DNA of 64,000 nt, from contig JAJZWV010000012.1 in the NCBI GenBank assembly GCA_021846505.1, forward strand, positions 1 through 64,000. Reading direction: 5' to 3'. The translations under genes and the position numbers were made by a program. Below, piece after piece: positions 1 to 64,000 of the stretch (positions are counted from its first letter, which is position 1; every line of letters begins with the position of its first letter). Origin of the DNA: Bacillota bacterium (GTDB lineage Bacteria; Bacillota; Sulfobacillia; Sulfobacillales; JAIMBI01). The notes below the pieces were generated by a model that was not told the origin of the DNA, searched no databases, and saw only the letters and a program-made list of their open reading frames with translations.

Positions 1-115
1 GTGCGTTCGTCGGGGCTCAGGGTCAGCGGCGCCAACGGGCGCCCCCTTCGTCGCGACTTCGTCGGAGGTGTAGTAGACATACCCGAGTATACCATATAGA
101 TCTCGAATTATCAAC

Positions 116-370
116 TCAGGACACTAGGAGAGCAGCACTGGGCGCCGACGGTGCTGACCGATCTTCTGTGCGGAAATACGGCAGGGGAAGTGTCTGCACG
201 GGAGGGCTCTCCAGAAACAGGTATCCCAGCGGGGTGAACGTCGTCCGTGCAAATTCACGCAGTTGGTTCAGTGTCGGATGCTTCGCTCCGGAACGCCAGT
301 CGTTCAGTCGTGGAAAGCGCTTCTCCAACGTGGGAATGCTCTTCCTTGATCGCTCGATGGCTCACTCCAT
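116..370 (-). pseudogene. Disrupted XRE-type HTH N-terminus of an ImmA/IrrE-family protein
   Basis: Read on the minus strand from an ATG at 370, the third codon is TGA at 364-362. The frame then stays open and encodes the segment typical of the HTH half of ImmA/IrrE regulator-peptidases: W-x-SG-x3-PTLNQLREFA, then TPLGYLFLESPP and LPLPYFRT. In the family a Trp usually follows the first residues, so TGA probably arose from TGG; this is inference. The reading could restart at a TTG at 328. The frame ends 16 residues after FRT, and the zinc-peptidase domain with its HExxH motif that normally follows is absent. It is therefore a 3'-truncated, 5'-interrupted remnant. Nothing recognisable lies between 1 and 115, which is comparatively AT-rich. 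Confidence 0.6.
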
Positions 371-659
371 CGCCGCCGCACTCACCGGCACCCTCATCGT
401 CATGGCCGGGCACCCCCTCGTAGCAATCTGCGTGGGGACGGGCATAGGGCACGTGTCATCAACGCGACCGCTGGCCCCATTGTATACCCTGCTTGCTTTG
501 CATGCTCATCACCTGCTCAAGACGGGCCCGGTCTAGCCCACGGTCCCGTCACAGTCGAGGGATGTGAGCGACGGCAACGAGTGGGTCCACGGACTGCACC
601 GCGACGGCTCGGTGGAGTACGGTGACGGCATGCACACCGAACGCGCCACGCTGGACGCC

Positions 660-1179
660 GTCGTGGTCCCTGATTGGGCCGATCGCTTGACGGTCCGCTT
701 GATCCGTCCCGCGGCGCGCGCTCATGGCCCGCCCCCACGCCGTCGGCTTTCGCGGGCTGGTGGGCGAAGCGCTGGACGCCGTCGCCGGTCTCGATGACCA
801 GTGGGTCGCGCGGCTGGGGTGGGCGGCGGCCGCCTGGAGGTGTCGCGCCCGCGGCCGCGGGATCGGGTGGACGCGGCCACAGCAGGGGGCGCGACTGCGC
901 TATGCCGCGAGCCATGCGCGGTTCCTGATTCTCCCCGGGGTGCAGATCCCCCACCGGGCCTCGAAAACGCTGGCGCTGACGACGAAGCCGCTGGCCGCGG
1001 ACTGGCAGGCGATCGATGGCCACCCCGTGGTGCTGACCGAAACGTTTGTGGACCCGGCGCGCTTTGCCGGCACCGCCTATCGGGCCGCCCGTCATCCCAA
1101 ACGGTATGCGGCGGGCCCGCCTCAGCCGCCGGCCTTGCCCGACTGCGTGGCGACCAATCCCCCCAAGGATCCCCCGTAA
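660..1179 (+). pseudogene. DruA-like (DUF4338) remnant, frameshifted
   Basis: The frame open from 724 to 1179 encodes a stretch typical of DUF4338/DruA proteins: DDQWVARLGWAAAAW, then GIGWTRPQQ, ARFLILPGVQIP, ASKTLALTTKPLAADWQA and VLTETFVDPARFAGTAYRAA. The upstream part of the family (LTVRLIRPAARA followed by a region matching the HHYLG segment) is found in the other two forward frames between about 660 and 730, so at least two frameshifts separate it. After TAYRAA the sequence no longer resembles the family. DruA is the signature protein of Druantia defence systems, and DUF4338 proteins also occur as stand-alone, transposon-like genes. This copy is clearly broken, and no other Druantia gene is present. 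Confidence 0.6.
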
Positions 1180-1430
1180 AAGAGAGAGTGAATTTCTTGC
1201 GCGGACCTTTCCCGAGGGGCTTGACACCTACCGGACCTGAACGCCTATGCGGTGATGGGCCGCGCCTCCTTTCGCACCACGGTCAGGCTGCTCCCCGAGG
1301 GGACCCAGCGGCTGTCGCACTCGACCCGGCGCTTTCGAGACCGCCAGGAGTCGGCCGACTCCACCGCGGCGCTCCGACCGCCCCGGCTTGGACTGGGCAT
1401 TCGCGGCCAGGCGCCCGGAGCGAGCGAGGC
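1180..1430. other. Non-coding or decayed stretch
   Basis: I see no convincing gene between the DruA remnant and the end of the LysR gene. Several frames are open, as expected from the high GC content, but none shows a recognisable domain or a good ribosome binding site. It may be the eroded tail of the same mobile or defence element. Confidence 0.4.
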
Positions 1431-2342
1431 CTACGGCAAAAAGGCCGGCAAGCGGCCGGGCGCCTCCGTCAGCAGGTGGATGAGGCGGCGCGCGCCGGCG
1501 GGCAGCGTGACGGGCAAATGCACAGCGTAGAAGTTGCGGGTGAGCTCCAGCTGCGGCACCGCCACCCGGCAAAACCCTGCGGCCTCGTGGGGCGGGATGG
1601 TGAGCGGCGACAGCACCGTCGCGCCTAAGCCCGCCCGCACCATCGCCTTAATGGCCTGGGTGGTGGCCAGCACCAGCCGCACTGACAAATCTTCCAGCCC
1701 CAGCTCATGGCGGCTGAGCGCTCTTTCCAACGCGCGGCGGGTGCCCGAGCCCGGCTCGCGCAAGATGAGCGGCTCCTGCACAAACTCGTCCAGGGCGACG
1801 GGGCGGCCCCGAGCCGCCCACGGGTGGCTGGCCGACACGTACACGGCCGGGTCATCGCTGTAGAACGGCTGCGACACCAAGGGGCTCCGGTCCACCTCGG
1901 CCTCCACCAGCCCCACGTCGACCACGTGATTCACCACGAAGTCACACACGGCATCGGAGTTGGCCATCATGACCGACACATGGTCCCGGGACTCCGGCCG
2001 ATACAGGCGCACCAGCACGTCGGGCAGCATGTATTCGGCGATGGTGAGGCTGGCGCCGATGCGAAGCCGCGATGCGCCGGGGTCGCTCAGCCGGGCTAGC
2101 TGCTCGTGCGACTCCGAGAGCGTCCGCAGCAGCTTTTTGGCATAGCGGTACAGCACTTCACCTTCCACTGTGAGCGCCACACCGCGTGTGTGGCGCACCA
2201 AGAGCCGACACCGATAGCTGTCCTCCAGCTGCTGGATCTGCTGGCTGACGGCTGACGGCGACAAGTTTAAGGTCCGCGCGGCCGCCGAAAGGGATCCGGC
2301 CTCCGCCACGGCTCGAAACGTCTCCCAACTTTGCGGGTTCAT
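1431..2342 (-). CDS. LysR-family transcriptional regulator
   Basis: This 303-residue protein has the normal LysR length and layout. An N-terminal winged helix-turn-helix occupies about residues 1-62 and includes SLSAAARTLNLSPSAVSQQI and QLEDSYRCRLLVRHTRGV. A linker helix follows, then an effector domain from about residue 90 (RLRIGASLTIAEYMLPDVL), of the CysL/CbbR-like kind with the conserved EPLILREPGSGTR segment near residue 195. It is transcribed divergently from the molybdoenzyme operon starting at 2518, and a perfect 12-bp inverted repeat lies between them. By the usual LysR arrangement it is probably the regulator of that operon. The effector is unknown; a sulfur oxyanion would fit the neighbours, but that is inference. 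Confidence 0.9.
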   Translation of the reverse strand: MNPQSWETFRAVAEAGSLSAAARTLNLSPSAVSQQIQQLEDSYRCRLLVRHTRGVALTVEGEVLYRYAKKLLRTLSESHEQLARLSDPGASRLRIGASLTIAEYMLPDVLVRLYRPESRDHVSVMMANSDAVCDFVVNHVVDVGLVEAEVDRSPLVSQPFYSDDPAVYVSASHPWAARGRPVALDEFVQEPLILREPGSGTRRALERALSRHELGLEDLSVRLVLATTQAIKAMVRAGLGATVLSPLTIPPHEAAGFCRVAVPQLELTRNFYAVHLPVTLPAGARRLIHLLTEAPGRLPAFLP

Positions 2343-2390
2343 GGCGATGCTCCGTTCGTCTGGCTTGGCGTGGAGCCAGTATAGCGCCCG

Positions 2391-2419
2391 CGCGGCGTGC
2401 AGAAATCCTGCACGCCGCG
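2391..2419. promoter_or_regulatory. Perfect 12-bp inverted repeat between lysR-type gene and molybdoenzyme operon
   Basis: CGCGGCGTGCAG at 2391-2402 is exactly complementary in inverted orientation to CTGCACGCCGCG at 2408-2419, with loop AAATC. It sits about 50 bp from the LysR start and about 100 bp from the operon start. It has no T-tract, so a terminator is unlikely. It is a candidate operator; the spacing is not the textbook T-N11-A. Confidence 0.5.
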
Positions 2420-2517
2420 TGAAGCAATCGCGAATGCCGCCGGGCCCCCGCGCCCTTTAGCATGGGACCCACTGCTGCTGCCCGATTCAGAGGCGGAGTG
2501 GCGAGGGAGGGCGCGCA

Positions 2518-5427
2518 ATGGCCATTCGAGAAATCAGGGAGGCGCCGGCGCCGGACGCGGTGCCCGAGAACCGGACGGTGCACACCACCTGCTACATGTG
2601 TGCCTGCCGCTGCGGCCTGGAGGTGCGCGTAGAAGACAACCGTGTGCGCTTTATCAAGGGAATCGCCGAGCATCCGGTCAACAAGGGGGTGTGGTGCGCC
2701 AAGGGAGGCGCCGGCATCATGACCCAGTACAGCCCGGCGCGCCTTACCACCCCCTTGATGCGCGACCCGGCCACGCCGCGGGGCCAGGGGGGGCTCGTGC
2801 CGGTGGATTGGGACACCGCGCTTTCCACCCTAGCCGGGTGGCTCGGCCACATTCGGGACACGGACCCGCGCCAGCTGGCCTACTTCACCGGCCGCGACCA
2901 GATGCAGGCGTTCAATGGATTTTGGGCCCAGCAGTTTGGCACCCCTAACTGGGCCGCGCACGGCGGATTTTGCTCGGTCAACATGGCTGCCGGCGGCATG
3001 TACTCGGTGGGCGGAAGCATGTGGGAGTTTGGCTGGCCCGACCTTGATCAATCTCGATGGTTCATGCTGGCCGGCGTCGCGGAGGACCATCCCTCCAATC
3101 CCCTCAAGCTATCGATCGCATCCTTGAAAGATCGGGGCGGCCGCTTTGTGGTGCTGAATCCCATCAAGAGCGGGTACGGAGCGTTGGCTGACGAGTGGGT
3201 GCCGATACGGCCCGGGACCGACGGCGCGCTGTTTATGGCCTTCATGCACGTGCTGGTGCAGGAGGGCTTGATCGACCGGGAGTTTCTGGCGCGCTACACC
3301 AACGCTGCCCACCTGGTGCGGGTGGCACCCGGCACGGCGGGCGACGGCTTGTTTGCGCGGGATGCCGGCGGGCAGCCGCTGGTGCTGGCACCCGATGGGC
3401 GCCCGGTGCCCTATCGCGAAGCGGCTGGCGAGGGGGCGCTGGAAGGGGAGGCGATGCTGGCGGGCGAGCGCGTGCGGCCAGCCGCGGCGCTCCTGTTTGA
3501 CCGGCTCGCGGCGGCGACGCCGCGGTGGGCCGAGGCCATCACGGATGTGCCGCGGCGCACCATCGTGCGCCTGGCGCTGGAGATGGCCGACGCGGCCTTC
3601 AATCACCCGGTGGTGCTGCCGGTGCCCTGGACGGATGTGTACGGCCGGCGGCACGACGCCACCGTGGGGCGGCCGGTGGCGTTTCACGCCATGCGCGGCT
3701 TAGCGGCACACACCAATGGATTTCAGACGATTCGGGGCTTGTTCACCCTGATGATGCTGCTGGGCGCCGTGGACCGCCCCGGGGGATTCCTGTACAAAAC
3801 CCCCTACCCGAAGCCGGTGCCGCCCCCGGTGAAGCCAGCTCATCAGCCGCGGGACTATCGGCCGCGGCATCCGGCTTCGGGGCCGCTTTTGGGCTACCCC
3901 ACGACACCTGACGACTTGCTGGTGGATGGGGACCGGCCGATCCGGATTGATGAAAGCTACTCGTGGAAGTACCCGCTGGCGGCGCACGGCGCGATTCAAA
4001 ACGTGATTCGCAACGCCCACGACCGCGACCCCTATCCCATTGACACGCTCATGGTGTACATGGCCAACTTGGCGTGGAATTCCACCTGGAACACGCTGGA
4101 CACCCGCGCCATGCTGACGGCCGAGGACCGGCCTGGGCACTACCGCATCCCGCATGTGGTGGTGTTTGATGCCTACGACTCGGAAACGGTTCAGTTTGCT
4201 GACTTGGTGCTGCCCGACACGACGTATCTGGAGCGGTGGGACGCCACCAGTCTGCTGGACCGGCCGATCTCTGAGCCCGACGGGCCCGCCGACTCCATCC
4301 GCCAGCCCGTCGTGCCGCCGCCCCCGGGGGTGCGGCCGACGGCCGACATCCTGCTTGACATCGCCGGGCGGCTCAGGCTGCCGCGCTTTGTGGACGAGCG
4401 CGGGAAGCCTCTGTACCGGACCTATGCCGACTTCGTGCAGGGGTGGGAAAGCGAGCCGGGGTCGGGCGTGGGCCTCTTGGCCGGATTTCGCGGCCCCGAC
4501 GGCCAGGACGAGTTGGTGGGGGAGCCGAACCCGGACCAGCTGCAGGCCTACGCCAGCCACCGGGCGTTTTGGCGGCTTCACCTGCCACCTGAGCGCCGCT
4601 ACTTCCGGATGGCCAACCAGGCGTATCTGGAGTGGGCGGCGGAGAGCAAATTTATCGGTCAGCCGGACCCCATCCTGCTGAACTTGTACTCGGAGCCGCT
4701 GCAAACCTTCAAGCTCGCCGGCCAGGGCTTGTGGCCGGGGCAAAAGCCGTCGGATCCACATCTGGCCACACGCCTCGCGCGCTACATGGACCCCTTGGCG
4801 TCGTGGCACCCGCCGCTGGAAGACACGCTGCCTGGCGCCGAGGCGTTTCCGCTGCGCATTCTGACCCAGCGGCCGATGACCCACTATCACTCGTGGGGGT
4901 CGATGAACGCCTGGCTCCGCCAGCTGCTGAACGAAAACCCCGTGTTTATCAATCCGGTGCTGGCCAAGGCCGAAGGCCTCGCGGATGGCGAGTGGGTGTG
5001 GGTGGAGTCGCGCCTGGGCCGCATGACGGCGCGCGTGCGCCTGTCGGAAGCGGTGGAGCCCACCACCATCTGGACCTGGAATGCGATTGCCAAAGGCCCG
5101 GGCGCGTGGGGGCTCAGCCCTGACGCACCGGAAGCCACCCGGGCCGTGCTGGTCAACCACATCATTCCGGACGTGTCCCCGCTGGAGGGCCCGGGCTTGT
5201 TCTTCAACAACGATCCGGTGACGGGTCAGGCCGGCTGGTACGACACGCGGGTGCGCATCTACCCGTCGGAGGTCCACGAAGTCTGGCCGAAAGTGTTGAG
5301 CGTGTCGCCGCGCCGGCCTCATGCGGTGCGCCAGGCCCGACTGGCCTACACGACCCGGCCCGACAATCCCCACGCGACCGGCGCGCCCGACCTGCTGCCG
5401 CCGGCACCCGGCGCCCCGCGGCGCTGA
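2518..5427 (+). CDS. Molybdopterin oxidoreductase catalytic subunit, SoeA-like sulfite dehydrogenase
   Basis: This 969-residue protein belongs to the DMSO-reductase (Mo-bisMGD) family. The N-terminal [4Fe-4S] motif is C25-x2-C28-x3-C32 with a fourth Cys at 60 (GVWCAKG). The molybdopterin domains follow (GRDQMQAFNGFWAQQFGTPN, then FVVLNPIKSGYGALADEWVP), and the C-terminal dinucleotide-binding domain begins near residue 780 (LRILTQRPMTHYHSWGS). No twin-arginine signal precedes the cysteines, so the enzyme should be cytoplasmic, as in SoeABC. Length, missing Tat signal and the partners downstream (four-cluster ferredoxin, then a DmsC-type membrane subunit) match the SoeABC sulfite:quinone oxidoreductase, which oxidises sulfite to sulfate. 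A polysulfide, thiosulfate or tetrathionate substrate cannot be excluded. The GAGGGAGG ribosome binding site at 2503-2510 supports the ATG start. Molybdate/tungstate uptake genes lie at 39-41.6 kb. Confidence 0.85.
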   Translation: MAIREIREAPAPDAVPENRTVHTTCYMCACRCGLEVRVEDNRVRFIKGIAEHPVNKGVWCAKGGAGIMTQYSPARLTTPLMRDPATPRGQGGLVPVDWDTALSTLAGWLGHIRDTDPRQLAYFTGRDQMQAFNGFWAQQFGTPNWAAHGGFCSVNMAAGGMYSVGGSMWEFGWPDLDQSRWFMLAGVAEDHPSNPLKLSIASLKDRGGRFVVLNPIKSGYGALADEWVPIRPGTDGALFMAFMHVLVQEGLIDREFLARYTNAAHLVRVAPGTAGDGLFARDAGGQPLVLAPDGRPVPYREAAGEGALEGEAMLAGERVRPAAALLFDRLAAATPRWAEAITDVPRRTIVRLALEMADAAFNHPVVLPVPWTDVYGRRHDATVGRPVAFHAMRGLAAHTNGFQTIRGLFTLMMLLGAVDRPGGFLYKTPYPKPVPPPVKPAHQPRDYRPRHPASGPLLGYPTTPDDLLVDGDRPIRIDESYSWKYPLAAHGAIQNVIRNAHDRDPYPIDTLMVYMANLAWNSTWNTLDTRAMLTAEDRPGHYRIPHVVVFDAYDSETVQFADLVLPDTTYLERWDATSLLDRPISEPDGPADSIRQPVVPPPPGVRPTADILLDIAGRLRLPRFVDERGKPLYRTYADFVQGWESEPGSGVGLLAGFRGPDGQDELVGEPNPDQLQAYASHRAFWRLHLPPERRYFRMANQAYLEWAAESKFIGQPDPILLNLYSEPLQTFKLAGQGLWPGQKPSDPHLATRLARYMDPLASWHPPLEDTLPGAEAFPLRILTQRPMTHYHSWGSMNAWLRQLLNENPVFINPVLAKAEGLADGEWVWVESRLGRMTARVRLSEAVEPTTIWTWNAIAKGPGAWGLSPDAPEATRAVLVNHIIPDVSPLEGPGLFFNNDPVTGQAGWYDTRVRIYPSEVHEVWPKVLSVSPRRPHAVRQARLAYTTRPDNPHATGAPDLLPPAPGAPRR

Positions 5428-5474
5428 GCGCCCGGGCAGTGCGCGGGGAAGGCCCGACCTGAAAGGAGTGCGCC

Positions 5475-6137
5475 ATGCAGCTGACGATTATCACGGATCT
5501 CAACAAGTGCGTGGGGTGCAAAAGCTGCCAGGTGTCGTGCAAGGAGCACAACACGGGAGGAGCCTATGGCCCGGTGCATGACCATGACCCTTATGCGGAC
5601 CCGGATGGCATGTGGTGGAACCGGATTGTCGGCATGGAGGGCGGTGAGTATCCCACCGCGGACGTGCTGTACCTGCCGAAAGCGTGCATGCACTGCTACG
5701 ATGCGCCGTGCGTTCCGGTGTGCCCGACGGGCGCCTCATTTAAGCGCGCGGACAACGGCGTCGTGCTGGTCGACTATGACAGCTGCATCGGCTGCCAGCT
5801 GTGCATGTGGGCCTGTCCCTATGGGGTGCGCGAGTTTGACGAGCACGAGGGCGTGGTCAAGAAGTGCACGATGTGCATCGACCGCATCGAGGATGAGACT
5901 TTGGCGCCGGAAGATCGGCAGCCCGCCTGTGTGCAAAGCTGCCCCACCCATGCCCGCACTTTTGGCGATCTAGACGACCCGGACTCGGCGGTGGCGCGGC
6001 TGGTGGCCGAGCAGCGAGGGTTTCAGCTGCTGCCGGAGCTGGGGGCGAATCCGGCCGTGCACTATCTGCCGCGGCGCCCTGTCGCGACTGCCGTGGATGG
6101 CAGCCAGCTGGATGCCCTCATGCAGGAGCGGTACTGA
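5475..6137 (+). CDS. Four-cluster ferredoxin subunit of the SoeABC-like oxidoreductase
   Basis: This 220-residue electron-transfer subunit is of the DmsB/NrfC/SoeB type. It has four cysteine groups for four [4Fe-4S] clusters: CVGCKSCQVSC near the N-terminus, CMHCYDAPCVPVCP near residue 75, CIGCQLCMWACP near residue 112, and CTMCIDR plus CVQSCP near residues 134 and 155. In this family it wires the molybdenum subunit to the membrane subunit. It has no signal peptide, consistent with a cytoplasmic complex. An AAAGGAG site lies just upstream of the ATG. The gap to soeA is 47 bp and the membrane subunit follows one base after its stop, so the three are clearly one operon. Confidence 0.9.
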   Translation: MQLTIITDLNKCVGCKSCQVSCKEHNTGGAYGPVHDHDPYADPDGMWWNRIVGMEGGEYPTADVLYLPKACMHCYDAPCVPVCPTGASFKRADNGVVLVDYDSCIGCQLCMWACPYGVREFDEHEGVVKKCTMCIDRIEDETLAPEDRQPACVQSCPTHARTFGDLDDPDSAVARLVAEQRGFQLLPELGANPAVHYLPRRPVATAVDGSQLDALMQERY

Positions 6138-6138
6138 G

Positions 6139-7113
6139 ATGCGCCCTACGGGCCCGCTGCTGCTGATGACCGGCCTGCAGGGGCTGGCGGGCGGCGTGTT
6201 TGTCGTGCTGGCCAGCCTGTCGTGGATTAAAGGCGCCTCGTTTGCCCACAGCGCCGAGGCGGGCATCCTAGCGCTGCTGGGCGTGGCTTTGGTGGCCGGC
6301 GGCGGCCTGGCATCGACATTTCACATGCATCGGCGGGCGGCGGCGCAGTTTATCCTGCGCCGGCTCCGTTCCTCGTGGCTGTCACGCGAGGTGGCCACCA
6401 CCGCCCCGTTCGGGGTGCTGGCGGCGGCCAGCGCCGCCGCTGCGCACCTGGTGGCTGCTCCGCCGGCGGTGGATCTGTGGCTGTTTACCGCCACGGCGCT
6501 GGTGGGCCTGGGGGCCATGTGGGTCACCGCGATGATTTACGCCACGATTCCCGCCATGCTGAGCTGGAGATCGGCCACGACGGCCCCGGCCATGATGGGC
6601 ACCGGCTTGGTGGCGGGGGGCGTATGGGGGTGGGCGGTGATGGTGGCGGTGTCTCGGACGGCCGAAACCGGCCTGGCTATTGCCTTGGTGTGGGCGCTCT
6701 TGGCGGTGGCGGCCGTCAAGTGGGCCCAGTGGGCCGTGTTTCGGCGCGCGCGTGCCCGCGTGGAGTCGGGCCAGTCGATGGGTATCCCCGGCCGGCAGTA
6801 CCGGCTCGCGGACACCGGCACCAGCCGCACGCCGTATCGGACGCAGCCGCAGGTGTGGCGCCCGCTGACCGGCGAGGAGCGGCGGCACGCCGCGTCGTCG
6901 GTGGTGCTGGCGGCCGTGGCGACCGCCGTCCTGCTGATGGTGAGCGGCGGCTCGCTGGCGGCCCTCTTCGCCGTGGTGTCCGCCGCCGCGGGGGTGTATT
7001 ACGAGCGCTGGCTGTTTTTTGCCGATGCGACGCACAGCTCGTCGATCTGGCTGACCAGCGGCGCCGCATCGCCCTGGGAGCAGCCGGCGCGCGCCGGCCC
7101 CCCGGCTCCGTGA
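6139..7113 (+). CDS. DmsC/SoeC-type membrane anchor subunit
   Basis: This 324-residue polytopic protein has about eight hydrophobic segments, starting with LLLMTGLQGLAGGVFVVLAS. It has the DmsC-family signature in which a histidine-containing segment (STFHMHR) precedes SSWLSREV. DmsC/SoeC subunits anchor the molybdenum and FeS subunits to the membrane and exchange electrons with the quinone pool. The ATG at 6139 follows the FeS stop by one base and has GGAG about 11 bp upstream; a longer reading from 6097 would overlap the previous gene needlessly. Its TGA overlaps the GTG of the next gene, so translation is coupled. Hydrophobic segments were judged by eye. Confidence 0.85.
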   Translation: MRPTGPLLLMTGLQGLAGGVFVVLASLSWIKGASFAHSAEAGILALLGVALVAGGGLASTFHMHRRAAAQFILRRLRSSWLSREVATTAPFGVLAAASAAAAHLVAAPPAVDLWLFTATALVGLGAMWVTAMIYATIPAMLSWRSATTAPAMMGTGLVAGGVWGWAVMVAVSRTAETGLAIALVWALLAVAAVKWAQWAVFRRARARVESGQSMGIPGRQYRLADTGTSRTPYRTQPQVWRPLTGEERRHAASSVVLAAVATAVLLMVSGGSLAALFAVVSAAAGVYYERWLFFADATHSSSIWLTSGAASPWEQPARAGPPAP

Positions 7114-8012
7114 CGCGAGTGGGCTGGCACCTCGGCCGCCATCCCGCGCCAGCGGACCGCGTCCAGGCAGAACTGCTGCCCGGAGCCATGGAGGCCGCGG
7201 CCGGCGGCACGCCGAGGCGGCTCCGGGTGGCCAGCAGCCTCGACGGGGCGCGGCGCCATGACGTGGCAGCCCTGACGCGCGTCCCGGCGGCGGCGGCCCG
7301 GCTCCGCGCCCGGGGGGTAGTGGTGCCTGCGCCGGCCTGGAAGGCGCGGCTGGAGCGTCAAGGTCCCGCGTGGGTGGGCAAGGTGGCGGTGCTGCCGTTT
7401 CCTACCCCCGATGCGGTGTTTGACTGGGATGATACCCGGGCGGTCGTCGAGGTGAACGACCGCTATCATCTGGAGGCGCGCCCACGCATTTTGGCCGCGG
7501 CGGACTGGGAGCGCGGCCAGGGGCTGACGCGGCTGTTGCCGCTGGCGCGCGACGTCCTGCAGCGCGAGGGTGAGCTGGTTTTGCTGGGCGCACTGCCGCA
7601 CCGGGATAGGATTGCCCCGCTGGTGAGCCATCTTGGGCTGTCCGAGTGTGTCGTGTTGCTGCCGCCTTCCTCGGCGCGCGAGGCGGCAGGCTTGCTGCAT
7701 GGCGCCGACGTGCTGGTGCAAGCCGAGGACAGCGGGTATCCCTATTGGCTGCTGTGGGCGGCGGCGGCTGGATTGCCAGCGGTGGCGGTGGACACGCCAG
7801 CAACTCGGGAGGCGTCCGGTCGCGCCGCTCTGATGGTGGACCCCGAGCGCGAGGCCGCCTGGCCCGACGCCGTGCGCGAGGCGCTCACCAACCAACGCCT
7901 GCGGGAGGCGCAAATCGAGCGGGGCCGCGCGGCGGCAGCGCCATCGCGGCTGTCGGCGGTCGCGTGCGACTGGATCCGGCTGCTGCGGTCGAATTGGCCT
8001 GCTCCGAGTTGA
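7110..8012 (+). CDS. Glycosyltransferase, GT-B fold, family-4-like
   Basis: This 300-residue protein begins at a GTG that overlaps the preceding TGA (GTGA), so it is translationally coupled to the membrane subunit. The C-terminal half has the GT4 donor-site pattern: ELVLLGALPHRDRIAPLVSHLGLS, then VVLLPPSSAREAAGLLHGADVLVQ, followed by an aromatic-rich segment where GT4 enzymes have ExFG, then GLPAVAVDTPATREA. The N-terminal acceptor domain is short for the family, about 110 residues. Acceptor and sugar donor cannot be deduced. Its place inside a sulfur-oxidoreductase operon is unexpected and probably reflects transcriptional hitch-hiking rather than function. Confidence 0.6.
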   Translation: MTRVGWHLGRHPAPADRVQAELLPGAMEAAAGGTPRRLRVASSLDGARRHDVAALTRVPAAAARLRARGVVVPAPAWKARLERQGPAWVGKVAVLPFPTPDAVFDWDDTRAVVEVNDRYHLEARPRILAAADWERGQGLTRLLPLARDVLQREGELVLLGALPHRDRIAPLVSHLGLSECVVLLPPSSAREAAGLLHGADVLVQAEDSGYPYWLLWAAAAGLPAVAVDTPATREASGRAALMVDPEREAAWPDAVREALTNQRLREAQIERGRAAAAPSRLSAVACDWIRLLRSNWPAPS

Positions 8013-8092
8013 AGGCGGCGAGCCGAGCAGGCAGGATAGAGGCACGCACGGGGGCAGGCCGGGCGAATGCGATGCGGTAGGAGGGGGTTCTC

Positions 8093-9085
8093 GTCGCCGA
8101 GGAGGCAGGGCGGCCGCGGCCGGTCCTCAAGTGGGCCGGCGGCAAGTCCCAGCTGCTGGGCACGTTTCAGCACTGCTACCCCCCTGGCTTGCGGTGGGGC
8201 GCGATCCAGACATACATTGAGCCGTTCTTGGGAAGCGGGGCCGTGCTGTTTGATGTGGCCGCCCAGTTTCCGCACCTCAAGATCCTGGCTTTGGACCGCA
8301 ACCCGCGGCTCATTGCGACCTATGGCGCGATCCGCGATGAGGCGCCGGCGGTCATTCGGCAGCTGTGGGAGTGGCAGGAGCAGTACTGGCAAGCGGGCGA
8401 GACTGTCCGGCGCCAGCTGTATCATCAGGTGCGCGACCGGTTCAACGCCGAGGAAGGCTCTGCGGCCGATCAAGCCGCCGCCTTCGTGTTTTTGAACCGC
8501 ACCGGCTTCAATGGCCTGTACCGGGTGAATCGCCAGGGCCGGTTCAACGTGCCGCCCGGCCGCTATCGCCGGCCGCTCATCTGCGATGCGGCCAATTTGC
8601 TGCAAGCCCAGCGGGTGTTTCAGGGGGTGGACCTGCGGGCCGGCGACTATGGAAGTGTCCTGGGCCAAGTGGATGCCCATACGTTTATCTACTGTGACCC
8701 ACCGTATCGCCCGCTGTCGGCGACGGCCTCCTTCACCGCTTATGCCCGCGATGCGTTTGGCGATGAGCAGCAGCGGGAGCTTTCGGCGTTCCTCCGCCGG
8801 TGCCGGGCCCGCGGCGCCGCGGTGATGCTCAGCAACTCGGATCCCCACAATGCGGACCCCCACGACGACTTTTTCGACGCGCTGTACCACGACTGGACCA
8901 TCACCCGCGTCCCGGCCCGCCGGTCCATCAACTCCCAGGGGGACCGCCGCGGCCCGGTGCAGGAGCTGGTGATTACCAACTACCCGGTCACCCTGCCGGG
9001 CGGCGCGCCGCAGCAGAAAAATTGGCGCGGGGCGCAGGACCGACTCGAGGAGGACTCTCTTCACAAAAACTATTCATCGCATTGA
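8093..9085 (+). CDS. DNA adenine methyltransferase (Dam, class D12)
   Basis: This is an N6-adenine DNA methyltransferase of the Dam/D12 class. The SAM-binding motif X, VLKWAGGKSQLL, sits near the N-terminus; motif I is EPFLGSGAVLF, and the catalytic motif IV is CDPPYRPLS. The family motif FLNRTGFNGLYRVN is also present. Length from 8093 is about 330 residues, slightly above E. coli Dam. The start is odd: between the upstream stop TAG (8078-8080) and motif X there is no ATG, GTG or TTG. The first ordinary start, TTG at 8189, would delete the WAGGK motif. A strong AGGAGGGGG site at about 8079-8087 points to the GTC codon at 8093, perhaps a mutated GTG. No restriction enzyme gene is adjacent, so it is an orphan methylase. 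Confidence 0.8.
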   Translation, partial: VAEEAGRPRPVLKWAGGKSQLLGTFQHCYPPGLRWGAIQTYIEPFLGSGAVLFDVAAQFPHLKILALDRNPRLIATYGAIRDEAPAVIRQLWEWQEQYWQAGETVRRQLYHQVRDRFNAEEGSAADQAAAFVFLNRTGFNGLYRVNRQGRFNVPPGRYRRPLICDAANLLQAQRVFQGVDLRAGDYGSVLGQVDAHTFIYCDPPYRPLSATASFTAYARDAFGDEQQRELSAFLRRCRARGAAVMLSNSDPHNADPHDDFFDALYHDWTITRVPARRSINSQGDRRGPVQELVITNYPVTLPGGAPQQKNWRGAQDRLEEDSLHKNYSSH

Positions 9086-9088
9086 ATA
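9071..9088. repeat. 6-bp inverted repeat at the end of the methylase gene
   Basis: TATTCA at 9071-9076 and TGAATA at 9083-9088 are inverted around a 6-bp spacer and straddle the methylase stop codon. It has no T-tract. The arms resemble ARG-box halves in reversed order, but the full box pattern is not met, so I give it no function. Confidence 0.3.
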
Positions 9089-9212
9089 ATGAGCGGCGGC
9101 GCATGGCTGGCCGGATAAGCGGGGGAACACCCTGCGCTGTCCACGTTGTGCCGGCTGTGACCGATTTGTATCGCAGGCCCCTGGCCGCCCTGATAAAAAT
9201 TTTCCGCGGGGC

Positions 9213-9247
9213 TTGACATAAGTTTCTCCGCGGTGCATATATATTCA
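9213..9247 (+). promoter_or_regulatory. Promoter and ARG box of the arginine operon
   Basis: A perfect -35 hexamer TTGACA (9213-9218) is followed by an AT-rich -10 region in 9236-9245. Overlapping it, TGCATATATATTCA at 9234-9247 fits the ARG-box consensus TGMATwwwwATKCA at every position. ArgR binding there would block RNA polymerase. A weaker half-match (TGATAAAAATTTTC) begins at 9191. The site ends 22 bp before the argF start, and argR is the last gene of the same operon, which implies autoregulation. Confidence 0.75.
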
Positions 9248-9269
9248 CATTCCCTGAGGAGGTGTCGCT

Positions 9270-10253
9270 GTGGCTACTGCCCCTGTCCTTCCTGCAAAGC
9301 CCCATTTAGTGGGGCGTGACTTCCTGCGCCTGGCGGACGTGACCGCCAGAGAGGTGCTCCAGCTGGTGCACTTGGCCCATCAGATGAAGCAGCGCCGGTG
9401 GGCGTCGCGGCTGGATCCCCTCGCGGGCATGACGGTCGCCTTGATTTTTGAGAAGCCGTCGACGCGCACCCGGGTGTCGTTTGCCGTGGCGGTGCAGCAG
9501 CTGGGAGGGCTCCCGCTGGAGCTCTCCTCTCAAACCCTGCAGCTGTCGCGGTCAGAGACGCTGGCCGACACGGGCCGCGTGCTGTCACGATACGTGGATG
9601 CCATTGTGCTGCGGACGGGTGCGCAGGCGGTGCTCGAGGAGCTGGCCGACGCTGCCTCGGTTCCGGTGGTGAACGCGCTGTCGGACCAGTATCACCCGTG
9701 CCAGGCGCTGGCCGACCTCCTGACGCTGGCGGAGCATTTTGGCGAGGTGGCGGGACTGCCGGTGGCGTACGTGGGGGACGGCAGCAACATGGCCGCCGCC
9801 TGGCTGGAGGCGGCGGCCTTAGTGGGGCTGGACCTCCGGCTGGCCACTCCCGCCGGCTATGCGCCGGATGCGGCGCTGGCGGAGTGGGCGTCCGCGGCCG
9901 CCCGGAGCCAGGGCGGCCGGGTCACGCTCACCACGGACCCCACCGCGGCGGTGGCCGGGGTGCGGGCGGTGTACACTGACGTGTGGGTGTCCATGGGACA
10001 GGAAGCTGATGCGGCCGCTCGGCGCGCCGCGTTCGAGGGCTTTCAGGTGACGCCCGCTCTCATGGAGGGCGCGGCCCCTGATGCCATCTTCATGCACTGC
10101 CTGCCAGCCCACCGGGGCGAAGAAGTGTCGGCGGCAGTACTGGATGGCCCGCGCTCGGTCGTGTGGGATCAGGCGGAAAACCGGCTGCACACAGAAAAGG
10201 CGCTGCTGGCGAGCCTCTTGACCCCCGACTTTTCCCTTCTCGAGTGCCGGTAG
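9270..10253 (+). CDS. argF: Ornithine carbamoyltransferase
   Basis: This 327-residue enzyme transfers the carbamoyl group from carbamoyl phosphate to ornithine, giving citrulline. The carbamoyl-phosphate loop is EKPSTRTRVSF near residue 60, the HPCQALADLLT segment is near residue 148, and the ornithine-binding HCLPAHRGEEV lies near residue 280. All residues expected for an active anabolic OTCase are present. The GTG start has a GAGGAGGTG site six bases upstream. It is first in the order argF-argG-argH-argR behind an ARG-box promoter, which supports a biosynthetic role. The upstream arginine genes (argCJBD, carAB) are not in this window. Confidence 0.95.
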   Translation: MATAPVLPAKPHLVGRDFLRLADVTAREVLQLVHLAHQMKQRRWASRLDPLAGMTVALIFEKPSTRTRVSFAVAVQQLGGLPLELSSQTLQLSRSETLADTGRVLSRYVDAIVLRTGAQAVLEELADAASVPVVNALSDQYHPCQALADLLTLAEHFGEVAGLPVAYVGDGSNMAAAWLEAAALVGLDLRLATPAGYAPDAALAEWASAAARSQGGRVTLTTDPTAAVAGVRAVYTDVWVSMGQEADAAARRAAFEGFQVTPALMEGAAPDAIFMHCLPAHRGEEVSAAVLDGPRSVVWDQAENRLHTEKALLASLLTPDFSLLECR

Positions 10254-10319
10254 CGGCGAGGCCGCGGGCCGCACGCGGGGGCGGCGGCCGAACCGAATGT
10301 GAAAGGGGCGTCTCTCAGC

Positions 10320-11567
10320 ATGGCTCAGGCGAAGAAAATTGTGCTGGCGTACTCGGGGGGGCTCGATACCAGCGTGGCGATTAAGTGGCTCCAGGACCTG
10401 GGCTGGGACGTGGTGACCCTAGTGGTGGATGTCGGCGCCAATGCCGACTTGGCCTCCATCCAGGACAAGGCGGTCCAGCTGGGTGTGGCGCGTGCTTATG
10501 CCGTGGATGCGCGCGCGCACTTCGCCGAGCGCTTCCTGATGCCCGCGCTAAAGGCGGATGCGCTGTATGAAGGCGTGTATCCGCTGGCCTCGGCGCTGTC
10601 GCGGCCGCTCATCGCGGAGCTGCTGGTGGCGGTGGCGCACCGCGAAGGCGCCACGGCGGTGGCCCACGGCTGCACCGGCAAGGGCAACGACCAAGTGCGC
10701 TTTGACGTAGCCGTCGCGGCGCTGGACCCGGCGCTTCAGGTCGTGGCCCCGGTGCGCGAGTGGGCGTTTAGCCGCGACCAGGAAATTGGGTACGCCCAAG
10801 AGCACGGCATCGCCGTGCCCGTGACTGCGGCGGCGCCCTACAGCGTCGACGTGAACCTCTGGGGGCGGAGCGTAGAGGGCGGCGTGCTGGAGGATCCCGC
10901 GCATCCCGTGCCAGACGACGCGTGGGCGTGGACCGCCGATCCGGATGGCTCCCCCGCTTCTGCCCAGCTGTCCATCCGGTTTGACCAAGGGGTGCCGGTG
11001 GCGCTGGATGGCGTCCCCCTTCCCCTGCCGGCCCTGCTGAGTGAGCTGAATGCAGTGGCGGGGCAGTGCGGCGTGGGCCGCCTGGACAGCATTGAAAACC
11101 GCCTGGTGGGCATCAAGTCGCGGGAGGTGTATGAAGCGCCGGCCGCCGTTACCCTGCTGGCCGCCCACCAGGCGCTGGAGCAGCTGGTGCTGACGCGCGA
11201 CTTGGCGCGCCTGAAATCCAGCTTGGCCAGTGAATATGCGCGGCTGGCGTACGAGGGGCTGTGGTACACGCCCTCGCGTGAAGCGCTGGACGCGTTCATG
11301 GATGAAGCCAACCAGCCGGTCACCGGCGAGGTGGAGCTGGCGCTGTCGCACGGGCGCGTGACGGTCGTGGGGCGCACCGCGGCCCAGAGCCTGTATCGGA
11401 CAGAGCTTGCCACTTACGGCAGTGGCGACGCGTTTGACCACCAAAGTGCCGAAGGCTTCGTGGCCCTCTTCGGGCTCTCGCTCCGGACCCGGGCGCGTGT
11501 GCGCCCGATTGAGCCCGCATCCCTGGAGGCGCTGGAGGTCCAAGTGCGGGCGGTTCAGCATGCCTGA
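10320..11567 (+). CDS. argG: Argininosuccinate synthase
   Basis: This 415-residue enzyme condenses citrulline and aspartate with ATP to give argininosuccinate. The N-terminal PP-loop ATP motif is AYSGGLDTSVAI, and the conserved AHGCTGKGNDQVRF lies near residue 118, with SVDVNLWGRSVE and EVYEAPAAVTLL further on. Length fits the bacterial family at 400-440. The ATG at 10320 is preferred over an in-frame GTG at 10299 because an AAAGGGG site precedes it and it puts the PP-loop at the usual distance from the N-terminus. The gene overlaps argH by eight bases. Confidence 0.95.
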   Translation: MAQAKKIVLAYSGGLDTSVAIKWLQDLGWDVVTLVVDVGANADLASIQDKAVQLGVARAYAVDARAHFAERFLMPALKADALYEGVYPLASALSRPLIAELLVAVAHREGATAVAHGCTGKGNDQVRFDVAVAALDPALQVVAPVREWAFSRDQEIGYAQEHGIAVPVTAAAPYSVDVNLWGRSVEGGVLEDPAHPVPDDAWAWTADPDGSPASAQLSIRFDQGVPVALDGVPLPLPALLSELNAVAGQCGVGRLDSIENRLVGIKSREVYEAPAAVTLLAAHQALEQLVLTRDLARLKSSLASEYARLAYEGLWYTPSREALDAFMDEANQPVTGEVELALSHGRVTVVGRTAAQSLYRTELATYGSGDAFDHQSAEGFVALFGLSLRTRARVRPIEPASLEALEVQVRAVQHA

Positions 11568-12873
11568 CTTGTGGGCGGGCCGCCTTCCGGGCGGCCCCGA
11601 CCCCGATGCCCGCGCGTTCACCGGCACCGTGGCGTGGGACTGGCGCCTGGCCCACGTCGATCTGGTGGGCAGCTTGGCCCATGTCGACATGCTGGGGGCC
11701 GTGGGGCTCCTTTCAGCGGGGGATCAGGAAGCGCTGGCCTCGGGGCTCGAGGCGCTGCTGGCGGAAGTGGACGCGGGGGCCGGGCCGTGGGATCCCGAGG
11801 CAGAAGATGTGCACACCGCCGTGGAGGTGGAGCTGTCGCGGCGCCTGGGCGCCGTGGCCGGCAAGTTGCACACCGCCCGGAGCCGGAACGACCAAGTGGC
11901 GCTGGATCTCCACCTGTACGTGGCTCACGCCGCCACCGAGCTGGCCAGCGCCTTAAATCGGCTGGTTCTGGCGGTGAGCGCGGTGGCCGAGGCCCACGCG
12001 GCCCTCCCTATGCCGGGCTATACCCACCTCCAGCGCGCGCAGCCCATCACGGTGGGACACCATCTGCTGGCCTATGGGTTCATGTGGCTTAGGGATCGCG
12101 ACCGCCTCTTGGCGGTGGCGCAGCAAGCCCGGGTGTCACCCTTGGGCGCCGGGGCGCTGGCCGGGTCGACTTTAGCGGTGGATCCCGAGCGGGCGGCGCG
12201 GCACCTGGGGTGGGCGAAGGTGTACCACAACAGCTTGGACGCAGTATCCGACCGTGACTTTGTGGTCGAGTTTGTGCTGGCCACCAGTCTGGTGCTGAGC
12301 CACCTGTCCCGCTGGGGCGAGGAAGTGGTGCTGTGGACCAGCGCGGAGTTTGGGTTTGCGGAGCTGGCGGATGGCTGGGCGACTGGCTCCAGCATGATGC
12401 CGCACAAGAAAAACCCCGACGTGGCGGAGCTGCTGCGCGGGCGCGCGGCGCGCGGGGTGTCCGAGATGGCCGGAGTGCTCACTCTCTTAAAGGGGCTCCC
12501 GCTGGCGTACAACCGCGACCTGCAGGAGGACAAGGGCTATTTGTTTGGCGCCCACGATGCGGCCGCGGGCGCGATTCGGGCCGCCACCGGGCTCGTGGGG
12601 GCGCTGGCCTTTCGCCCCGAGCGGACCAAAGCCGCTCTGACCGTGGACCTCTTGGCCACCGATGAGGCCGACCGGCTGGTGGAGGCCGGTGTGCCGTTTC
12701 GGCAAGCGCATGCGGAGGTAGCCTCGTCGCGGGACTGGCGGCAGAGCCCGGCGGCCTCTGCGGACGCGGTGGCCCAGAGCTTGGCGGAGCGGGACCGGAC
12801 AATGGGACCGGGTCCCGGCAGCATCGCGCGCCAGCTGGAAACGCTGCGAGCGGCGGTGGCCGAGCCGGTATAA
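11560..12873 (+). CDS. argH: Argininosuccinate lyase
   Basis: This 437-residue member of the fumarase/aspartase superfamily cleaves argininosuccinate to arginine and fumarate. The superfamily signature GSSMMPHKKNPDVAELLRG, with the catalytic serine loop, lies near residue 278. Other conserved blocks are LHTARSRNDQVALDL near residue 105 and GYTHLQRAQPITVGHHLLA near residue 152. It starts at an ATG inside the last codons of argG (11560), giving an eight-base overlap, and its stop overlaps the possible argR start (TAATG). It carries no acetyltransferase fusion. It is the third gene of the arginine operon. Confidence 0.95.
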   Translation: MPDLWAGRLPGGPDPDARAFTGTVAWDWRLAHVDLVGSLAHVDMLGAVGLLSAGDQEALASGLEALLAEVDAGAGPWDPEAEDVHTAVEVELSRRLGAVAGKLHTARSRNDQVALDLHLYVAHAATELASALNRLVLAVSAVAEAHAALPMPGYTHLQRAQPITVGHHLLAYGFMWLRDRDRLLAVAQQARVSPLGAGALAGSTLAVDPERAARHLGWAKVYHNSLDAVSDRDFVVEFVLATSLVLSHLSRWGEEVVLWTSAEFGFAELADGWATGSSMMPHKKNPDVAELLRGRAARGVSEMAGVLTLLKGLPLAYNRDLQEDKGYLFGAHDAAAGAIRAATGLVGALAFRPERTKAALTVDLLATDEADRLVEAGVPFRQAHAEVASSRDWRQSPAASADAVAQSLAERDRTMGPGPGSIARQLETLRAAVAEPV

Positions 12874-12890
12874 TGCCGGGGGAGGCCATC

Positions 12891-13355
12891 GTGCAAAGCA
12901 AAGAAGTGCGGCAGCGGTTTCTGCGTGAGCTGGTGGAGCGCCAGCCGCTGGAGACGCAGGAGGATGTGGCCGCCGCGCTGGCCGCGGCGGGTTTTCCGGC
13001 GGCGCAAGCCACGGTGTCGCGGGACATCCGCGATTTGAACCTCGTGAAAGTGCCCACGCCGGGAGGCGGGCACCGCTACCAGGCGCCCCCGAGCCCCGTG
13101 GGCCCGGATTTGGGACTGCGCTTAGAGCGCCTGCTGGCGGAAGCGTATCAGTCCCTGGCGCGGGCGCGAAACCTGCTGGTGCTGAAAGTGCTGCCCGGCA
13201 ACGCCCATGCGGTGGGGGCCGTGTTGGACATCATGACCGTGCCTGGCTTGCTGGGCACCATCGCCGGCGACGACACCCTGCTCCTGGTGGCCGCCGACGA
13301 CGAAGCGGCGCTGCGGCTGGATGCCTGGCTCCGGCCGGCGCCCCCGCAAGCCTAA
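12891..13355 (+). CDS. argR: Arginine repressor ArgR
   Basis: This protein of about 154 residues is the arginine-responsive repressor. The N-terminal winged helix includes ETQEDVAAALAAAGF and QATVSRDIRDLNLVKV. The C-terminal oligomerisation and arginine-binding domain includes VLPGNAHAVGAVLD, VPGLLGTIAGDDTLL and a short acidic segment. I prefer the GTG at 12891, which has GGGGAGG at the right distance, over the ATG at 12873 that overlaps the argH stop; the difference is six residues. A perfect TATAAT lies at 12869-12874, but no good -35 is visible. It should act on the ARG box at 9234. Its 3' end overlaps the convergent SGNH hydrolase gene by four bases. Confidence 0.9.
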   Translation: MQSKEVRQRFLRELVERQPLETQEDVAAALAAAGFPAAQATVSRDIRDLNLVKVPTPGGGHRYQAPPSPVGPDLGLRLERLLAEAYQSLARARNLLVLKVLPGNAHAVGAVLDIMTVPGLLGTIAGDDTLLLVAADDEAALRLDAWLRPAPPQA

Positions 13356-14182
13356 CCGATTAAGTCGGCAGCGCGCCCCGTGGGCCGGGGCGGCGGTGGC
13401 CGCAGCGCGGTGGGGATTCCAGCCGGCGGGGCCCACAGGCGACCCAGCGCGTCCGCGAGCAGGGCGGCCGCCAGCCGGTGGCCGGCGGCATTGGGATGCC
13501 AGGGCCCCGCCATGAGCCCGCCATACGCTAGGTGATGCGCCCGCAAGTACTGCTTCATGGCGGAAAACACGTTGGCGACATAGACGTCAGAGGGCGGAAA
13601 GCGCCGCGCCACTTGAATCTCCTGCCGCACGGCGGCGGGCTCGCGCGTGCGGTCCTCGCGATACGACGCGCGGGTCACGGCGGGCGTGACCACCAGCACC
13701 ACGGCGCGGGCGGCCAGGGCGGTGCGGATTTGGCGCGCGAGGGCTTGGCCCATGGCCGTGGGCGGCGTGTGGTGTGCCAAGTCGTTGAGCGTGCCCCAAG
13801 CCAGGACAGCCAGCGCATGGCGGCCCAGCTGGCGGATCCAGCCGGCCAAGTGGCGGCGGGTGCGCCCGCTGACCACGCGCGCGCCGGGAATGGCCCGATT
13901 GGTGATGGTGAGCCGGAGCCCCGCGCGGCGGGCGTACTGGCCGAGCCCGCGGCGGACGTAGCCATGCCCCGCCGCATCCCGCCAGCCAGCGGCCGCGGAT
14001 CCCCCCACGATGAGCACGGGAATGCGGGGGCCGGGTGCAGACCGGCCGGGTGTGGCCAGTGCGGCCAACAGGAGCAGTCCCAGCGCCGTGCCGGCGAGCG
14101 CGGCTGCCCCCCGGCGGCGGCGGCGCAGTCGTGGGAAATTGCTTGCCATGCGTGTAGCCTGGCGCGAAGCGCGGCGGGCCAT
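13352..14182 (-). CDS. SGNH/GDSL-type hydrolase, membrane-anchored or secreted
   Basis: This 276-residue protein has a basic N-terminus and one hydrophobic segment at about residues 27-46, so it is probably exported. The SGNH blocks are recognisable: block I is IPVLIVGGSAAAGW (GGS instead of GDS), block III-like is LAWGTLNDLAHH, and the C-terminal block V is WHPNAAGH, which supplies the histidine. The Asp three residues before that His in most members is a Gly here (GPWH), so either the catalytic acid comes from elsewhere or activity is weak. Related enzymes deacetylate or de-esterify cell-wall glycans and lipids; the substrate is unknown. It converges on argR. Confidence 0.65.
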   Translation of the reverse strand: MARRASRQATRMASNFPRLRRRRRGAAALAGTALGLLLLAALATPGRSAPGPRIPVLIVGGSAAAGWRDAAGHGYVRRGLGQYARRAGLRLTITNRAIPGARVVSGRTRRHLAGWIRQLGRHALAVLAWGTLNDLAHHTPPTAMGQALARQIRTALAARAVVLVVTPAVTRASYREDRTREPAAVRQEIQVARRFPPSDVYVANVFSAMKQYLRAHHLAYGGLMAGPWHPNAAGHRLAAALLADALGRLWAPPAGIPTALRPPPPRPTGRAADLIG

Positions 14183-14187
14183 ACCAC

Positions 14188-14985
14188 TCAGGGGCCGGGC
14201 AGCGCTGCCAGCAGCATCATGAGGAGGGCCCCGGCCAGCAGGCCCAGCAGGGCCGCCGCGCGCCCGGTTTTGAGCGACTCAGGCAGCGTGTCGCGCCCCA
14301 CCACGTACACCATCGCTCCCGACGCCAGCGCCAGCACCATGGCCGACCACTCCGCGCCCAGCCGCCCGATGGCCAGAGACACCAGCGTGCCCAGCGGCGT
14401 CACCAGCCCAATGGCGATGGTCGCCGCCAGGATGCGCCGCCGGGACTCGCGCGCCATGGCCAGCGGAGCCGCAATGCTCATGCCCTCGGGTATGTTGTGC
14501 AAGGCAATCGCCAGGGCAATGACCACCCCCAGGCGCTGGCCCACGGCATCGCCGGCGCCAATGGCCATGCCCTCGGGGATGTCGTGCAGCGCGATGGCCG
14601 TGGCGATGAACCAGCCCACGAGGCGCAGGCGGCTGGGGCCAGCGTCGTGGGCCCCCTGCCACTCGGCCGCGGCCCCGCGCAGCAGGGACAGCATCACCGC
14701 GCCGGCGGCGGCTGCGGACACAAACAGGGGCCAGCCAGCCAGGCGGAGACCCGTGGGCACCAGCTCCGTGGCCACCACGGTGGCCATGACCCCAGACGCC
14801 AGGGCCAGGGTGAACGCCAGCATGGCGGGCGACACTTGGCGGCGGCTCAAAATCAGCCAGGCCCCCAGCGGTGTCGACAGGCCAGCCAGCAGGCTAGCCA
14901 GCATGACGCTTGGCAGTCTCGCCACCTCCCGCCTGATGGACTGGCCGCCGCACGGCAAGCTCGAGAGCGGGCGAAGAATACCCAC
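14188..14985 (-). CDS. ZIP-family divalent metal transporter
   Basis: This membrane protein of about 265 residues has eight hydrophobic stretches. Both metal-binding helices of the ZIP family are present: ATAIALHDIPEGMAIG near residue 133 and IALAIALHNIPEGMSIA near residue 158. ZIP proteins import zinc, iron or manganese; selectivity cannot be read from the sequence. The start is uncertain. A GTG at 14985 has AAGGGA just upstream, but an ATG at 14904 would give an N-terminus beginning directly with the first membrane helix (MLASLLAGLSTPLG). The gene is followed, five bases later, by the start of the SGNH hydrolase gene, so the two may be co-transcribed. Confidence 0.85.
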   Translation of the reverse strand: MGILRPLSSLPCGGQSIRREVARLPSVMLASLLAGLSTPLGAWLILSRRQVSPAMLAFTLALASGVMATVVATELVPTGLRLAGWPLFVSAAAAGAVMLSLLRGAAAEWQGAHDAGPSRLRLVGWFIATAIALHDIPEGMAIGAGDAVGQRLGVVIALAIALHNIPEGMSIAAPLAMARESRRRILAATIAIGLVTPLGTLVSLAIGRLGAEWSAMVLALASGAMVYVVGRDTLPESLKTGRAAALLGLLAGALLMMLLAALPGP

Positions 14986-15233
14986 CCGTGTCCCTTATGG
15001 CTTCCGGCGAGCAGCCATGCGCGCTCGCACAGTCATGCCGGAAGAGGCGGCGGGTTGTGGGACAATGCGGTGACCCAAGATCGTGAGTGCCAGCGAAGTC
15101 AGTGCGGTGGAACAGCAGGCGGCCGGTGCTGCACCTGATGGGCATGTGCCTGCAGTGCTCCCGTTGCTCGTGCCGTGGCCGAGTCCTGCCACCAGCAGGC
15201 GCTGGCGGGCCCTCGCAGCCGGGAGGGACAGCG

Positions 15234-16145
15234 GTGGATCAGGAAAGGGCCGAAGCATCTGACATGGGGCGCGGGCAGCCGCTGGGGATCCCCGACCACG
15301 CGCGGGCGGCGGCAGCCCGGTGGAAGCTCCATGGCTTGGAGCCGCTGGCGCGAGGCGCGGAAAGTCTGGTGGTGCGAGCGGAAGACGGGGAAGGCACTCC
15401 CTGGGCGCTGAAGTGCCGGCCGCCGGGCGATCCGGGGACCGAGCGCGAGGCAGCGGCCTTGAGGCTTTTGGCCTGCGAGCGACTGGTAGCCCTGAAGGCA
15501 GTGGACGCGGAGGCCGGGGTTCTGTGGCTCGAGTGGGTACTGCCCGGCCATGCGCTGGCGGCGGAGACCGACGCCGCCGCGCGCGATGCCTTTTGCCAGG
15601 TGGCCGCGGCGCTGGCCTGCGCGCACCCGTCGGGGGCACCCGAGGGCTTTCCGCGCCTAGCCGACCAGCTGGCCGCCCTGGATTCTTGGCAGAACGCTTG
15701 CTCCGCCGCCGAGTCCCGCGCAGTCGCCGAGGTGGTTGCCGGGGCTTGGCGATTGGCGGCGTCCCCCCACCGTGTCGTGCTGCTGCACGGCGACCTGCAT
15801 GACGGCAACCTGCTTCACCGCCTTCAGTCCAGCCGGGCGGGCGACGGCGCGATGGCGGCCACGGCCATCGACCCGAAGGGCGTATGGGGGGATCCGGCGT
15901 ACGAGCCCGCCTGCTTCCTGATGAACCGCTGGGTCCGCCGGCCGTGGGCGGTTTCCGCCATGCAGCGCTACGCCCGCGGCCTATCCGCGCGGCTGGGATT
16001 GGATGAAGGCCGCGTGTGGGCTTGGGCGGGCGTGCACACCGCCCTGTCCCTGGCCTGGAGCCGCGAAGACCACGCGGCCATGCCCGCACCCAGCGACCCT
16101 CGCTGGCGGGTTCTGCAGGACTGGATGCGTGGGGCCGAGGCCTAG
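15234..16145 (+). CDS. Streptomycin 6-kinase-like aminoglycoside phosphotransferase family protein
   Basis: This 303-residue protein has the APH fold of the streptomycin/hydroxyurea kinase family. The catalytic loop is VVLLHGDLHDGNLLH near residue 183, with Asp and Asn in place. It is followed by AIDPKGVWGDPAYEPACFLMN, whose Asp is the Mg-binding acid. The N-lobe lysine is probably in PWALKCRPP. I chose the GTG at 15234, which has GGGAGGG at good spacing; an upstream reading from 15087 lacks support. Chromosomal members of this family often phosphorylate sugars or other small hydroxyl compounds, so real antibiotic resistance should not be assumed. Confidence 0.75.
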   Translation: MDQERAEASDMGRGQPLGIPDHARAAAARWKLHGLEPLARGAESLVVRAEDGEGTPWALKCRPPGDPGTEREAAALRLLACERLVALKAVDAEAGVLWLEWVLPGHALAAETDAAARDAFCQVAAALACAHPSGAPEGFPRLADQLAALDSWQNACSAAESRAVAEVVAGAWRLAASPHRVVLLHGDLHDGNLLHRLQSSRAGDGAMAATAIDPKGVWGDPAYEPACFLMNRWVRRPWAVSAMQRYARGLSARLGLDEGRVWAWAGVHTALSLAWSREDHAAMPAPSDPRWRVLQDWMRGAEA

Positions 16146-16181
16146 GGGGAGCGGCGCGGGATCCTTCCGCCTCGCCGGGAG

Positions 16182-16994
16182 TCAGCGAGTGCCCTCCGCC
16201 ATCCGTCGCCATCCCTGCCAGTTCTGCGCGATCCACCCCGTGGCGCCCAGGGCGCACACGGCGAGAAACCACAGCAGCGTGAATTGCATCGGGTCGGCGA
16301 TCGCGTGCAGAAAGCCGGCAGTGCCCGGCGGGGCATACCAGGCCACCGACGGCGACGGCCTGACGGGGTACAGCCGCCAGCCCGCGGCCATTGACGCCAG
16401 GGCCGCCAAGGCGAACGCGGCCGGACTGAGCGCTGCACTGGGGAACGCCTCGCCGCGATGGCGCATCATGTAGATCACAAGATAGAGGGGCGTCGCGATC
16501 ATGAGGGCGATCGCGGCGGCCGTCACCCAGAATGTGGCAGGTCCGCTCCAATAGCTGTAGGGCCCGGCCGCCCAGAGCGGATAGGTGCCGGCCACCAGCC
16601 CGTCCACCAGGCTCAAAGCCATGAGGGCGGGGGAGCGGCGCAGCGCTGCCCTGAGCCGGTGGCCCGGCTGCAGGAGCAGGGCCGCGGCGGAAAGTCCGGC
16701 GGTTGCCGGCAGCCAGCTGAGGCTCGCTAAGGACAGGATCGCACCCCCGATGGCCCCGGCCAGCAGCGAGAGGGCGAGGACGCGGCGAGGGGCCGCCGCG
16801 GACGGCCGGATCTCCGGCGGGGGGCCCAGGGCGCCGAGTGCGAGCCGCCGGGCGTCGTCGAAGGAGTGTCCATCGGCCAGCGCGGCTTCCAGTGCCCGCA
16901 GATAGTGGTCGTACAGCTCGTCGCGCACCGACTTGGCTTCGGCCGGCGAGGTCAGATGGCGGGTCGCCGCGTCCAGATACTCAAGAATGTCCAA
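16182..16994 (-). CDS. Membrane protein with permease-prefix (HAAS-like) N-terminus
   Basis: The protein has 270 residues. Residues 1-60 (MDILEYLDAATRHLTSP, then VRDELYDHYLRALEAAL and FDDARRLALGALGPP) resemble the helical prefix domain found in proteins encoded beside PadR regulators. About six hydrophobic segments follow to the C-terminus. It starts at a TTG with GAAGGAGGG upstream and overlaps the padR-like gene by 14 bases. In this family the PadR partner represses both genes and the membrane protein is thought to respond to envelope stress or compounds; the exact role is unknown. Confidence 0.65.
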   Translation of the reverse strand: MDILEYLDAATRHLTSPAEAKSVRDELYDHYLRALEAALADGHSFDDARRLALGALGPPPEIRPSAAAPRRVLALSLLAGAIGGAILSLASLSWLPATAGLSAAALLLQPGHRLRAALRRSPALMALSLVDGLVAGTYPLWAAGPYSYWSGPATFWVTAAAIALMIATPLYLVIYMMRHRGEAFPSAALSPAAFALAALASMAAGWRLYPVRPSPSVAWYAPPGTAGFLHAIADPMQFTLLWFLAVCALGATGWIAQNWQGWRRMAEGTR

Positions 16995-17340
16995 GAGCTA
17001 GCCCTCCTTCTCTCTGCACGGCTGGCACTGAGATGACGCGATTGACGGCCATCGCCTTGGCCTGCCACTGGGCGCGCTGCACCGCCAAGGCGCGCGTGCC
17101 CTCAGGCGTGAGCGCGTACAACTTGACGCGCCGGCCCGCCGCGCCTTGGTGCCAAGTGCCCTGGATCAATGCCTCGCGCTCCAGCTGGTACAGCCGGGGA
17201 TACAGGGTGCCTTCCTTCAGGCCTAAGAGTCCCTCCGACGCCTCTTCCACGCGCCGGGCAATCTGATATCCATGCGCCGGCCCCGCCTCCAGCACGGCCA
17301 GCACCAGCAGGGCGGGAATCGAGGGCAGAAGCGTGTCCAT
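16981..17340 (-). CDS. PadR-family transcriptional regulator
   Basis: This 119-residue protein has the PadR winged helix: LLVLAVLEAGPAHGYQIARR, then LGLKEGTLYPRLYQLEREALI and GRRVKLYALTPEGTRAL, ending in a C-terminal dimerisation helix. It is the first gene of a two-gene operon with the downstream membrane protein (14-base overlap). A 20-bp palindrome, 27 bp upstream of its ATG, is the likely autoregulatory operator. The inducing ligand is unknown. Confidence 0.9.
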   Translation of the reverse strand: MDTLLPSIPALLVLAVLEAGPAHGYQIARRVEEASEGLLGLKEGTLYPRLYQLEREALIQGTWHQGAAGRRVKLYALTPEGTRALAVQRAQWQAKAMAVNRVISVPAVQREGGLALGHS

Positions 17341-17366
17341 CGCGCACCGTCTCCTCTCAAAGCTCT

Positions 17367-17386
17367 GTACATAGAAAACTATGTAC
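17367..17386. promoter_or_regulatory. Palindromic operator candidate for the PadR regulator
   Basis: GTACATAG at 17367-17374 and CTATGTAC at 17379-17386 form a perfect 8-bp inverted repeat around AAAA. ACAT and ATGT are separated by eight bases, the same spacing as in known PadR sites although in the opposite order. It lies between a TTGACG-like -35 (minus strand, 17402-17397) and the padR ribosome binding site, where bound protein would block transcription. Confidence 0.65.
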
Positions 17387-17654
17387 CAGTCGGCGCGTCA
17401 AGCCTTCGAGAGCAGGAGATGTCCCTCACCCGGTGTATCCGGCGGGCGAAAAGGCGCCGATACGGCTGCCGGGTGCAGAAGTCCGGGCGGCCCACTCTGT
17501 GCTGTCAGCAGAGACAGCGGCCGGATGCTGCGCGGCGACATGGCGAAGATGGGGGAGGATGCGCATAGCCCATCACTCCGGCAGCCCAGGCCCTGGCCGA
17601 TGAGGCAGTGACGGCCGTGGTGCGGAGGCGCTCACACGGCCGCCCAGCTGGTCC
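17387..17654. other. Intergenic stretch, no gene seen
   Basis: Between the PadR operator and the first recognisable codons of the oxygenase pseudogene I see no convincing gene. It may contain the lost 5' end and promoter of that pseudogene. Confidence 0.4.
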
Positions 17655-18665
17655 CCGCGGGACGATATCTTTCAGGCGAAGCGGCGCCGGGTGTTTTGAG
17701 CCAGGGCCACTGGTGGCTCACCAGCGGCCCTGGCTGACCCTGGCGGCTAAGCCACGGCGGAGGTGGTGGGGAGGCGCTCTTGCTAGTGTGCGGCGATGAC
17801 GGCGCACGGACGCCTCTTACAATGTCTGCCGCCACCGGGCGGGCCTGGGGCCGCGAGCGGTCGGCGCGGCGCCTCGTGTGCCTGCCGCGACTGGCCCCCC
17901 TCTTAGGACGGGCGCCTCCCGCAGGCCCGCGAGATTGCGGGGACCCGCGGCTGTGATCCGGGCGATTTCGGATTGGGGCCGGTGGCCGTGGATACGTGGG
18001 GCCGATGGGGGTTCGTTCATTTGGATCCTGCGGCCGCGCCCCTGGGTGAGGTCATGGCGCCCATCTCCCAGGAGATGGCGCTGGCAGGTTTGCGCTGGGA
18101 CGGGGTAGCCTCACCGATGCGGCGCGACTGCGAGATTCAGTGCAACGGGAAGGTGTGTGTCGGCAACGACCTGGCGGGCCCGCACACGCCGCTGGTCCAC
18201 CCCGGCCTCCACCGGGCGTTGGACTGCGCGCGGTATCCGGTGAGCCGCGCGGACACGGCTCCAAGCAGGTGAGCCCCACGCGCTCGGCAGGAAACAGTGC
18301 GACGGGAAGAGGGTGCGGGCGCTGGCGGCCGGGACCGTGGCGCTGGACTACTGGGTTTGGCCCCACCTCATGCTGAACACATCATCCTGCCTTTGGGTGT
18401 GGAGCGGGCGCTGACCACTTTCGCGTGGCTCTTCGCACCCGGCGTGCACGCCGACGAGATTGACGACACCGTGGCATTTTCGGATCAGGGGCATCACGAG
18501 GGCCTCGTGATTTGCGACGCGGCCCGCGCGGCCTGCAGTCGGCCAGCTGCAGCCGCGGCCGGCTTGTGGAGCTCCGCGAAAACGGCGGCCACGTTCATGG
18601 GCTCATGGCGGACTGGCTTCGGGAAGCCGGGCTCTCGGCAGGGTTTGGCGGCGAGCCAGGGCTGT
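17655..18665 (+). pseudogene. Decayed Rieske-type ring-hydroxylating oxygenase alpha subunit
   Basis: An entire oxygenase alpha chain can be followed in order across all three forward frames. It begins with DIFQAKRRRVF near 17665, then ALADPGG-x-ATAEVV, then SYNVCRHRAG near 17820, the first half of the Rieske motif. The second half should read CxYHxW but reads ACRDWPPS, followed by TAG and DGRLPQAREIAGT. Next come GDFGLGPVAVDTW and GFVHLDP near 17970 and NGKVCVGNDLAGPHTPLVH near 18140, where NWK and EGYH are expected. Then YWVWPHLMLN near 18350, EIDDTVAFSDQGHHEGLVIC near 18460 and HGLMADWLREAG near 18600. There are several frameshifts and stops, and Rieske and iron ligands are lost. It is non-functional; the original substrate is unknown. 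Confidence 0.75.
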
Positions 18666-18714
18666 GGTTTAATAGCCTGATGCGGATGGCGGTGAGGCCG
18701 GGGGGGTAGCGCGC

Positions 18715-19719
18715 ATGACTCTCTCAGGGGTGGCCCCCACCATCAGGGCGGAGGGGCTCCAAAAGCGTTTTGGCGCGGTGCAGGCGCTGTCGGGCGTGGA
18801 CTTGGCTGCGGCGCCTGGCACGGTGCTCGGCTTGCTTGGCCCCAACGGGGCCGGGAAGACGACCGCCGTGCGCATTCTCACCACCCTCTTGGTTCCGGAT
18901 GGCGGCCACGCCGAAATCGCCGGGTATGACGTGGTGCGCCAGCCCCAGGCGGTCCGGGAGCGCATTGGGCTAGCCGGCCAGCAGGCCTCGGTCGATGAGT
19001 ATTTGACGGGCCGCGACAATCTGGTGATGGTGGCGCGACTGTACCACCTGCCGATGAAAGCCGCTCACCGGCGTGCCGATGAGCTGCTCGAGCGGTTTGA
19101 GCTGGCGGAAGCCGGCGGACGGCTGGTGAAAAATTACTCCGGAGGAATGCGGCGGCGGCTGGACCTGGCCACCAGCTTGGTGGTGGCTCCTCCGGTTCTG
19201 CTGCTGGACGAGCCAACGACGGGCTTGGATCCGCGCAGCCGCATGGGCATGTGGTCGGTGATTCGGGAGCTGGTGCAGGACGGCACCACGCTCTTGCTCA
19301 CGACCCAGTATCTCGAAGAGGCGGATCAGCTGGCGGATCACATTGCCGTGATTGACCAAGGGCGGGTGGTGGCGGCCGGATCGCCCGACGATCTAAAGCG
19401 CAGCGTCGGGGGCGAGCGCATCGACGTGCAGGTGCGCGATGCGGGCCAAATCGCTCTGGCCGCTCGCGCGATGGAGCGCGCCGTGGGCCATGCGCCGGAG
19501 GTGGACCGCGAGGTGCGCCGGCTCAACGCCACGGTGGCGGGCGGCGCCGCCGCTCTCACGGCGGTGGTGCGCGAGTTTGACGCGGACCAGGTGGTGGTGG
19601 AGGACCTTGCGCTGAGGCGCCCCACGCTGGACGAGGTGTTCATGAAGCTGACCGGGCACGGGACGGCTGCGGCGGAGGCTCCCGAGGCGCCGAGACGCCA
19701 GCGAGGGGGTCGCCGCTAG
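18715..19719 (+). CDS. ABC exporter ATP-binding protein, DrrA family
   Basis: This 334-residue protein is a single nucleotide-binding domain plus the C-terminal extension typical of DrrA-type drug and antibiotic exporters. Walker A is LLGPNGAGKTTAVRIL near residue 46, the signature motif is NYSGGMRRRLDLATSL near residue 141, Walker B is LLLDEPTTGLDPRS near residue 161, and the switch histidine region reads LLLTTQYLEEADQLAD. The extension (from about residue 230) carries the LDEVFMKLTG motif of the family. The permease gene follows 41 bp downstream. The substrate is not known; such pairs often export lipids or hydrophobic drugs. Confidence 0.9.
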   Translation: MTLSGVAPTIRAEGLQKRFGAVQALSGVDLAAAPGTVLGLLGPNGAGKTTAVRILTTLLVPDGGHAEIAGYDVVRQPQAVRERIGLAGQQASVDEYLTGRDNLVMVARLYHLPMKAAHRRADELLERFELAEAGGRLVKNYSGGMRRRLDLATSLVVAPPVLLLDEPTTGLDPRSRMGMWSVIRELVQDGTTLLLTTQYLEEADQLADHIAVIDQGRVVAAGSPDDLKRSVGGERIDVQVRDAGQIALAARAMERAVGHAPEVDREVRRLNATVAGGAAALTAVVREFDADQVVVEDLALRRPTLDEVFMKLTGHGTAAAEAPEAPRRQRGGRR

Positions 19720-19760
19720 CCGGAGTCCTCCACGGACGCCGACACAGCAAGGAGGGCCGC

Positions 19761-20609
19761 ATGGCCGCAATAGACATCAAGCCTGGGGATCACCCCCCCA
19801 CCGCTTGGACGCGCTTTCGGTGGGGGTGGGCGGATTCGTGGACGGTGGCGCGCCGCCACCTGATGCACATTCGCTACATGCCCGACAAGCTGCTGGATGT
19901 GACCATCCAGCCCATCATGTTTGTGTTCATGTTCGCCTATATCTTCGGCAGCGCCATCGTGGTGCCCGGGGGCCACTACAAGTCCTTCCTGATGCCGGGC
20001 ATTTTCGCCCAGAACATGATGTTTGCCGCCATGCCCATCATGGCCGCCATGGTGCAGGACATGCAGCGCGGGGTCATTGACCGGTTTCGGTCGCTCCCCA
20101 TGTCGCGGGCCGCCGTCCTCATTGGCCACATTGGCGCGAGCTTCCTCGAAAGCATGCTGGGCCTGGTCATCATGGTGATTTGTGGTCTGGTGGTGGGGTG
20201 GCGGCCGCTTTTGGGGGCCGCCTCGACCGCCGAAGCCATTGGGGTGCTGATGCTGTTTGCCCTGGCCATGACCACCGTGGGCGCGTTTTTGGGCCTGGTG
20301 GTCAAAAGCGTGGAAGCCGCGCAGTCCTTTGGGTTCATTGTGATGTTCCCCCTGACGTTTGTGGCCAACACCTTCGTGCCCACGGCGGGGATGCCGGGGT
20401 GGCTCCGCGCCGCCGCCGACTGGAATCCCGTGAGCGCGGTGGTGCAAGCCACCCGCCAGCTGTTTGGCAACGCGGCGGCGGTGGCGCCGGGCCACGGCAC
20501 CTGGACGCTGCAGCACCCGGTGGTGTCATCGCTGGCCTTTGGCTGCGCCCTGATGGCCATCTTTCTGCCGCTGGCGGTCTGGCGCTTTCGCCGCATGCTG
20601 TCGCGGTAG
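19761..20609 (+). CDS. ABC-2 type exporter permease, DrrB family
   Basis: This 282-residue membrane protein has six hydrophobic segments and the ABC-2 layout: an N-terminal cytoplasmic part (TVARRHLMHIRYMPDKLLD), helices that include QPIMFVFMFAYIFGSA, the loop DMQRGVIDRFRSLPMSR that contacts the ATPase, and FPLTFVANTFVPTAGMPGWL near residue 200, which is characteristic of DrrB-like permeases. An AAGGAGG site precedes the ATG. It forms the transport unit with the upstream ATP-binding protein. Confidence 0.9.
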   Translation: MAAIDIKPGDHPPTAWTRFRWGWADSWTVARRHLMHIRYMPDKLLDVTIQPIMFVFMFAYIFGSAIVVPGGHYKSFLMPGIFAQNMMFAAMPIMAAMVQDMQRGVIDRFRSLPMSRAAVLIGHIGASFLESMLGLVIMVICGLVVGWRPLLGAASTAEAIGVLMLFALAMTTVGAFLGLVVKSVEAAQSFGFIVMFPLTFVANTFVPTAGMPGWLRAAADWNPVSAVVQATRQLFGNAAAVAPGHGTWTLQHPVVSSLAFGCALMAIFLPLAVWRFRRMLSR

Positions 20610-20685
20610 GGACAGGGGGGCAGCGGCGTCCACGGCCCTAACGATCTAACGATGCGGGAGGGCTGGAGCGGTCGGGGCCGCCCGG

Positions 20686-22338
20686 TCATGGCTCGCCGGC
20701 AGTGGCTGAGGAAATGTCGGCAAAGGCCAGGGCGTCATGTGCCCAGGCTTCTTGGAACACGTACGCCCGATTCTTGCCGGCGCGCTTGGCGGCATACATG
20801 GCAATATCCGCGGCGCGGATCAGGCTTTCGCGATCCTGCCGCTGGTGCGGATAGATGCAGAACCCCGCGCTCACCGTGGGCACCACCGTCGTGCCAGGTG
20901 CTAGTGTGACGGGCGCGGCCAGGTCGCTGAGCAGTCGCCGGGCGGCGGCTTCCGCCGTGATGGGGTCGGCGACCCCGTCCAGCAGCAGGCCAAATTCGTC
21001 GCCGCCCAAGCGGCTGACCATGTCGCCGCCGCGCCGAGGGGCGGCCAGCCGCTGGGCTAGTTCCATAAGTACTTGGTTGCCCACGGGATGTCCCCACGTG
21101 TCGTTGATGTGCTTGAAGTTGTCCAAGTCCACGATGGCCACCGCGAAGGCGTCCAGCCGATTCGGGCCCCGCCCGGTGGCTTCGGCCAAGCGCCGGTGAA
21201 AGGCCGCCCAGTTGGGAAGGCCCGTCAGCTGGTCGTGCGACGCCTGGTGAGTCAGCTCCGCGTGCTGCTGCTTCTCGGCCGTGACATCGTGCAAGACGAG
21301 GATGCAGTACCGGGATCCCTCGGCGGTGACGTAGTCACCTTCCGCTACGACCCAGCAAGGGGCGGACGGGTGGCCGGCTTCCCTCGTCCCCCGGAGTGCC
21401 AACTCCCATCCGCGGATGGGTGCCTGGCGGGCAAACTGAGCCCGGTACCACGCGAGCGCCGCATCCGGGCCTTCGGCGACGGCACCCGCCAGCGACCCGC
21501 TCAGGGAGCCGAGCAGCGCGGCGGCGGCGGGGTTGCAGTCCACCACGCGCCCGCTCCCATCGATGAGCAGGGTGGCCGCAGGCGTCAGGGCAAGCAGGTG
21601 ATGGTACTGCTGGAGGCTGTAGGGGAGAAACCTGTATCGGCGGACCGCCAGCCGCACGGCCACGAGCCACAGCAAGAACCCCGCCAGGTACGGATAGGGC
21701 GGCAGCCAGGCGGGCGGCCGATGGGGCAGGAGCGCTCCTCCAAGCAGCTCCGCGGCGTCGAGGGCCACGACGCCCCACAGGAGCCCGCCGACGAGCCCCC
21801 GCTGGGCCGGGTCCTGGGTCCGGGCCTGCGCCACCACCATTGCCAGAGCGATGCAGCTCGTGAGCACCACGGCTCCCCACATGGCGCTGTGGAAGGCGCC
21901 GCTGTAGTGCGGCTGGGTCCAGAGCGGCGTGCGGGCAAAGACCGTGGCGTTGAAGGTACTGCGGTGGGTCGTGGCCACCTGCACGCCGGGAAGCAGCCAG
22001 ACGTAGCTGACAAGCAGGCCCACCCCCTTCGGCAGCTGCCGCATGTAGCCCAGCACCCGCAGAAATAGGTGGACACCCAGGGCGGTTATCACCAGCCCCA
22101 GCGAGCCAATCCCGTAGAGGGCAATGGCGCGCGCATCGCCCAATGGGAGCACCTGGATGGAGTACACCGCAAACAGCAGGAGGCCAAACGCGAAGTGCTG
22201 CGCCGCAAGGAGGCGCGCGGACGTGTTGTCCAACTTGCTGCTGAGCGTGGCCAGCCCCCAGTGGAACACAAGGACACAGGGCACCCCGACCATCAGCGAC
22301 ATAAATAGGATGTGCATCGCCTTTAGCCCGGCGGCCAC
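20686..22338 (-). CDS. Membrane-bound diguanylate cyclase with PAS and GGDEF domains
   Basis: The protein has 550 residues. The first 230 or so contain seven to eight hydrophobic segments, forming a membrane sensor. A PAS-like region follows (HLLALTPAATLLIDGSGRVV and DCNPAAAALLGS, then ILVLHDVTAEKQQ). The GGDEF domain spans about residues 365-535 (HDQLTGLPNWAAFHRRLAEA, DNFKHINDTWGHPVGNQVL). The active-site GGDEF is intact in SRLGGDEFGLLLDG, and an RxxD inhibitory site (RGGD) lies five residues before it, so feedback inhibition by c-di-GMP is expected. It makes c-di-GMP from two GTP. No EAL domain or c-di-GMP receptor is in the neighbourhood. Confidence 0.9.
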   Translation of the reverse strand: MAAGLKAMHILFMSLMVGVPCVLVFHWGLATLSSKLDNTSARLLAAQHFAFGLLLFAVYSIQVLPLGDARAIALYGIGSLGLVITALGVHLFLRVLGYMRQLPKGVGLLVSYVWLLPGVQVATTHRSTFNATVFARTPLWTQPHYSGAFHSAMWGAVVLTSCIALAMVVAQARTQDPAQRGLVGGLLWGVVALDAAELLGGALLPHRPPAWLPPYPYLAGFLLWLVAVRLAVRRYRFLPYSLQQYHHLLALTPAATLLIDGSGRVVDCNPAAAALLGSLSGSLAGAVAEGPDAALAWYRAQFARQAPIRGWELALRGTREAGHPSAPCWVVAEGDYVTAEGSRYCILVLHDVTAEKQQHAELTHQASHDQLTGLPNWAAFHRRLAEATGRGPNRLDAFAVAIVDLDNFKHINDTWGHPVGNQVLMELAQRLAAPRRGGDMVSRLGGDEFGLLLDGVADPITAEAAARRLLSDLAAPVTLAPGTTVVPTVSAGFCIYPHQRQDRESLIRAADIAMYAAKRAGKNRAYVFQEAWAHDALAFADISSATAGEP

Positions 22339-22727
22339 ACGGAGGGCGCCTGCCGCCTGCTTGCTGGCACCGTGTATCCGTGCCGCCTCGGGGGACTCCT
22401 CCCTGCAGTGTCTTGAGCCGGCGGCCTGATGTAGAGGACACGCTTCACTCTATCAGACGGCCTGGGCCCATGCGAGCATGTGGGCGCAATTAGAGTATTT
22501 CTCAGGCACTGAGCGTGGCGCCCGCGCGCTCGCGCCGCGCGGGCGATTCGCGCCGTTGAGCTGATTCGGCGCCCGTCGCTCGCGGATCGACACGACTCCC
22601 CGCGGACCGATGGCCGCGAAGACTTGCGGGCGGGGGAGCCAGCGCTTACGCTTCGCCCAACGCGGTCTCCGCTGACCGCGCCGCTGCGGAGAATCGAGAG
22701 TGGGGCTCGAATCGTGGGAGGCCAACG
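22339..22727. other. Intergenic region with a GC-rich inverted repeat
   Basis: No convincing gene lies in this 389-bp gap. It contains a perfect 10-bp inverted repeat, CGCCCGCGCG at 22519-22528 and CGCGCGGGCG at 22536-22545 with a 7-base loop. There is no following T-tract, so it is not a classical terminator. The promoters of the divergent flanking genes should lie here, but no strong -35/-10 pair stands out. Confidence 0.4.
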
Positions 22728-23105
22728 ATGAAAGTGCTGCAAGCGTATGTCCGCGTGTATGTCCGTGACTTGAACACGTCCCGGCCATTTTATGAGCAGC
22801 TGCTCGGGGAAGCGGCGAGTGCTCAGTTCACCTATGAGGCGGCGGGACTGGAGCAGGCAGTGATCGGGCCGATTCTGACTTTGGCCGGGACGGACCAGGT
22901 GCTGGCCCCGTTCCGAGAAACCCCCTCTATGGCAGAGTGGTTGTGGGCAGAGCCGGCCCGGCTGGTGACCTCCACCTCCAAGCACCGCGCCCGGCACAAC
23001 CGCTCCTCGCGGATAAGTGCCGCGGCAAAGCCGGTGGGCCTGGCTGGTGTTGCGCCGCGCACCGCGACCGCTCCTTGCCATTGCCCCGGCGTGCTGGATG
23101 GATGA
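22728..23105 (+). pseudogene. Truncated VOC (glyoxalase/bleomycin-resistance) family protein
   Basis: The first 65 residues are a clear half of a VOC domain: VRVYVRDLNTSRPFYEQLLG, then FTYEAAGLEQAVIGPILTLAG and LAPFRETPS. In the family this is followed by a second beta-alpha-beta unit with a DDLD motif and a GRNxxVRHPDG segment. Instead the frame runs on in low-complexity residues to a stop at residue 126. Short weak echoes appear in the other frames, which suggests a frameshift near 22930 and loss of the second half. A good ATG is present, so a stub may still be made. It is probably non-functional. Confidence 0.55.
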
Positions 23106-23212
23106 TTGGTGCTTCGCTCGGACGAGGAGCGTGCAGGATGGCGCCGCCCGCGGCGGCCGCCCGCCGCGCGATTTGCGGGTCCGGGTATCATGAGCCCGAG
23201 GGGGTGGCGAGA

Positions 23213-23965
23213 GTGGCGGACATGAAGGCGGCTGAGCTGCTGCCCATTCCCAACTTGCTGGCTATGCGGCGGGTCCTGGCGATTGCGCCGCATCCGGATG
23301 ACAACGAGGTGGGCGCCGGGGCGACGCTGGCGAAGCTCATTGGCCTCGGAGCCCGAGTGGACTGGGTGGTGGCCACCGACGGTGCGGTGGGCACCCTCGA
23401 TCCCTCCCAGCGGGATTCGCTGGTGGACACACGCCGGCGGGAGCAGGAAGCGGCCATTCGGGTGCTGGGCGGCGGGGGACTCACGTGGCTGGGATTCGCC
23501 GACATGACGCTCCGGGATCGGCGGGCGGAGCTTACGACCGCGGTGTTTAGCGCCATCCGGTCGGCCGCGCCCGATGTGGTGCTGTGCCCCGACCCGTTTA
23601 TGCCGTACGAAAGCCATCCAGATCACCGGACACTGGGCATGGCAGTGACGGAGGCGGTGTCCATGGCCCACTTCCCCATGGTGGAGCCCGACGCGGGCCC
23701 GCCGGTGGAGCCGCCCGCCATCGCGTACTACGGCACGGCCTGGCCCAATACGCGGGTCGACGTCACCGCGACGTTTGACGCAAAGCTCCAGGCCATGTGG
23801 GCCCATGCCAGCCAGTTCACCAAGCCGGCGCAGCAGGTGTTGGGCTTTTACCTCCGCACCCGGGCAGCGGAGCACGGGGTCGAAGTGGGCGTGGAGCTGG
23901 CCGAGGCATTCAAGGTGCTGTCGGTGTGGCATCTGCACTTTTTCCCGGATGCCTGGCAAAGCTAG
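23213..23965 (+). CDS. PIG-L/LmbE-type N-acetylglucosaminyl deacetylase family protein
   Basis: This protein of about 250 residues belongs to the zinc-dependent deacetylase family that includes LmbE, BshB and MshB. The metal motif VLAIAPHPDDNEVGAGATL lies near residue 20, VVATDGAVG near residue 55, and the second metal histidine region SHPDHRTLG near residue 140. BshB acts in bacillithiol synthesis and MshB in mycothiol synthesis; other members act on sugars, so the substrate remains open. The GTG at 23213 has GAGGGGG eight bases upstream; an ATG three codons later is an alternative. Confidence 0.8.
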   Translation: MADMKAAELLPIPNLLAMRRVLAIAPHPDDNEVGAGATLAKLIGLGARVDWVVATDGAVGTLDPSQRDSLVDTRRREQEAAIRVLGGGGLTWLGFADMTLRDRRAELTTAVFSAIRSAAPDVVLCPDPFMPYESHPDHRTLGMAVTEAVSMAHFPMVEPDAGPPVEPPAIAYYGTAWPNTRVDVTATFDAKLQAMWAHASQFTKPAQQVLGFYLRTRAAEHGVEVGVELAEAFKVLSVWHLHFFPDAWQS

Positions 23966-24433
23966 CTCGGATCTCACCCGGGAGGCGGGATGGTCCACGC
24001 ACTGAACGTTCTGAGTATTTGCGGCGGCGAGACACGGCCGAGCTGGCCAAGTGGCGCTGCAGGGCCATTTTCCGAGGCTTGGGGGATGGCGGGCGGACTC
24101 AATCTGGCGCGCGGGGGGCATCAAGGCGGCTTCCTTGCTTGTCAGGGCCCAAGGCGAAGGGGTAATGTGGCTCTCAGGTGAAGGTGGCGCAAGCGTTGGC
24201 GATGACGTGCAACCGCCGCCAGGTGGCGGCGCCGGCATCAGGCCCCTGGATGAAAAGGGATGGCCTGACAGGTCGCAACCCCACGGCGCAGAGCGCGTGG
24301 GGCATTCCTTGTGCCGCTGGCCGGATGATGGACACACCGGCGCCGGGCGGCCTTATGGCTCTGGCCGCCGCCTGGTCGAGGCGGCGTGGAATCGGGCGCA
24401 CCTGCATGGCAGGGCTGGCAAGGAGGCATCGGA
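23966..24433. other. Intergenic region upstream of the 2-oxoacid dehydrogenase cluster
   Basis: I find no supported gene in these 468 bases. Open frames exist on both strands but lack recognisable domains and ribosome binding sites. The promoter of the dehydrogenase cluster should be here; no consensus promoter was identified by eye. Confidence 0.4.
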
Positions 24434-25834
24434 GTGGCCGAGTCATTTGATTTAGTGGTGTTGGGTGGCGGCCTGGGCGGCTATGTCGCCGCGATTCGGG
24501 CGGCGCAGCTGGGCATGAAAACCGCACTGGTGGAGCGCGACAAAGTGGGGGGCACGTGCCTGCACCGGGGCTGCATCCCCACCAAGGCGCTGCTTCACAC
24601 CGCCGACGTGGTGCACCAGCTGCACGAGGTGGGCGAGCTGGGCATCAAGCTGAAGAAAGAGGCCTTTTCCCTGGACTACCCGGCGGCTGTGCAGCGCAAG
24701 GACAAGATTGTGACGCAGCTGTGGCGCGGGGTTGAATTTCTCATGAAGAAAAACCACATCACGGTCTACAAGGGAGCCGGCCGCCTGGCCAGCGCCACCC
24801 AGGTGGTGGTGGACGGCGAAAAGGGGCAAGACACGCTGTCCGCCAAGGACGTGCTGGTGGCGGTGGGTTCAGAGCCGCGGCCGCTCCCGAACCTCCCCTT
24901 TGACGGCGAGCGGGTGCTGTCATCCGACCATGTGCTGGAGCGCACCAAGGTGCCGGCATCGGTGCTTATTGTCGGCGGGGGCGCCATTGGCGTCGAGTTT
25001 GCCTCGATGTACCGCGACTTCGGCAGCGAGGTCACGCTGGTGGAGATGCTGCCGCACATCCTGCCCCAAGATGACGCCGAGGTGGCGGCCGAGCTGACGA
25101 AGCTCTTGACCCGCCGGGGTGTCAAGATTTATGCGGGCGCGGCCGTGGACGGCATCCAGGTGGGAGCCCAGGGCGTGACCGCCCAGGTGAAGCCCAAGGA
25201 AGGGGAGGCCCAAGCGGTGGAAGCCGAGGTGCTGCTGGTGGCCATCGGCCGCCAGGCGGTGACGGCCGGGATCGGGCTGGAGACACTGGGGGTCAAGATG
25301 AACCGCGGCTTCATCGAGGTGGACGAGGCTTATCGAACCAGCGTGCCCCACGTGCTGGCCGCGGGCGACTGCATCGGCGGCTACCTGCTCGCGCACGTGG
25401 CGGCCCATGAAGGCATGATTGCCGTGGAGGCGCTCTCTGGAAACCACCCAGAAGGCTTGAACCCCAACCGCGTGCCGCGCGTCACGTACTGCCGGCCGGA
25501 AGTGGCCAGTGTGGGCGCTACCCAGGAGGAAGCCGAGGCGGCGGGCCACGCAGTCAAGACCGGCACGTTTCCCTTCAAGGCCAATGGCAAGGCGCTCATC
25601 CTCCAGGAGGGCGACGGCTTCGTGAAGCTCGTGGCTGATGCGAAGACCGACGCGCTGCTGGGGGCTCATATTATTGGCCCGCACGCGTCGGATCTCATCA
25701 ACGAGGTGGCGCTGGCCAAATTCCTGGAAGGCACCGCGTGGGAAATGGCGGAGAGCGTACACGCGCACCCCACGGTGTCGGAGACGCTGCACGAAGCGGC
25801 GCTGGTGGTGCAGGGACACGGCATCCACGTCTAG
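24434..25834 (+). CDS. lpdA: Dihydrolipoamide dehydrogenase (E3)
   Basis: This 466-residue FAD enzyme reoxidises dihydrolipoyl groups with NAD+. The FAD motif LVVLGGGLGGYVAAIRAAQL begins at residue 7. The redox-active disulfide is in GGTCLHRGCIPTKALLH near residue 42, the NAD-binding motif VLIVGGGAIGVEFASMYRDF is near residue 175, and the C-terminal active-site His-Glu pair is in VHAHPTVSETLHEAAL. The GTG at 24434 has AGGAGG seven bases upstream; an upstream reading from 24386 is not supported. It is the first gene of the E3-E1-alpha-E1-alpha-E1-beta-E2 cluster and may also reduce the lipoyl domain of the agmatinase fusion at 45.4 kb. Confidence 0.95.
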   Translation: MAESFDLVVLGGGLGGYVAAIRAAQLGMKTALVERDKVGGTCLHRGCIPTKALLHTADVVHQLHEVGELGIKLKKEAFSLDYPAAVQRKDKIVTQLWRGVEFLMKKNHITVYKGAGRLASATQVVVDGEKGQDTLSAKDVLVAVGSEPRPLPNLPFDGERVLSSDHVLERTKVPASVLIVGGGAIGVEFASMYRDFGSEVTLVEMLPHILPQDDAEVAAELTKLLTRRGVKIYAGAAVDGIQVGAQGVTAQVKPKEGEAQAVEAEVLLVAIGRQAVTAGIGLETLGVKMNRGFIEVDEAYRTSVPHVLAAGDCIGGYLLAHVAAHEGMIAVEALSGNHPEGLNPNRVPRVTYCRPEVASVGATQEEAEAAGHAVKTGTFPFKANGKALILQEGDGFVKLVADAKTDALLGAHIIGPHASDLINEVALAKFLEGTAWEMAESVHAHPTVSETLHEAALVVQGHGIHV

Positions 25835-25860
25835 ACACGTCGAGAAAGGACGGCGACAGC

Positions 25861-26868
25861 ATGGCCAAGGCCAAAGCCCCTGCCCAGCGCAAGCCGGCTC
25901 CCGGGCTCGGCACCGAGCGTCTCCGCGAGATGTACTACCACATGGTGATGGCCCGGGCGCTGGATGAGCGATGCTGGGTGCTGAATCGTGGGGGCCAGGC
26001 GCCGTTTGTGATTTCGGGCCAGGGCCACGAAGCGGCCCAGGTGGGCACCGCCATGGCCTTTGACTCGGCCAAAGACTTTCTCTGTCCCTACTACCGCGAC
26101 TTGGGCGTAGTGCTGGCGTTTGGGGTTACCCCGCGCGAGGTGATGTGCGGGCTCCTCGCCCGCGCCAACGACCCAAGCTCCGGAGGCCGCCAGATGCCGT
26201 CCCACTGGGGCCATGCCGGCCGGCGGGTTATCACCGGGTCGTCGCCGGTGGCCACGCAGATTTTGCATGCCGCGGGCGTGGCGCTGGCCGCGCAGGTCCG
26301 TGGGGAGGATACGGTGGCGGCGGCGTTTTTCGGCGAAGGATCGTCGAACCAGGGCGACTTTCACGAGGGACTCAATTTTGCCAGCGTCCACCGGCTGCCG
26401 GTCATCTTCATCTGCGAAAACAACGGCTATGCGATTTCGGTGCCGCTGTCCAAGCAGATGTCCATCTCCAGCGTGGCCGCCCGCGCAGCGGGCTACGGCA
26501 TTCCGGGGGTGGAAGTGGATGGGCTGGACCCCCTGGCGGTCTACCAGGCGACCGAAGAGGCGGTGGCCCGCGCCCGCCGCGGCGAGGGGCCCTCGCTCCT
26601 GGATCTCAAAGTGGTGCGGCTGACGTCGCACTCGAGCGACGACGACCAGCGGTCGTACCGACCAGCGGAGGATTTGGCCGCCGAGCGGCAGCGGGATCCC
26701 CTCCCGCGCTTCCGGTCTTGGATGGAGTCCCAGGGGGTATGGGATGCTCAGCAGGAACAGGACTTAGGCGCCCGCATCCAGCGCGAAGTGGATGACGCCA
26801 CGGAATTTGCGCTGGCGTCGCCGGTGCCGGACGCCAGCACCTTGCTCGATCACGTGTACGCGCCCTAG
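25861..26868 (+). CDS. 2-oxoacid dehydrogenase E1 alpha subunit, copy 1
   Basis: This 335-residue thiamine-diphosphate enzyme subunit belongs to the pyruvate/branched-chain/acetoin dehydrogenase E1-alpha family. The ThDP-Mg motif begins GEGSSNQGDFHEGLNFASV near residue 158 and ends at ENN. Conserved blocks YYRDLGVVLAFG, SSGGRQMPSHWG and the phosphorylation-loop counterpart LTSHSSDDDQRSYR are present. The last resembles branched-chain and generic E1-alpha rather than mitochondrial PDH. AAAGGA precedes the ATG. A close paralogue follows 23 bp downstream. The 2-oxoacid used is uncertain. Confidence 0.85.
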   Translation: MAKAKAPAQRKPAPGLGTERLREMYYHMVMARALDERCWVLNRGGQAPFVISGQGHEAAQVGTAMAFDSAKDFLCPYYRDLGVVLAFGVTPREVMCGLLARANDPSSGGRQMPSHWGHAGRRVITGSSPVATQILHAAGVALAAQVRGEDTVAAAFFGEGSSNQGDFHEGLNFASVHRLPVIFICENNGYAISVPLSKQMSISSVAARAAGYGIPGVEVDGLDPLAVYQATEEAVARARRGEGPSLLDLKVVRLTSHSSDDDQRSYRPAEDLAAERQRDPLPRFRSWMESQGVWDAQQEQDLGARIQREVDDATEFALASPVPDASTLLDHVYAP

Positions 26869-26891
26869 CGGCGCTGGAAGGAGCAACGATC

Positions 26892-27875
26892 GTGCCAGAA
26901 GGACTCACGGCCGAGATTTTGACTGATATGTACTATCACATGGTGCTGGCGCGTGTGCTGGACGACCGCATGTGGGTGATGAACCGATTGGGGCGAGCGC
27001 CGGTGGTGTACTCGTCCAATGGCCACGAGGCCACGCAGGTGGCCAGCGCCTTTGCACTGGACCGCGGCCGCGACTGGGTAGTGCCCTACTACCGAGACTT
27101 GGCCCTAGTGCTGGCCATGGGCATGAGCCCCCGGGATGTGTTTCTCCACCTGATGGGCCGGGCTAGCGATCCCAACTCCGGCGGGCGCCAGATGCCGGCT
27201 CACTGGGGCTCGGTCGACTTAAAAATCCTCACCACCGGCTCGGTGGTGACCACCCAGATGATGCACGCGGCGGGCATTGCCCTGGCGGCCAAGCTGAAGC
27301 ATGAGCCCACCGTGGCGATGGCCACGTTCGGGGAAGGGTCCACGTCGCAAGGGGACTTTCACGAGGCGCTGAACTTTGCCTCGGTCATGAAAGTGCCGGC
27401 TATCTTTCTCAACGAAAACAACGGCTACGCGATTTCGGTGCCGTCCCGAAAGCAGATGGCGGTCCCCGATGTGGCGGCGCGAGCCCAGGGCTACGGCATG
27501 CCGGGCGTGGTGGTGGACGGCAACGACCCCATCAAAGTGTACGAGGCCGTGAAGGCCGCGGCCGACAGGGCGCGCGCGGGCGAGGGCCCGACGCTGATTG
27601 AGGCGAAAACCTATCGGTTTGTGCCGCACTCCAGCGACGACGACGACCGGGCTTACCGGTCCCGCGAAGAAGTCGCGGAAGCCAAGAAGCATGACCCGCT
27701 GGCGGTCTTTGAGCGGCAGCTGCGTGAGCAGGGGCTCTTAGATGACGCCCAGCACAAGCAGATTCACGATCGGGCCAAGGCGGCGGTGGATGACGCCACC
27801 GAGTTTGCGGATGCCGCCGCGGACCCGGATCCCAGCACGCTGGGTCGGCACGTGTATCACGAAGCGGCAGTCTAG
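26892..27875 (+). CDS. 2-oxoacid dehydrogenase E1 alpha subunit, copy 2
   Basis: This 327-residue protein is similar to the preceding gene throughout: YYHMVLARVLDDRMWVMNRL against YYHMVMARALDERCWVLNRG, and NSGGRQMPAHWGS against SSGGRQMPSHWGH. The ThDP motif begins GEGSTSQGDFHEALNFASV. All cofactor residues appear intact in both copies, so this is a tandem paralogue, not an obvious pseudogene. Divergence is considerable, roughly half the residues by eye, so the duplication is old. It starts at a GTG with AAGGAG upstream. The copies may pair with the single E1-beta to give different substrate ranges. Confidence 0.85.
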   Translation: MPEGLTAEILTDMYYHMVLARVLDDRMWVMNRLGRAPVVYSSNGHEATQVASAFALDRGRDWVVPYYRDLALVLAMGMSPRDVFLHLMGRASDPNSGGRQMPAHWGSVDLKILTTGSVVTTQMMHAAGIALAAKLKHEPTVAMATFGEGSTSQGDFHEALNFASVMKVPAIFLNENNGYAISVPSRKQMAVPDVAARAQGYGMPGVVVDGNDPIKVYEAVKAAADRARAGEGPTLIEAKTYRFVPHSSDDDDRAYRSREEVAEAKKHDPLAVFERQLREQGLLDDAQHKQIHDRAKAAVDDATEFADAAADPDPSTLGRHVYHEAAV

Positions 27876-27902
27876 TCGGGATCTGAAGCGGGAGGCAAAG
27901 CA

Positions 27903-28883
27903 GTGGCGATGACGTATTTGGAGGCGGTCCGCGAAACCTTGCGGCAGGAGATGCGGCGAGATTCCCGCATTATCATCTACGGCGAGGACGTGGGCGTGCG
28001 GGGCGGCGTGTTTCGCGCCACCGAAGGCTTGCAGGCAGAGTTTGGCGAGGATCGCGTGATGGACTCGCCGCTGGCCGAGTCGGCCATTGTGGGCACCGCC
28101 ATTGGCGCGGCCATCAATGGGCTAAGGCCGGTGCCCGAGATCCAGTTTGCCGATTTTATCTTCCCGGCGGTCAACCAGATCATTCAGGAGGCCGCGCGCA
28201 TCCGGTATCGATCCAACGGCACCTTTGGCGTGCCGCTGGTGATTCGCGCGCCCTACGGCGGAGGAATTCATGGGGCGCTGTACCACTCGCAGAGCATTGA
28301 GGCATTCTTTGCCCATGTGCCCGGGCTGAAAGTGGTGATGCCCGCCACCCCGTACGACGTGAAGGGCCTCTTGGCGTCATCGATTGAGGACGAGGACCCC
28401 GTATTGTTTTTGGAACATAAGGGGGCATACCGGTCCATTCGCGGCGAGGTGCCGGACGAGCGCTACTTGATTCCGCTGGGGGAGGCGGACGTGAAGCGCA
28501 CCGGCACCGATGTGTCCATCATCTCGTGGGGCATGACCGTGAACTCTTCGCTAAAGGCAGCGGAGGCGCTGGCGAAGCAAAACATCTCCGTCGAGGTGCT
28601 GGACCTCCGCACCATTCGACCGCTGGATACCGAGGCCATCCTCGCGACCGCCAAAAAGACGGGCAAGGTGCTGGTGGTGCACGAAGACAACCTCACCGGC
28701 GGCTTTGGCGGTGAGGTGAGCGCCCTGATTGCAGAGCATGCGCTGTTTGACCTGGATGCGCCGATCCGCCGCCTGGCGGGGCCGGACGTCCCGGCGATGC
28801 CGTACGCGCCCAGCCTGGAGCACGCCTTTTTGGTGACGCCCGAGAAAATCGAGGCGGCAGCCAAAGAGCTGGCCTTGTTTTAG
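27903..28883 (+). CDS. 2-oxoacid dehydrogenase E1 beta subunit
   Basis: This 326-residue protein is the transketolase-type beta chain that pairs with E1-alpha in a heterotetramer. It has the ThDP-activating segment IIIYGEDVGVRGGVFRATEG, the loop PLAESAIVGTAIGAAINGLR with the activating Glu, the central APYGGGIHGALYHSQSIEAF, and the C-terminal LVVHEDNLTGGFGGEV. A GGGAGG site precedes the GTG at 27903; an ATG two codons on is the alternative. It is the only E1-beta in the window and must serve both E1-alpha copies if both are used. Confidence 0.92.
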   Translation: MAMTYLEAVRETLRQEMRRDSRIIIYGEDVGVRGGVFRATEGLQAEFGEDRVMDSPLAESAIVGTAIGAAINGLRPVPEIQFADFIFPAVNQIIQEAARIRYRSNGTFGVPLVIRAPYGGGIHGALYHSQSIEAFFAHVPGLKVVMPATPYDVKGLLASSIEDEDPVLFLEHKGAYRSIRGEVPDERYLIPLGEADVKRTGTDVSIISWGMTVNSSLKAAEALAKQNISVEVLDLRTIRPLDTEAILATAKKTGKVLVVHEDNLTGGFGGEVSALIAEHALFDLDAPIRRLAGPDVPAMPYAPSLEHAFLVTPEKIEAAAKELALF

Positions 28884-28917
28884 CGAGCGACCCGAATCCT
28901 GCACCGTTTCGCTGTGC

Positions 28918-28964
28918 GCGCGGGCAAGTCAGTCGAGCAGAGTCGAAAGAGTCGAGGAGGCACT
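28918..28964 (+). repeat. Short AGTCGA repeats in the leader of the E2 gene
   Basis: The 47 bases before the E2 start contain four near-copies of AGTCGA spaced a few bases apart, ending in GAGGAGG. A similar AGTCCA run stands before the lipoyl-agmatinase gene at 45396-45433. The arrangement may be a by-product of the GAGG-rich leader or a remnant of shared ancestry. Confidence 0.3.
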
Positions 28965-30251
28965 ATGGCGGAGCAAGTGTTGATGCCCCAGCTGGGCGAA
29001 AGCGTCACCGAGGGGACCATCGGCCAATGGCTGAAGCACCCCGGCGACCACGTGGACAAGTATGAATCGCTCTTAGAGGTGCTGACCGACAAGGTCAATG
29101 CTGAGGTGCCGGCGCCGGTCGCCGGCACGGTTGTGAAGCTGCTGGTGGAAGAGGGCGCCACCGTGCCGATTGGCACGCCCATCTGCGAGCTGGACACCGG
29201 GTCCGGCGAGAGTGCCGCCCCAGCACCCGCCGCAGAGCCTTCCGCGGCGGAAGCGGCTCCGGCAGCGCCGCCCTCCGCAGCCAGCGCGGCGGTGTCCGCT
29301 GCGGCCAAGGCCGCCCCGGCCCGCGAGGGCACCCGCTACTCGCCGGCCGTGCGCCGGCTGGCGGCCGAGCACCAAGTCGACCCCGCGGCCGTCACGGGCA
29401 CCGGCGCGGGCGGGCGCGTGACGCGCGGCGACGTTCTGAAGTTTGCGGAGGCGGGGGCCAAGGCGCCCGCAGCCGCTCCGGCGCGGGGCGCCGAGGCGTC
29501 CGCTCCTGCTCCCGCGGCGATGGCGGCGGGTGCGCCGGCCCATATCGAGGACGGCGACACGCTGGAGCCGGTGAGCCAGGTGCGCCGCGTGATTGCCGAG
29601 CGCATGGTGCGCTCCAAGCAGACCGTGCCGCATGCCTGGCTGATGGTGGAGGCCGACGTGACCGGGCTGGTGGCGCTCCGGGCGCGGCACAAAGACGTGT
29701 TCCGCGAGCGCCACGGCGTGCCGCTCACCTATCTGCCCTTCATGATGCGGGCTGTGGTGCGCGCCTTGCAGGCGGTCCCTATCATGAACGCCCAGTGGAG
29801 CGGAGACCAAATTGTCATGAAGCGCCGGGTGAACGTCGGCATCGCGGCGGCTACGGCGCGCGGCTTGGTGGTGCCGGTGGTGCATGACGCGGATGAGAAA
29901 AACGTGGTGGGGCTGGCTAAGGCGACCCAGGACCTGACCCAGCGCGCCCGGAGCGGCCGCCTGAAGCTGGAGGACCTCTCCGGCGGCACCTTCACGGTGG
30001 ACAACACCGGGGCGGTGGGCACGGTGCTGACCTATCCCATCATCAATGCCCCGGAAGTGGGCATCGTCACGATGGAGTCCATCGTCAAGCGGCCCCGCGT
30101 CATGCCGGGCGACGCGATTGCGGTGCGGTCGATGGTGAACCTGTGCCTGAGCTTTGACCACCGCGTGGTGGACGGTGCCGAGGCGGCGCTGTTTGTGAAC
30201 ACCGTGAAGACCGAGCTGGAGGCGCTGACACGGGAGAGCCCCATCGACTAG
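28965..30251 (+). CDS. Dihydrolipoamide acyltransferase (E2)
   Basis: This 428-residue protein has three domains. The lipoyl domain occupies residues 1-78, with lipoyl-lysine K43 in LEVLTDKVNAEVPAP. An Ala/Pro-rich linker leads to a peripheral-subunit-binding domain (YSPAVRRLAAEHQVDPAAV, then GTGAGGRVTRGDVL), and a second linker leads to the catalytic acyltransferase domain from about residue 195. The active site is LSFDHRVVDGAEAALF near residue 393, with the catalytic His and Asp. Sequence style is closest to branched-chain/generic E2. GAGGAGG precedes the ATG. lipA and lipB follow directly and would attach lipoate to K43. Confidence 0.92.
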   Translation: MAEQVLMPQLGESVTEGTIGQWLKHPGDHVDKYESLLEVLTDKVNAEVPAPVAGTVVKLLVEEGATVPIGTPICELDTGSGESAAPAPAAEPSAAEAAPAAPPSAASAAVSAAAKAAPAREGTRYSPAVRRLAAEHQVDPAAVTGTGAGGRVTRGDVLKFAEAGAKAPAAAPARGAEASAPAPAAMAAGAPAHIEDGDTLEPVSQVRRVIAERMVRSKQTVPHAWLMVEADVTGLVALRARHKDVFRERHGVPLTYLPFMMRAVVRALQAVPIMNAQWSGDQIVMKRRVNVGIAAATARGLVVPVVHDADEKNVVGLAKATQDLTQRARSGRLKLEDLSGGTFTVDNTGAVGTVLTYPIINAPEVGIVTMESIVKRPRVMPGDAIAVRSMVNLCLSFDHRVVDGAEAALFVNTVKTELEALTRESPID

Positions 30252-30305
30252 GAATCCTGCGCCAGGACGGCGGCTGAAGAGCCAGACCAAAGGAGGTGTC
30301 GACTA

Positions 30306-31310
30306 ATGGAGAGTCAGGGGAATCCAGCGGCGGTGCCGCTCGTCGAGGCTGCCAGTGTGGAGCCGTCAGAAGGGCCGGGGGGCACCCCGGCGGCCCTGCC
30401 GACGCATCCTTGGCACATCGACCGGCAGGCACAGCCCGCGCAGGCCAGGTTTCTGCCGCCGTGGCTCAAGGTTAAGCTGTCCAACGGCCCGCATTTTCTC
30501 GAGCTCAAAGAGCTCATGCGGACGGCGGAGCTGCACACGGTGTGCGAAGAGGCGCGCTGCCCCAATGTGTACGAGTGCTGGGAGCAGCGCACGGCCACCT
30601 TTCTCATTTTGGGCGACACCTGCACCCGCAGCTGCGGGTTTTGCGCCATCAAGACGGGCAAGCCCACCTGGTTTGACCAGGGCGAGCCCCAGCGCGTGGC
30701 TGACTCGGTCGTGCACATGGGCTTGAAGCACGTCGTCATTACGTCGGTAACGCGCGACGACTTAAGCGACGGCGGCGCCAGCATCTTTGCCCGCTGCGTC
30801 GAGGAGATTCGCCGCCGGCTGCCCACGTGCAATGTCGAGCTGCTCATCCCGGACCTGCTGGGCAACTGGGAGGCGCTGGCCCACATCGTAGCGGCGCGCC
30901 CCGACATCCTGAATCACAACACCGAATCGGTGCCGCGCATGTACAGCTGGGTGCGGCCCAAAGCAAACTTTCAGCGCAGCATGGAGCTTTTAGCCCGGGT
31001 CAAGCAGCAGGATCCGGCTATGGTGACCAAGTCCGGCATCATGGTGGGCCTCGGCGAAACCCACGAGGAAGTGCTGGACGTATTCCGCGCCATGAGGGAT
31101 CATCAGGTGGATGTTCTAACCGTGGGCCAATACATGCGGCCGGATCAGAAGCACCTGCCGGTCGAAAGATACTACACTCCAGAGGAATTTGCGGTGTTTG
31201 AGCAGGAGGCGCTGGCGATGGGATTCCGGCGTGTCGAGTCGGGGCCGCTGGTGCGGAGCTCGTATCACGCAGCAAGCCAAGTGCCCGAGCGCTTGGCGGC
31301 GGCGCGGTAG
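30306..31310 (+). CDS. lipA: Lipoyl synthase
   Basis: This 334-residue radical-SAM enzyme inserts two sulfur atoms into protein-bound octanoyl groups. The auxiliary cluster motif is CEEARCPNVYECW near residue 80, the radical-SAM motif is CTRSCGFCAIKTG near residue 107, and the C-terminal serine ligand motif RSSYHA is near residue 318. The N-terminus carries an unusually long, Pro/Ala/Glu-rich extension of about 40 residues. The ATG has a perfect AAAGGAGGTG site. Placement directly after E2 and before lipB makes a lipoylation unit for the dehydrogenase and, by inference, for the lipoyl-agmatinase. Confidence 0.95.
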   Translation: MESQGNPAAVPLVEAASVEPSEGPGGTPAALPTHPWHIDRQAQPAQARFLPPWLKVKLSNGPHFLELKELMRTAELHTVCEEARCPNVYECWEQRTATFLILGDTCTRSCGFCAIKTGKPTWFDQGEPQRVADSVVHMGLKHVVITSVTRDDLSDGGASIFARCVEEIRRRLPTCNVELLIPDLLGNWEALAHIVAARPDILNHNTESVPRMYSWVRPKANFQRSMELLARVKQQDPAMVTKSGIMVGLGETHEEVLDVFRAMRDHQVDVLTVGQYMRPDQKHLPVERYYTPEEFAVFEQEALAMGFRRVESGPLVRSSYHAASQVPERLAAAR

Positions 31311-31311
31311 C

Positions 31312-32043
31312 GTGGGCGCTCGCGAAGCTCGTCGGCCGGCCCGGGTCATTGACCTGGGCCGGATGGAGTATGGGGCGGCGCTCCGCTGGCAGCAGCAGGT
31401 GCATGAGGCGGTGCGCGAAGGGGCGTGGCCCGACACGCTGCTGCTGGTGGAGCACGACCCCGTGTTTACGGTGGGGCGCCACGCGCGCGGCTCTCACGCG
31501 AACGTGCTGTGGTCTGATGCCGAGCGCGAGCGCCAAGGGGTCGCCCTCTTTGATGTCGACCGCGGCGGAGATGCCACGTATCACGGGCCGGGGCAGCAGG
31601 TGGGCTATCCCATTTTGCATCTGGACCGGCACGGGCACGATCTCCTGGTATACCTGCGAAACTTGGAGCAGGCGTTTATCAACTTGCTGGCCAGCGAGGG
31701 TGTGCCCGCCCGCCGCATCCCACCCCACACCGGCGTGTGGGTTCAGGAGGACAAGGTGGTAGCGATAGGGGTCAAAGCGTCGCAGCGGGTGACGTCGCAT
31801 GGCTTTGCCTTCAACGTGGACCCCAATCTTTCGCACTTTCACGGCATCATCCCGTGTGGCATTCAGGACAAGGGCGTCACCTCGCTGGCACGCCTGACGG
31901 GGGGGCGCCCGACACTCGCCTCGGTGCGCCCGGCGGTGCTCGAGCATCTGGGCAGCGCGCTGGGGCTTCGATGGGAGTCAGTCGATCGAGCGGTGGCCGA
32001 GGCGAGCCTCGCGGCTCTCACGCTGGCGGGCACGGCCCCGTGA
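31312..32043 (+). CDS. lipB: Octanoyl-ACP:protein octanoyltransferase
   Basis: This 243-residue enzyme moves octanoate from acyl carrier protein to lipoyl domains. The conserved blocks are LLVEHDPVFTVGRHA, RGGDATYHGPGQQVGYPILH, the catalytic-lysine segment VVAIGVKASQRVTSHGFAFN and the catalytic-cysteine segment FHGIIPCGIQDKGVTSL. Residues for the Lys/Cys dyad are present. It starts at a GTG one base after the lipA stop (31312), and its TGA overlaps the GTG of the next small gene. Weak ribosome binding suggests coupling to lipA. Confidence 0.93.
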   Translation: MGAREARRPARVIDLGRMEYGAALRWQQQVHEAVREGAWPDTLLLVEHDPVFTVGRHARGSHANVLWSDAERERQGVALFDVDRGGDATYHGPGQQVGYPILHLDRHGHDLLVYLRNLEQAFINLLASEGVPARRIPPHTGVWVQEDKVVAIGVKASQRVTSHGFAFNVDPNLSHFHGIIPCGIQDKGVTSLARLTGGRPTLASVRPAVLEHLGSALGLRWESVDRAVAEASLAALTLAGTAP

Positions 32044-32246
32044 GCCGCCATCGGCGGGGTGCCCCCGCCGCCGGCCGCACGCGCGGTGCTCCGGCTCGGC
32101 CCCGGGATTCAGACGACCCGTACTACGCCATGCTGCTGGAGTGGCTGGCCGCGGAGGCCGAGGAGCCGGCGGGCGCCGAGCCGAATGCGGCCGGGATGCC
32201 AGAGGCTTTAGTGCGCTCCGAGCGGCGCGAGGGGGGCAGCCCATGA
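32040..32246 (+). CDS. Small hypothetical protein coupled to lipB
   Basis: This 68-residue reading frame has its GTG overlapping the lipB stop (GTGA) and its TGA overlapping the next ATG (ATGA), the same coupled pattern used by neighbouring genes. The N-terminal half is Arg/Ala/Gly-rich, followed by DDPYYAMLLEWLAAEAEEPA, an acidic amphipathic helix. I do not recognise a family. It could be a real small protein or simply the frame that bridges lipB and phzF; the double coupling favours translation. Confidence 0.45.
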   Translation: MSRHRRGAPAAGRTRGAPARPRDSDDPYYAMLLEWLAAEAEEPAGAEPNAAGMPEALVRSERREGGSP

Positions 32247-33094
32247 CCCGGCTGATGCAGGTGGATGTGTTCAGCGGCCGGCCGCTGGGAGGCAATCCCC
32301 TGGCGGTGTTTGTGGATCCGCCCGAGCTGCCCGCCTCCGCCTATCAGGCCTGGGCCCGCGAGATGAATTTGTCCGAAACCATTTTCGTGTGGCCGGAGTC
32401 GGCCGATCAGTACCTGGCGCGCATCTTCACGCCGGCTCAGGAGCTTGGGTTTGCGGGGCACCCCACGCTGGGGGCCGCCTGGGTGCTTCGCGAGCTGGGG
32501 GCCCTGTCCGGCCCGGCGGCCACCCAAATCACCGCAGCCGGCCCCGCGCGGGTGCATTTCGACCAAACCGGCACGGTGTGGTTTGAGCCGCCGGCGCGCG
32601 AGCTGGGTGATTTGCTGGACGCGGCCGCCGTGGGCGCGGCGCTGGGGATCCCCACCTTGTGGATGGTGCCGGGCTTGCCTCCGCAGGCGGCGTCGGTGGG
32701 CGTGGGGCATTTGACCGTTCAGCTGGAGCCCGGACATGTGGCAAACCTGGCGCCGAATGTCGGGCGCGTCAAAGAGCTGCTGGAGCACCATGGCCTGACC
32801 GGCATGCTGGTGTGGTCCTTCTCAGGTGCGGGGCGGGTCCACGCGCGGGTATTTGCGCCCGCCGCCGGGGTGCCGGAGGACCCCGCCACCGGGAGTGCCG
32901 CCGCCGCGCTGGGGGTGGTGCTGACGCAGGCGGCCGGGGTGACAGAGCCCACCCGCTACACCATCAGCCAGGGGGCCGAGGTGGGGCGGCCGTCAGAGCT
33001 TCTGCTGGCCGTCAACCACACGGCGGCCCGCTCGATCGCGGTGGGAGGGCGGGTGGCGCCGGTGTTTTCCGCCGAGGTAGACCTGAATCCGTAG
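32243..33094 (+). CDS. PhzF-family isomerase/epimerase-like protein
   Basis: This 283-residue protein has the diaminopimelate-epimerase-like fold of the PhzF family. The N-terminal block is QVDVFSGRPLGGNPLAVF, the catalytic Glu lies in MNLSETIFVW near residue 45, then GFAGHPTLGAAWVLREL, and the C-terminal signature EDPATGSAAAALGVVL is near residue 215. Most members have unknown substrates; PhzF itself isomerises a phenazine precursor, but no phenazine genes occur here. The ATG overlaps the preceding stop, and GGGGGG serves as ribosome binding site. Confidence 0.85.
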   Translation: MTRLMQVDVFSGRPLGGNPLAVFVDPPELPASAYQAWAREMNLSETIFVWPESADQYLARIFTPAQELGFAGHPTLGAAWVLRELGALSGPAATQITAAGPARVHFDQTGTVWFEPPARELGDLLDAAAVGAALGIPTLWMVPGLPPQAASVGVGHLTVQLEPGHVANLAPNVGRVKELLEHHGLTGMLVWSFSGAGRVHARVFAPAAGVPEDPATGSAAAALGVVLTQAAGVTEPTRYTISQGAEVGRPSELLLAVNHTAARSIAVGGRVAPVFSAEVDLNP

Positions 33095-33138
33095 CGAGCG
33101 GCTGGGATGAGAACGCCAAAATCCGGGAGGAATGTTGG

Positions 33139-33537
33139 GTGAGTGAGTCGGAAAGCCATTGGCCCGAGGTGGTGACCGAGGTTTACGCCGTGCTCTCCAA
33201 CGGGGCGGGAGCGGTGGGCCTCACATCTATCGCGGGAGGGCACCAGCTGCCGGGGGGGCGATTTCACCTGCAGGAGTCGGCGGAAGCGGCGCTGATGCGC
33301 CTGGTAAAAGAGGTGCACAATCTGGATATCGCGGTGGGCAGTTTGTCGGGGCTGTACCAGCGGCCCGAGCTGTGCCGACTCGCCCTCGTTTTTCGGGCCG
33401 AGTTGCTGGATGGCGATGCCGCGGTGCTGGCGTGGGCCAAGCCGGGCGAGTGGCCGGCAGACCTGGTGCCGGGCACAACGCTCCGCATCAACGACGCCAT
33501 GCGCTTTGACGGCAAGACCGCCCTGCGGCTGCAGTAG
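33139..33537 (+). CDS. Nudix-fold protein with degenerate Nudix box
   Basis: The protein has 132 residues. The central segment GGRFHLQESAEAALMRLVKE aligns with the Nudix box G-x5-E-x7-R-E-U-x-E-E-x-G-U. The first Gly, Glu and the Arg are retained, but the Glu after Arg is Leu and only one of the paired metal-binding Glu remains. Flanking strands (EVVTEVYAVLSNGAG, then CRLALVFRAEL) fit the fold. Hydrolase activity is therefore doubtful, and a regulatory or binding role is possible. The GTG at 33139 has GGGAGG eight bases upstream. Confidence 0.55.
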   Translation: MSESESHWPEVVTEVYAVLSNGAGAVGLTSIAGGHQLPGGRFHLQESAEAALMRLVKEVHNLDIAVGSLSGLYQRPELCRLALVFRAELLDGDAAVLAWAKPGEWPADLVPGTTLRINDAMRFDGKTALRLQ

Positions 33538-33583
33538 CCTGAAAATGGCGTGCACGATCCGGAATGGTGTGCGCCGCGCCGGC

Positions 33584-33769
33584 TCAGGGGAGATCGGGAG
33601 GGCGGCGGAGGTGCGGCATCGCCGTCTTGGGCGGCCGCGGGGTCCAGCACGCGAAGCGCCAGCGCGGCTCGGTCGGCCATCCCAGCCGGCTGCACTCGTA
33701 GTGGGTGCCATGTGCATCCGCCACATGGAGAATATGCTGGCAGGTGGCACAGTACTGGCGCGGGTCCAC
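33584..33769 (-). CDS. Small four-cysteine protein, possible zinc-binding
   Basis: This 61-residue product starts MDPRQYCATCQHILHVADAH and continues with HYECSRLGWPTEPRWRFACW. The spacing C-x2-C, a later Cys, and C-W-P/T-P resembles small zinc-ribbon-like proteins seen in prokaryotes, and the conserved-looking CSRLGWPT and WRFxCW segments argue for real coding. The start is a GTG with GGGGGTGAG upstream. No function can be assigned. The flanking sequence to 33881 holds nothing else I recognise. Confidence 0.45.
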   Translation of the reverse strand: MDPRQYCATCQHILHVADAHGTHYECSRLGWPTEPRWRFACWTPRPPKTAMPHLRRPPDLP

Positions 33770-33881
33770 GGGCTCACCCCCATCCGTCTTAGCCCGCCCA
33801 TCTTAGCGCACGGGCCGCCGTTCCGCCTGCGCTGGACCAATTCCGACGCGGCGGCATCTGCCGGCGCGGGTGGGCCACGGC

Positions 33882-34277
33882 TCAGCGCACCACGCCAACG
33901 GGGAAGTTGTCGAAAGTGCCATCAGAGGCCATGAGGGGCAGGAGCTCCGGAATGGACTGGGCCGCCAGCCTCCGATCAGAGGGATCGCGATGGGCGTTGG
34001 GAAACGAGCCCGCCAAGCAAGAGTGTTCTGCGGAAATGGCTAGGGTGTCGGCGCCCAGTCGCTGGATGCAGTTGGCCGACGTCAGCCAGCAGAGGCCAGC
34101 CTCTGGCAGATGGCCCACACGATGCTTGGTCGCTATCTCCCACACCGAGGCGGAAGACACCCAGAGTCGGGTCTCTGGGTGCTCGATGAGTCTGCGGGTG
34201 CGGTGAGGGAGCAGATCCGGAGACCCGATGGCCCAGAGCAGGGTGTGGGTATCCAAGAGGGATCCTATCGGTCCCAC
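33882..34277 (-). CDS. VapC-like PIN-domain toxin
   Basis: This 131-residue protein has the PIN-domain ribonuclease layout. The acidic metal ligands are at LLDTHTLLWA (Asp near residue 9), VSSASVWEIATK (Glu near residue 47) and HRDPSDRRLAAQS (Asp residues near 96-100). The C-terminus LMASDGTFDNFPV fits the family. All catalytic acids are retained, so the toxin looks active. It starts at a GTG that overlaps the end of the antitoxin gene by 13 bases, the usual coupled arrangement. The antitoxin reading frame upstream is disturbed. Confidence 0.8.
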   Translation of the reverse strand: MGPIGSLLDTHTLLWAIGSPDLLPHRTRRLIEHPETRLWVSSASVWEIATKHRVGHLPEAGLCWLTSANCIQRLGADTLAISAEHSCLAGSFPNAHRDPSDRRLAAQSIPELLPLMASDGTFDNFPVGVVR

Positions 34278-34477
34278 GCGTCCAGCTCCTCCGCCGGCAG
34301 GGGTCGAAAGAAGTCTGGAGGAACATGCAAGGGCAGGAACCCCAGTTCCTGCGGCTTCGGAGGGGCAGAGGAACCCGCATCGCGGACGGAATCCTGCCTT
34401 TGGCCACGATGATTGACTCTCCCGCCCACGCGGCTTCCAGCAGCCGGGACAAATGGGTCTTCGCTTCGTGCACCCAT
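34265..34477 (-). pseudogene. Phd/VapB-type antitoxin with frame disturbance
   Basis: The C-terminal half (PKPQELGFLPLHVP, then DFFRPLPAEELDAWDR) is typical of antitoxins paired with this PIN clade and lies in the frame of an ATG at 34477, which has AGGAGG seven bases upstream. The expected N-terminal half (HEAKTHLSRLLEAAWAGESI, then IVAKGRIPSAMRVPLPL) lies in a different frame, entered from a GTG at 34473. The two halves join only if a base is gained or lost near 34360-34370. The ATG frame is open throughout but would give a scrambled DNA-binding domain. This is either a true frameshift, two compensating indels, or a sequencing error in the short C/G runs. Confidence 0.6.
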
Positions 34478-34637
34478 GGTGACTCCTCCTAAGCTAAGGG
34501 TATTAGAGTAAGGTCCTCGGAGCACAGTCGGCGATGGAGTCTTGGGAGGCGGGGGCACGTGCGGCGGCGCGCCCCGGAGTCACAAGTTCGCCCTCGAGAA
34601 GACGGCTCTTCGGAGCTCGCCCAGCGCGCCGCGCGTT

Positions 34638-34643
34638 ATAATG
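34638..34643 (+). promoter_or_regulatory. Perfect TATAAT -10 element before the di-iron protein gene
   Basis: TATAAT at 34638-34643 lies 51 bp before the ATG at 34695. No TTGACA-like -35 is seen at the right spacing, so the promoter assignment is tentative. Confidence 0.4.
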
Positions 34644-34694
34644 GCTCTATGTCTGGCGCTCTTCTCATCAGGGGCGCCCGAAGGGGGAATCGGG

Positions 34695-35519
34695 ATGGCG
34701 GACGAGCAAGAGCGGGACGCGCGCCTGCTGGAGCGCATTCAGCGCGGGGAATTGGTGGAAGAGGCCGACGAAATGACGGCCGAGTATCGGGACAATCTCA
34801 TTCACCTCATGCTGATGGAGGCGGACTCGGAGATTGCCGGGGCGTTTGGCTACGTGCCGTGGATCATGAAGGCGCCGACGCCGGCCGAGATGCTGGCCGT
34901 GGCCAGCATCACCCGGGACGAAGTGCGGCACGGCCGGGTGGTGTACAAGTTGCTGGAGAACCTCGGCGTGGACGTGAGCGAGCGGGTCAAGCAGTTTGAC
35001 TTCACGCTGCGCGTGGAGGAAAAGGACTTTTTGGGCCAAGCCCGCGCCGGGCAGGATGAGCGCGTGAACATCTTCTACTACCCGATTGACCGGTGGTCCG
35101 ATTTTGTGCTGTTCAACGTCCTGATGGACCGGGGCGCCGGCCACCAGCTGGAAGACGTGCTCCAGTGCAGCTACGGCCCCTGGAAGCGGGTGATGCAGGG
35201 CATTATGAAGGAAGAAAGCATGCACATCGCGCACGGAGACACGTGGCTGCGCCGGCTGGGCCGCGACCCCGCCACCCACGATGAGCTGCAGGAAGGCTTG
35301 GAGCGCTGGTGGCCGCGCATCATGAACGTCTTTGGGCGGCCGAATACGCGGCGCAACGCGATTTATCAGAAGTGGGGCCTTAAGGTGCGCGACAACGACG
35401 CCGTGCGCCAGGCCTTTGTGGACGACGTCAGCCAGGTGATTGCGGAGTCCAATCTCACCATGCCGTCGTGGACCCCTGACTGGAACGTGGTGCCCGAGGA
35501 AGGCCAGGCGGCCGGCTGA
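34695..35519 (+). CDS. PaaA-like ferritin-fold di-iron oxygenase
   Basis: This 274-residue protein resembles PaaA, the catalytic subunit of phenylacetyl-CoA epoxidase. The four-helix di-iron ligands are visible as MEADSEIAGAFGY near residue 38, ITRDEVRHGRVVYKLLE near residue 74 (E-x2-H), and IMKEESMHIAHGDTWLRRLG near residue 175 (second E-x2-H). Between them lie the dimer and partner contacts (NVLMDRGAGHQLEDVLQCSY). Other paa genes (paaB-E, ligase) are absent here, so the substrate is probably not phenylacetyl-CoA. The ATG at 34695 follows a GGGGG site. The next gene starts on its last base (TGATG), indicating a two-gene unit with a DUF1858 protein. Confidence 0.75.
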   Translation: MADEQERDARLLERIQRGELVEEADEMTAEYRDNLIHLMLMEADSEIAGAFGYVPWIMKAPTPAEMLAVASITRDEVRHGRVVYKLLENLGVDVSERVKQFDFTLRVEEKDFLGQARAGQDERVNIFYYPIDRWSDFVLFNVLMDRGAGHQLEDVLQCSYGPWKRVMQGIMKEESMHIAHGDTWLRRLGRDPATHDELQEGLERWWPRIMNVFGRPNTRRNAIYQKWGLKVRDNDAVRQAFVDDVSQVIAESNLTMPSWTPDWNVVPEEGQAAG

Positions 35520-35773
35520 TGGCGGCGACTTCCGTCTCGGCCGCCAAAGCGGCCTCCGTCCGGGTCGTGGACGCGGTGGTGCACGACCCGCACGTGGCGG
35601 AGCTGCTGGCGAGCCACGGGATTGTGTTTTGCCCCGGGTGCTATGTGCTGCTCACCTCCACGCTGGAGGAGGCGGCCGCCTACAACGCGGTCCAAGATGT
35701 GCCCGCGTTTCTCCGCCAGCTGGCGGACGCGCTGGAGGGCCCAACCTCCGGGGGAGCCCACGCAGGCACCTAA
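35519..35773 (+). CDS. DUF1858-like small protein
   Basis: This 84-residue protein follows the DUF1858 pattern: VVHDPHVAELLASHGIVFCP, then GCYVLLTSTLEEAAAYNAVQ, giving the conserved CPGC followed by TLEEA, and a C-terminal helix VPAFLRQLADAL. DUF1858 domains often sit beside or within iron-sulfur and hybrid-cluster proteins, and the two cysteines may bind a metal. Its ATG shares a base with the stop of the PaaA-like gene, so it is probably a partner or maturation factor of that di-iron protein; that is inference from position. Confidence 0.65.
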   Translation: MAATSVSAAKAASVRVVDAVVHDPHVAELLASHGIVFCPGCYVLLTSTLEEAAAYNAVQDVPAFLRQLADALEGPTSGGAHAGT

Positions 35774-35779
35774 CGGATC

Positions 35780-36524
35780 TCATTGGGCGCCCTGGGTTCT
35801 CTCAACAGGCCGCCCGGCGCGGTCCACGGCCCGATGCCGCACCGGCCTCCACGCCACGGGGGCCGGTGCTGACGATCTCACGCGCACGGCGCGCTGGCCG
35901 GGCACGCGCTCCACCCACCCGACCTCGATGAGCCGCTGCGCAAGGGTTTGCCCTAGCAATCCGGCTACGTGCGGCGCGCGCTCCGTGCCATCCAGGCAGG
36001 CGCGGACCACGGGACGGTGCCCGTGCGCTCAGGCCGCATCATCGATGCCACCGGCCTCGAGCCACGCATGAGCGGCCGGGCCAGGCACCCAAGTGCCGCC
36101 CTGGTGAGCCAGCACCCGCTCTGCCTGCAGTTCTTGGCCCAGAGCCACGGCGAGGCGGCCGGCTCAGTGGTCATAGCACAGCCGCGCGAACGCAAACGCG
36201 GCTGCCTCCGACGACTGCGCGAGTGACCGTATGGGCCGCGGCGGCGCGATGAGGGCGCAGGATTCCAGCACGTGCCACGTCGCCCGAGGCGAGGCGATAC
36301 CAGCAGTGGGGGCCGCGCGGCTCGGCGGTGACCAGCCCCGCCGCTTCCAACTTTCGGAGGTGCTGGCTGGCCGACGCTGGACTTACGCGGGACGCCTTGG
36401 CCAGCGCACCTGCTGTCATGGTGTCATGGCTCAACAGCAGGTCCAAACAGCGGGCGCGAGCCGGATGACCCAGCAGGGCGGCCACCGCTGCCACATCGGC
36501 CTCGCTGACGGAGCGCGCTTCCAT
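35780..36524 (-). pseudogene. Broken ArsR-family transcriptional regulator
   Basis: From an ATG at 36524 (AGGGGG at good spacing) the frame encodes an intact ArsR winged helix: VAALLGHPARARCLDLLLSH, then LAKASRVSPASASQHLRKLE and AAGLVTAEPRGPHCWYRLAS. It shifts near 36275. In the next frame the family continues (ESCALIAPPRPIRSLAQSSE, AAAFAFARLCYDH), meets a TGA near 36178, continues again (AGRLAVALGQELQAERVLAH), meets another TGA near 36030, and ends with RACLDGTERAPHVAGLLGQT and LAQRLIEVGWVERVPGQRAV, the usual C-terminus. One frameshift and two nonsense codons make it a pseudogene, though a truncated DNA-binding domain could still be made. Confidence 0.75.
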
Positions 36525-36616
36525 AGTTAACGTCCCCCTAAAACCTTCTGGCCTTAGAATAGCTGAGATCCCTGACTGGCGGGGGATCAAGGGACAGGCG
36601 GGAGGGGCGAGCCATC

Positions 36617-37222
36617 ATGCAGGATTCGTGGTACGGCGCGGCCGATGTCGCGTACATCCGACAAACATTTGTCACGCTGGAGACAGCGGCCGACCGCGGC
36701 GGTTTGACCCGCCAGCAGGCGGTGGGCGCGGTTGCGTTAGGCTACTTGCCCAAGCCTTCGTATCGTGTGGCGGGCGAAGACTGGGTGCCCAACGACTACC
36801 TGGCGCTGTGGCGCGCGGCCGATGAGCAGGGAGAGCGCATTGGCGGCCTTTTCCGCGAGCGACTCGCCGCCGCGCACCAAAGCGCCTACGGGCGGCCCAT
36901 GCCGGCGGCGGAGGGTGAGCGGGCCTGGCGGGACTACCTCTCGGGCGACTACGGGGTGTGTCTCTGGGTGGTGAGCCCAGAATCCATTGTGCGCAAGGGC
37001 TGGCTCATCGAGCACATTCAGCACGAGGTGCGCACCCGGTGGGCGGGCCCAGTCCCTCAGCGAGCCGAGGCCCAGGAGCGCTCCGAGGTATTGGCGGCCC
37101 TGGTGCGCGAGCTGGATGCGCTGGAGCGTCCCTTCGCGGCTGGCGACCGGCTGCGATTTGGCGGCCCGTCCTCCCGTGATATCCATGTCACAGGGGTGCG
37201 CGCCCTCCTGAACCTAGCATGA
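36617..37222 (+). CDS. DUF6058-like protein
   Basis: This 201-residue protein has the pattern I associate with DUF6058: an N-terminal helix-turn-helix-like region (YIRQTFVTLETAADRGGL, then VALGYLPKPSYRVAGEDWVP), then WRDYLSGDYGVCLWVVSPES and IVRKGWLIEHI, and a C-terminal LERPFAAGDRLRFGGPSSRD. The function of the family is unknown. It has no signal peptide or membrane segment. GGGAGGGG lies upstream of the ATG. It is divergent from the broken ArsR gene, which may once have regulated it. Confidence 0.65.
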   Translation: MQDSWYGAADVAYIRQTFVTLETAADRGGLTRQQAVGAVALGYLPKPSYRVAGEDWVPNDYLALWRAADEQGERIGGLFRERLAAAHQSAYGRPMPAAEGERAWRDYLSGDYGVCLWVVSPESIVRKGWLIEHIQHEVRTRWAGPVPQRAEAQERSEVLAALVRELDALERPFAAGDRLRFGGPSSRDIHVTGVRALLNLA

Positions 37223-37522
37223 GCACTGCGCGGTACCGTGGCCCGTGGCGGCTAATGGCGCCTCGGGAATCCGTGTCCACCGGGTGCGTGCGCCGTGCAG
37301 CCGGCCCACAGGGCGATCGCTGGAAGGCGGCACCCACATATAATAAGGTCGGAGAAATCGAGGGAGCCGGAAAGATTAGGGGGAACGGGGAGGCTGGGGA
37401 GGGCGTTCAAGCCCGCTCGGGGGACGTCGCGCATTTCCGGTGCTCGGGGCTGTGTGGGCGCAGGGGTGTGCAAAGAGCAGGGAGTGCGGCGGCATGGCGT
37501 ACACTTCTATGGGTTTGCCAGT
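37223..37522. other. Intergenic stretch, no gene seen
   Basis: I see no supported gene here. The sequence is less GC-rich in places (for example around 37340-37380) than its surroundings, which may mark an insertion boundary, but no repeats or element ends were recognised. Confidence 0.35.
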
Positions 37523-37780
37523 ATGGTTGTCGGCGGTCTTCGGCAGGAAGGGTTTGAGGTGTGCGCCGTACCGGGCGACTATCCGGGTCACGCTGAAATT
37601 GAATTGGGGGCGGCGTGGCCCGGTGGAGACGAAGTCGGTGATCTGACGGCGCACGCCCTGGTGAAGAAATTGTGTGAGCGATTAGTGGCGCGATGCTCGC
37701 CTCGGCTTCTGGTTGATCCCCGCCCGACGGAGCCCGGCTGGGGTGGAGGACCGCTCTGTGAGTCGCGCACATTCGAGTGA
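37523..37780 (+). CDS. Possible small protein or gene remnant, unrecognised
   Basis: An ATG at 37523 opens an 85-codon frame with plausible amino-acid composition (VVGGLRQEGFEVCAVPGDYP, then GHAEIELGAAWPGGDEVGDL). I do not recognise a family and no good ribosome binding site precedes the ATG. Third-position GC is lower than in neighbouring genes, so it may be a transferred or decaying fragment. From 37781 to 37946 nothing is seen. Confidence 0.25.
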   Translation: MVVGGLRQEGFEVCAVPGDYPGHAEIELGAAWPGGDEVGDLTAHALVKKLCERLVARCSPRLLVDPRPTEPGWGGGPLCESRTFE

Positions 37781-37946
37781 CATTCAGCGGGCGCGGCACG
37801 GTGAGAGCCAGGGCTCTGAGTTGCGGCGTCCGTTTCCGGTCGGCATGAGGTTTAGCACCAGGTCGGTGATTCGGCTGTCGCAGTGATATCACGGCGATGC
37901 CCTGGCCGCGAGAATCGGGGCAGGGCGCGGTCCGCGCGGCAGTCGC

Positions 37947-38978
37947 TCAGGCGTTGAGCGGGTCCACCACCCACACCGGGTGGCCCGAGTGCTCCAGCGA
38001 GTAGCCGGGGAGGCCGCCCAGTGCCCGCTGCACCGTCGGATGCGCCAACGTCGCGAGCAGACGCTCGACGCCGGGCGCCAGCGGGAGGGCCGCGACCCAG
38101 TCAAAAGGCTGCACCGCCAGCGGCAGGAACTGGAGGGCATGCAGCTCCGCGACCGCGCGCGGGATGACCGCCAGGTCGGCGTGGTCGGCGGCCACCAGTC
38201 GAGCCGACTCGTCGTGGCCGGGAGCAGCCGTGGTATGGCGGGGAGGGCCGAGCGCATGGGCTTGCGCCGTGCGGGTTGCGAGTGCGGCGGTCTCCGCACC
38301 GGCCGGGCCTATCGCCACGGTGCCGCCCTGCCACCGCGCGGGCCACTCGGCCAAATCGTTCGGCTGGCGAGCGGCGAAGCCCACCTCAAAGGCGGCGGCG
38401 CGAATGCCTTGGCGCACCGCGGCCCCCGGCCCCACGTGCGGCCGATTGTAGCCATCGGGATGGAACAAGTGCAGGCCGGCCACGTGCACCAGCCCTGCCT
38501 CAAACAGGGTGAGCGCCGCGCGGCTGGAAACCGCCAGCACATCGCAAAACCAGCCGGGGTGCTGGCGCTCCAGAAACTGTGCCACCAGGGGCAGGGCCGG
38601 ATCGCAGCCAGCGACGGCCAGCACCCGGTCCGGCGGGCGTGCGCCCGGCAGCGCCTCCCACCGGCCGTCCTCCCGCACACGCACATCGGCTACCACTGAC
38701 GTGGTGGGATGCAGCACCAGCCGCCCGTCAATCTCGGTCCACCGTGCGTGGGCCGCCGGGGTGCCAGCCCACACCTCATCCGTGGGGCTAAAGAGCCGCT
38801 CGACGGTGGTGCCCAGCGCCCCCGCCAGCTTCACCGCCGTATCTGCCCGCGGCACGTGGCCCTGCTCAATGGTCAACAGCGACTGCCGGCTGATGCCCGC
38901 TCGCCGGGCCAGCTCGGCCAGCGTCCAGCCGCGGCTCACCCGGATCCGCCCAATCTGGGCGCCAGGCCCCCGGTTCAC
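37947..38978 (-). CDS. XRE-family regulator with periplasmic-binding-protein-like sensor domain
   Basis: This 343-residue protein has an N-terminal Cro/CI-type helix-turn-helix at about residues 8-62 (IGRIRVSRGWTLAELARRAG, then ISRQSLLTIEQGHVPRADTA). From about residue 115 it has a PBP-like domain (VLAVAGCDPALPLVAQFLER, VHVAGLHLFHPDGYNRPHV, AVIPRAVAELHALQFLPLAV). This combination occurs in regulators encoded next to molybdate/tungstate transporters, where the C-terminal domain is thought to sense the oxyanion or molybdopterin. The GTG at 38978 has GGAGG upstream, and the gene overlaps the end of the transporter ATPase gene. It is the last gene of the uptake operon. Confidence 0.75.
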   Translation of the reverse strand: MNRGPGAQIGRIRVSRGWTLAELARRAGISRQSLLTIEQGHVPRADTAVKLAGALGTTVERLFSPTDEVWAGTPAAHARWTEIDGRLVLHPTTSVVADVRVREDGRWEALPGARPPDRVLAVAGCDPALPLVAQFLERQHPGWFCDVLAVSSRAALTLFEAGLVHVAGLHLFHPDGYNRPHVGPGAAVRQGIRAAAFEVGFAARQPNDLAEWPARWQGGTVAIGPAGAETAALATRTAQAHALGPPRHTTAAPGHDESARLVAADHADLAVIPRAVAELHALQFLPLAVQPFDWVAALPLAPGVERLLATLAHPTVQRALGGLPGYSLEHSGHPVWVVDPLNA

Positions 38979-39931
38979 GGTGCCTCCGCGCGCGCCGCCG
39001 GCTCGGCAGCCAGCGCGGGCACCGCAAACCAGACCGACACCACGGCGCCTACCGCCGGCGGCAGGCCGAGGCCATCCGCCTCCACCGGCCACTCCTCCTC
39101 AGGGGAGGGCGCCGTCCCAGGCGGGGGCATGAGCGTGGCCCGCCAGCCAAAGCCTTGGGGGTGGACGGCAGCGACAGCGCCGCGCACCGCGGCGCCTGGG
39201 CGGGGGGACCAGTGAGCGCGACCGGGGTGCAGCCACCACGCGCCGAAGGGTCGATAGCCCAACAGCCGAGCCGCCGGTCCGGTGGGCGGCTCGCGCTGGA
39301 GATCCGCCGGGGTGCCCTGGCCCTCCATCCGGCCGCCGTCCAACAGCAGCACCGCGTCCGCCCAGCGCTCCATTTCACTCCAGTCGTGGCTGGCCCAAAT
39401 CACGTGGGCCTGGCGGCGGTGCGCCCAGGCGCGGAGGACGCCGAGGCATCGGCGCCGCGTGTCGGCATCGACGGCCGACAGCGGCTCATCCAGCAGGAGA
39501 ATTGGCGCCTCGCGATAAAGCGCCCGCGCCAGCACCACCCGCTGGGCCTGGCCGCCGGACAAGGATCGGCCCCGCCGGCCCGCCAGCGCCGCAATGTCGA
39601 GGGCGGCCAGCAGCTCCTCGGTGCCCTCCGGACCCGGCCGGCGGCCCGCGGGCGCGCTGGCTTGCACCTGCTGCGCGACGGTCAGGTGAGGAAATACGCT
39701 GGGCGCTTGCGGCACATACACCAGTGGCCGAAGGCCCGCGGCGGTCGCTAAAAGCTCGCGGCCGTCGAGAGACAAGGTGCCCGTGCCGGTCAGAAATCCG
39801 GCCAGCACGCGGAGCCAGGTGGTTTTCCCGGCACCGGACGGCCCGTAGACGCCCAAGAGGGATCCCGCGTCCATCCGGATCCGGATGGGGTCAGGCCCGA
39901 GGCGGGGATGCGCGACCTCAGCGGTCAGCAT
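38975..39931 (-). CDS. Molybdate/tungstate ABC transporter ATP-binding protein
   Basis: This 318-residue protein is an ABC ATPase of the ModC/WtpC type. Walker A is LLGVYGPSGAGKTTWLRVLA near residue 26, the Q-loop region is VYVPQAPSVFPHLTVAQQVQ, the signature is RSLSGGQAQRVVLARALYRE near residue 118, and Walker B is LLLDEPLSAVDADTRRR, with switch His in WASHDWSEMERW. The C-terminal part from about residue 235 is a short regulatory domain rather than a full MOP domain. The ATG at 39931 overlaps the permease stop by 14 bases. Confidence 0.85.
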   Translation of the reverse strand: MLTAEVAHPRLGPDPIRIRMDAGSLLGVYGPSGAGKTTWLRVLAGFLTGTGTLSLDGRELLATAAGLRPLVYVPQAPSVFPHLTVAQQVQASAPAGRRPGPEGTEELLAALDIAALAGRRGRSLSGGQAQRVVLARALYREAPILLLDEPLSAVDADTRRRCLGVLRAWAHRRQAHVIWASHDWSEMERWADAVLLLDGGRMEGQGTPADLQREPPTGPAARLLGYRPFGAWWLHPGRAHWSPRPGAAVRGAVAAVHPQGFGWRATLMPPPGTAPSPEEEWPVEADGLGLPPAVGAVVSVWFAVPALAAEPAARAEAP

Positions 39932-40673
39932 GGCGCGCCACCCCCGTGGCGAGAAGCGGCAGCGGCAGTGACGCCACCACCAGCACCAGGGCCAGCGCCA
40001 TCGCGGCCGGCAGCCCAAAGTCCTCCAGAGTAATCCAAATGCCCACGGGCAGACCCGCGGGGTGGTAGCTCACCACGATAGGCGCTCCGAAGGCCCCCAT
40101 GGCGCGGCTCCACGCCATGGCGGCCCCAAGGGCGAGGCCAGGCGCCGCCAGCGGCAGATACAGCCGCAGCAGCAGCTGCCGCGCGCTCCATCCCAGCGTG
40201 GTGGCCGACTCCACCAGGGGTGCCGGCACCGCACGCATCGCGGTCCATGCCGCCAGCACGAAATAGGGGGCCGCTTCATAAACCTCGGCGGCCACCAGCC
40301 CAAAAAAGGCATTGGTCCAGGCTAAGTGCGTCACGGAGTCCGGACCCAAGAGGAAAATCAGGGCCAAGCCCAGCACCAGGGGCGGCAGCAGGAGCGGCAG
40401 GACCAGGACCACCTCCGCCCAGGCCTGCGCGCGCGGCGACAGCCGCGCCAGCCACCAGGCCAGCGGCGTGCCGCCCAGCAGAATAATGAGCAGCGAAAGC
40501 CCGCCCGCGCCCAGTGAGGTGCCCAGATAGCGACCCGCCGGGACAGCCGCCAGCGCCGATAGGTGCAACGCCCCCTCCAGCGCCAGGACTGCGGCCGGCG
40601 CGGCTAAGACGGCCAGCGCCAGGCCCGCTGCCGCCACCGCGCCGGGCCGACCGGCGCTAAGGGGAAAGCGCAT
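39918..40673 (-). CDS. Molybdate/tungstate ABC transporter permease
   Basis: This 251-residue membrane protein has about six hydrophobic segments. The EAA loop that docks the ATPase is ESATTLGWSARQLLLRLYLP, followed by LAAPGLALGAAMAWSRAMGA. It belongs to the ModB/WtpB/CysT-type permeases. It overlaps both neighbours (17 bases with the binding-protein gene, 14 with the ATPase gene), indicating tight translational coupling. Confidence 0.85.
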   Translation of the reverse strand: MRFPLSAGRPGAVAAAGLALAVLAAPAAVLALEGALHLSALAAVPAGRYLGTSLGAGGLSLLIILLGGTPLAWWLARLSPRAQAWAEVVLVLPLLLPPLVLGLALIFLLGPDSVTHLAWTNAFFGLVAAEVYEAAPYFVLAAWTAMRAVPAPLVESATTLGWSARQLLLRLYLPLAAPGLALGAAMAWSRAMGAFGAPIVVSYHPAGLPVGIWITLEDFGLPAAMALALVLVVASLPLPLLATGVARHADR

Positions 40674-41628
40674 GCCTCACCACCGCCGGCACCGAGGCGT
40701 GGCGGCCCGCATAGGCGGGCGGGCCCCACTCGTAGCCGAGGCGCGTCCAGTAGGGCCGGCCCGCCGCTCCCAGCGAATAGGCCAGGAACTTCGCGCCCGT
40801 GGCGGCGTGAGCGCCAGGGGGAATGGTGGCGCACACACGGAGCGCGTGGCCGGTCACCAGTCCGACCGTGGGAAAAGTTTGGTGCACCTGGCTGTAGAGT
40901 GCCTGGTCCGACGGGTTGGCAAAATCCAGCGCCGGCGGCAGGGGCACGTAAGGCAGGTGGCGCGACTTGGCTTCCGGCAGAAATGCGGATGCCGCATCGA
41001 TGGTGTCCGCCTGCACCTGGGTGACCACGGACGTTTCGGACAGCACCTGGTGGGGATTGTTGGGGGCGCCCAGCACTCGAGCCACGGTGTCCGACGGCAG
41101 ATGATAAATTTTCTGCGCCAGCATGACCATCAGGTAGAACGCTTGACCCTGGGGATCTGTGGCCGGGTTGGTCCGGCCCAGCTTGAATCCTGGCTGCGCC
41201 ATCAGGCTGAACAGCGATTGAATGGGCCGCTGGCCCTGGGCGATTGCCTTCAGCGCGGGCGCGAAGGGGCTTTTGGGGCTGTATGCCAACACCAGCGGAG
41301 CGCTGGCAAAACACGCCGCCCAGTAGGGCCGCTGGCCCAGCTCTTGAATCGGCTTGGTGCCGATGCTGTAAAACACGTCGGCGGCAATGGCATGCGCCGC
41401 AATCTCGCGAGCTAGGCCGAACGACCCCGCGCCGCGGCCGTGATACGCAATGCCCTGGGCCTTTTGGAACGCGGGGCCGACGCCCAAATCCATGACCGGC
41501 CCCAAGGAGCCCGCGTACGCCACGTTCACCGCCGGCTTGGACGCCGCCGCTGGCCCGCTGCAGCCCGCCAGCAGCAGGGCGATGCCCACACCGGCCCGCC
41601 AGCGCTTGCCTCGCATCTGGCCTCGCAT
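40657..41628 (-). CDS. Molybdate/tungstate-binding lipoprotein, WtpA-like
   Basis: This 323-residue protein has a lipoprotein signal with lipobox LLLAGC (Cys near residue 22), so it is anchored on the outer face of the membrane. The mature part has the oxyanion-binding pattern: VNVAYAGSLGPVMDLGVGPA, then GRGAGSFGLAREIAAH and ADVFYSIGT. The segment GRTNPATDPQGQAFYLMVML is characteristic of WtpA-type proteins (D-P-x2-D-P-x-G). It delivers molybdate or tungstate to the permease. The likely client is the molybdopterin enzyme at 2.5-7.1 kb. It is the first gene of the operon and has a clear promoter upstream. Confidence 0.8.
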   Translation of the reverse strand: MRGQMRGKRWRAGVGIALLLAGCSGPAAASKPAVNVAYAGSLGPVMDLGVGPAFQKAQGIAYHGRGAGSFGLAREIAAHAIAADVFYSIGTKPIQELGQRPYWAACFASAPLVLAYSPKSPFAPALKAIAQGQRPIQSLFSLMAQPGFKLGRTNPATDPQGQAFYLMVMLAQKIYHLPSDTVARVLGAPNNPHQVLSETSVVTQVQADTIDAASAFLPEAKSRHLPYVPLPPALDFANPSDQALYSQVHQTFPTVGLVTGHALRVCATIPPGAHAATGAKFLAYSLGAAGRPYWTRLGYEWGPPAYAGRHASVPAVVRHALSP

Positions 41629-41708
41629 TCGGCTTATCCATCTCCCATCTGTCTGCCCGGGTCAGCGGAGGTGTTGTTCTTCCGTTCTGGCGCGAGCGCT
41701 TGGTGGGG

Positions 41709-41737
41709 ATGTAAACAGACTCTGGCGGTTGTGTCAA
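41709..41737 (-). promoter_or_regulatory. Promoter of the molybdate/tungstate uptake operon
   Basis: On the minus strand a perfect -35 TTGACA (41737-41732) is followed after 17 bp by TTACAT (41714-41709) as -10. The start codon is 80 bp downstream at 41628. The AT-rich stretch just upstream (AAAATATT, about 41739-41746) may hold a regulator site. Confidence 0.6.
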
Positions 41738-41804
41738 CAATATTTTACGTGGCCAAAGTCTTTGCACCCGGGGACAGCACGCGGAGGCTCTGCGGGTGGA
41801 GGCT

Positions 41805-43922
41805 CTACGGAATGATGGCTTTCAAGATGCGCTCCAGGAGCGACCCCGCCTTGCCCCCATGCGCAGAGGGCGGGCTGGCCCTTTTGGTCGACCGCGTGGT
41901 TGGGGTGCCGGCCCCCGTGCTGTGGCAGGCGCCCGGGGGGGCGGCCTTGGGCAGATGGCCGGCCAGGAACACCTCCCGATACGCGGTGCAGCACCCATTG
42001 GACAACAGGCCGGTGTGCTGGCAGACCGTGCGCCACACGACGCCCGGCGGCTGGCGAAAGGTCTCTATCGGCTGGCCCGCCAGCGCCCGCTGCATGAACG
42101 ACGCCCAAACGGGGCCTGCGCCCCGGTCGCCCGTGAGCCCCATCGAGGTGTCTTGGTCATTGCCCACCCACACCACGCCCACCAGCTGCGGTGTAAAGCC
42201 CACCAGCCACGCATCGCGCTGCTTCGACGAGGTGCCGGTCTTGGCATCCGCCGGCCGGGTGAACACGCGCGTGAGGTTGTGCGCTGTGCCCACCGGGCTG
42301 GTGAGCGGGGCCGCAAACAGCTGGTCCACCACATAGGTCACCGGCGGAGGCAGCACGCGGTAGCGCTGCGGCGACGTTTTCAGCAGGTAGGCGCCACTAG
42401 GGCTTTGCACCGACACAATGGAGCGGGGGGCGATGTGGTAGCCGCCGTTGGCCAGCGGCGCCACCGCGCCGGCCATTTCCAGCGGGCTCACGGAGCTGGA
42501 GCCGAGCGCGGTGGTGAGGTTGCTGGCCATCGGGGTGGTGATGCCCATCTTGTTCGCCATGGCAATCACGCGAGGCGGCGTGAGGGTGGCCATCCACTTG
42601 AGCGCCACAATGTCGTCGGATTCGGCGATGGCCTGCCGCATGGTGAGCGGGCCAGCGTACACGCCGCCAAAGTTGTGGGGCCGGAATACCCCGCCATGGC
42701 CGTTGGGAAAGCTCACCGGCCCCGACACCTTGACGGCCGACGTGGGGTAGCCGGCTTGGATCGCGGTGGTGTACAGAAAGTACTTGAACGCGGACCCGGG
42801 CTGCCGATAGGCGTAGGCGGCCCGATTGAACGCGCTGGCGGCGTAATTCCGGCCGCCGACCAGGGCCGTGATGTCCCCGGTGGCCGGGCTGAGCCCCACC
42901 ACGGCGCCTTCCGGCTGGGCCGCCCCCTGGTACGTGCCGGTGGGGGCGGGCATCGCGGTCGCCATCGCGCGGTTGGCCGCCGCTTGCGCTTGGCGGCTCA
43001 GCGTGGTGACGATGCGGTAGCCGCCGCTGTCAAAGTTTTTGGCGGCGCTAGGCAGCAGCACGCCCAGCTGGGAGCGCATGAACTGCAGAAAATAGGGCGC
43101 CGTGGACCCGTCGGGCGGCACGGCCCGCGCGAGCGCCAGCGGCTCGGCCGCCGCCGCCCGGGCTTGGGCCGGGGTGATGTAGTGCAGGGTGGCCATGCGC
43201 GCGAGCACCAGATTGCGCCGCGCCTGGGCGGCCGCCGGATGATAGTACGGGTCGAGGGCCGAGGGGGCGTTCACCAGCCCGGCCAGCATGGCCGCCTCGC
43301 TTAGGGTGAGGCGGCTGGCGCCGTGGCCAAAGTACGTTTCGCTGGCCGCCTGGACACCGTAGCTGCCTTCTCCAAAGTACACGTCGTTGAGATACATGGT
43401 CAGGATTTCGCTCTTGGAGTACTCGGTGCCCATCTTCAGGGTGATGGCCAGCTCCTTGAGTTTGCGCGCAATGGTGCGCCGGTCGGTCAGGAAGAGATTT
43501 TTGGCCAGCTGCTGGGTAATCGTGGAGCCGCCCTGCACAATGCGGCCGCTGGTGATGTCCACCGCCAGCGCCCGCGCGATGCCCACCGGGTCGATGCCGG
43601 GCTCTTCCCAGTAGGTGTCGTCCTCGATGGCGACCACGGCGTTCCGCATGACAGGCGGAATGCGGCTGGCCGAGACGGGGATGCGGTTTTCGGTGGCGTA
43701 CACCAGCGCGATGAGGTGGCCGTGGCGGCTCAGCACCTGGGTGTCGGCGGGCAGGGCCGGAGGCGGCCAAATCACCAACACGCCCGGCGCGCCAATCAGG
43801 ACCGTGGCCAGCAGCAGCACCGGCAGGCTGACGCTCGCGCCGGCGTCCATGAGCCGCCGGGCGGCGCGGCGGAGCCAGGTCTCTCGTCCGCGACCTCGAC
43901 TGCGCCGCGATGGCGTCGCCAA
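41805..43922 (-). CDS. Class A penicillin-binding protein (transglycosylase/transpeptidase)
   Basis: This 705-residue cell-wall synthase has one N-terminal membrane helix at about residues 32-52. The GT51 glycosyltransferase domain carries VVAIEDDTYWEEPGIDPVGI near residue 97 and GGSTITQQLAKNLFLT near residue 131. The transpeptidase domain has the catalytic S-x2-K in RQPGSAFKYFLY near residue 380 and K-T-G in DAKTGTSSKQRDAW near residue 560. The second motif, normally S-x-N, reads SDD in IAESDDIVALKW, an uncommon replacement. The start is a TTG behind AGGAGAGG. The tail (residues 650-705) is Ser/Thr/Pro/Gly-rich with several Cys. Confidence 0.9.
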   Translation of the reverse strand: MATPSRRSRGRGRETWLRRAARRLMDAGASVSLPVLLLATVLIGAPGVLVIWPPPALPADTQVLSRHGHLIALVYATENRIPVSASRIPPVMRNAVVAIEDDTYWEEPGIDPVGIARALAVDITSGRIVQGGSTITQQLAKNLFLTDRRTIARKLKELAITLKMGTEYSKSEILTMYLNDVYFGEGSYGVQAASETYFGHGASRLTLSEAAMLAGLVNAPSALDPYYHPAAAQARRNLVLARMATLHYITPAQARAAAAEPLALARAVPPDGSTAPYFLQFMRSQLGVLLPSAAKNFDSGGYRIVTTLSRQAQAAANRAMATAMPAPTGTYQGAAQPEGAVVGLSPATGDITALVGGRNYAASAFNRAAYAYRQPGSAFKYFLYTTAIQAGYPTSAVKVSGPVSFPNGHGGVFRPHNFGGVYAGPLTMRQAIAESDDIVALKWMATLTPPRVIAMANKMGITTPMASNLTTALGSSSVSPLEMAGAVAPLANGGYHIAPRSIVSVQSPSGAYLLKTSPQRYRVLPPPVTYVVDQLFAAPLTSPVGTAHNLTRVFTRPADAKTGTSSKQRDAWLVGFTPQLVGVVWVGNDQDTSMGLTGDRGAGPVWASFMQRALAGQPIETFRQPPGVVWRTVCQHTGLLSNGCCTAYREVFLAGHLPKAAPPGACHSTGAGTPTTRSTKRASPPSAHGGKAGSLLERILKAIIP

Positions 43923-43989
43923 TCGCCTCTCCTCCTCTCTCGGCCCTTGCCTATAGCGTGCCCGGGTTTGCGGCGGAGAGGCGGGCCGC

Positions 43990-43995
43990 TATAAT
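43990..43995 (+). promoter_or_regulatory. Probable -10 of the polyamine operon promoter
   Basis: A perfect TATAAT at 43990-43995 lies 65 bp before the first gene of the polyamine operon. The best -35 candidate is TTGCGG at 43968-43973 (16-bp spacing), a three-of-six match. Confidence 0.5.
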
Positions 43996-44060
43996 TTGTC
44001 GGGTGTGTCGGCGGTGGTCGCCCACACAGTTTTTGGAACAAGGATTTGGGAGGCCACAGC

Positions 44061-44522
44061 GTGCTGGAGACGCCCCGAAAATTTACCCTGCTGGCCGGGA
44101 CGGCGGAGGGGCCGACGCGCTTGAATGCGTTTGACAACGCACTCTTGGCTGCCGGCATCGGCAACTTGAACTTGGTGCGGGTGAGCTCCATCCTGCCGCC
44201 CGGGGCGATTGAGGTGCCCAGGCTGGCCATTCCCGAGGGTGCGCTGACCCCTACCGCGTACGGCACCATTACGTCCGAAGAGCCGGGGGTGGCGATTGCG
44301 GCGGCGGTGGCCGTGGGCATTGGCGCGGACGGCCGCTATGGCATCATCATGGAGTACTCGGGCCACGGGACCTCGGAAGACGCGGAGTCCATGGTGCGAA
44401 CCATGGTGGCCGAAGCGTTTGCCACCCGCCAGCGCGAGCTGGACCGCGTCCTGGCTCGGGCCGTCGGGCACACGGTCAGCCGCATCGGATGCGCGTTTGC
44501 CGCTGTGGCGCTGTGGTACTGA
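44061..44522 (+). CDS. Pyruvoyl-dependent arginine decarboxylase
   Basis: This 153-residue proenzyme is of the PvlArgDC family, which converts arginine to agmatine with a pyruvoyl cofactor made by self-cleavage. The cleavage site is VRVSSILPPG at residues 40-49, between the two serines (about 42 and 43). The C-terminal part includes GIIMEYSGHGTSEDAESMV, with the Glu needed for catalysis. The GTG at 44061 has GGGAGG seven bases upstream. The aminopropyltransferase gene starts one base after its stop. It feeds agmatine into the two enzymes that follow. Confidence 0.92.
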   Translation: MLETPRKFTLLAGTAEGPTRLNAFDNALLAAGIGNLNLVRVSSILPPGAIEVPRLAIPEGALTPTAYGTITSEEPGVAIAAAVAVGIGADGRYGIIMEYSGHGTSEDAESMVRTMVAEAFATRQRELDRVLARAVGHTVSRIGCAFAAVALWY

Positions 44523-44523
44523 C

Positions 44524-45375
44524 ATGGCAGCCGACATTTGGTTTACCGAGCGCCAAACCTCCGACGTCACCTTAGGCCTCCGCGTTCGCGAGGTGCTGTG
44601 GCAGGAAGAGACGCCCTACCAGCACCTGATGGTGGCCGAGACGGCGGCGTATGGCCGGCTCCTGACCCTGGATGGGGCCGTGCAAACCACGGAGCGCGAT
44701 GAATTTTTCTACCACGAGATGATCGCCCACGTGCCGCTGACGGTCCACCCGCGCCCGCGGCGGGTGGCGGTGGTGGGGGGCGGCGACGGCGGTGTCATCC
44801 GCGAAATCCTCCGTCACCCCGAGGTGGGTGTGGCCCACTTGGTGGAGATTGATGGGCGGGTGATGGAGGCGGGCCGGCGCTTCTTTCCGCAGCTCTCGGC
44901 GGAGCTGGACAACCCCCGCGCGGAGATTCACCTGGTGGACGGCATCCAGTGGATGCGCGAGCAGGGGCTGCAGGACGCCAAGCTGGACGTCGTGATTGTG
45001 GACTCGACGGATCCGGTGGGGCCCGCGACGGGTCTATTTGGCGAAGTATTTTATCGGTCGGTGCATGACGCGCTGGGGCCCGACGGGGTGCTGGTGGCCC
45101 AAACCGAGTCGCCTATGTTGCAGCCGCACTTGATTCAGCAGGCGCAGGCAGCCATGCGGGCGGTCTTTCCGCATGTGTATCTGTATTTGGCGCCGGTGCC
45201 CACCTATCCGTCCGGCTGGTGGAGCTTCAGCTTGGCCAGCAAGGGTCCGCGCCCCGAAAATGCCCGGGCGGTCCGCTTGCCCACGCGCTATTGGACGCCG
45301 GCCATCCAACAGGCAGCGTTTGTGCTGCCGCCGTTTCTCGCGCGGCTGCTGAGCCAGGCAGGCGTGGCGGGCTAG
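44524..45375 (+). CDS. speE: Spermidine synthase-family aminopropyltransferase
   Basis: This 283-residue enzyme transfers aminopropyl from decarboxylated SAM to a diamine. Conserved blocks are LLTLDGAVQTTERDEFFYHE near residue 47, VAVVGGGDGGVIREILRH near residue 82, the catalytic DSTDPVGPATGLF near residue 160, and PTYPSGWWSFSLAS near residue 230. The acceptor may be putrescine or, given the agmatine-producing and ureohydrolase neighbours, agmatine as in the Thermus pathway. S-adenosylmethionine decarboxylase is not in the window. Confidence 0.92.
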   Translation: MAADIWFTERQTSDVTLGLRVREVLWQEETPYQHLMVAETAAYGRLLTLDGAVQTTERDEFFYHEMIAHVPLTVHPRPRRVAVVGGGDGGVIREILRHPEVGVAHLVEIDGRVMEAGRRFFPQLSAELDNPRAEIHLVDGIQWMREQGLQDAKLDVVIVDSTDPVGPATGLFGEVFYRSVHDALGPDGVLVAQTESPMLQPHLIQQAQAAMRAVFPHVYLYLAPVPTYPSGWWSFSLASKGPRPENARAVRLPTRYWTPAIQQAAFVLPPFLARLLSQAGVAG

Positions 45376-45395
45376 GGACCTATTTCCGACCGTCC

Positions 45396-45433
45396 AAAGA
45401 GTCCAAGAGTCCAAACGGCCCAAGGAGGTTTTC
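45396..45433 (+). repeat. AGTCCA repeats in the leader of the lipoyl-agmatinase gene
   Basis: The leader between speE and the fusion gene contains two tandem AGAGTCCAA copies, followed by AAGGAGG. The style is like the AGTCGA repeats before the E2 gene at 28918-28964. Confidence 0.3.
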
Positions 45434-46564
45434 ATGCAGCAGGTGCCGATGCCGCAGCTGGGGGAAACCGTGTCCGAGGCCACGGTGGGGGCTTGGCTGA
45501 AGCAGCCCGGAGAGCACGTGGCGCTTGAGGAGTCCCTGCTGGAGGTGCTGACCGATAAGGTCAATGCCGAGGTGCCGTCCCCGGTGGCCGGCACGGTCGT
45601 GCGCTGGCTGGTCGAGGAGGGGGCAACCGTGCCGGTGGGCACGCCGCTGTGTGACGTGGCCGAGGACCCGCCGCCGCCCGCTTGGAGCCGTCTGGGCCGC
45701 TTCATTGGTGCCACGGATGCTGCGGAGTTGGCGTCGGTCGTCGTGATGGGCCTGCCCATGGATTGGACGGCGTCATTCCAGCCCGGGTCGCGCTTCGGCC
45801 CCAGCCGGATTCGCGAGGCCTCCTATGGCCTGGAAACCTACTCGCCGGTGCTGGACCGTGACCTGGAGGAGCACCGGGTCGGCGATTTGGGGGACCTGGA
45901 GCTGCCCATCGGCAATGTGAGTGCCAGCTTGGATGCGATTCGCGCGGCGGCGTCGGCCGTACTGGCGCGCGGGCAGCGCTGGGTGGCACTGGGCGGGGAG
46001 CACCTGGTGGCGCTGCCCCTGATTGAGGCCGCGCTGGAGCGCTGGCCCGATCTCGTGGTGGTGCACGTAGACGCCCACACCGATCTGCGGGAGGCGTATC
46101 TTGGGCAGCCGCTGTCCCACGCCACCGTGCTGCGCCGGGTGGCCGAGCGCTGCCAGGCCGGCTCGGTGCACCAATTTGGCATTCGGTCGGGCACTCGCCA
46201 AGAATTTCAGTGGGCCGCGGCACACACGCACCTGCATGTGCGCCAAGTCGCGGAGCCGCTGGCGGCGGCCCTGCCGGAGTTTGGCAGCCGGCCGGTGTAT
46301 CTCACCCTGGATGTGGACGTCATTGACCCCGCCTACCTCCCCGGTACGGGCACCCCCGAGCCCGGCGGCATCACGCCGGACGAGGCGTTTTCAGCCATCC
46401 ATCTGCTGAGCGGGGTGCGGCTGGTGGGAGCGGACGTGGTGGAGACCATGCCGGCCGCGGACATTTCCCAGCGCACGGCGCTGCTGGCCGCCAAGTTGGT
46501 GCGGGAGCTGCTGCTGGTGATGGCGGGGGCTCCCACGGCGCCTTTGGTGCATCAGGGGACGTAA
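45434..46564 (+). CDS. Lipoyl domain-agmatinase fusion protein
   Basis: One uninterrupted 376-residue frame encodes two domains. Residues 1-75 form a lipoyl domain with the modified lysine K42 in LEVLTDKVNAEVPSPVAGTV, and are very similar to the E2 lipoyl domain at 28965. After DPPPPAW, residues 88-376 form a complete agmatinase/arginase-family ureohydrolase: FGPSRIREASYGLETYSP, GGEH (metal His near 190), VVHVDAHTDLRE (D213, H215, D217) and LTLDVDVIDPAYLPGTGTPE (D293, D295), so both Mn sites are intact. AAGGAGG precedes the ATG. It is third in the operon after arginine decarboxylase and aminopropyltransferase. It should release urea from agmatine or aminopropylagmatine. I know of no such lipoyl-ureohydrolase fusion; the role of the lipoyl domain is unknown. 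Confidence 0.88.
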   Translation: MQQVPMPQLGETVSEATVGAWLKQPGEHVALEESLLEVLTDKVNAEVPSPVAGTVVRWLVEEGATVPVGTPLCDVAEDPPPPAWSRLGRFIGATDAAELASVVVMGLPMDWTASFQPGSRFGPSRIREASYGLETYSPVLDRDLEEHRVGDLGDLELPIGNVSASLDAIRAAASAVLARGQRWVALGGEHLVALPLIEAALERWPDLVVVHVDAHTDLREAYLGQPLSHATVLRRVAERCQAGSVHQFGIRSGTRQEFQWAAAHTHLHVRQVAEPLAAALPEFGSRPVYLTLDVDVIDPAYLPGTGTPEPGGITPDEAFSAIHLLSGVRLVGADVVETMPAADISQRTALLAAKLVRELLLVMAGAPTAPLVHQGT

Positions 46565-47154
46565 GGGTCCCGGATGCCGCTGCCCTTGGCACGGCGGCGG
46601 GTGGCCCACTGAGGTTCCACAGGCACGACCGGCACGGAGGCCCCGGGCTGGCGGCTGTCCACCCACACCTGCGCCTCTTCCTTGCTGCGGCACGTGTCGA
46701 CGCCGCGGCGGGCCAGCTGGCGCCGCGTGGACCGGACCAGGGCGTCCTCGTTCGCCAGCACCCGAAGAATCAAGGGATGGGTGGGCTCATAGCCGGTGGC
46801 GGCGATAAATTGCGACGGCAGGACGTTGTGTCGCATGTGGTTGCACGCCCGGCACGCCACCACGCAGTTGTCCACGGCCGCCTGGCCGCCATACGACACG
46901 GGGATGACATGGTCCAGGGTGGATCCCGCCTCACCGCACCAGGCGCAGTGAAGGCCGTCCCTCGCCAGCACGCGGCGAAAAATGCGCCGGTAGGCCAGCG
47001 GGCGGTAGCGCAGGTGCAACACGCCGCCGACGAGGTCGGCGAGCCCGTCCGCCACGTTGGACGCGGCTTTCTCTGGCGAGCACGGTGTGAGGCGCCGCCC
47101 ATCGGGGTCCCTGACCGGTACGGTGGCCCTGGGCTCGGCGGCACCATCGGTCAC
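46552..47154 (-). CDS. HNH endonuclease-family protein
   Basis: The protein has 200 residues. The HNH/zinc site is CAWCGEAGSTLDHVIPVSYG near residue 88, followed by GQAAVDNCVVACRACNHMRH: two CxxC pairs, the catalytic DH, and N-x8-H-type residues. This form is widespread as a chromosomal, non-mobile HNH protein in bacteria. It begins at a GTG overlapping the stop of the upstream glycosyltransferase gene (GTGA) and converges on the agmatinase fusion, overlapping its 3' end by 13 bases. The C-terminal half beyond the HNH is unusual (RSKEEAQVWVDSRQ). Role unknown. Confidence 0.8.
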   Translation of the reverse strand: MTDGAAEPRATVPVRDPDGRRLTPCSPEKAASNVADGLADLVGGVLHLRYRPLAYRRIFRRVLARDGLHCAWCGEAGSTLDHVIPVSYGGQAAVDNCVVACRACNHMRHNVLPSQFIAATGYEPTHPLILRVLANEDALVRSTRRQLARRGVDTCRSKEEAQVWVDSRQPGASVPVVPVEPQWATRRRAKGSGIRDPYVP

Positions 47155-48425
47155 GAGTGGACGGCCTCTCGCGGCCGCGCGTCCCGGCCGCCACGGGGCC
47201 GCCGCCGCTGCCAGACGGCCGCCGCGCCCGCGCCGGTGGCGGCCAGCAGCGTGACATACCGAAAGCCCAGCACCCGAAAGTACAGGGACGGGCTGTACGG
47301 CAAGAACAGGGGGTACACGTGGCGATCGCCATAGCCCAGCACCCCAAAGGAGTTCCACCAGTCCGACAGCCCGCCCAGCGTGATGGCCAGAAAGCTCCAG
47401 AGCGGCCACTCCGCCACCGACGCCATGGTGAGCACCCAAATCATGTACTGGGGCGAAAACACTTTGTTGACCACCATCCAGACCAAAAACGCCAGCGCGG
47501 CGGTTTTGGCCGGGTCGGCGCCTCTGAGCGTAGCCCACAGCGCCAACAGGCTCACGGCGCCCAGGAGCAGGAACGACAGCCCGTCCACCGCCAGCGTGGA
47601 CGCCAGCTTGGACAGCGTGGGCAAAATGAACACCCAGATGTCTCCGCCCACGGGCCGCCCAGCGTTGAAGGTGAAAAACCAGGACCAGTTTTGGAAGTTG
47701 GCCAGCGCCATCGGGAGGTTCAGCCCCACCACCGGAGCGACCGCGGCCCATGTGAACCGCCAGGCCTCGCGGCGTTGGCCGCCGCCCCACAGCGCGGCCG
47801 CCATGAACGGCCACATCGCAATGGGGAAAAATTTCACGGCCACGCCAACGCCCAGCCACACGCCAGCCCAGATCCAGCGCTCGCGGCGGAAGCACCACCA
47901 GGCCGCCACGAGAGTCGTGATACCCAGTAGATCCCAATTCAAAAAGGCATAGGGCAGCCACAGGGGCGACAGAGCCCAGGCCCAGTAGGTTCGGGGCGCT
48001 ATGCGCCGCAGCATAAAGAACGTAGCGACGGCGCACGCCGCCAGCACCGCCATCGTGCCTAAAAAGTACGCCAGCGGCCCGGGCAGCCATGACATCACGT
48101 ACATGAACCAGCCCATGAGGACGGGGTACTCGATGCGGTTTGCAATATACGGCAGCAGGTGCAGATACAGCTCATGGGTGCGGTACAGCCAAATGACATC
48201 GGAGTAGGCCATGCGGGGCATGCTCCACACCGCGTAGCTTGCCGAAAGGCGGTGAGCGTGAAAACCTTGGCGCCAGAGCTGCGGCGGGATCATGCGGAAT
48301 CCTGCCCAAATGAGCCAGCCCGACAGCCCCGCCAGCGACAGCCATGCCAGCCCATCCATCGGCTTCGGCCGGCGCTGCGCCGGCGGGGAGTCGGACCGGG
48401 ACGGCAACTGGTCGGACCTCGTCAT
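47151..48425 (-). CDS. GT-C fold glycosyltransferase (GT87-like), polytopic membrane protein
   Basis: This 424-residue membrane protein has about ten hydrophobic segments. Features fitting polyprenyl-phosphate-mannose-dependent GT87/DUF2029 enzymes are the early acidic loop after the first helix (MAYSDVIWLYRTHELYLHLL, then NRIEYPVLMGWFMY), WALSPLWLPYAFLNWDLLGI and GVAVKFFPIAMWPF. The catalytic Asp cannot be fixed with certainty. Such enzymes add sugars to lipids or cell-wall glycans outside the membrane. The ATG at 48425 has GAGGGG at suitable distance. Confidence 0.75.
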   Translation of the reverse strand: MTRSDQLPSRSDSPPAQRRPKPMDGLAWLSLAGLSGWLIWAGFRMIPPQLWRQGFHAHRLSASYAVWSMPRMAYSDVIWLYRTHELYLHLLPYIANRIEYPVLMGWFMYVMSWLPGPLAYFLGTMAVLAACAVATFFMLRRIAPRTYWAWALSPLWLPYAFLNWDLLGITTLVAAWWCFRRERWIWAGVWLGVGVAVKFFPIAMWPFMAAALWGGGQRREAWRFTWAAVAPVVGLNLPMALANFQNWSWFFTFNAGRPVGGDIWVFILPTLSKLASTLAVDGLSFLLLGAVSLLALWATLRGADPAKTAALAFLVWMVVNKVFSPQYMIWVLTMASVAEWPLWSFLAITLGGLSDWWNSFGVLGYGDRHVYPLFLPYSPSLYFRVLGFRYVTLLAATGAGAAAVWQRRRPRGGRDARPREAVHS

Positions 48426-48485
48426 CCACACACCCCTCGGCGCTGGCGCTTCCGGATCACGGCGCCAATCTTTCTCCGTAGTGTA

Positions 48486-49979
48486 TCAGACGCCGGCCTC
48501 AGCTGGCGGAGCCAGCTCCGCCCGGTGGGGCAGAGGGAAAAACAGCGCGCGGGCATTGTCGGCTGCGATGGCGTGCACCTCCTCGGCCGTGAGGCCTCGG
48601 GCGGCGCCCCAAGCTTGGAAGCGCGCCCACTCCGGCGCGAAGGCGCCAGGCACCCCTCCGGAGCCAAACAGCAGGCGGTGGCTGCCCACGGTGCGCCGCG
48701 CCTCCTCCCAAAATGACTCCGGGGCCTGGGACAGCTCCAGCCACACATTGGCGCGACAGGTCGCCAACGTCAGCGCTTCGGCCAAAAACGGCTCGCGGAC
48801 ACCGGATGACACCAGCACCACGGGCACGTCCGGGTGAAGGATCAAGCTGGCGTCCCAATCCTCTGGGTGTGAAAGATACAGCGGGGCGGGCCCCGGCCCG
48901 ATCCGAACCGCGAGGGGGCGGCGATACCGCGCGAGGAGGCCGACGACGGCGCGGAAGGTGGGGTCATCGGCACGCCGGCCGGCCACCGCGGGCCATGCGA
49001 AGGCGCCGGCAGCCCCTTCTGCCAAGAGCGCCTCCAGCGCCCGCGGATGGTCCGGGTGCGCGGGCGCCAGGGCGGCCAGGCGCGGGCTGTCCTCCGCCAG
49101 GCTCAGTAGGGTGCGGCCCGCGGCTAGCGGATCTGGGGCGGCGAGCGCCGCCCAATCCAGCAGCACCCGGCGCTCGGCCAGCGGCCGCCGCAGATCGTCG
49201 GACCCGAGCGCGACGTCTCCCAGGGCGGTGGCGTGCGCAGGCGCCCACGAGCAGACGTCCAGCACCCCAAGCTCTACGGGCGCGGAGTCGGCGCCGCTGG
49301 CCAGCACCACCGGCTCCCCCGATCCGGAGGCGGAAAGCGGCCGCCCGCGGTGAAATCCCTGTGCAGCGCCCACGTGGAAGGCGCCGCCGAATCGGCCCAG
49401 CAGCGGGACCACCACCACGACCGCGCTGCTGTCGAGGCTCCGCGCGAGGGCCAAGTCCTCCACGGCTCGATGCTCGGCCGCCGTTTTGGAGGCGGTGGCC
49501 ATCACCACTAGCGCGGGCCCGGTTCGCCGGCACTCTGCCCAACGGGCCGGCGCGAGCGCATCGGGCCCCAGGAGCAGCACGACTCGGCCCCAGCGGGTGG
49601 GGATGGCTTCAATGCCCTCGCCAGCCTCAAACCACGGCCGCTCGGGCGGGTCCAGGTCGCACTTGGCCTGGCTCCCCAGCACCGCCCCGTCTTGGTCCAG
49701 CACCAGCGCCCGCTGCTGCTTGGCGCTCGTGGCCGGGTCCAGCACGCGCAGCGTGCCGGTGACCACTCCCACGCCGTGGCGCCGCGCCGCGTCGGCCAGC
49801 ATCCGGAGCGCGCGGCTGGGCATGGGCTCGGGGGGGTTCAATCCCAAAAACCACTCGGGAAACACGATGAGGTCCGCGCCCAGCTCGCGCGCCCGCTGCA
49901 TGTGGCTGGCGGCGCGCTGAAGCGCCGCCGTGGCATCGCGGTCGTACGGGGATTGGCTGATGGCGACGCGGGGGGTCAA
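48486..49979 (-). CDS. Nitrilase-like domain fused to amidohydrolase-like domain, catalytic Cys lost
   Basis: This 497-residue two-domain protein begins with a carbon-nitrogen hydrolase fold at residues 1 to about 255: ELGADLIVFPEWFLGLNPPE (Glu kept) and LGSQAKCDLDPPERPWFEAG (Lys kept). The strand that should hold the nucleophile reads VVLLLGPDALAPARWAE, where ICYD is expected, so the catalytic Cys is missing. From about residue 265 a second domain resembles the metal-dependent amidohydrolase (TIM-barrel) family: VLLDWAALAAPDPLAAGRTL, VPVVLVSSGVREPFLAEALT, LLFGSGGVPGAFAPEW and VHAIAADNARALF, though metal ligands are poorly conserved. The start is taken as TTG at 49979 behind GGAGGTGA. The function is unknown. 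Confidence 0.6.
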   Translation of the reverse strand: MTPRVAISQSPYDRDATAALQRAASHMQRARELGADLIVFPEWFLGLNPPEPMPSRALRMLADAARRHGVGVVTGTLRVLDPATSAKQQRALVLDQDGAVLGSQAKCDLDPPERPWFEAGEGIEAIPTRWGRVVLLLGPDALAPARWAECRRTGPALVVMATASKTAAEHRAVEDLALARSLDSSAVVVVVPLLGRFGGAFHVGAAQGFHRGRPLSASGSGEPVVLASGADSAPVELGVLDVCSWAPAHATALGDVALGSDDLRRPLAERRVLLDWAALAAPDPLAAGRTLLSLAEDSPRLAALAPAHPDHPRALEALLAEGAAGAFAWPAVAGRRADDPTFRAVVGLLARYRRPLAVRIGPGPAPLYLSHPEDWDASLILHPDVPVVLVSSGVREPFLAEALTLATCRANVWLELSQAPESFWEEARRTVGSHRLLFGSGGVPGAFAPEWARFQAWGAARGLTAEEVHAIAADNARALFFPLPHRAELAPPAEAGV

Positions 49980-50020
49980 TCCGCTCACCTCCCACTTTGC
50001 CACATATTGCATCTAATGAG

Positions 50021-51049
50021 CTATACTGTCAACGACCAGTGGATCAAAGCTTCGGAGTCCGGATGGGCCTCCGACCGGGGAGCGTGGGCCATGACCTGGA
50101 TCGCATCGGACTGCCGCGCCAGAATCATGCTGCGGCCGTCAAAGTGGACGTCCCACAGGCGCGCCAGCAGCTGCGCGCTCACCCCTGCTCGCACGGAAGG
50201 TGCCGCCTGCATTGCGGCCATGAGTCCCTCCTCCATCCACTGGTCGCGCCGGAGCCGCCGCTCCCCGGGCTGCGCCGAGAGCGTCCAGGCCTCGTCCCAC
50301 CACCAGGGATTGGCCGCGGGCTGGGCGATGACCGTGGCACCGAGGGCCGCCAGCGCCGGCAGTTGGCCTCGAAAGTCCGGCTCATGGGAGGTGTGGGCCA
50401 CGTGAAAGGCGTCGTAGCAAATCGCCGTGCCGGCGGCCACCGGCCCGACCGGATAAACGCTGGGCGCGCTGCGGCTGGGTGCCAGGTGCAGCCGGTCCTC
50501 CTGCGTGGGCACCAAGTTGACTTTCGCGGTGTGGTGGATGACGCGCCCATCAGGCCCAAAGGTGAGGGACAGGTTGTACACCTGCCCATCTTGGGGGCGG
50601 TATTGATCGGATGCGTACCCCAGGGCGTTTTCGGGCAGAAGCGCCGAGCCCGCCACCACGGTGGCGCCCCACTGCCGTGCCAGCCGCGCAAACGTGCGGT
50701 GCCAGGCGCCATAGACAGCCGGGGCCGCGGCCGTAAAGAACGCCGCCTCCAGCGAGTGGGCGCGATAGCGGGCGCGCGTCCACAAGAGGCGTGGCAGCGC
50801 CCGGCGGCCCAGCAGGCCAAACGCCTCGTCCAGGGTTTCCACCTGGGAGAGGCCGCGCGGCGCCGCCGCCAGCGCCAGGAAGGTTGCCACGTCTTCGGGA
50901 AACACCACCAGCGCCGCCTCATGGGCGCGGTGGGCGACTGGCGCGCCCAGCCGGCCCAGGTGGCCGGCGAACGCATCCGCATCCTGGTAGTCTGTGAGCG
51001 TCATGTAGGGTTGCACGGCAAACAGGTCAATGGCGGGCGACGGCTGCAT
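50021..51049 (-). CDS. Carbon-nitrogen hydrolase (nitrilase superfamily)
   Basis: This 342-residue protein has the full Glu-Lys-Cys triad: ALVVFPEDVATFLALA (Glu near residue 49), HHTAKVNLVPTQEDRLHLAP (Lys near residue 180) and GTAICYDAFHVAHTSHEPDF (Cys near residue 213). A long insertion between the Glu and Lys strands (about residues 60-120) is larger than in typical amidases. The substrate, an amide or nitrile, is unknown. The ATG at 51049 has GGAGG upstream. The nitrilase-like fusion gene lies 41 bp downstream on the same strand, so they may share a transcript. Confidence 0.8.
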   Translation of the reverse strand: MQPSPAIDLFAVQPYMTLTDYQDADAFAGHLGRLGAPVAHRAHEAALVVFPEDVATFLALAAAPRGLSQVETLDEAFGLLGRRALPRLLWTRARYRAHSLEAAFFTAAAPAVYGAWHRTFARLARQWGATVVAGSALLPENALGYASDQYRPQDGQVYNLSLTFGPDGRVIHHTAKVNLVPTQEDRLHLAPSRSAPSVYPVGPVAAGTAICYDAFHVAHTSHEPDFRGQLPALAALGATVIAQPAANPWWWDEAWTLSAQPGERRLRRDQWMEEGLMAAMQAAPSVRAGVSAQLLARLWDVHFDGRSMILARQSDAIQVMAHAPRSEAHPDSEALIHWSLTV

Positions 51050-51291
51050 GTGAGCGCCTCCTTGCCAGGACATTCGCGGGCCGTGTCGCCGGATCCTGCC
51101 ATCTGGAAAAAGGAGTGGGCTCAGCGGGGTCGAACCAACCACATGCGGGGTGACATGTTTGCTGGGAATACCGAGGGCGGCAGCGGCCGCTCGCCAAGGA
51201 GCCAATGGGCGGCTGGCCGCCCTGCCGTGTGCCCGCCTGCGTATCCCCCTCAGTCCTCCACGCATTGAACTGGCCAAAGGAGTGAGCCGTC
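51050..51291. other. Divergent intergenic region between nitrilase and urocanase genes
   Basis: No gene is seen in these 242 bases. It must carry promoters for the two divergent genes; no strong consensus pair was identified by eye. Confidence 0.4.
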
Positions 51292-52998
51292 ATGCCGTCA
51301 TGGTCATCTGAGCGCCCCGCGTGGGCGAGCCACTTGCCCGATATGGATCCGGGAAAGCGAGGGGCATTTCATGGACCAGAGCTGCACTGCCAGGGATGGC
51401 CTCAGGAAGCGGCGCTGCGCATGCTGCTGAATAACTTGGACCCGGCGGTGGCGGAGCGGCCCAAAGATTTGGTGGTGTATGGCGGGCGCGGCAAGGCGGC
51501 GCGCAGCTGGCCGGACTTTTGGAACATCGTCGCGGCGCTGACCGAGCTAGGCTCCGAAGAAACGCTGATGGTGCAGAGCGGCAAGCCGGTGGCCGTGTTT
51601 CGCACCCATCGCCACGCGCCGCGGGTGCTGCTGGCCAACTCGCTGCTGGTGCCGGCTTGGGCCACCTGGGAGCATTTTTGGGACTTGGAGCACAAGGGCC
51701 TTACCATGTTTGGCCAAATGACCGCGGGCTCCTGGATATATATCGGCACGCAGGGGATTGTGCAAGGGACTTATGAAACGCTGGCCGCACTGGCCGAGCA
51801 GCACTTCGGTGGGTCGCTGGTGGGGCGCGTCGTCCTGACCGCCGGCCTGGGCGGCATGGGGGGGGCTCAGCCGCTGGCCGTGACCATGAACGGCGGCGTC
51901 GCGCTGGTAGTGGAGGTGGACCCCGCACGCATCCAGCGCCGCCTGGAGACGGGCTACCTGGACGAGGCCGCTGACCGCCTGCCTGACGCGCTGGCTCGCG
52001 TGCAGGCGGCGCGAGCGGCGGGACGCGCGCTGTCGGTGGGGGTGTCGGGCAATGCGGCGGACGTGCTGCCTGCCCTTTATGCCCAAGGATTTCGCCCCGA
52101 CGTCGTGACCGACCAAACGTCCGCGCACGACCCGCTCAACGGCTACGTGCCGCCGGGCATGTCGCTGGAGGACGCCGCTCGCCAGCGCCGGACCGATCCC
52201 GCTCGGTACGTGGCGGCGGCCAAGGCCGGCATGGCCCAGCATGTGCATGCCATGCTGGCATTTCAGGATGCCGGCGCCGTCGTCTTTGACTACGGCAACA
52301 ATCTGCGCCAATTCGCCTTCGAGGCCGGCGAAGCCCATGCCTTTGACTACCCGGGCTTTGTGCCCGCCTTCATTCGCCCGCAGTTTGAGGAGGGGCGCGG
52401 CCCATTCCGCTGGGTGGCGCTGTCGGGCGATCCGGCCGACATTTACCGAACCGACCAGCTGGCGCTGGAGCTGTTTGCCGGGGACGCGCGGCTCACGCGC
52501 TGGATTCGCATGGCGCAGGAGCGGATTCAGTTTCAAGGCTTGCCGGCCCGCATCTGCTGGCTGGGGTATGGCGAGCGCGCCCGCTTCGGGCTGGCGATGA
52601 ACGAGCTGGTGCGGCGCGGGGAGCTGAAAGCCCCCATCGTGATTGGCCGCGACCACTTGGACGCCGGCTCGGTCGCTTCGCCGTACCGGGAGACCGAGGC
52701 GATGAAAGATGGGAGCGACGCCATCGCCGACTGGCCCATCTTGAACGCGCTGATTAATACGGCTGCCGGCGCCACCTGGGTGTCGGTGCACCATGGAGGC
52801 GGCGTGGGCATGGGGTACGCGCTGCATGCGGGCATGGTGGTGGTGGCCGACGGCACTGACGAAGCCGACTGGCGCCTGCAGCACGTGCTCACCACCGACC
52901 CCGGCATGGGAGTGGCCCGGCACGTTGATGCTGGCTATGAGAAAGCCCTGCGCATTGCCGAGGAGCGCGGCGTGAAAATACCCGGGCGCACCCGGTGA
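51292..52998 (+). CDS. hutU: Urocanate hydratase
   Basis: This 568-residue NAD-dependent enzyme converts urocanate to imidazolonepropionate in histidine degradation. The family blocks are [20 protein letters not shown] near residue 142, the NAD-binding [20 protein letters not shown] near residue 183, the active-site cysteine region [20 protein letters not shown] near residue 420, and [20 protein letters not shown] near residue 500. AAAGGAG precedes the ATG. No hutH, hutI or hutG is nearby, so the rest of the pathway is elsewhere or missing. Its stop overlaps the start of a histidine kinase gene. Confidence 0.95.
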
Positions 52999-53969
52999 GC
53001 CCTCATCGAGGAACTGAGGAGGCCGCCCGCCGGTGGGTGGAAGCGGTGCACGGGCATTTGGGCCGGACGATGCATCGGGTGACCGCTGCCCGGGGCAGTC
53101 CACCAATGGTGGTGGCGTCCGCCGGTCCGCTGGACCATCCGGTGCCGATGGAGGGCCCGCTTCCGCGAGGCCGGGTGGAACGCCGCCGCACCCCGCACGC
53201 GGTCCACTTCCTGCTGAGCGCGCCGGACGGTATGGTGCTGGGCGTTTCGGTGCCGCCGGACAAGGTGCACCCGCTGCTGGAGTCCCTGCTGGTGCTGTCT
53301 GCCGAGGTGTACGCGATGCTGATAGACCAGCAGCGGCAGCGGGAGGAGTTTTTAAGCCTCGCCCACGAGGTGCGCAACCCCCTGATGCTGATTGCGGGCT
53401 ACACGGAGCTGCTGGTGCACCGGGGGGAATCCGAAGTATCTGGCTTAGTGCTCGAGGAAGTGCGGCGCGTCGAAGAGCGGCTGGAGGAATTCCTGACGGC
53501 GGGCCGGCCCATGAGCCGAGCCCTGCTCGACATCGCGGACGTGTTGGCGCGCGTCATGCGGCGATACCAGGCGATGCTGGCGGCCGCCGGCGTTCGGGCC
53601 GCGGTGGAGATACAGCCGGCGTACGTGTACGGCGATGCTCCACAACTGGAAATCGCCGTGGCGAACCTGGTGAAAAACGCCGTGGAGGCAATGCCCAGCG
53701 GCGGGCGCATCACGCTGCGGTGCGAGCGGGTGGACCAGTGGGCTTCCGTGTGCGTGGAGGACACCGGGCCGGGGATAGCACGGGAGGTGAAGGGCCAGCT
53801 GTTTCAGCCCTACGTGTCCACCAAGCCCGATGGCCACGGCCTAGGACTGTCCCTGGTGGCCGATGTGGCCGAGCGCCACGGCGGCCGCGTAGAATTGCTG
53901 CCCAGCGAATCCGGTGCAGCGTTTTGCATCTGGCTGCCGTCGGCCGATCCGCCCGCGGCCTCGACCTGA
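52995..53969 (+). CDS. Soluble sensor histidine kinase
   Basis: This 324-residue protein has no membrane segments. Residues 1-115 are an unrecognised N-terminal input region. The dimerisation and phospho-acceptor motif is [20 protein letters not shown] near residue 120, and the ATPase has [20 protein letters not shown] (N box), [13 protein letters not shown] (G1), [20 protein letters not shown] (F and G2 boxes). It looks catalytically complete. No response regulator is in the window. The GTG start overlaps the hutU stop (GTGA), so its synthesis is tied to urocanase. This pairing is unusual. Confidence 0.85.
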
Positions 53970-54038
53970 ACCTGCTACAATAGCAACCAGCAGTGGGTAA
54001 GGGGGATCACGCGCACGTTTGTTGTCGCGGCTATCCGA

Positions 54039-54821
54039 GTGGCCTGGCGCCGCCTGTGGCGCACGCCGTCCGTGTTTAACTTAGTGTTTTGGGATTTGAT
54101 GATTTCCCTGGCGGTGCTGTCGGTGTACAGTGCCCGCCTGTCGCGCGAGCTGCCCAAAAGCCTGACCAGCCCTTCCGGCCTGCTGGCTGGCCACGCCGCC
54201 GCCGCGACCCTGGCGCCGGCGGTGATGTGGCGCCTGGGCTTGTTTTTGGCCACAGTGCTCCTGATTGTGACGCCGTTCCGGGTGGCGGGACTTTATGGCG
54301 GCGCGGCGGAAATGGTGGTGGCGGGCGAGGGCCGCCGCCGATTTTTTTACTTCTTCAACGTGGCCCGCCGACTTTTTTGGCGGGGCCTGGCCATCACGGC
54401 CGCCGGGGGCCTGCTTTTGGCGGCGGTGGTGCTGGTGGGTATGGGAGCAAGCCTCCTCGGCGGCGTGCCGATTTTGGGGCCGCTCGCCTTGGCCGCATGG
54501 CTCCTGGCTATCTTGGCGGCCGTCACGGTGGCGTTTCGGGGCCTGGGCGGTCTGGCCGCCGCCAACGCCGGGGCGTGGGCGGCGATTGTGGAAGCGCTCA
54601 CGTGGTGCTGGAAGCACCTGGGCATCACCTTGGGATTCGGCTTCGCCGTCGGGCTGGCCACGCTGGCCGCCTTTTGGATTGTGGTGGTGGCGGCGTCTGT
54701 CCCGGTGCTGGGGCCGGTGCTGGCATTTGTTGGCCTCTGGATTATCACCGGCATGATGGCGGTCATTCCAACGGTGCTGTACCGGGCCACCACGGACGAA
54801 GACTCCGAAGCGGCGGCGTAG
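54039..54821 (+). CDS. Polytopic membrane protein, unknown function
   Basis: This 260-residue hydrophobic protein has about six membrane segments. The N-terminus (VAWRRLWRTPSVFNLVFWDL) and the Gly/Ala-rich helices resemble uncharacterised integral membrane proteins of Bacillota; I do not recognise a defined family. The given start is a GTG at 54039 without a clear ribosome binding site. AAGGGGG at about 53999-54005 suggests translation may begin slightly upstream, where only ACG or ATC codons exist in frame. A TACAAT sequence at 53976-53981 may be a -10 element. Confidence 0.6.
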   Translation: MAWRRLWRTPSVFNLVFWDLMISLAVLSVYSARLSRELPKSLTSPSGLLAGHAAAATLAPAVMWRLGLFLATVLLIVTPFRVAGLYGGAAEMVVAGEGRRRFFYFFNVARRLFWRGLAITAAGGLLLAAVVLVGMGASLLGGVPILGPLALAAWLLAILAAVTVAFRGLGGLAAANAGAWAAIVEALTWCWKHLGITLGFGFAVGLATLAAFWIVVVAASVPVLGPVLAFVGLWIITGMMAVIPTVLYRATTDEDSEAAA

Positions 54822-54918
54822 CCCCTCGGCGCCACGCTAGAGAAATGTCATGAGCGCGAGGAATAGCCTGGCCCACCCAGGGCATCTTACCGCCTGAATC
54901 TCGGAGGGGGCGGGGCGA

Positions 54919-55128
54919 GTGAGGCGGTGGCGGGCCCCCGTCGTGCTGGCGCTGTCAGCCGGACTGCTGGTGCTGAGCCTCGTGCACTCGACCGGCGCCC
55001 CGGCGCGGCCGTCGCCCGCTCCGCTCCTCCATCGGGTTGCCCTGCGCCTGCGGCCCAGGCCGCATCAAACTTCAGCGGATCCGGGCGGCACCGCCGCATC
55101 TTTCCACCTGCGGCCGCTTTCACGCTGA
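54919..55128 (+). CDS. Possible small exported protein
   Basis: This 69-codon frame starts at a GTG with GGAGGGGG upstream. Residues 8-24 (VVLALSAGLLVLSLVHS) form a hydrophobic segment after a basic N-terminus, as in a signal or anchor; the rest is Pro/Arg-rich without a recognisable domain. It is weakly supported and could be non-coding. Confidence 0.3.
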   Translation: MRRWRAPVVLALSAGLLVLSLVHSTGAPARPSPAPLLHRVALRLRPRPHQTSADPGGTAASFHLRPLSR

Positions 55129-55216
55129 GGTGCAGGTGCTCGGCACAAGCCGGTCGGCTCCTCCGCGCTGGCGCAAAGCGCGGCCTCGGCCCGCATAGGC
55201 TTCAGGGGGGAACGCT

Positions 55217-55546
55217 GTGGGCAGTCGGGCGCGGGGCAATCCGGTGGCCTTAGGCTTGTGGCTGGTGGGCCTCTTGGTCCTGGCCAGCATCAGCGGGGGC
55301 CTCGGCGCGTTTCTGTTTGGCGCGTGGGCCACCGCCGGGGTGGCTGCGGCGTGGGAGGGCGGCAGGGTGGCCGACCTGCAGCAGCGGCTCGGCGCCATTG
55401 CGCTGGCCCTGTTTCTGCTGGGGCTGTTGTGGTGGTGGGCCAGTGCACCCGGAAGCGTGCTGGCTAGTGCGGCCGGTTACTTGGGGCCCGCGTTTTTGGG
55501 TGCGCTGGCGGGTGGTGCTGGCGGCTGGCTCTGGCAAGGGCGCTAG
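55217..55546 (+). CDS. Small membrane protein
   Basis: This 109-residue protein has three to four hydrophobic segments (ALGLWLVGLLVLASISGGLG, then IALALFLLGLLWWWAS and LGPAFLGALAGGAGGWLW). No family is recognised. The GTG start has GGGGGG upstream. Its 3' end overlaps the convergent J-domain gene by four bases. Confidence 0.5.
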   Translation: MGSRARGNPVALGLWLVGLLVLASISGGLGAFLFGAWATAGVAAAWEGGRVADLQQRLGAIALALFLLGLLWWWASAPGSVLASAAGYLGPAFLGALAGGAGGWLWQGR

Positions 55547-56142
55547 CGCCGGCCGCTGCCCGTGAGCGGGCGCGCCAGCCGCACCAGTCCCAGTATCAGC
55601 AAGCTGTAGGGGGTGAGGAGCCACAGCAGCCGGGCCCACCCAGACGCGCGCCGTAGCATCCCGGCTCCCATCACGCTCAAATAGCCCGCCACCGCTCCCA
55701 GGGTGGCGGGCGGCGACCACCCCAGCTGGTGCATCGCCACCAGGCCACCGCCCAGTGCGAGGAGCCATCCCCACGCCCGCGGGTCCGGGCCATGCGCGGC
55801 GGCCGGGGAGCACCCGGGGCAGCGGCGGTCGGCGAGGCAGCCGGCGCAGGCCGGCGCCCCGCACTGGCGGCACCGATAAACCTGGTCCGCCGCATGGCGC
55901 GGACACACGGAAGGCCGCGGCGGCGATGGGGCGAGATCCACCTCCGGCGCCAAGGACTGCGCCAGCATCCGGTAGGCCGCGTTCAGGTTTTTCATCGCGA
56001 CTTCCGCTTCGGCCCGCGCGCGCTCTTGGCCTGGCGCGGCGTAGAAGTCGGGATGCCAGCGGCGCACCAGCCGGTGATAGGCCGCCCGGACTTCGGCGCG
56101 ACTGGCCGCTCGGCTGACGCCCAACACTTGATATGGGTCCAT
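55543..56142 (-). CDS. J-domain protein with zinc-ribbon-like centre and C-terminal membrane helices
   Basis: This 199-residue protein starts with a J domain at residues 1-62: DPYQVLGVSRAASRAEVRAA, then YHRLVRRWHPDFYAAPG with the HPD motif, and NLNAAYRMLAQ. Residues 78-112 contain paired cysteines (VCPRHAADQVYRCRQCGAPA, CAGCLADRRCPGC) that could bind zinc. Residues 125-190 hold two or three hydrophobic segments. The order J domain, Cys module, membrane segments suggests a membrane-tethered DnaK co-chaperone. No dnaK or grpE is adjacent. Confidence 0.75.
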   Translation of the reverse strand: MDPYQVLGVSRAASRAEVRAAYHRLVRRWHPDFYAAPGQERARAEAEVAMKNLNAAYRMLAQSLAPEVDLAPSPPRPSVCPRHAADQVYRCRQCGAPACAGCLADRRCPGCSPAAAHGPDPRAWGWLLALGGGLVAMHQLGWSPPATLGAVAGYLSVMGAGMLRRASGWARLLWLLTPYSLLILGLVRLARPLTGSGRR

Positions 56143-56284
56143 AGCCGCCTTTCCCAGGGGCGCCGGGCACGGATCGCCGCCTGCTGTCGCCGCCGGGTGC
56201 CGAAAATAATTTTATGAGGGCGCCCTCCGCAGAAGACCGGGGCTTGTCCGCGATAATGCAAACAGCACAGAGGGGGGGATTCGG

Positions 56285-56821
56285 ATGGGCGCACTGCCGG
56301 ACATCGTGGCGCCTGGGCTTTTGGTGCTGCTGGTGGGATACAACCCCGGACGGCACTCGTGGGAGCAGGGACACCACTTTGCAGGGCCGGGCAGCGACTT
56401 CTGGCCGCTCCTGTATGAGTCGGGGCTCACGGGGCGCCGGCTCACCTGGCGCGAGGATCACGAGCTTTTGTGGTGGCGCCTGGGCGTGGCCAACCTGGTG
56501 GACCGGATGACGCCGTCCAGCCAGGATCTGTCCTCGGAGGAGAAGCGAGAAGGCGGCTGGCGCCTCCGGCAGAAGGTTTGGCAGCTGCGGCCCCGGGTGG
56601 TGTGCTGCCTGGGCAAAGACGTCTACCGCGCGTACGCCATGCGGGGCGCGCGCGACCCGGTGGCGTGGGGCTTGCAGCCGCACTCGGTGGTGGAGGGGGT
56701 GTGGGATGTCGCGGCGCCCAACCCCAGCCGCCGGTCCACCGTGCCGTATGCAGCGCGGCTCGCGGCCATGCGCCGGGTGGCGGCGCTGGCAAGGGCGAAC
56801 CCGCCCGCCAACTCGCTATAA
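56285..56821 (+). CDS. Mug/TDG-like uracil (mismatch)-DNA glycosylase
   Basis: This 178-residue protein follows the Mug/TDG fold. The catalytic-region motif is VLLVGYNPGRHSWEQGHHFA near residue 16 (GxNP), then GPGSDFWPLLYESGLTGRRL, where family members usually have N-x-FW, and WWRLGVANLVDRMTPSSQDL. The C-terminal loop reads APNPSRRSTVP. The enzyme would remove uracil or thymine from mismatches with G. The Asn to Asp change in NxFW lies near, not in, the catalytic motif. The ATG has GAGGGGGG upstream. Confidence 0.75.
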   Translation: MGALPDIVAPGLLVLLVGYNPGRHSWEQGHHFAGPGSDFWPLLYESGLTGRRLTWREDHELLWWRLGVANLVDRMTPSSQDLSSEEKREGGWRLRQKVWQLRPRVVCCLGKDVYRAYAMRGARDPVAWGLQPHSVVEGVWDVAAPNPSRRSTVPYAARLAAMRRVAALARANPPANSL

Positions 56822-56840
56822 TGGCGCGGGAGGGATACTG

Positions 56841-57962
56841 TTGGACGACACCACCGTGGGAGCCCCCAATCGGCTGCAAAAGATTCGGGAGGCACTGGGC
56901 AGGGGAGCATATGGGGCGCTGGCGCTCTCTCCCGGGGATGACATGCGGTACGCGGTGGGCTTCACGCCGCCTTACGATGAGCGGCTCGACTTTCTCATTG
57001 TGGGGGAGGCTGGGGCGGCCCTGGTGGTGCCAGGGGTGAACGCCACCGAGGCACGCACCCGCCTGGCTCAGGCACCGGTGCATGTGCTGGACTACGCGGA
57101 TGACCAAGGGCCGGGCGCGGCACTGGCCAAGGCGCTGACATTGGCCACCGGTGGTGCGTCTGCCGGCACTGTGCTGGTGTCAGACGATGCCCGCTACGAC
57201 CACGCGCGGCGCCTCAGCGAGGTGCTCCGCCCTGACGGCGTGGACCTGGCGAGCCGCGTCATGCGCTCGCTGCGCCTGGTGAAAGATGCCGACGAGATTC
57301 GCCGGCTGCGCGTTTCCGCCGGGCTCGCGGACCAAGCCATGGAAGCGGGCTTTCGCGCCATTCGGCGGGGGATGACGGAAATGGAGTTGAGCGACGCGAT
57401 TCGGGCCGCGTTTGTGGAAGCCGGCGCCGACCAAGCCTCCTTCATGATGGCGGCTTATGGACCGGGCGCGGCCGAGCCGCACCACCACCCGGGCCCGGCG
57501 CGGATTGGCGACGGCCCGATTACCCTGGACATCGGCTGCCGCGGCGCCGGATATGCGTCTGACATGACCCGCATGGCGTATGTGGGGACCCCGGACGCGG
57601 AGTTCCTGAAAGTGCACGAGATTGTCTACCAGGCTCGCATGGCGGGTGAGCGGGCGGCGGAGATTGGCGCGCCGTGCTCCGCCGTAGACCATGCGGCGCG
57701 AGCCGTCATCGCAGCGGCCGGCTATGGCCAGTACTTTGTGCACCGCACGGGACACGGAATCGGGGTGTCCACCCATGAGCCCCCGTCGATGATGGCGGGC
57801 GACGAGACGATTTTGCAGCCCGGGATGGCGTTTTCCATTGAGCCGGGCATTTACCTGCCAGGCCGCTTTGGCGTGCGCATCGAGGATGTGGCGGTCATGC
57901 ACGCGGATGGGCCGGAAATCTTGTCGCACGTGTCGCAGCAGCCGCGGGTAGTGGCGGGATGA
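56841..57962 (+). CDS. Xaa-Pro aminopeptidase-family (M24) metallopeptidase
   Basis: This 373-residue protein has an N-terminal creatinase-like domain (residues 1-130) and a C-terminal pita-bread M24 domain. Metal ligands are in ITLDIGCRGAGYASDMTRMA (two Asp near residues 232 and 243), HRTGHGIGVSTHEPPSM (His near 309), FSIEPGIYLPGRFGVRIED (Glu near 339 and 353). It removes N-terminal residues before proline. I chose the TTG at 56841 with GGGAGGG seven bases upstream. A perfect TATAAT at 56817-56822 lies immediately before. Its stop overlaps the next ATG (ATGA). Confidence 0.88.
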   Translation: MDDTTVGAPNRLQKIREALGRGAYGALALSPGDDMRYAVGFTPPYDERLDFLIVGEAGAALVVPGVNATEARTRLAQAPVHVLDYADDQGPGAALAKALTLATGGASAGTVLVSDDARYDHARRLSEVLRPDGVDLASRVMRSLRLVKDADEIRRLRVSAGLADQAMEAGFRAIRRGMTEMELSDAIRAAFVEAGADQASFMMAAYGPGAAEPHHHPGPARIGDGPITLDIGCRGAGYASDMTRMAYVGTPDAEFLKVHEIVYQARMAGERAAEIGAPCSAVDHAARAVIAAAGYGQYFVHRTGHGIGVSTHEPPSMMAGDETILQPGMAFSIEPGIYLPGRFGVRIEDVAVMHADGPEILSHVSQQPRVVAG

Positions 57963-58480
57963 GTGACGGCCCCCACCAGCGATCTCGCCATCGTTCCTTG
58001 CCCGCGGGCGAGCCCGAGCGGCCCGCGGTGGGTGCTCCGGCGCCACGGGTGGTGTTTGACACCGAGCAGGGCCAGCTGCCGCTGGAGTCGTTCGCCGGCT
58101 CGATGCTGGTGGTGTACTTTTTCCCACGGGCGATGACGCCGGGGTGCACCGCCGAAGCGTGCGACTTCCGCGACCAGCACGGCGCCTTTCGCGACGCGGG
58201 CGCCGTGGTGATGGCCGTCAGTCCCGATTCACCCGAGCGGCATGCGCGATTTTCCGCCCGCTACCAGCTCCCGTTCTACTTGGCGACCGACCCCGAGGGG
58301 GTGGTGGCCGATGCGTTCGGGGTGGGTGTGAGAAAGGTTTCGCGCGGAGTGCCGCAGCGCGGCGTAGAGCGGTCCACGTTTCTCATCGACGGCCGCGGCA
58401 TTCTGGTCGCCAGCTGGCGCCGGGTGCGGGTGCCAGGCCACGTGGGGGAGGTGCTGGCGGTTGTCCACGGGCGGCGCTAG
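57959..58480 (+). CDS. Peroxiredoxin, BCP/PrxQ-type
   Basis: This 173-residue thiol peroxidase has the peroxidatic and resolving cysteines in FFPRAMTPGCTAEACDFRDQ (C63 and C68 approximately), five apart as in BCP/PrxQ. The thioredoxin-fold strands LVVYFF, VVMAVSPDSPE and ERSTFLIDGRGILVASW are clear. A Ser/Arg/Pro-rich N-terminal extension of about 25 residues precedes the domain. The ATG overlaps the stop of the M24 peptidase gene, and nth follows 16 bp later. Confidence 0.9.
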   Translation: MSDGPHQRSRHRSLPAGEPERPAVGAPAPRVVFDTEQGQLPLESFAGSMLVVYFFPRAMTPGCTAEACDFRDQHGAFRDAGAVVMAVSPDSPERHARFSARYQLPFYLATDPEGVVADAFGVGVRKVSRGVPQRGVERSTFLIDGRGILVASWRRVRVPGHVGEVLAVVHGRR

Positions 58481-58496
58481 CGGGCGGCGGCGGGGG

Positions 58497-59201
58497 GTGA
58501 AGCCGGCGCTGGCCGCCCTGGCGGCCGCCTATCCCGACGCCCGCACGGCGCTGGACTTTTCCACCCCGTGGCAGCTGCTGGTGGCGACGGTGCTGTCGGC
58601 CCAGTGCACGGACCAGCGGGTGAACATCATTACGGCGCGGCTGTTTGGGGAGTGCCCGGATGCTGTGGCCATGGCGCGGCTGTCGGTCGAGGATCTGGAG
58701 GCCCGCATCTTCGACTGCGGGCTGTATCATGCGAAGGCGCGCCACCTGGCGGCCACCAGCCGCACCGTGGCGGCGCGGTGGGGCGCCGAGCTGCCGGCGG
58801 CTATCACCCGCGAGGAGCTGGAGGCGCTGCCGGGGGTCGGCCGGAAGACGGCCAGCGTGGTGCTGGCCAACGCGTACGGGGTGCCCGCGCTCGCGGTGGA
58901 CACCCACGTGTTTCGCGTGGCCCATCGCTTAGGCTGGTCGGCGGCCAAAGACGCCAATCACACGGCCGATGACCTGTGCCACCTGATTCCCCGGCGGCAG
59001 TGGGCGGCGGCCCACCACTGGCTCATCAGGCACGGGCGCAAGATTTGCCACGCCCGCCGCCCGGCGTGTGGCCAGTGCGTGGTGGCGCGCTGGTGCCCGC
59101 GCATCGGGGTGGATGAGCCGGCCGCAGCCGGCGGGGGCCGGCGCGCTGCGGGTCGACCGCGTCGTGCCGCTCCAGTACCTCCAGGAGTTCCGGCTGGCTG
59201 A
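58497..59201 (+). CDS. nth: Endonuclease III
   Basis: This 234-residue base-excision-repair enzyme removes oxidised pyrimidines and nicks abasic sites. The helix-hairpin-helix LPGVGRKTASVVLANAYGVP carries the catalytic Lys near residue 119, the catalytic Asp is in ALAVDTHVFRVAHRL near residue 137, and the [4Fe-4S] ligands are C-x6-C-x2-C-x5-C in CHARRPACGQCVVARWCP near residue 185. The start is a GTG at 58497; TTG at 58461 would extend into the previous gene. About 30 residues after the cluster (PAAAGGGRRAAGRPRRAAPV) run into the ATP-sulfurylase pseudogene on the other strand, so the original stop may have been lost. Confidence 0.9.
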   Translation: MKPALAALAAAYPDARTALDFSTPWQLLVATVLSAQCTDQRVNIITARLFGECPDAVAMARLSVEDLEARIFDCGLYHAKARHLAATSRTVAARWGAELPAAITREELEALPGVGRKTASVVLANAYGVPALAVDTHVFRVAHRLGWSAAKDANHTADDLCHLIPRRQWAAAHHWLIRHGRKICHARRPACGQCVVARWCPRIGVDEPAAAGGGRRAAGRPRRAAPVPPGVPAG

Positions 59202-60283
59202 AGGATCGGGGATCGGCGCGGTGGCGGCCAGCAGCTTGCGGAGGCGCGAGCCGCTGATGATGACGCGGTCCTGATCCCCATGCGAGCAGGCTTTCAGCAA
59301 AGCCATTTGGTTGCAGCGGCGGCAGTAAAGCGTGAGGTCAATGGCCAGCGCCCGAATTTCCAAGTCGTCTGGGTGGAGCGCCCAAAACGCCCGCTGGGCG
59401 TCGCAGGACCTGTCAAACTGCCCCTCCCCTGCATGGTCCCGGCCCACCAGCAGGTGGCTCGCCCCAAAGTTTCGGCGAATAACCGCATGCAGCAGTGCCT
59501 CGCGGGGCCCGCCATAGCGCATTTCCATAGGATAGCCGGCCTGGATCACGGTGCAGGGGCAAAGTAGTGGGCCACCAGCCGGCTCACCACCGGCATGCGC
59601 ACCTTGGCGGGAACGTCGGCCGGCTTCAGCCCACCCAGCATCAAAAGGCCGCCGCACACTTCCCGTGCGATTTTGGCCAGAAACTCGTGGGATCCGTGCG
59701 ATCGATGCAGGGGACGGCGAGTTGGGAGGGCCGCCACCCGGTTCCACCGGCGCGCCACAAATTGCTGCCGAGGTTCCTCCGGGATGCAGACCCGCATAGC
59801 TGCGGCGGCAGCCGCCGTCCGACAGCACCGCCACCCGCCCCGCCAAATCACGGGCACCTTGGCCGCATCCGGGTGCGCCGCGTCGGTGGTGCCGAACACC
59901 TGCGGGCATTCGCACAGCGTGTCAATCGCGCATTGTTCCTCCAACCGCATGATGGCTGCGGGCTCGCCCTGGAACCAGGGGCTGCCGCGTGCCCGAGGTG
60001 CAGGGGATCCGCCAGCACTCGGGTGGCCGACACGATGATAGGCCCGAGCCACAAGATGCCATCGGCGAGGCCGGCGTGCGGCGCCGTGGACTGCCAGTTG
60101 CGAGAGTGCATGAAGCCGGCGAGCGTCGTCGAGGCTCCTGCCCAGCATGAACAGCGCTGACGCTGCGCGGCTGGGGGGACGGGAATCGCGGCCAGGGTGC
60201 GCGCGGTCGGCCAGCGGGGATCGCTCGGGCTCGGGCACCAGGCGGGGACCCAGCACGCCATCGGGTCCGTGGGGCTTAACCAA
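59130..60283 (-). pseudogene. sat: Decayed sulfate adenylyltransferase (ATP sulfurylase)
   Basis: The whole enzyme can be traced on the minus strand across three frames. It begins LVKPHGPDGVLGPRLVP at 60283, then LAGFMHSRNWQSTAPHAGLA near 60130, EPAAIMRLEEQCAIDTLCEC near 59970, MRVCIPEEPRQQFVARRWNR near 59800, and PTRRPLHRSHGSHEFLAKIA near 59720, where the active-site QTRNPLHRAHE is expected. Then VQAGYPMEMRYGGPREALLH near 59530, NFGASHLLVGRDHAGEGQFD, YCRRCNQMALLKACSHGDQD (normally KTCPHG) and VIISGSRLRKLLAATAPIP near 59250; SFSQPELLEVLERHD in another frame closes it. Several frameshifts and altered catalytic residues make it inactive. Confidence 0.8.
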
Positions 60284-60467
60284 GGGCAGGCAAAACCTCC
60301 TCGCTCCTTACGCCTGCGGCCGCGGAGGGCAAGGGGGCACGCTTGGCGGCAAACCCGGAAATGGCCGGAGCCGATCCGATGGCCGCGCAGGGCGAGGCCG
60401 CATGTGGTCTACTTTCAGCAGCGGGATGCTTAGCGCCCGATTGAGGAGCCCACAGGAGGATGAGACG
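60284..60467. other. Intergenic region, no gene seen
   Basis: Nothing supported lies between the 5' end of the sat pseudogene and the pyroglutamyl-peptidase gene. It should hold the promoter of the latter and perhaps the relic promoter of sat. Confidence 0.4.
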
Positions 60468-61085
60468 GTGCGGGTGGTGCTGCAGGGCTTTGGTCCCTTT
60501 GGGCGGTTTCAGGTCAATCCGTCGGAGCGGCTGGTGCGCGACGTGGCGGAGTCGCCCCCGCCGGGGGTCGAGGTGCTGCCGCTGGTGCTGCGCACGGCGG
60601 ACGCCGAAGTGGAGCGCGTGCCGGCCTTCATGGCGGAGTGGGTGCCGGACGTGTGGATAGGGGTGGGGCTGGCGGGCGGCCGCCACAGGGTGGCGGTGGA
60701 GCGCGTGGCCATCAACGTGGCCGACTACGACATCGGTGTGGACGGAGTAGCGCGGCGCGGCGAGCCCATCGTGCCCGGCGGCCCGGTGGGCTATTGGTCC
60801 ACGCTCCCTCTCGACCGAATCGCGGACGCCTGGCGGGCGGCCGACATTCCCGGCGATGTATCCAATTCGGCCGGCACCTATCTCTGCAACCGCAGCTTTT
60901 ATGTCGCGCGGCATGCGGCGGAGCGGGTGGGGGTTGGGCGGACCGGCTTCATCCATGTGCCCGCGATGGTCGAGCAGGTGTCTGGGGCTGCGCCCGCGTG
61001 GCCGTATGCGCTGCTGCGCCACGCGCTGGCGGTGGCCGTGGCGGCGGCAGTAGGCCCTGCGCCTTCCGGTGCCGCCACCCCCTAA
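60468..61085 (+). CDS. pcp: Pyroglutamyl-peptidase I
   Basis: This 205-residue cysteine peptidase removes N-terminal pyroglutamate. The substrate loop is VVLQGFGPFGRFQVNPSERL near residue 3, the catalytic Glu region is VGLAGGRHRVAVERVAINVA near residue 66, the catalytic Cys is in SNSAGTYLCNRSFYVARHAA near residue 141, and the His is in TGFIHVPAM near residue 164. All three catalytic residues are present. I chose the GTG at 60468 with AGGAGGA seven bases upstream; longer upstream readings have no support. Confidence 0.9.
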   Translation: MRVVLQGFGPFGRFQVNPSERLVRDVAESPPPGVEVLPLVLRTADAEVERVPAFMAEWVPDVWIGVGLAGGRHRVAVERVAINVADYDIGVDGVARRGEPIVPGGPVGYWSTLPLDRIADAWRAADIPGDVSNSAGTYLCNRSFYVARHAAERVGVGRTGFIHVPAMVEQVSGAAPAWPYALLRHALAVAVAAAVGPAPSGAATP

Positions 61086-61120
61086 GGTGCACCGCACGAG
61101 ATAGCTGGGAGGAGAGGCGG

Positions 61121-61708
61121 ATGGCATGGGCAGGAGGGCACCGGATGACGGTGCTGGGGCTGCTGGTGGGCCTGGCGCTGGCGGGCGCAGCGACGCTGTT
61201 TGTGCTGGATAATGCCGCCGCGCACCTGTCGGGCAGCCAGGTGCACCCGGCCCCAGTGTTCAGCTCGTCTGGGCATGCACAGTCCGTCACGCTCAGCAAC
61301 GCGGCCGCGGTGCTGCTGCACTTTGTGCCAGACCAAGATGCCAACAGCCTAGGGGTGGCGATGTGCAATGCCACCGGGCAGCCGACGTGCAGCCTCGCGC
61401 ACTACCCAGGCCAGGTGAAGGTCGCTGAAGCGTCGCAGCACCGCTACCAAGTGACGGTGATTATGACCGTGCAGGTGCACCGACTGCTTCAAGCCGGCGA
61501 AATTTCGCTGGGGTCGCTGCCGGGCGCCTCCAGCCTGGCCACGGGCGAGCTGGCCGTCTCTAGCGACAGCGCGATTTACGGGGTGAAGATGAATCCCACG
61601 TCTCACCGGGCGGTGTTCCAATTCCTCCTGTCGGCCACAGGGCGCACGGTGTGGGCCCTGGATTGGAATGGCCTCGGCGCCGTCAGCCAAAGTGCCTCGC
61701 TGCAGTAG
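61121..61708 (+). CDS. Hypothetical membrane-anchored or secreted protein
   Basis: The protein has 195 residues. A hydrophobic segment at about residues 9-29 (MTVLGLLVGLALAGAATLFV) follows a short N-terminus, so it is probably a signal anchor. The rest is soluble and Ser/Ala/Val-rich, with two cysteines in AMCNATGQPTCSLAHYPG that could form a disulfide. No family is recognised. GGGAGGAGAGG precedes the ATG. It starts 35 bp after pcp and may share its transcript. Confidence 0.6.
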   Translation: MAWAGGHRMTVLGLLVGLALAGAATLFVLDNAAAHLSGSQVHPAPVFSSSGHAQSVTLSNAAAVLLHFVPDQDANSLGVAMCNATGQPTCSLAHYPGQVKVAEASQHRYQVTVIMTVQVHRLLQAGEISLGSLPGASSLATGELAVSSDSAIYGVKMNPTSHRAVFQFLLSATGRTVWALDWNGLGAVSQSASLQ

Positions 61709-62049
61709 CCATCTAAGCAGCAGGGAGAGGGAGAGGGAGCCGGCAGGCCGATTCCGCGGACCGGTGGCCGCCGGCAGTCAGCCAGGCGGCCCTCGGCATC
61801 CAATCCGCCGCCGCACCCACCGCGGCGGGCTCAACATCAGCATGGTGAGGGTATGCACCGCCTGGCTTGGAAGAGAACGCACGCGGCGCGGCCAGCACGG
61901 GAGCTGTCCGCCGCCCGCGATCTAGGTGCCGGGGATTCCGGTGCCGCTGCCACAGCGCGCTGGCCTGGGCTGAGGGATGAGCGCGAACGTCACGCCTGGG
62001 CGGGATGAGGGAGGGTGCTGGACCGGCGAGCCCTGTTCCCAGCCCGCGG
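61709..62049. other. Intergenic region between convergent genes
   Basis: These 341 bases lie between two exported-protein genes that point toward each other. I see no supported gene and no clear intrinsic terminator with a T-tract. Confidence 0.4.
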
Positions 62050-62634
62050 CTACGGCGTGTAATCTGTCACCTGCCCGGTCACCGCGTCCACCACCAGTTG
62101 CTCACTAGTGACCGTGCCTTGGGCCGGCACGCCCTGCGGCGCTGAAATGTCCACCACCTCCGGCTGGATGAACCACTCGGTCACCAAGTACACCGGCCGG
62201 TCGGGACTTATCGTAGCGCTGGCTGCGAGGGCCGGATCCTGCCGGTGCAGCGCGCCGTAGGTGGTGAGCACCGCAGTCGCGCGCTTGATGTTGGGCCCAG
62301 GGATCCCGTTACCCGCCAACACCTGCTTGGCCGTCAGCAACGGGGTGCCGGGGGGCGCCTTTCCCGTCAGCCAGCCTTTTTGGGGCACGGCACAGCTGCA
62401 CCGCCGGTGGACTGTCATGCACTGCGCCAACCCGGGCACGGTCTGGGTGCAATTCTGGTGCTTCGCCATGCACGCCTGCAGCAGCGTCTGATTCACCCCG
62501 TGGTACATCACGGCGGCTGGGAGGCCGCCCGCGAGCGCCTGCTGGGCCGGCGCACGGACGCGGCCGGAGGCCGAAAGGCCCATGACGCAAATCGCCAGCA
62601 CGGTCCACGCCAAACGCGCTAGGCTGCCGGTCAT
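62050..62634 (-). CDS. Hypothetical secreted protein, cysteine-rich centre
   Basis: This 194-residue protein has an N-terminal signal sequence (LARLAWTVLAICVMGLSASG, residues 5-24). The central part has clustered cysteines (LLQACMAKHQNCTQTVP, then CMTVHRRCSCAVPQKG). The C-terminal half (VYLVTEWFIQPEVVDISAPQ, then LVVDAVTGQVTDYTP) resembles the PepSY-like pattern seen in exported proteins, but the match is weak. The ATG at 62634 has GGAGGAG upstream; a longer reading from 62727 is less likely. Function unknown. Confidence 0.6.
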   Translation of the reverse strand: MTGSLARLAWTVLAICVMGLSASGRVRAPAQQALAGGLPAAVMYHGVNQTLLQACMAKHQNCTQTVPGLAQCMTVHRRCSCAVPQKGWLTGKAPPGTPLLTAKQVLAGNGIPGPNIKRATAVLTTYGALHRQDPALAASATISPDRPVYLVTEWFIQPEVVDISAPQGVPAQGTVTSEQLVVDAVTGQVTDYTP

Positions 62635-62959
62635 CGGAATGCACTCCTCCGCTTTACGTGGCGACCTCGACTGCCGAAAGCCTCGCGTCCGTGTAGAAAA
62701 AATGCAAGACGCTCCCAGCGCTGCCACTAGGTTAGCGCACCCGGGGCGGATAGATCAATCTGCCATCAAACTTGGATTGGTGTAGGCCTGGCGCTGTCGG
62801 CCCGCGCGGCCGTGTCGGGATTGTCCGCCGCCGGGTCCATCCAGTTGCCCAAACCCGCCGCCATTCCCCTAGCCCAAGCCCTGCAGCCGTATCCCAGCTT
62901 GACGTCGCTGCCGGCAGGGGGCACCGTCGTGTCCAATGCCTCATACACCAGCTGGTGGG
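62635..62959. other. Stretch without a supported gene
   Basis: No supported gene lies here. It follows the MerR stub on the minus strand and may contain unrelated sequence brought in where the stub was truncated. Confidence 0.35.
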
Positions 62960-63046
62960 TCCAGTGTGGTGCAGCCGCCGCACGCTGGTGCCGCACTTCT
63001 TCTCCAGCGCCCCCACCGTCCACATGGGGTCCTTCATGGGATTCAT
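62960..63046 (-). pseudogene. Truncated MerR-family regulator, N-terminal stub
   Basis: From an ATG at 63046, preceded by GGGAGGG, the frame reads MNPMKDPMWTVGALEKKCGT and SVRRLHH, the start of a MerR winged helix (WTVGALAKxxGVSVRTLHHYD). After LHH the pattern stops abruptly and is not found in the other frames. It is divergent from the MFS transporter gene at 63159, a common arrangement for MerR regulators of drug efflux, so it may once have controlled that gene. Confidence 0.5.
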
Positions 63047-63158
63047 CCCTCCCTCGCGGCCAGCCTAAAGCCTGCCGCCGCCTCAGGGTCAAGTGCTTGG
63101 CGATTTTCTCAGGATGCCGGCCCCGGCGCCTCGTCTTGGGGTCTGCTATCGTGGGGCC

Positions 63159-64000
63159 ATGGCAATGCATGAGTCTGCTGTGGGTGCGCCCGCGCGCTTT
63201 CGCCTCTCTCACTTCCCACCCGCCGTATGGGCCACCGCGTTTGCCACCTTCGTGGCCTTTATGGGCATCGGCGTGGTGGACCCCATCCTGCCGCTCATCG
63301 GACGCTCCATGGGCGCCACCCCTTCACAGGTGGAGTGGCTGTTCACCAGCTACATTGCGGTCATGGCGGTGGCGATGCTGATGTCAGGGGTGCTGGCCAC
63401 CCGGCTGGGGGGCAAGCGCACACTGCTGGCGGGCCTCGGCGTGGTGGTGGTGTTTGCCACCGCCTCCGGCTTGTCGCCCAGCATTGGCGTGCTGGCGCTA
63501 GTGCGGGGAGGCTGGGGGTTCGGCAACGCGCTGTTCACCTCGACCGCCCTCTCGATCATCGTCGGGCTGTCGCTGGGCGGCATGGGCGCGGCCATCACGC
63601 TGTACGAGGCGGCGCTGGGGCTCGGCATCGCGTCCGGGCCGCTGATCGGCGGCTGGCTGGGCTCGCACTACTGGCGCGATCCGTTTTTTGGCACGGCCAC
63701 CTTGATGGCGATCGCGTTTGTGGCCACGTGGGCCTACGTGAAGGAGCCGCCGCGCCGAGAGCCCGCCCGCACGGCGCGCGACATTCTCGCGGCCCTGAGA
63801 AACCGGCCAGTGCTCACCAATTCGCTCATCGGCTTGTCCTATAGCTATGCCTTCTTCACGATTCTGGCCTACTCTCCGCTTACGCTGGCGCATCTGAAGC
63901 CCATTCAGCTGGGAATTACGTACTTCTTCTGGGGAATCCTCGTGGCGCTCAGTTCGGTGCTGCTGGTCAACTGGCTCTTGACCCGCTGGCCGGCCACCAG
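63159..64000 (+). CDS. Major facilitator superfamily transporter, 3' end outside the window
   Basis: The frame from the ATG at 63159 is open to the end of the window (280 codons seen). Membrane segments follow the MFS order: TFVAFMGIGVVDPILPLIGR for helix 1, VEWLFTSYIAVMAVAMLMSG for helix 2, and the loop RLGGKRTLL that matches the G-x3-D/G-R-R/K-x-L motif between helices 2 and 3. GGMGAAITLYEAALGLGIAS and GPLIGGWLG make up the motif C region typical of drug:proton antiporters. The Asp usually in the loop is absent. Substrate unknown. Confidence 0.85.
   Translation, partial: MAMHESAVGAPARFRLSHFPPAVWATAFATFVAFMGIGVVDPILPLIGRSMGATPSQVEWLFTSYIAVMAVAMLMSGVLATRLGGKRTLLAGLGVVVVFATASGLSPSIGVLALVRGGWGFGNALFTSTALSIIVGLSLGGMGAAITLYEAALGLGIASGPLIGGWLGSHYWRDPFFGTATLMAIAFVATWAYVKEPPRREPARTARDILAALRNRPVLTNSLIGLSYSYAFFTILAYSPLTLAHLKPIQLGITYFFWGILVALSSVLLVNWLLTRWPAT

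Follow-up and report, generated by a model that had tools for sequence, protein, structure and literature searches.

Introduction

The lipoyl group works as a swinging arm in the five lipoylated complexes that have been characterised, and PMC6067878 adds LbpA of the Hdr-like sulfur oxidation system, a GcvH-like protein with a single lipoyl domain and mostly two conserved cysteines, as a precedent for a lipoyl protein outside these complexes. Lipoyl domains that precede an enzyme in the same chain are found in the acetoin dehydrogenase subunit NF011457 (lipoyl domain plus alpha/beta hydrolase) and in the E1-beta with an N-terminal lipoyl domain NF008854, and both models match the lipoyl part of the protein described here. 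Both of these are components of 2-oxoacid or acetoin dehydrogenase complexes, and agmatinase is not known to have a link to a complex of either kind. The stand-alone members of the agmatinase SpeB family (TIGR01230, PF00491) that we examined carry no lipoyl domain. The original prediction knew of no described lipoyl-ureohydrolase, and none was found in the open-licence literature, as judged from titles and abstract openings.

The protein analysed here is encoded in a window of 64,000 nucleotides (the whole stretch of DNA studied) and joins an E2-type lipoyl domain, unlike the GcvH-like domain of LbpA, to an agmatinase. With SpeB it shares the whole catalytic domain, the Mn ligands, an operon with speE and a structure near 3lhl. 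With the PDH E2 lipoyl domain, the probable direct ancestor of its N-terminal domain, it shares the K42 hairpin, whereas the E3-binding domain (PSBD) and the acyltransferase core of E2 were not found in the fusion, in which Pfam gives PF00364 and PF00491 alone.

The Fusion Gene and Its Product

The frame at 45434..46564 had been read as a lipoyl domain joined to a ureohydrolase, and Pfam finds both domains in this single open reading frame: Biotin_lipoyl at residues 3-74 (E 2.4e-18; 66.2 bits against a cut-off of 22.1) and Arginase at residues 101-360 (E 3.7e-79). In NCBIfam the TIGR01230 agmatinase model scores 291.5 bits (cut-off 174.3), and the best scores on the N-terminal part are those of E2 models. 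The features of the gene are as follows.

45422..45428, forward strand: AAGGAGG, Shine-Dalgarno-like, ahead of the fusion start (read directly)
45434..46564, forward strand: lipoyl-agmatinase fusion gene, 376 amino acids, ATG start (Pfam and NCBIfam)
45440..45655, forward strand: lipoyl domain PF00364, residues 3-74, probably from the PDH E2 of the genus
45557..45559, forward strand: codon of K42, the predicted lipoyl-lysine
45668..45733, forward strand: linker, residues 79-100, fast evolving
45734..46513, forward strand: agmatinase (ureohydrolase) domain, residues 101-360

K42 lies in the context LTDKVNAE in the window's copy, and K42 together with TDKVNAE is found in all four fusions identified here (see below). 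An internal start yielding a lipoyl-free agmatinase was rejected because no start codon common to the four fusions was seen between codons 76 and 101.

The agmatinase part has the complete Mn ligand set that was predicted: H190, D213, H215, D217, D293 and D295, which we take to be the metal ligands, are all present, and in an alignment of 28 sequences five of them are invariant and H190 is conserved to at least 90%. In a comparison with 18 stand-alone agmatinases (16 of them from the order), 95 columns are invariant in 17 or more of these enzymes; the fusions differ in one such column, A216T, and T at this column is also found in one stand-alone enzyme (L029). A cysteine, C240, is present in all four fusions and in none of the 18 stand-alone enzymes. 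In an AlphaFold model of the full protein the agmatinase part is mostly confident and residues 1-90 are poor; a model of the lipoyl domain alone, built on 3 sequences only, has a mean pLDDT of 51.3 and is partly helical. Foldseek ranks 3lhl first (TM 0.92 on the target), the structure of a putative C. difficile agmatinase. The same genome also encodes a second, distant ureohydrolase (G000:C98:20871-21719), with 41% identity to the agmatinase part of the fusion and with similar matches in relatives.

Distribution of the Fusion

The same domain order was sought in relatives, and full-length matches were found in four of 101 genomes (the window's own and 100 relatives), these being all four genomes examined of one genus. 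The lipoyl-agmatinase fusion is thus not unique to this assembly; it is a genuine protein architecture and not an assembly artefact, because three further genomes of the genus carry this frame too, on contigs of their own (82-84% identity). No match spanning both domains is among those listed for the other 97 genomes of this search, and three of the 101 genomes gave no match at all. In the order, which we take to be Sulfobacillales, 41 of 42 genomes give an agmatinase match (E 1.2e-98 or better), and the fusion accounts for 4 of the 41. No lipoyl domain lies upstream of speB in the 18 of the 37 unfused genomes that were read upstream, the others being judged by match range only. Two further candidates (G020 and G010), with matches reaching residues 25 and 57, were rejected as their frames are without the DK motif of the lipoyl domain.

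At wider range, 40 of 154 genomes of the class pass E 1e-99, four of them fused, and 267 of 398 genomes of the phylum pass 1e-60, the only fusion among the matches listed being the window's own. Searches in two other phyla used cut-offs too strict to pick up a fusion whose agmatinase is distant: in that of a Herbaspirillum record (L068) 27 of 398 genomes pass 1e-56 and no match starts before residue 84, and in that of an Acidimicrobiales record (L031) one of 396 genomes passes, with a match that starts no earlier than residue 84. At most four candidates per genome were scored in the three phylum searches. Among 80 of 101 confirmed loci of a genome contig scan, a single one, L027 ('Bacillota bacterium isolate TL1-2.bin2'), is fused. 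On plasmids, 488 records matched, and none of the best 60 of these starts before residue 26; the 18 records matching at least 80% of the query all start at residue 26 or later, and Pfam gave Arginase only in the four of them that were scanned.

Gene Neighbourhood

The fusion is the third gene of a polyamine operon, behind genes for pyruvoyl-dependent arginine decarboxylase (PvlArgDC) and spermidine synthase, and the PDH genes lie upstream on the same strand:

24386..28883, forward strand: E3, two E1-alpha and E1-beta genes of the PDH operon (NCBIfam)
28965..30251, forward strand: PDH E2 (lipoyl, E3_binding and acyltransferase domains), probable source of the duplicated lipoyl domain
30306..31310, forward strand: lipA, lipoyl synthase
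31189..32043, forward strand: lipB, octanoyltransferase; the listed frame start overlaps lipA and the true start is probably later
44046..44522, forward strand: pyruvoyl-dependent arginine decarboxylase, which makes agmatine (Pfam, NCBIfam)
44524..45375, forward strand: speE, spermidine synthase (Pfam, NCBIfam)

AdoMet decarboxylase is encoded elsewhere in the same genome, and the route from arginine through agmatine and putrescine to spermidine is therefore complete on paper, with the fusion enzyme predicted to make putrescine from agmatine.

The gene order in G001 and G003, two of the other genomes with the fusion, is that of the window (E3, two E1-alpha, E1-beta, E2, lipA, lipB, PvlArgDC, speE, fusion). 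In the unfused relatives that were read a lone speB stands behind speE, and its start lies at the end of speE or just behind it in G004, G005 and G006. In five unfused relatives (G004, G006, G030, G011 and G007) the fetched stretch likewise has E2 and PvlArgDC-speE-speB on a single strand. They are separated by lipA-lipB in G030, G011 and G007, whereas no lipA-lipB was found at this place in the fetched stretches of G004 and G006. E3 falls inside the fetched stretch in G030 only, and in G005 E2 and speB are on different contigs. The colocalisation with the PDH operon was rejected as a sign of coupling, since these two sets of genes already lay close together when the fusion arose, and their proximity is therefore no argument for a functional link. 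It had been pointed out that lipA, lipB and E3 genes lie in the same window; they do, and this carries little weight given that unfused relatives show the same PDH-polyamine neighbourhood. The pre-existing proximity may have made the duplication easy.

Several other genes of the neighbourhood were recorded. The PDH operon has tandem E1-alpha genes (25738-26868 and 26892-27875) and one E1-beta; a tandem pair is also present in G001, G003 and G006 and, within the stretches fetched, in G004 and G011, and a single E1-alpha in G005 and G030. Between the PDH and polyamine genes lie a PaaA/PaaC-like protein of the phenylacetyl-CoA epoxidase family (34542-35519), which scores under the PaaA cut-off, and a DUF6058 protein (36617-37222); the PaaA/PaaC-like gene has the same place in G001, G003, G004 and G006 and is near the polyamine genes in G005. 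Overlapping frames for an HNH endonuclease and a GT87 glycosyltransferase (46552-48090 and 47151-48431, reverse strand) are convergent with the fusion gene. A 508-aa frame (48486-50012, reverse strand) has a carbon-nitrogen hydrolase domain at residues 15-167 and a long C-terminal part, in which no Pfam family exceeds its cut-off and the end of which resembles a metal-dependent amidohydrolase by eye.

Origin of the Lipoyl Domain

Because the trees group the added domain with the PDH E2 of the genus itself, the lipoyl segment probably arose by duplication from that E2 gene, about 15 kb away. The likeness to the E2 lipoyl domain at 28965 that had been noticed amounts to 69% identity over the aligned stretch, and the mean identity of the four fusions to the window's PDH E2 is 0.692 over 78 residues. 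Across the E2s of the genus, identity to the lipoyl part of the fusions is 0.667-0.692 in protein and 0.676-0.709 in DNA, and the next closest of 27 other E2s of the order reaches 0.660 and 0.672. The E2 set covers 31 of 42 genomes of the order (30 loci and G004); G006 and G030 failed the motif filter and nine genomes have no locus. In a protein tree of 35 lipoyl domains and 78 columns, the four fusions and the four E2s of the genus form one group against the 27 other E2s (support 98/94; 92/80 in the DNA tree). A first tree gave this group 84/94; it included C88 and C70, two far E2 domains from the same genome, which were left out of the later trees for their long branches. Since the domain groups with E2, within a comparison set made up of E2 domains, a GcvH/LbpA-type origin was set aside.

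In the DNA tree the window's copy stands apart from the other three in both the fusion half and the E2 half, as expected from one duplication before the species split, and the copying from PDH E2 most likely predates the split of the four species. In the protein tree, unlike the DNA tree, the fusions stand beside the window's E2 alone (90/57), an arrangement that would call for a later transfer, unless it is noise in the 78 columns. An alternative tree, in which the E2s of the genus join the E2 of G005 apart from the fusions, was not rejected (AU p 0.407). A long branch leads to the fusions (changes per column: 0.93 and 1.02 for protein, 0.26 for DNA), which we read as a probable burst followed by constraint.

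A leader common to the E2 and fusion genes was also considered as a scar of the duplication and was dropped, as the match is mostly the ribosome site. The purine-rich leader of the fusion contains AAGGAGG in the window, GGGGGAGGAGG in G001 and G002, and only GGGGGG in G003; compared with shuffles, the E2/fusion leader match has p 0.002 for the window's pair and p 0.087, 0.073 and 0.68 for the other three.

Selection on the Lipoyl Domain

In all six species pairs dN/dS is lower in the lipoyl part of the fusions (0.028-0.079) than in the ureohydrolase part (0.087-0.133). These are Nei-Gojobori estimates, which are rough where dS is near 1, and dS between the fusion copies is about 0.2-1.2. Orthologous lipoyl domains of E2 in the genus have dN 0.006-0.035 and dS 0.11-0.96, a ratio of about 0.02-0.06. 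The linker of the window's copy differs from the other three by dN 0.58-0.63 (41-50% identity). These values indicate that the lipoyl part of the fusion is under strong purifying selection, close to that on genuine E2 lipoyl domains, and that the linker drifts freely.

There are 20 fixed differences between the fusions and the E2s of the genus, and none of them falls in hairpin residues 33-56 (hypergeometric 1.6e-4, a value without correction for E2 conservation). All 15 hairpin positions that are near-invariant among the 31 E2s are kept in the fusions. Among near-invariant E2 positions, 0 of 15 in the hairpin are changed vs 6 of 29 elsewhere (P = 0.08, Fisher's exact test); retention specific to the hairpin is therefore suggestive, not proven. 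In 11 columns the lipoyl part of the fusions has residues absent from all 31 E2s. Near the beta1-beta2 loop the changes T14S, G16A and I18V, at positions invariant or nearly so in the 31 E2s, are found in all four fusions, and so is a change of Y32 to D or E.

Possible Roles of the Lipoyl Arm

The E2-like constraint, together with a hairpin free of fixed change, makes it likely that K42 is lipoylated. The window encodes both LipA and LipB, and K42 would be octanoylated by LipB and then turned into the lipoyl form by LipA, as in E2. The agmatinase oligomer would then display several lipoyl arms, which may be transiently engaged by E1 and/or E3 of 2-oxoacid dehydrogenase complexes, and the acylation or dithiol/disulfide state of the arm could link putrescine synthesis to pyruvate or NADH status. 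We tentatively place this reading, a lipoylated arm on agmatinase with transient E1/E3 engagement and a pyruvate/NADH readout, first among the options, with a probability of roughly 0.45. According to the review PMC6270654, E1 reads the lipoyl domain mainly over its lysine-bearing half, including the beta1-beta2 loop and the lysine turn; given the changes at residues 14, 16, 18 and 32, recognition by E1 may be altered. The same review describes E3 as having no lipoyl-domain specificity, with little or no interaction between E3 and the lipoyl domain in NMR of the E. coli proteins; E3 should then at least not exclude a lipoylated arm. Of the roles proposed earlier, which were tethering, redox control and an assembly signal, stable tethering in the manner of E2 is unlikely because no PSBD was found in the fusion, and for this reason transient engagement with an acyl or redox readout is preferred over it. 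The bolder claim, that this would be a new class of lipoyl-dependent enzyme and the first lipoylated ureohydrolase, with PDH acylating or reducing the arm of agmatinase and polyamine synthesis reading pyruvate or NADH, seems to us rather doubtful.

A serious rival, which we hold to be unlikely all the same, is that the duplication supplied a strong ribosome site together with a domain that folds well, kept for the sake of better expression, folding or oligomer packing of agmatinase, any lipoylation being incidental. The fusion does have its own purine-rich leader, whereas in three unfused relatives speB begins right where speE ends or close behind; the fusion is also restricted to one lineage and has diverged from E2 outside the hairpin. 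Yet the fold would suffice for a passive tag, which has no need of the DK turn, and this turn is unaltered in all four fusions; the lipoyl domain is nearly as constrained as in genuine E2. It is less probable again that the lipoyl dithiol exchanges with the agmatinase part, for example with C240, to give redox-dependent activity without the PDH complex. The restriction of C240 to the fusions and the E3 gene in the window would suit such a self-contained device, but C240 is one column among many, and the AlphaFold model places it after a helix and before a strand, a position which we take to lie away from the metal site in the agmatinase fold.

It is very unlikely that the domain serves as a relay or reservoir that accepts octanoyl or lipoyl groups and passes them to E2s: the lysine hairpin is intact and lipA and lipB are nearby, but a LipB-type transferase, which modifies E2 directly, is present, and the lipA-lipB pair also occurs in three relatives that lack the fusion. 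The model for such a relay is GcvH of Bacillus, described in PMC6067878 as the acceptor from which octanoyl or lipoyl groups reach the E2s. An assembly or binning artefact is scarcely credible; each genome of the genus is broken into many contigs (119-310), but the fusion is present in four of them in copies that differ by a dS of about 0.2-1.2, and the same junction, with speE and PvlArgDC upstream, is found in the window, G001 and G003.

Implications

On a hydrolase that does no carrier chemistry, a conserved and selected lipoyl domain would put the cofactor to a new use, and the near-intact arm suggests an undescribed use of lipoic acid. The locus further offers a clear example of a domain captured recently: the probable donor gene, the recipient gene and unfused relatives can all be seen, as can the long stem and the constraint that followed it. 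If the preferred reading is true, central carbon metabolism could be tied to polyamine synthesis in this genus.
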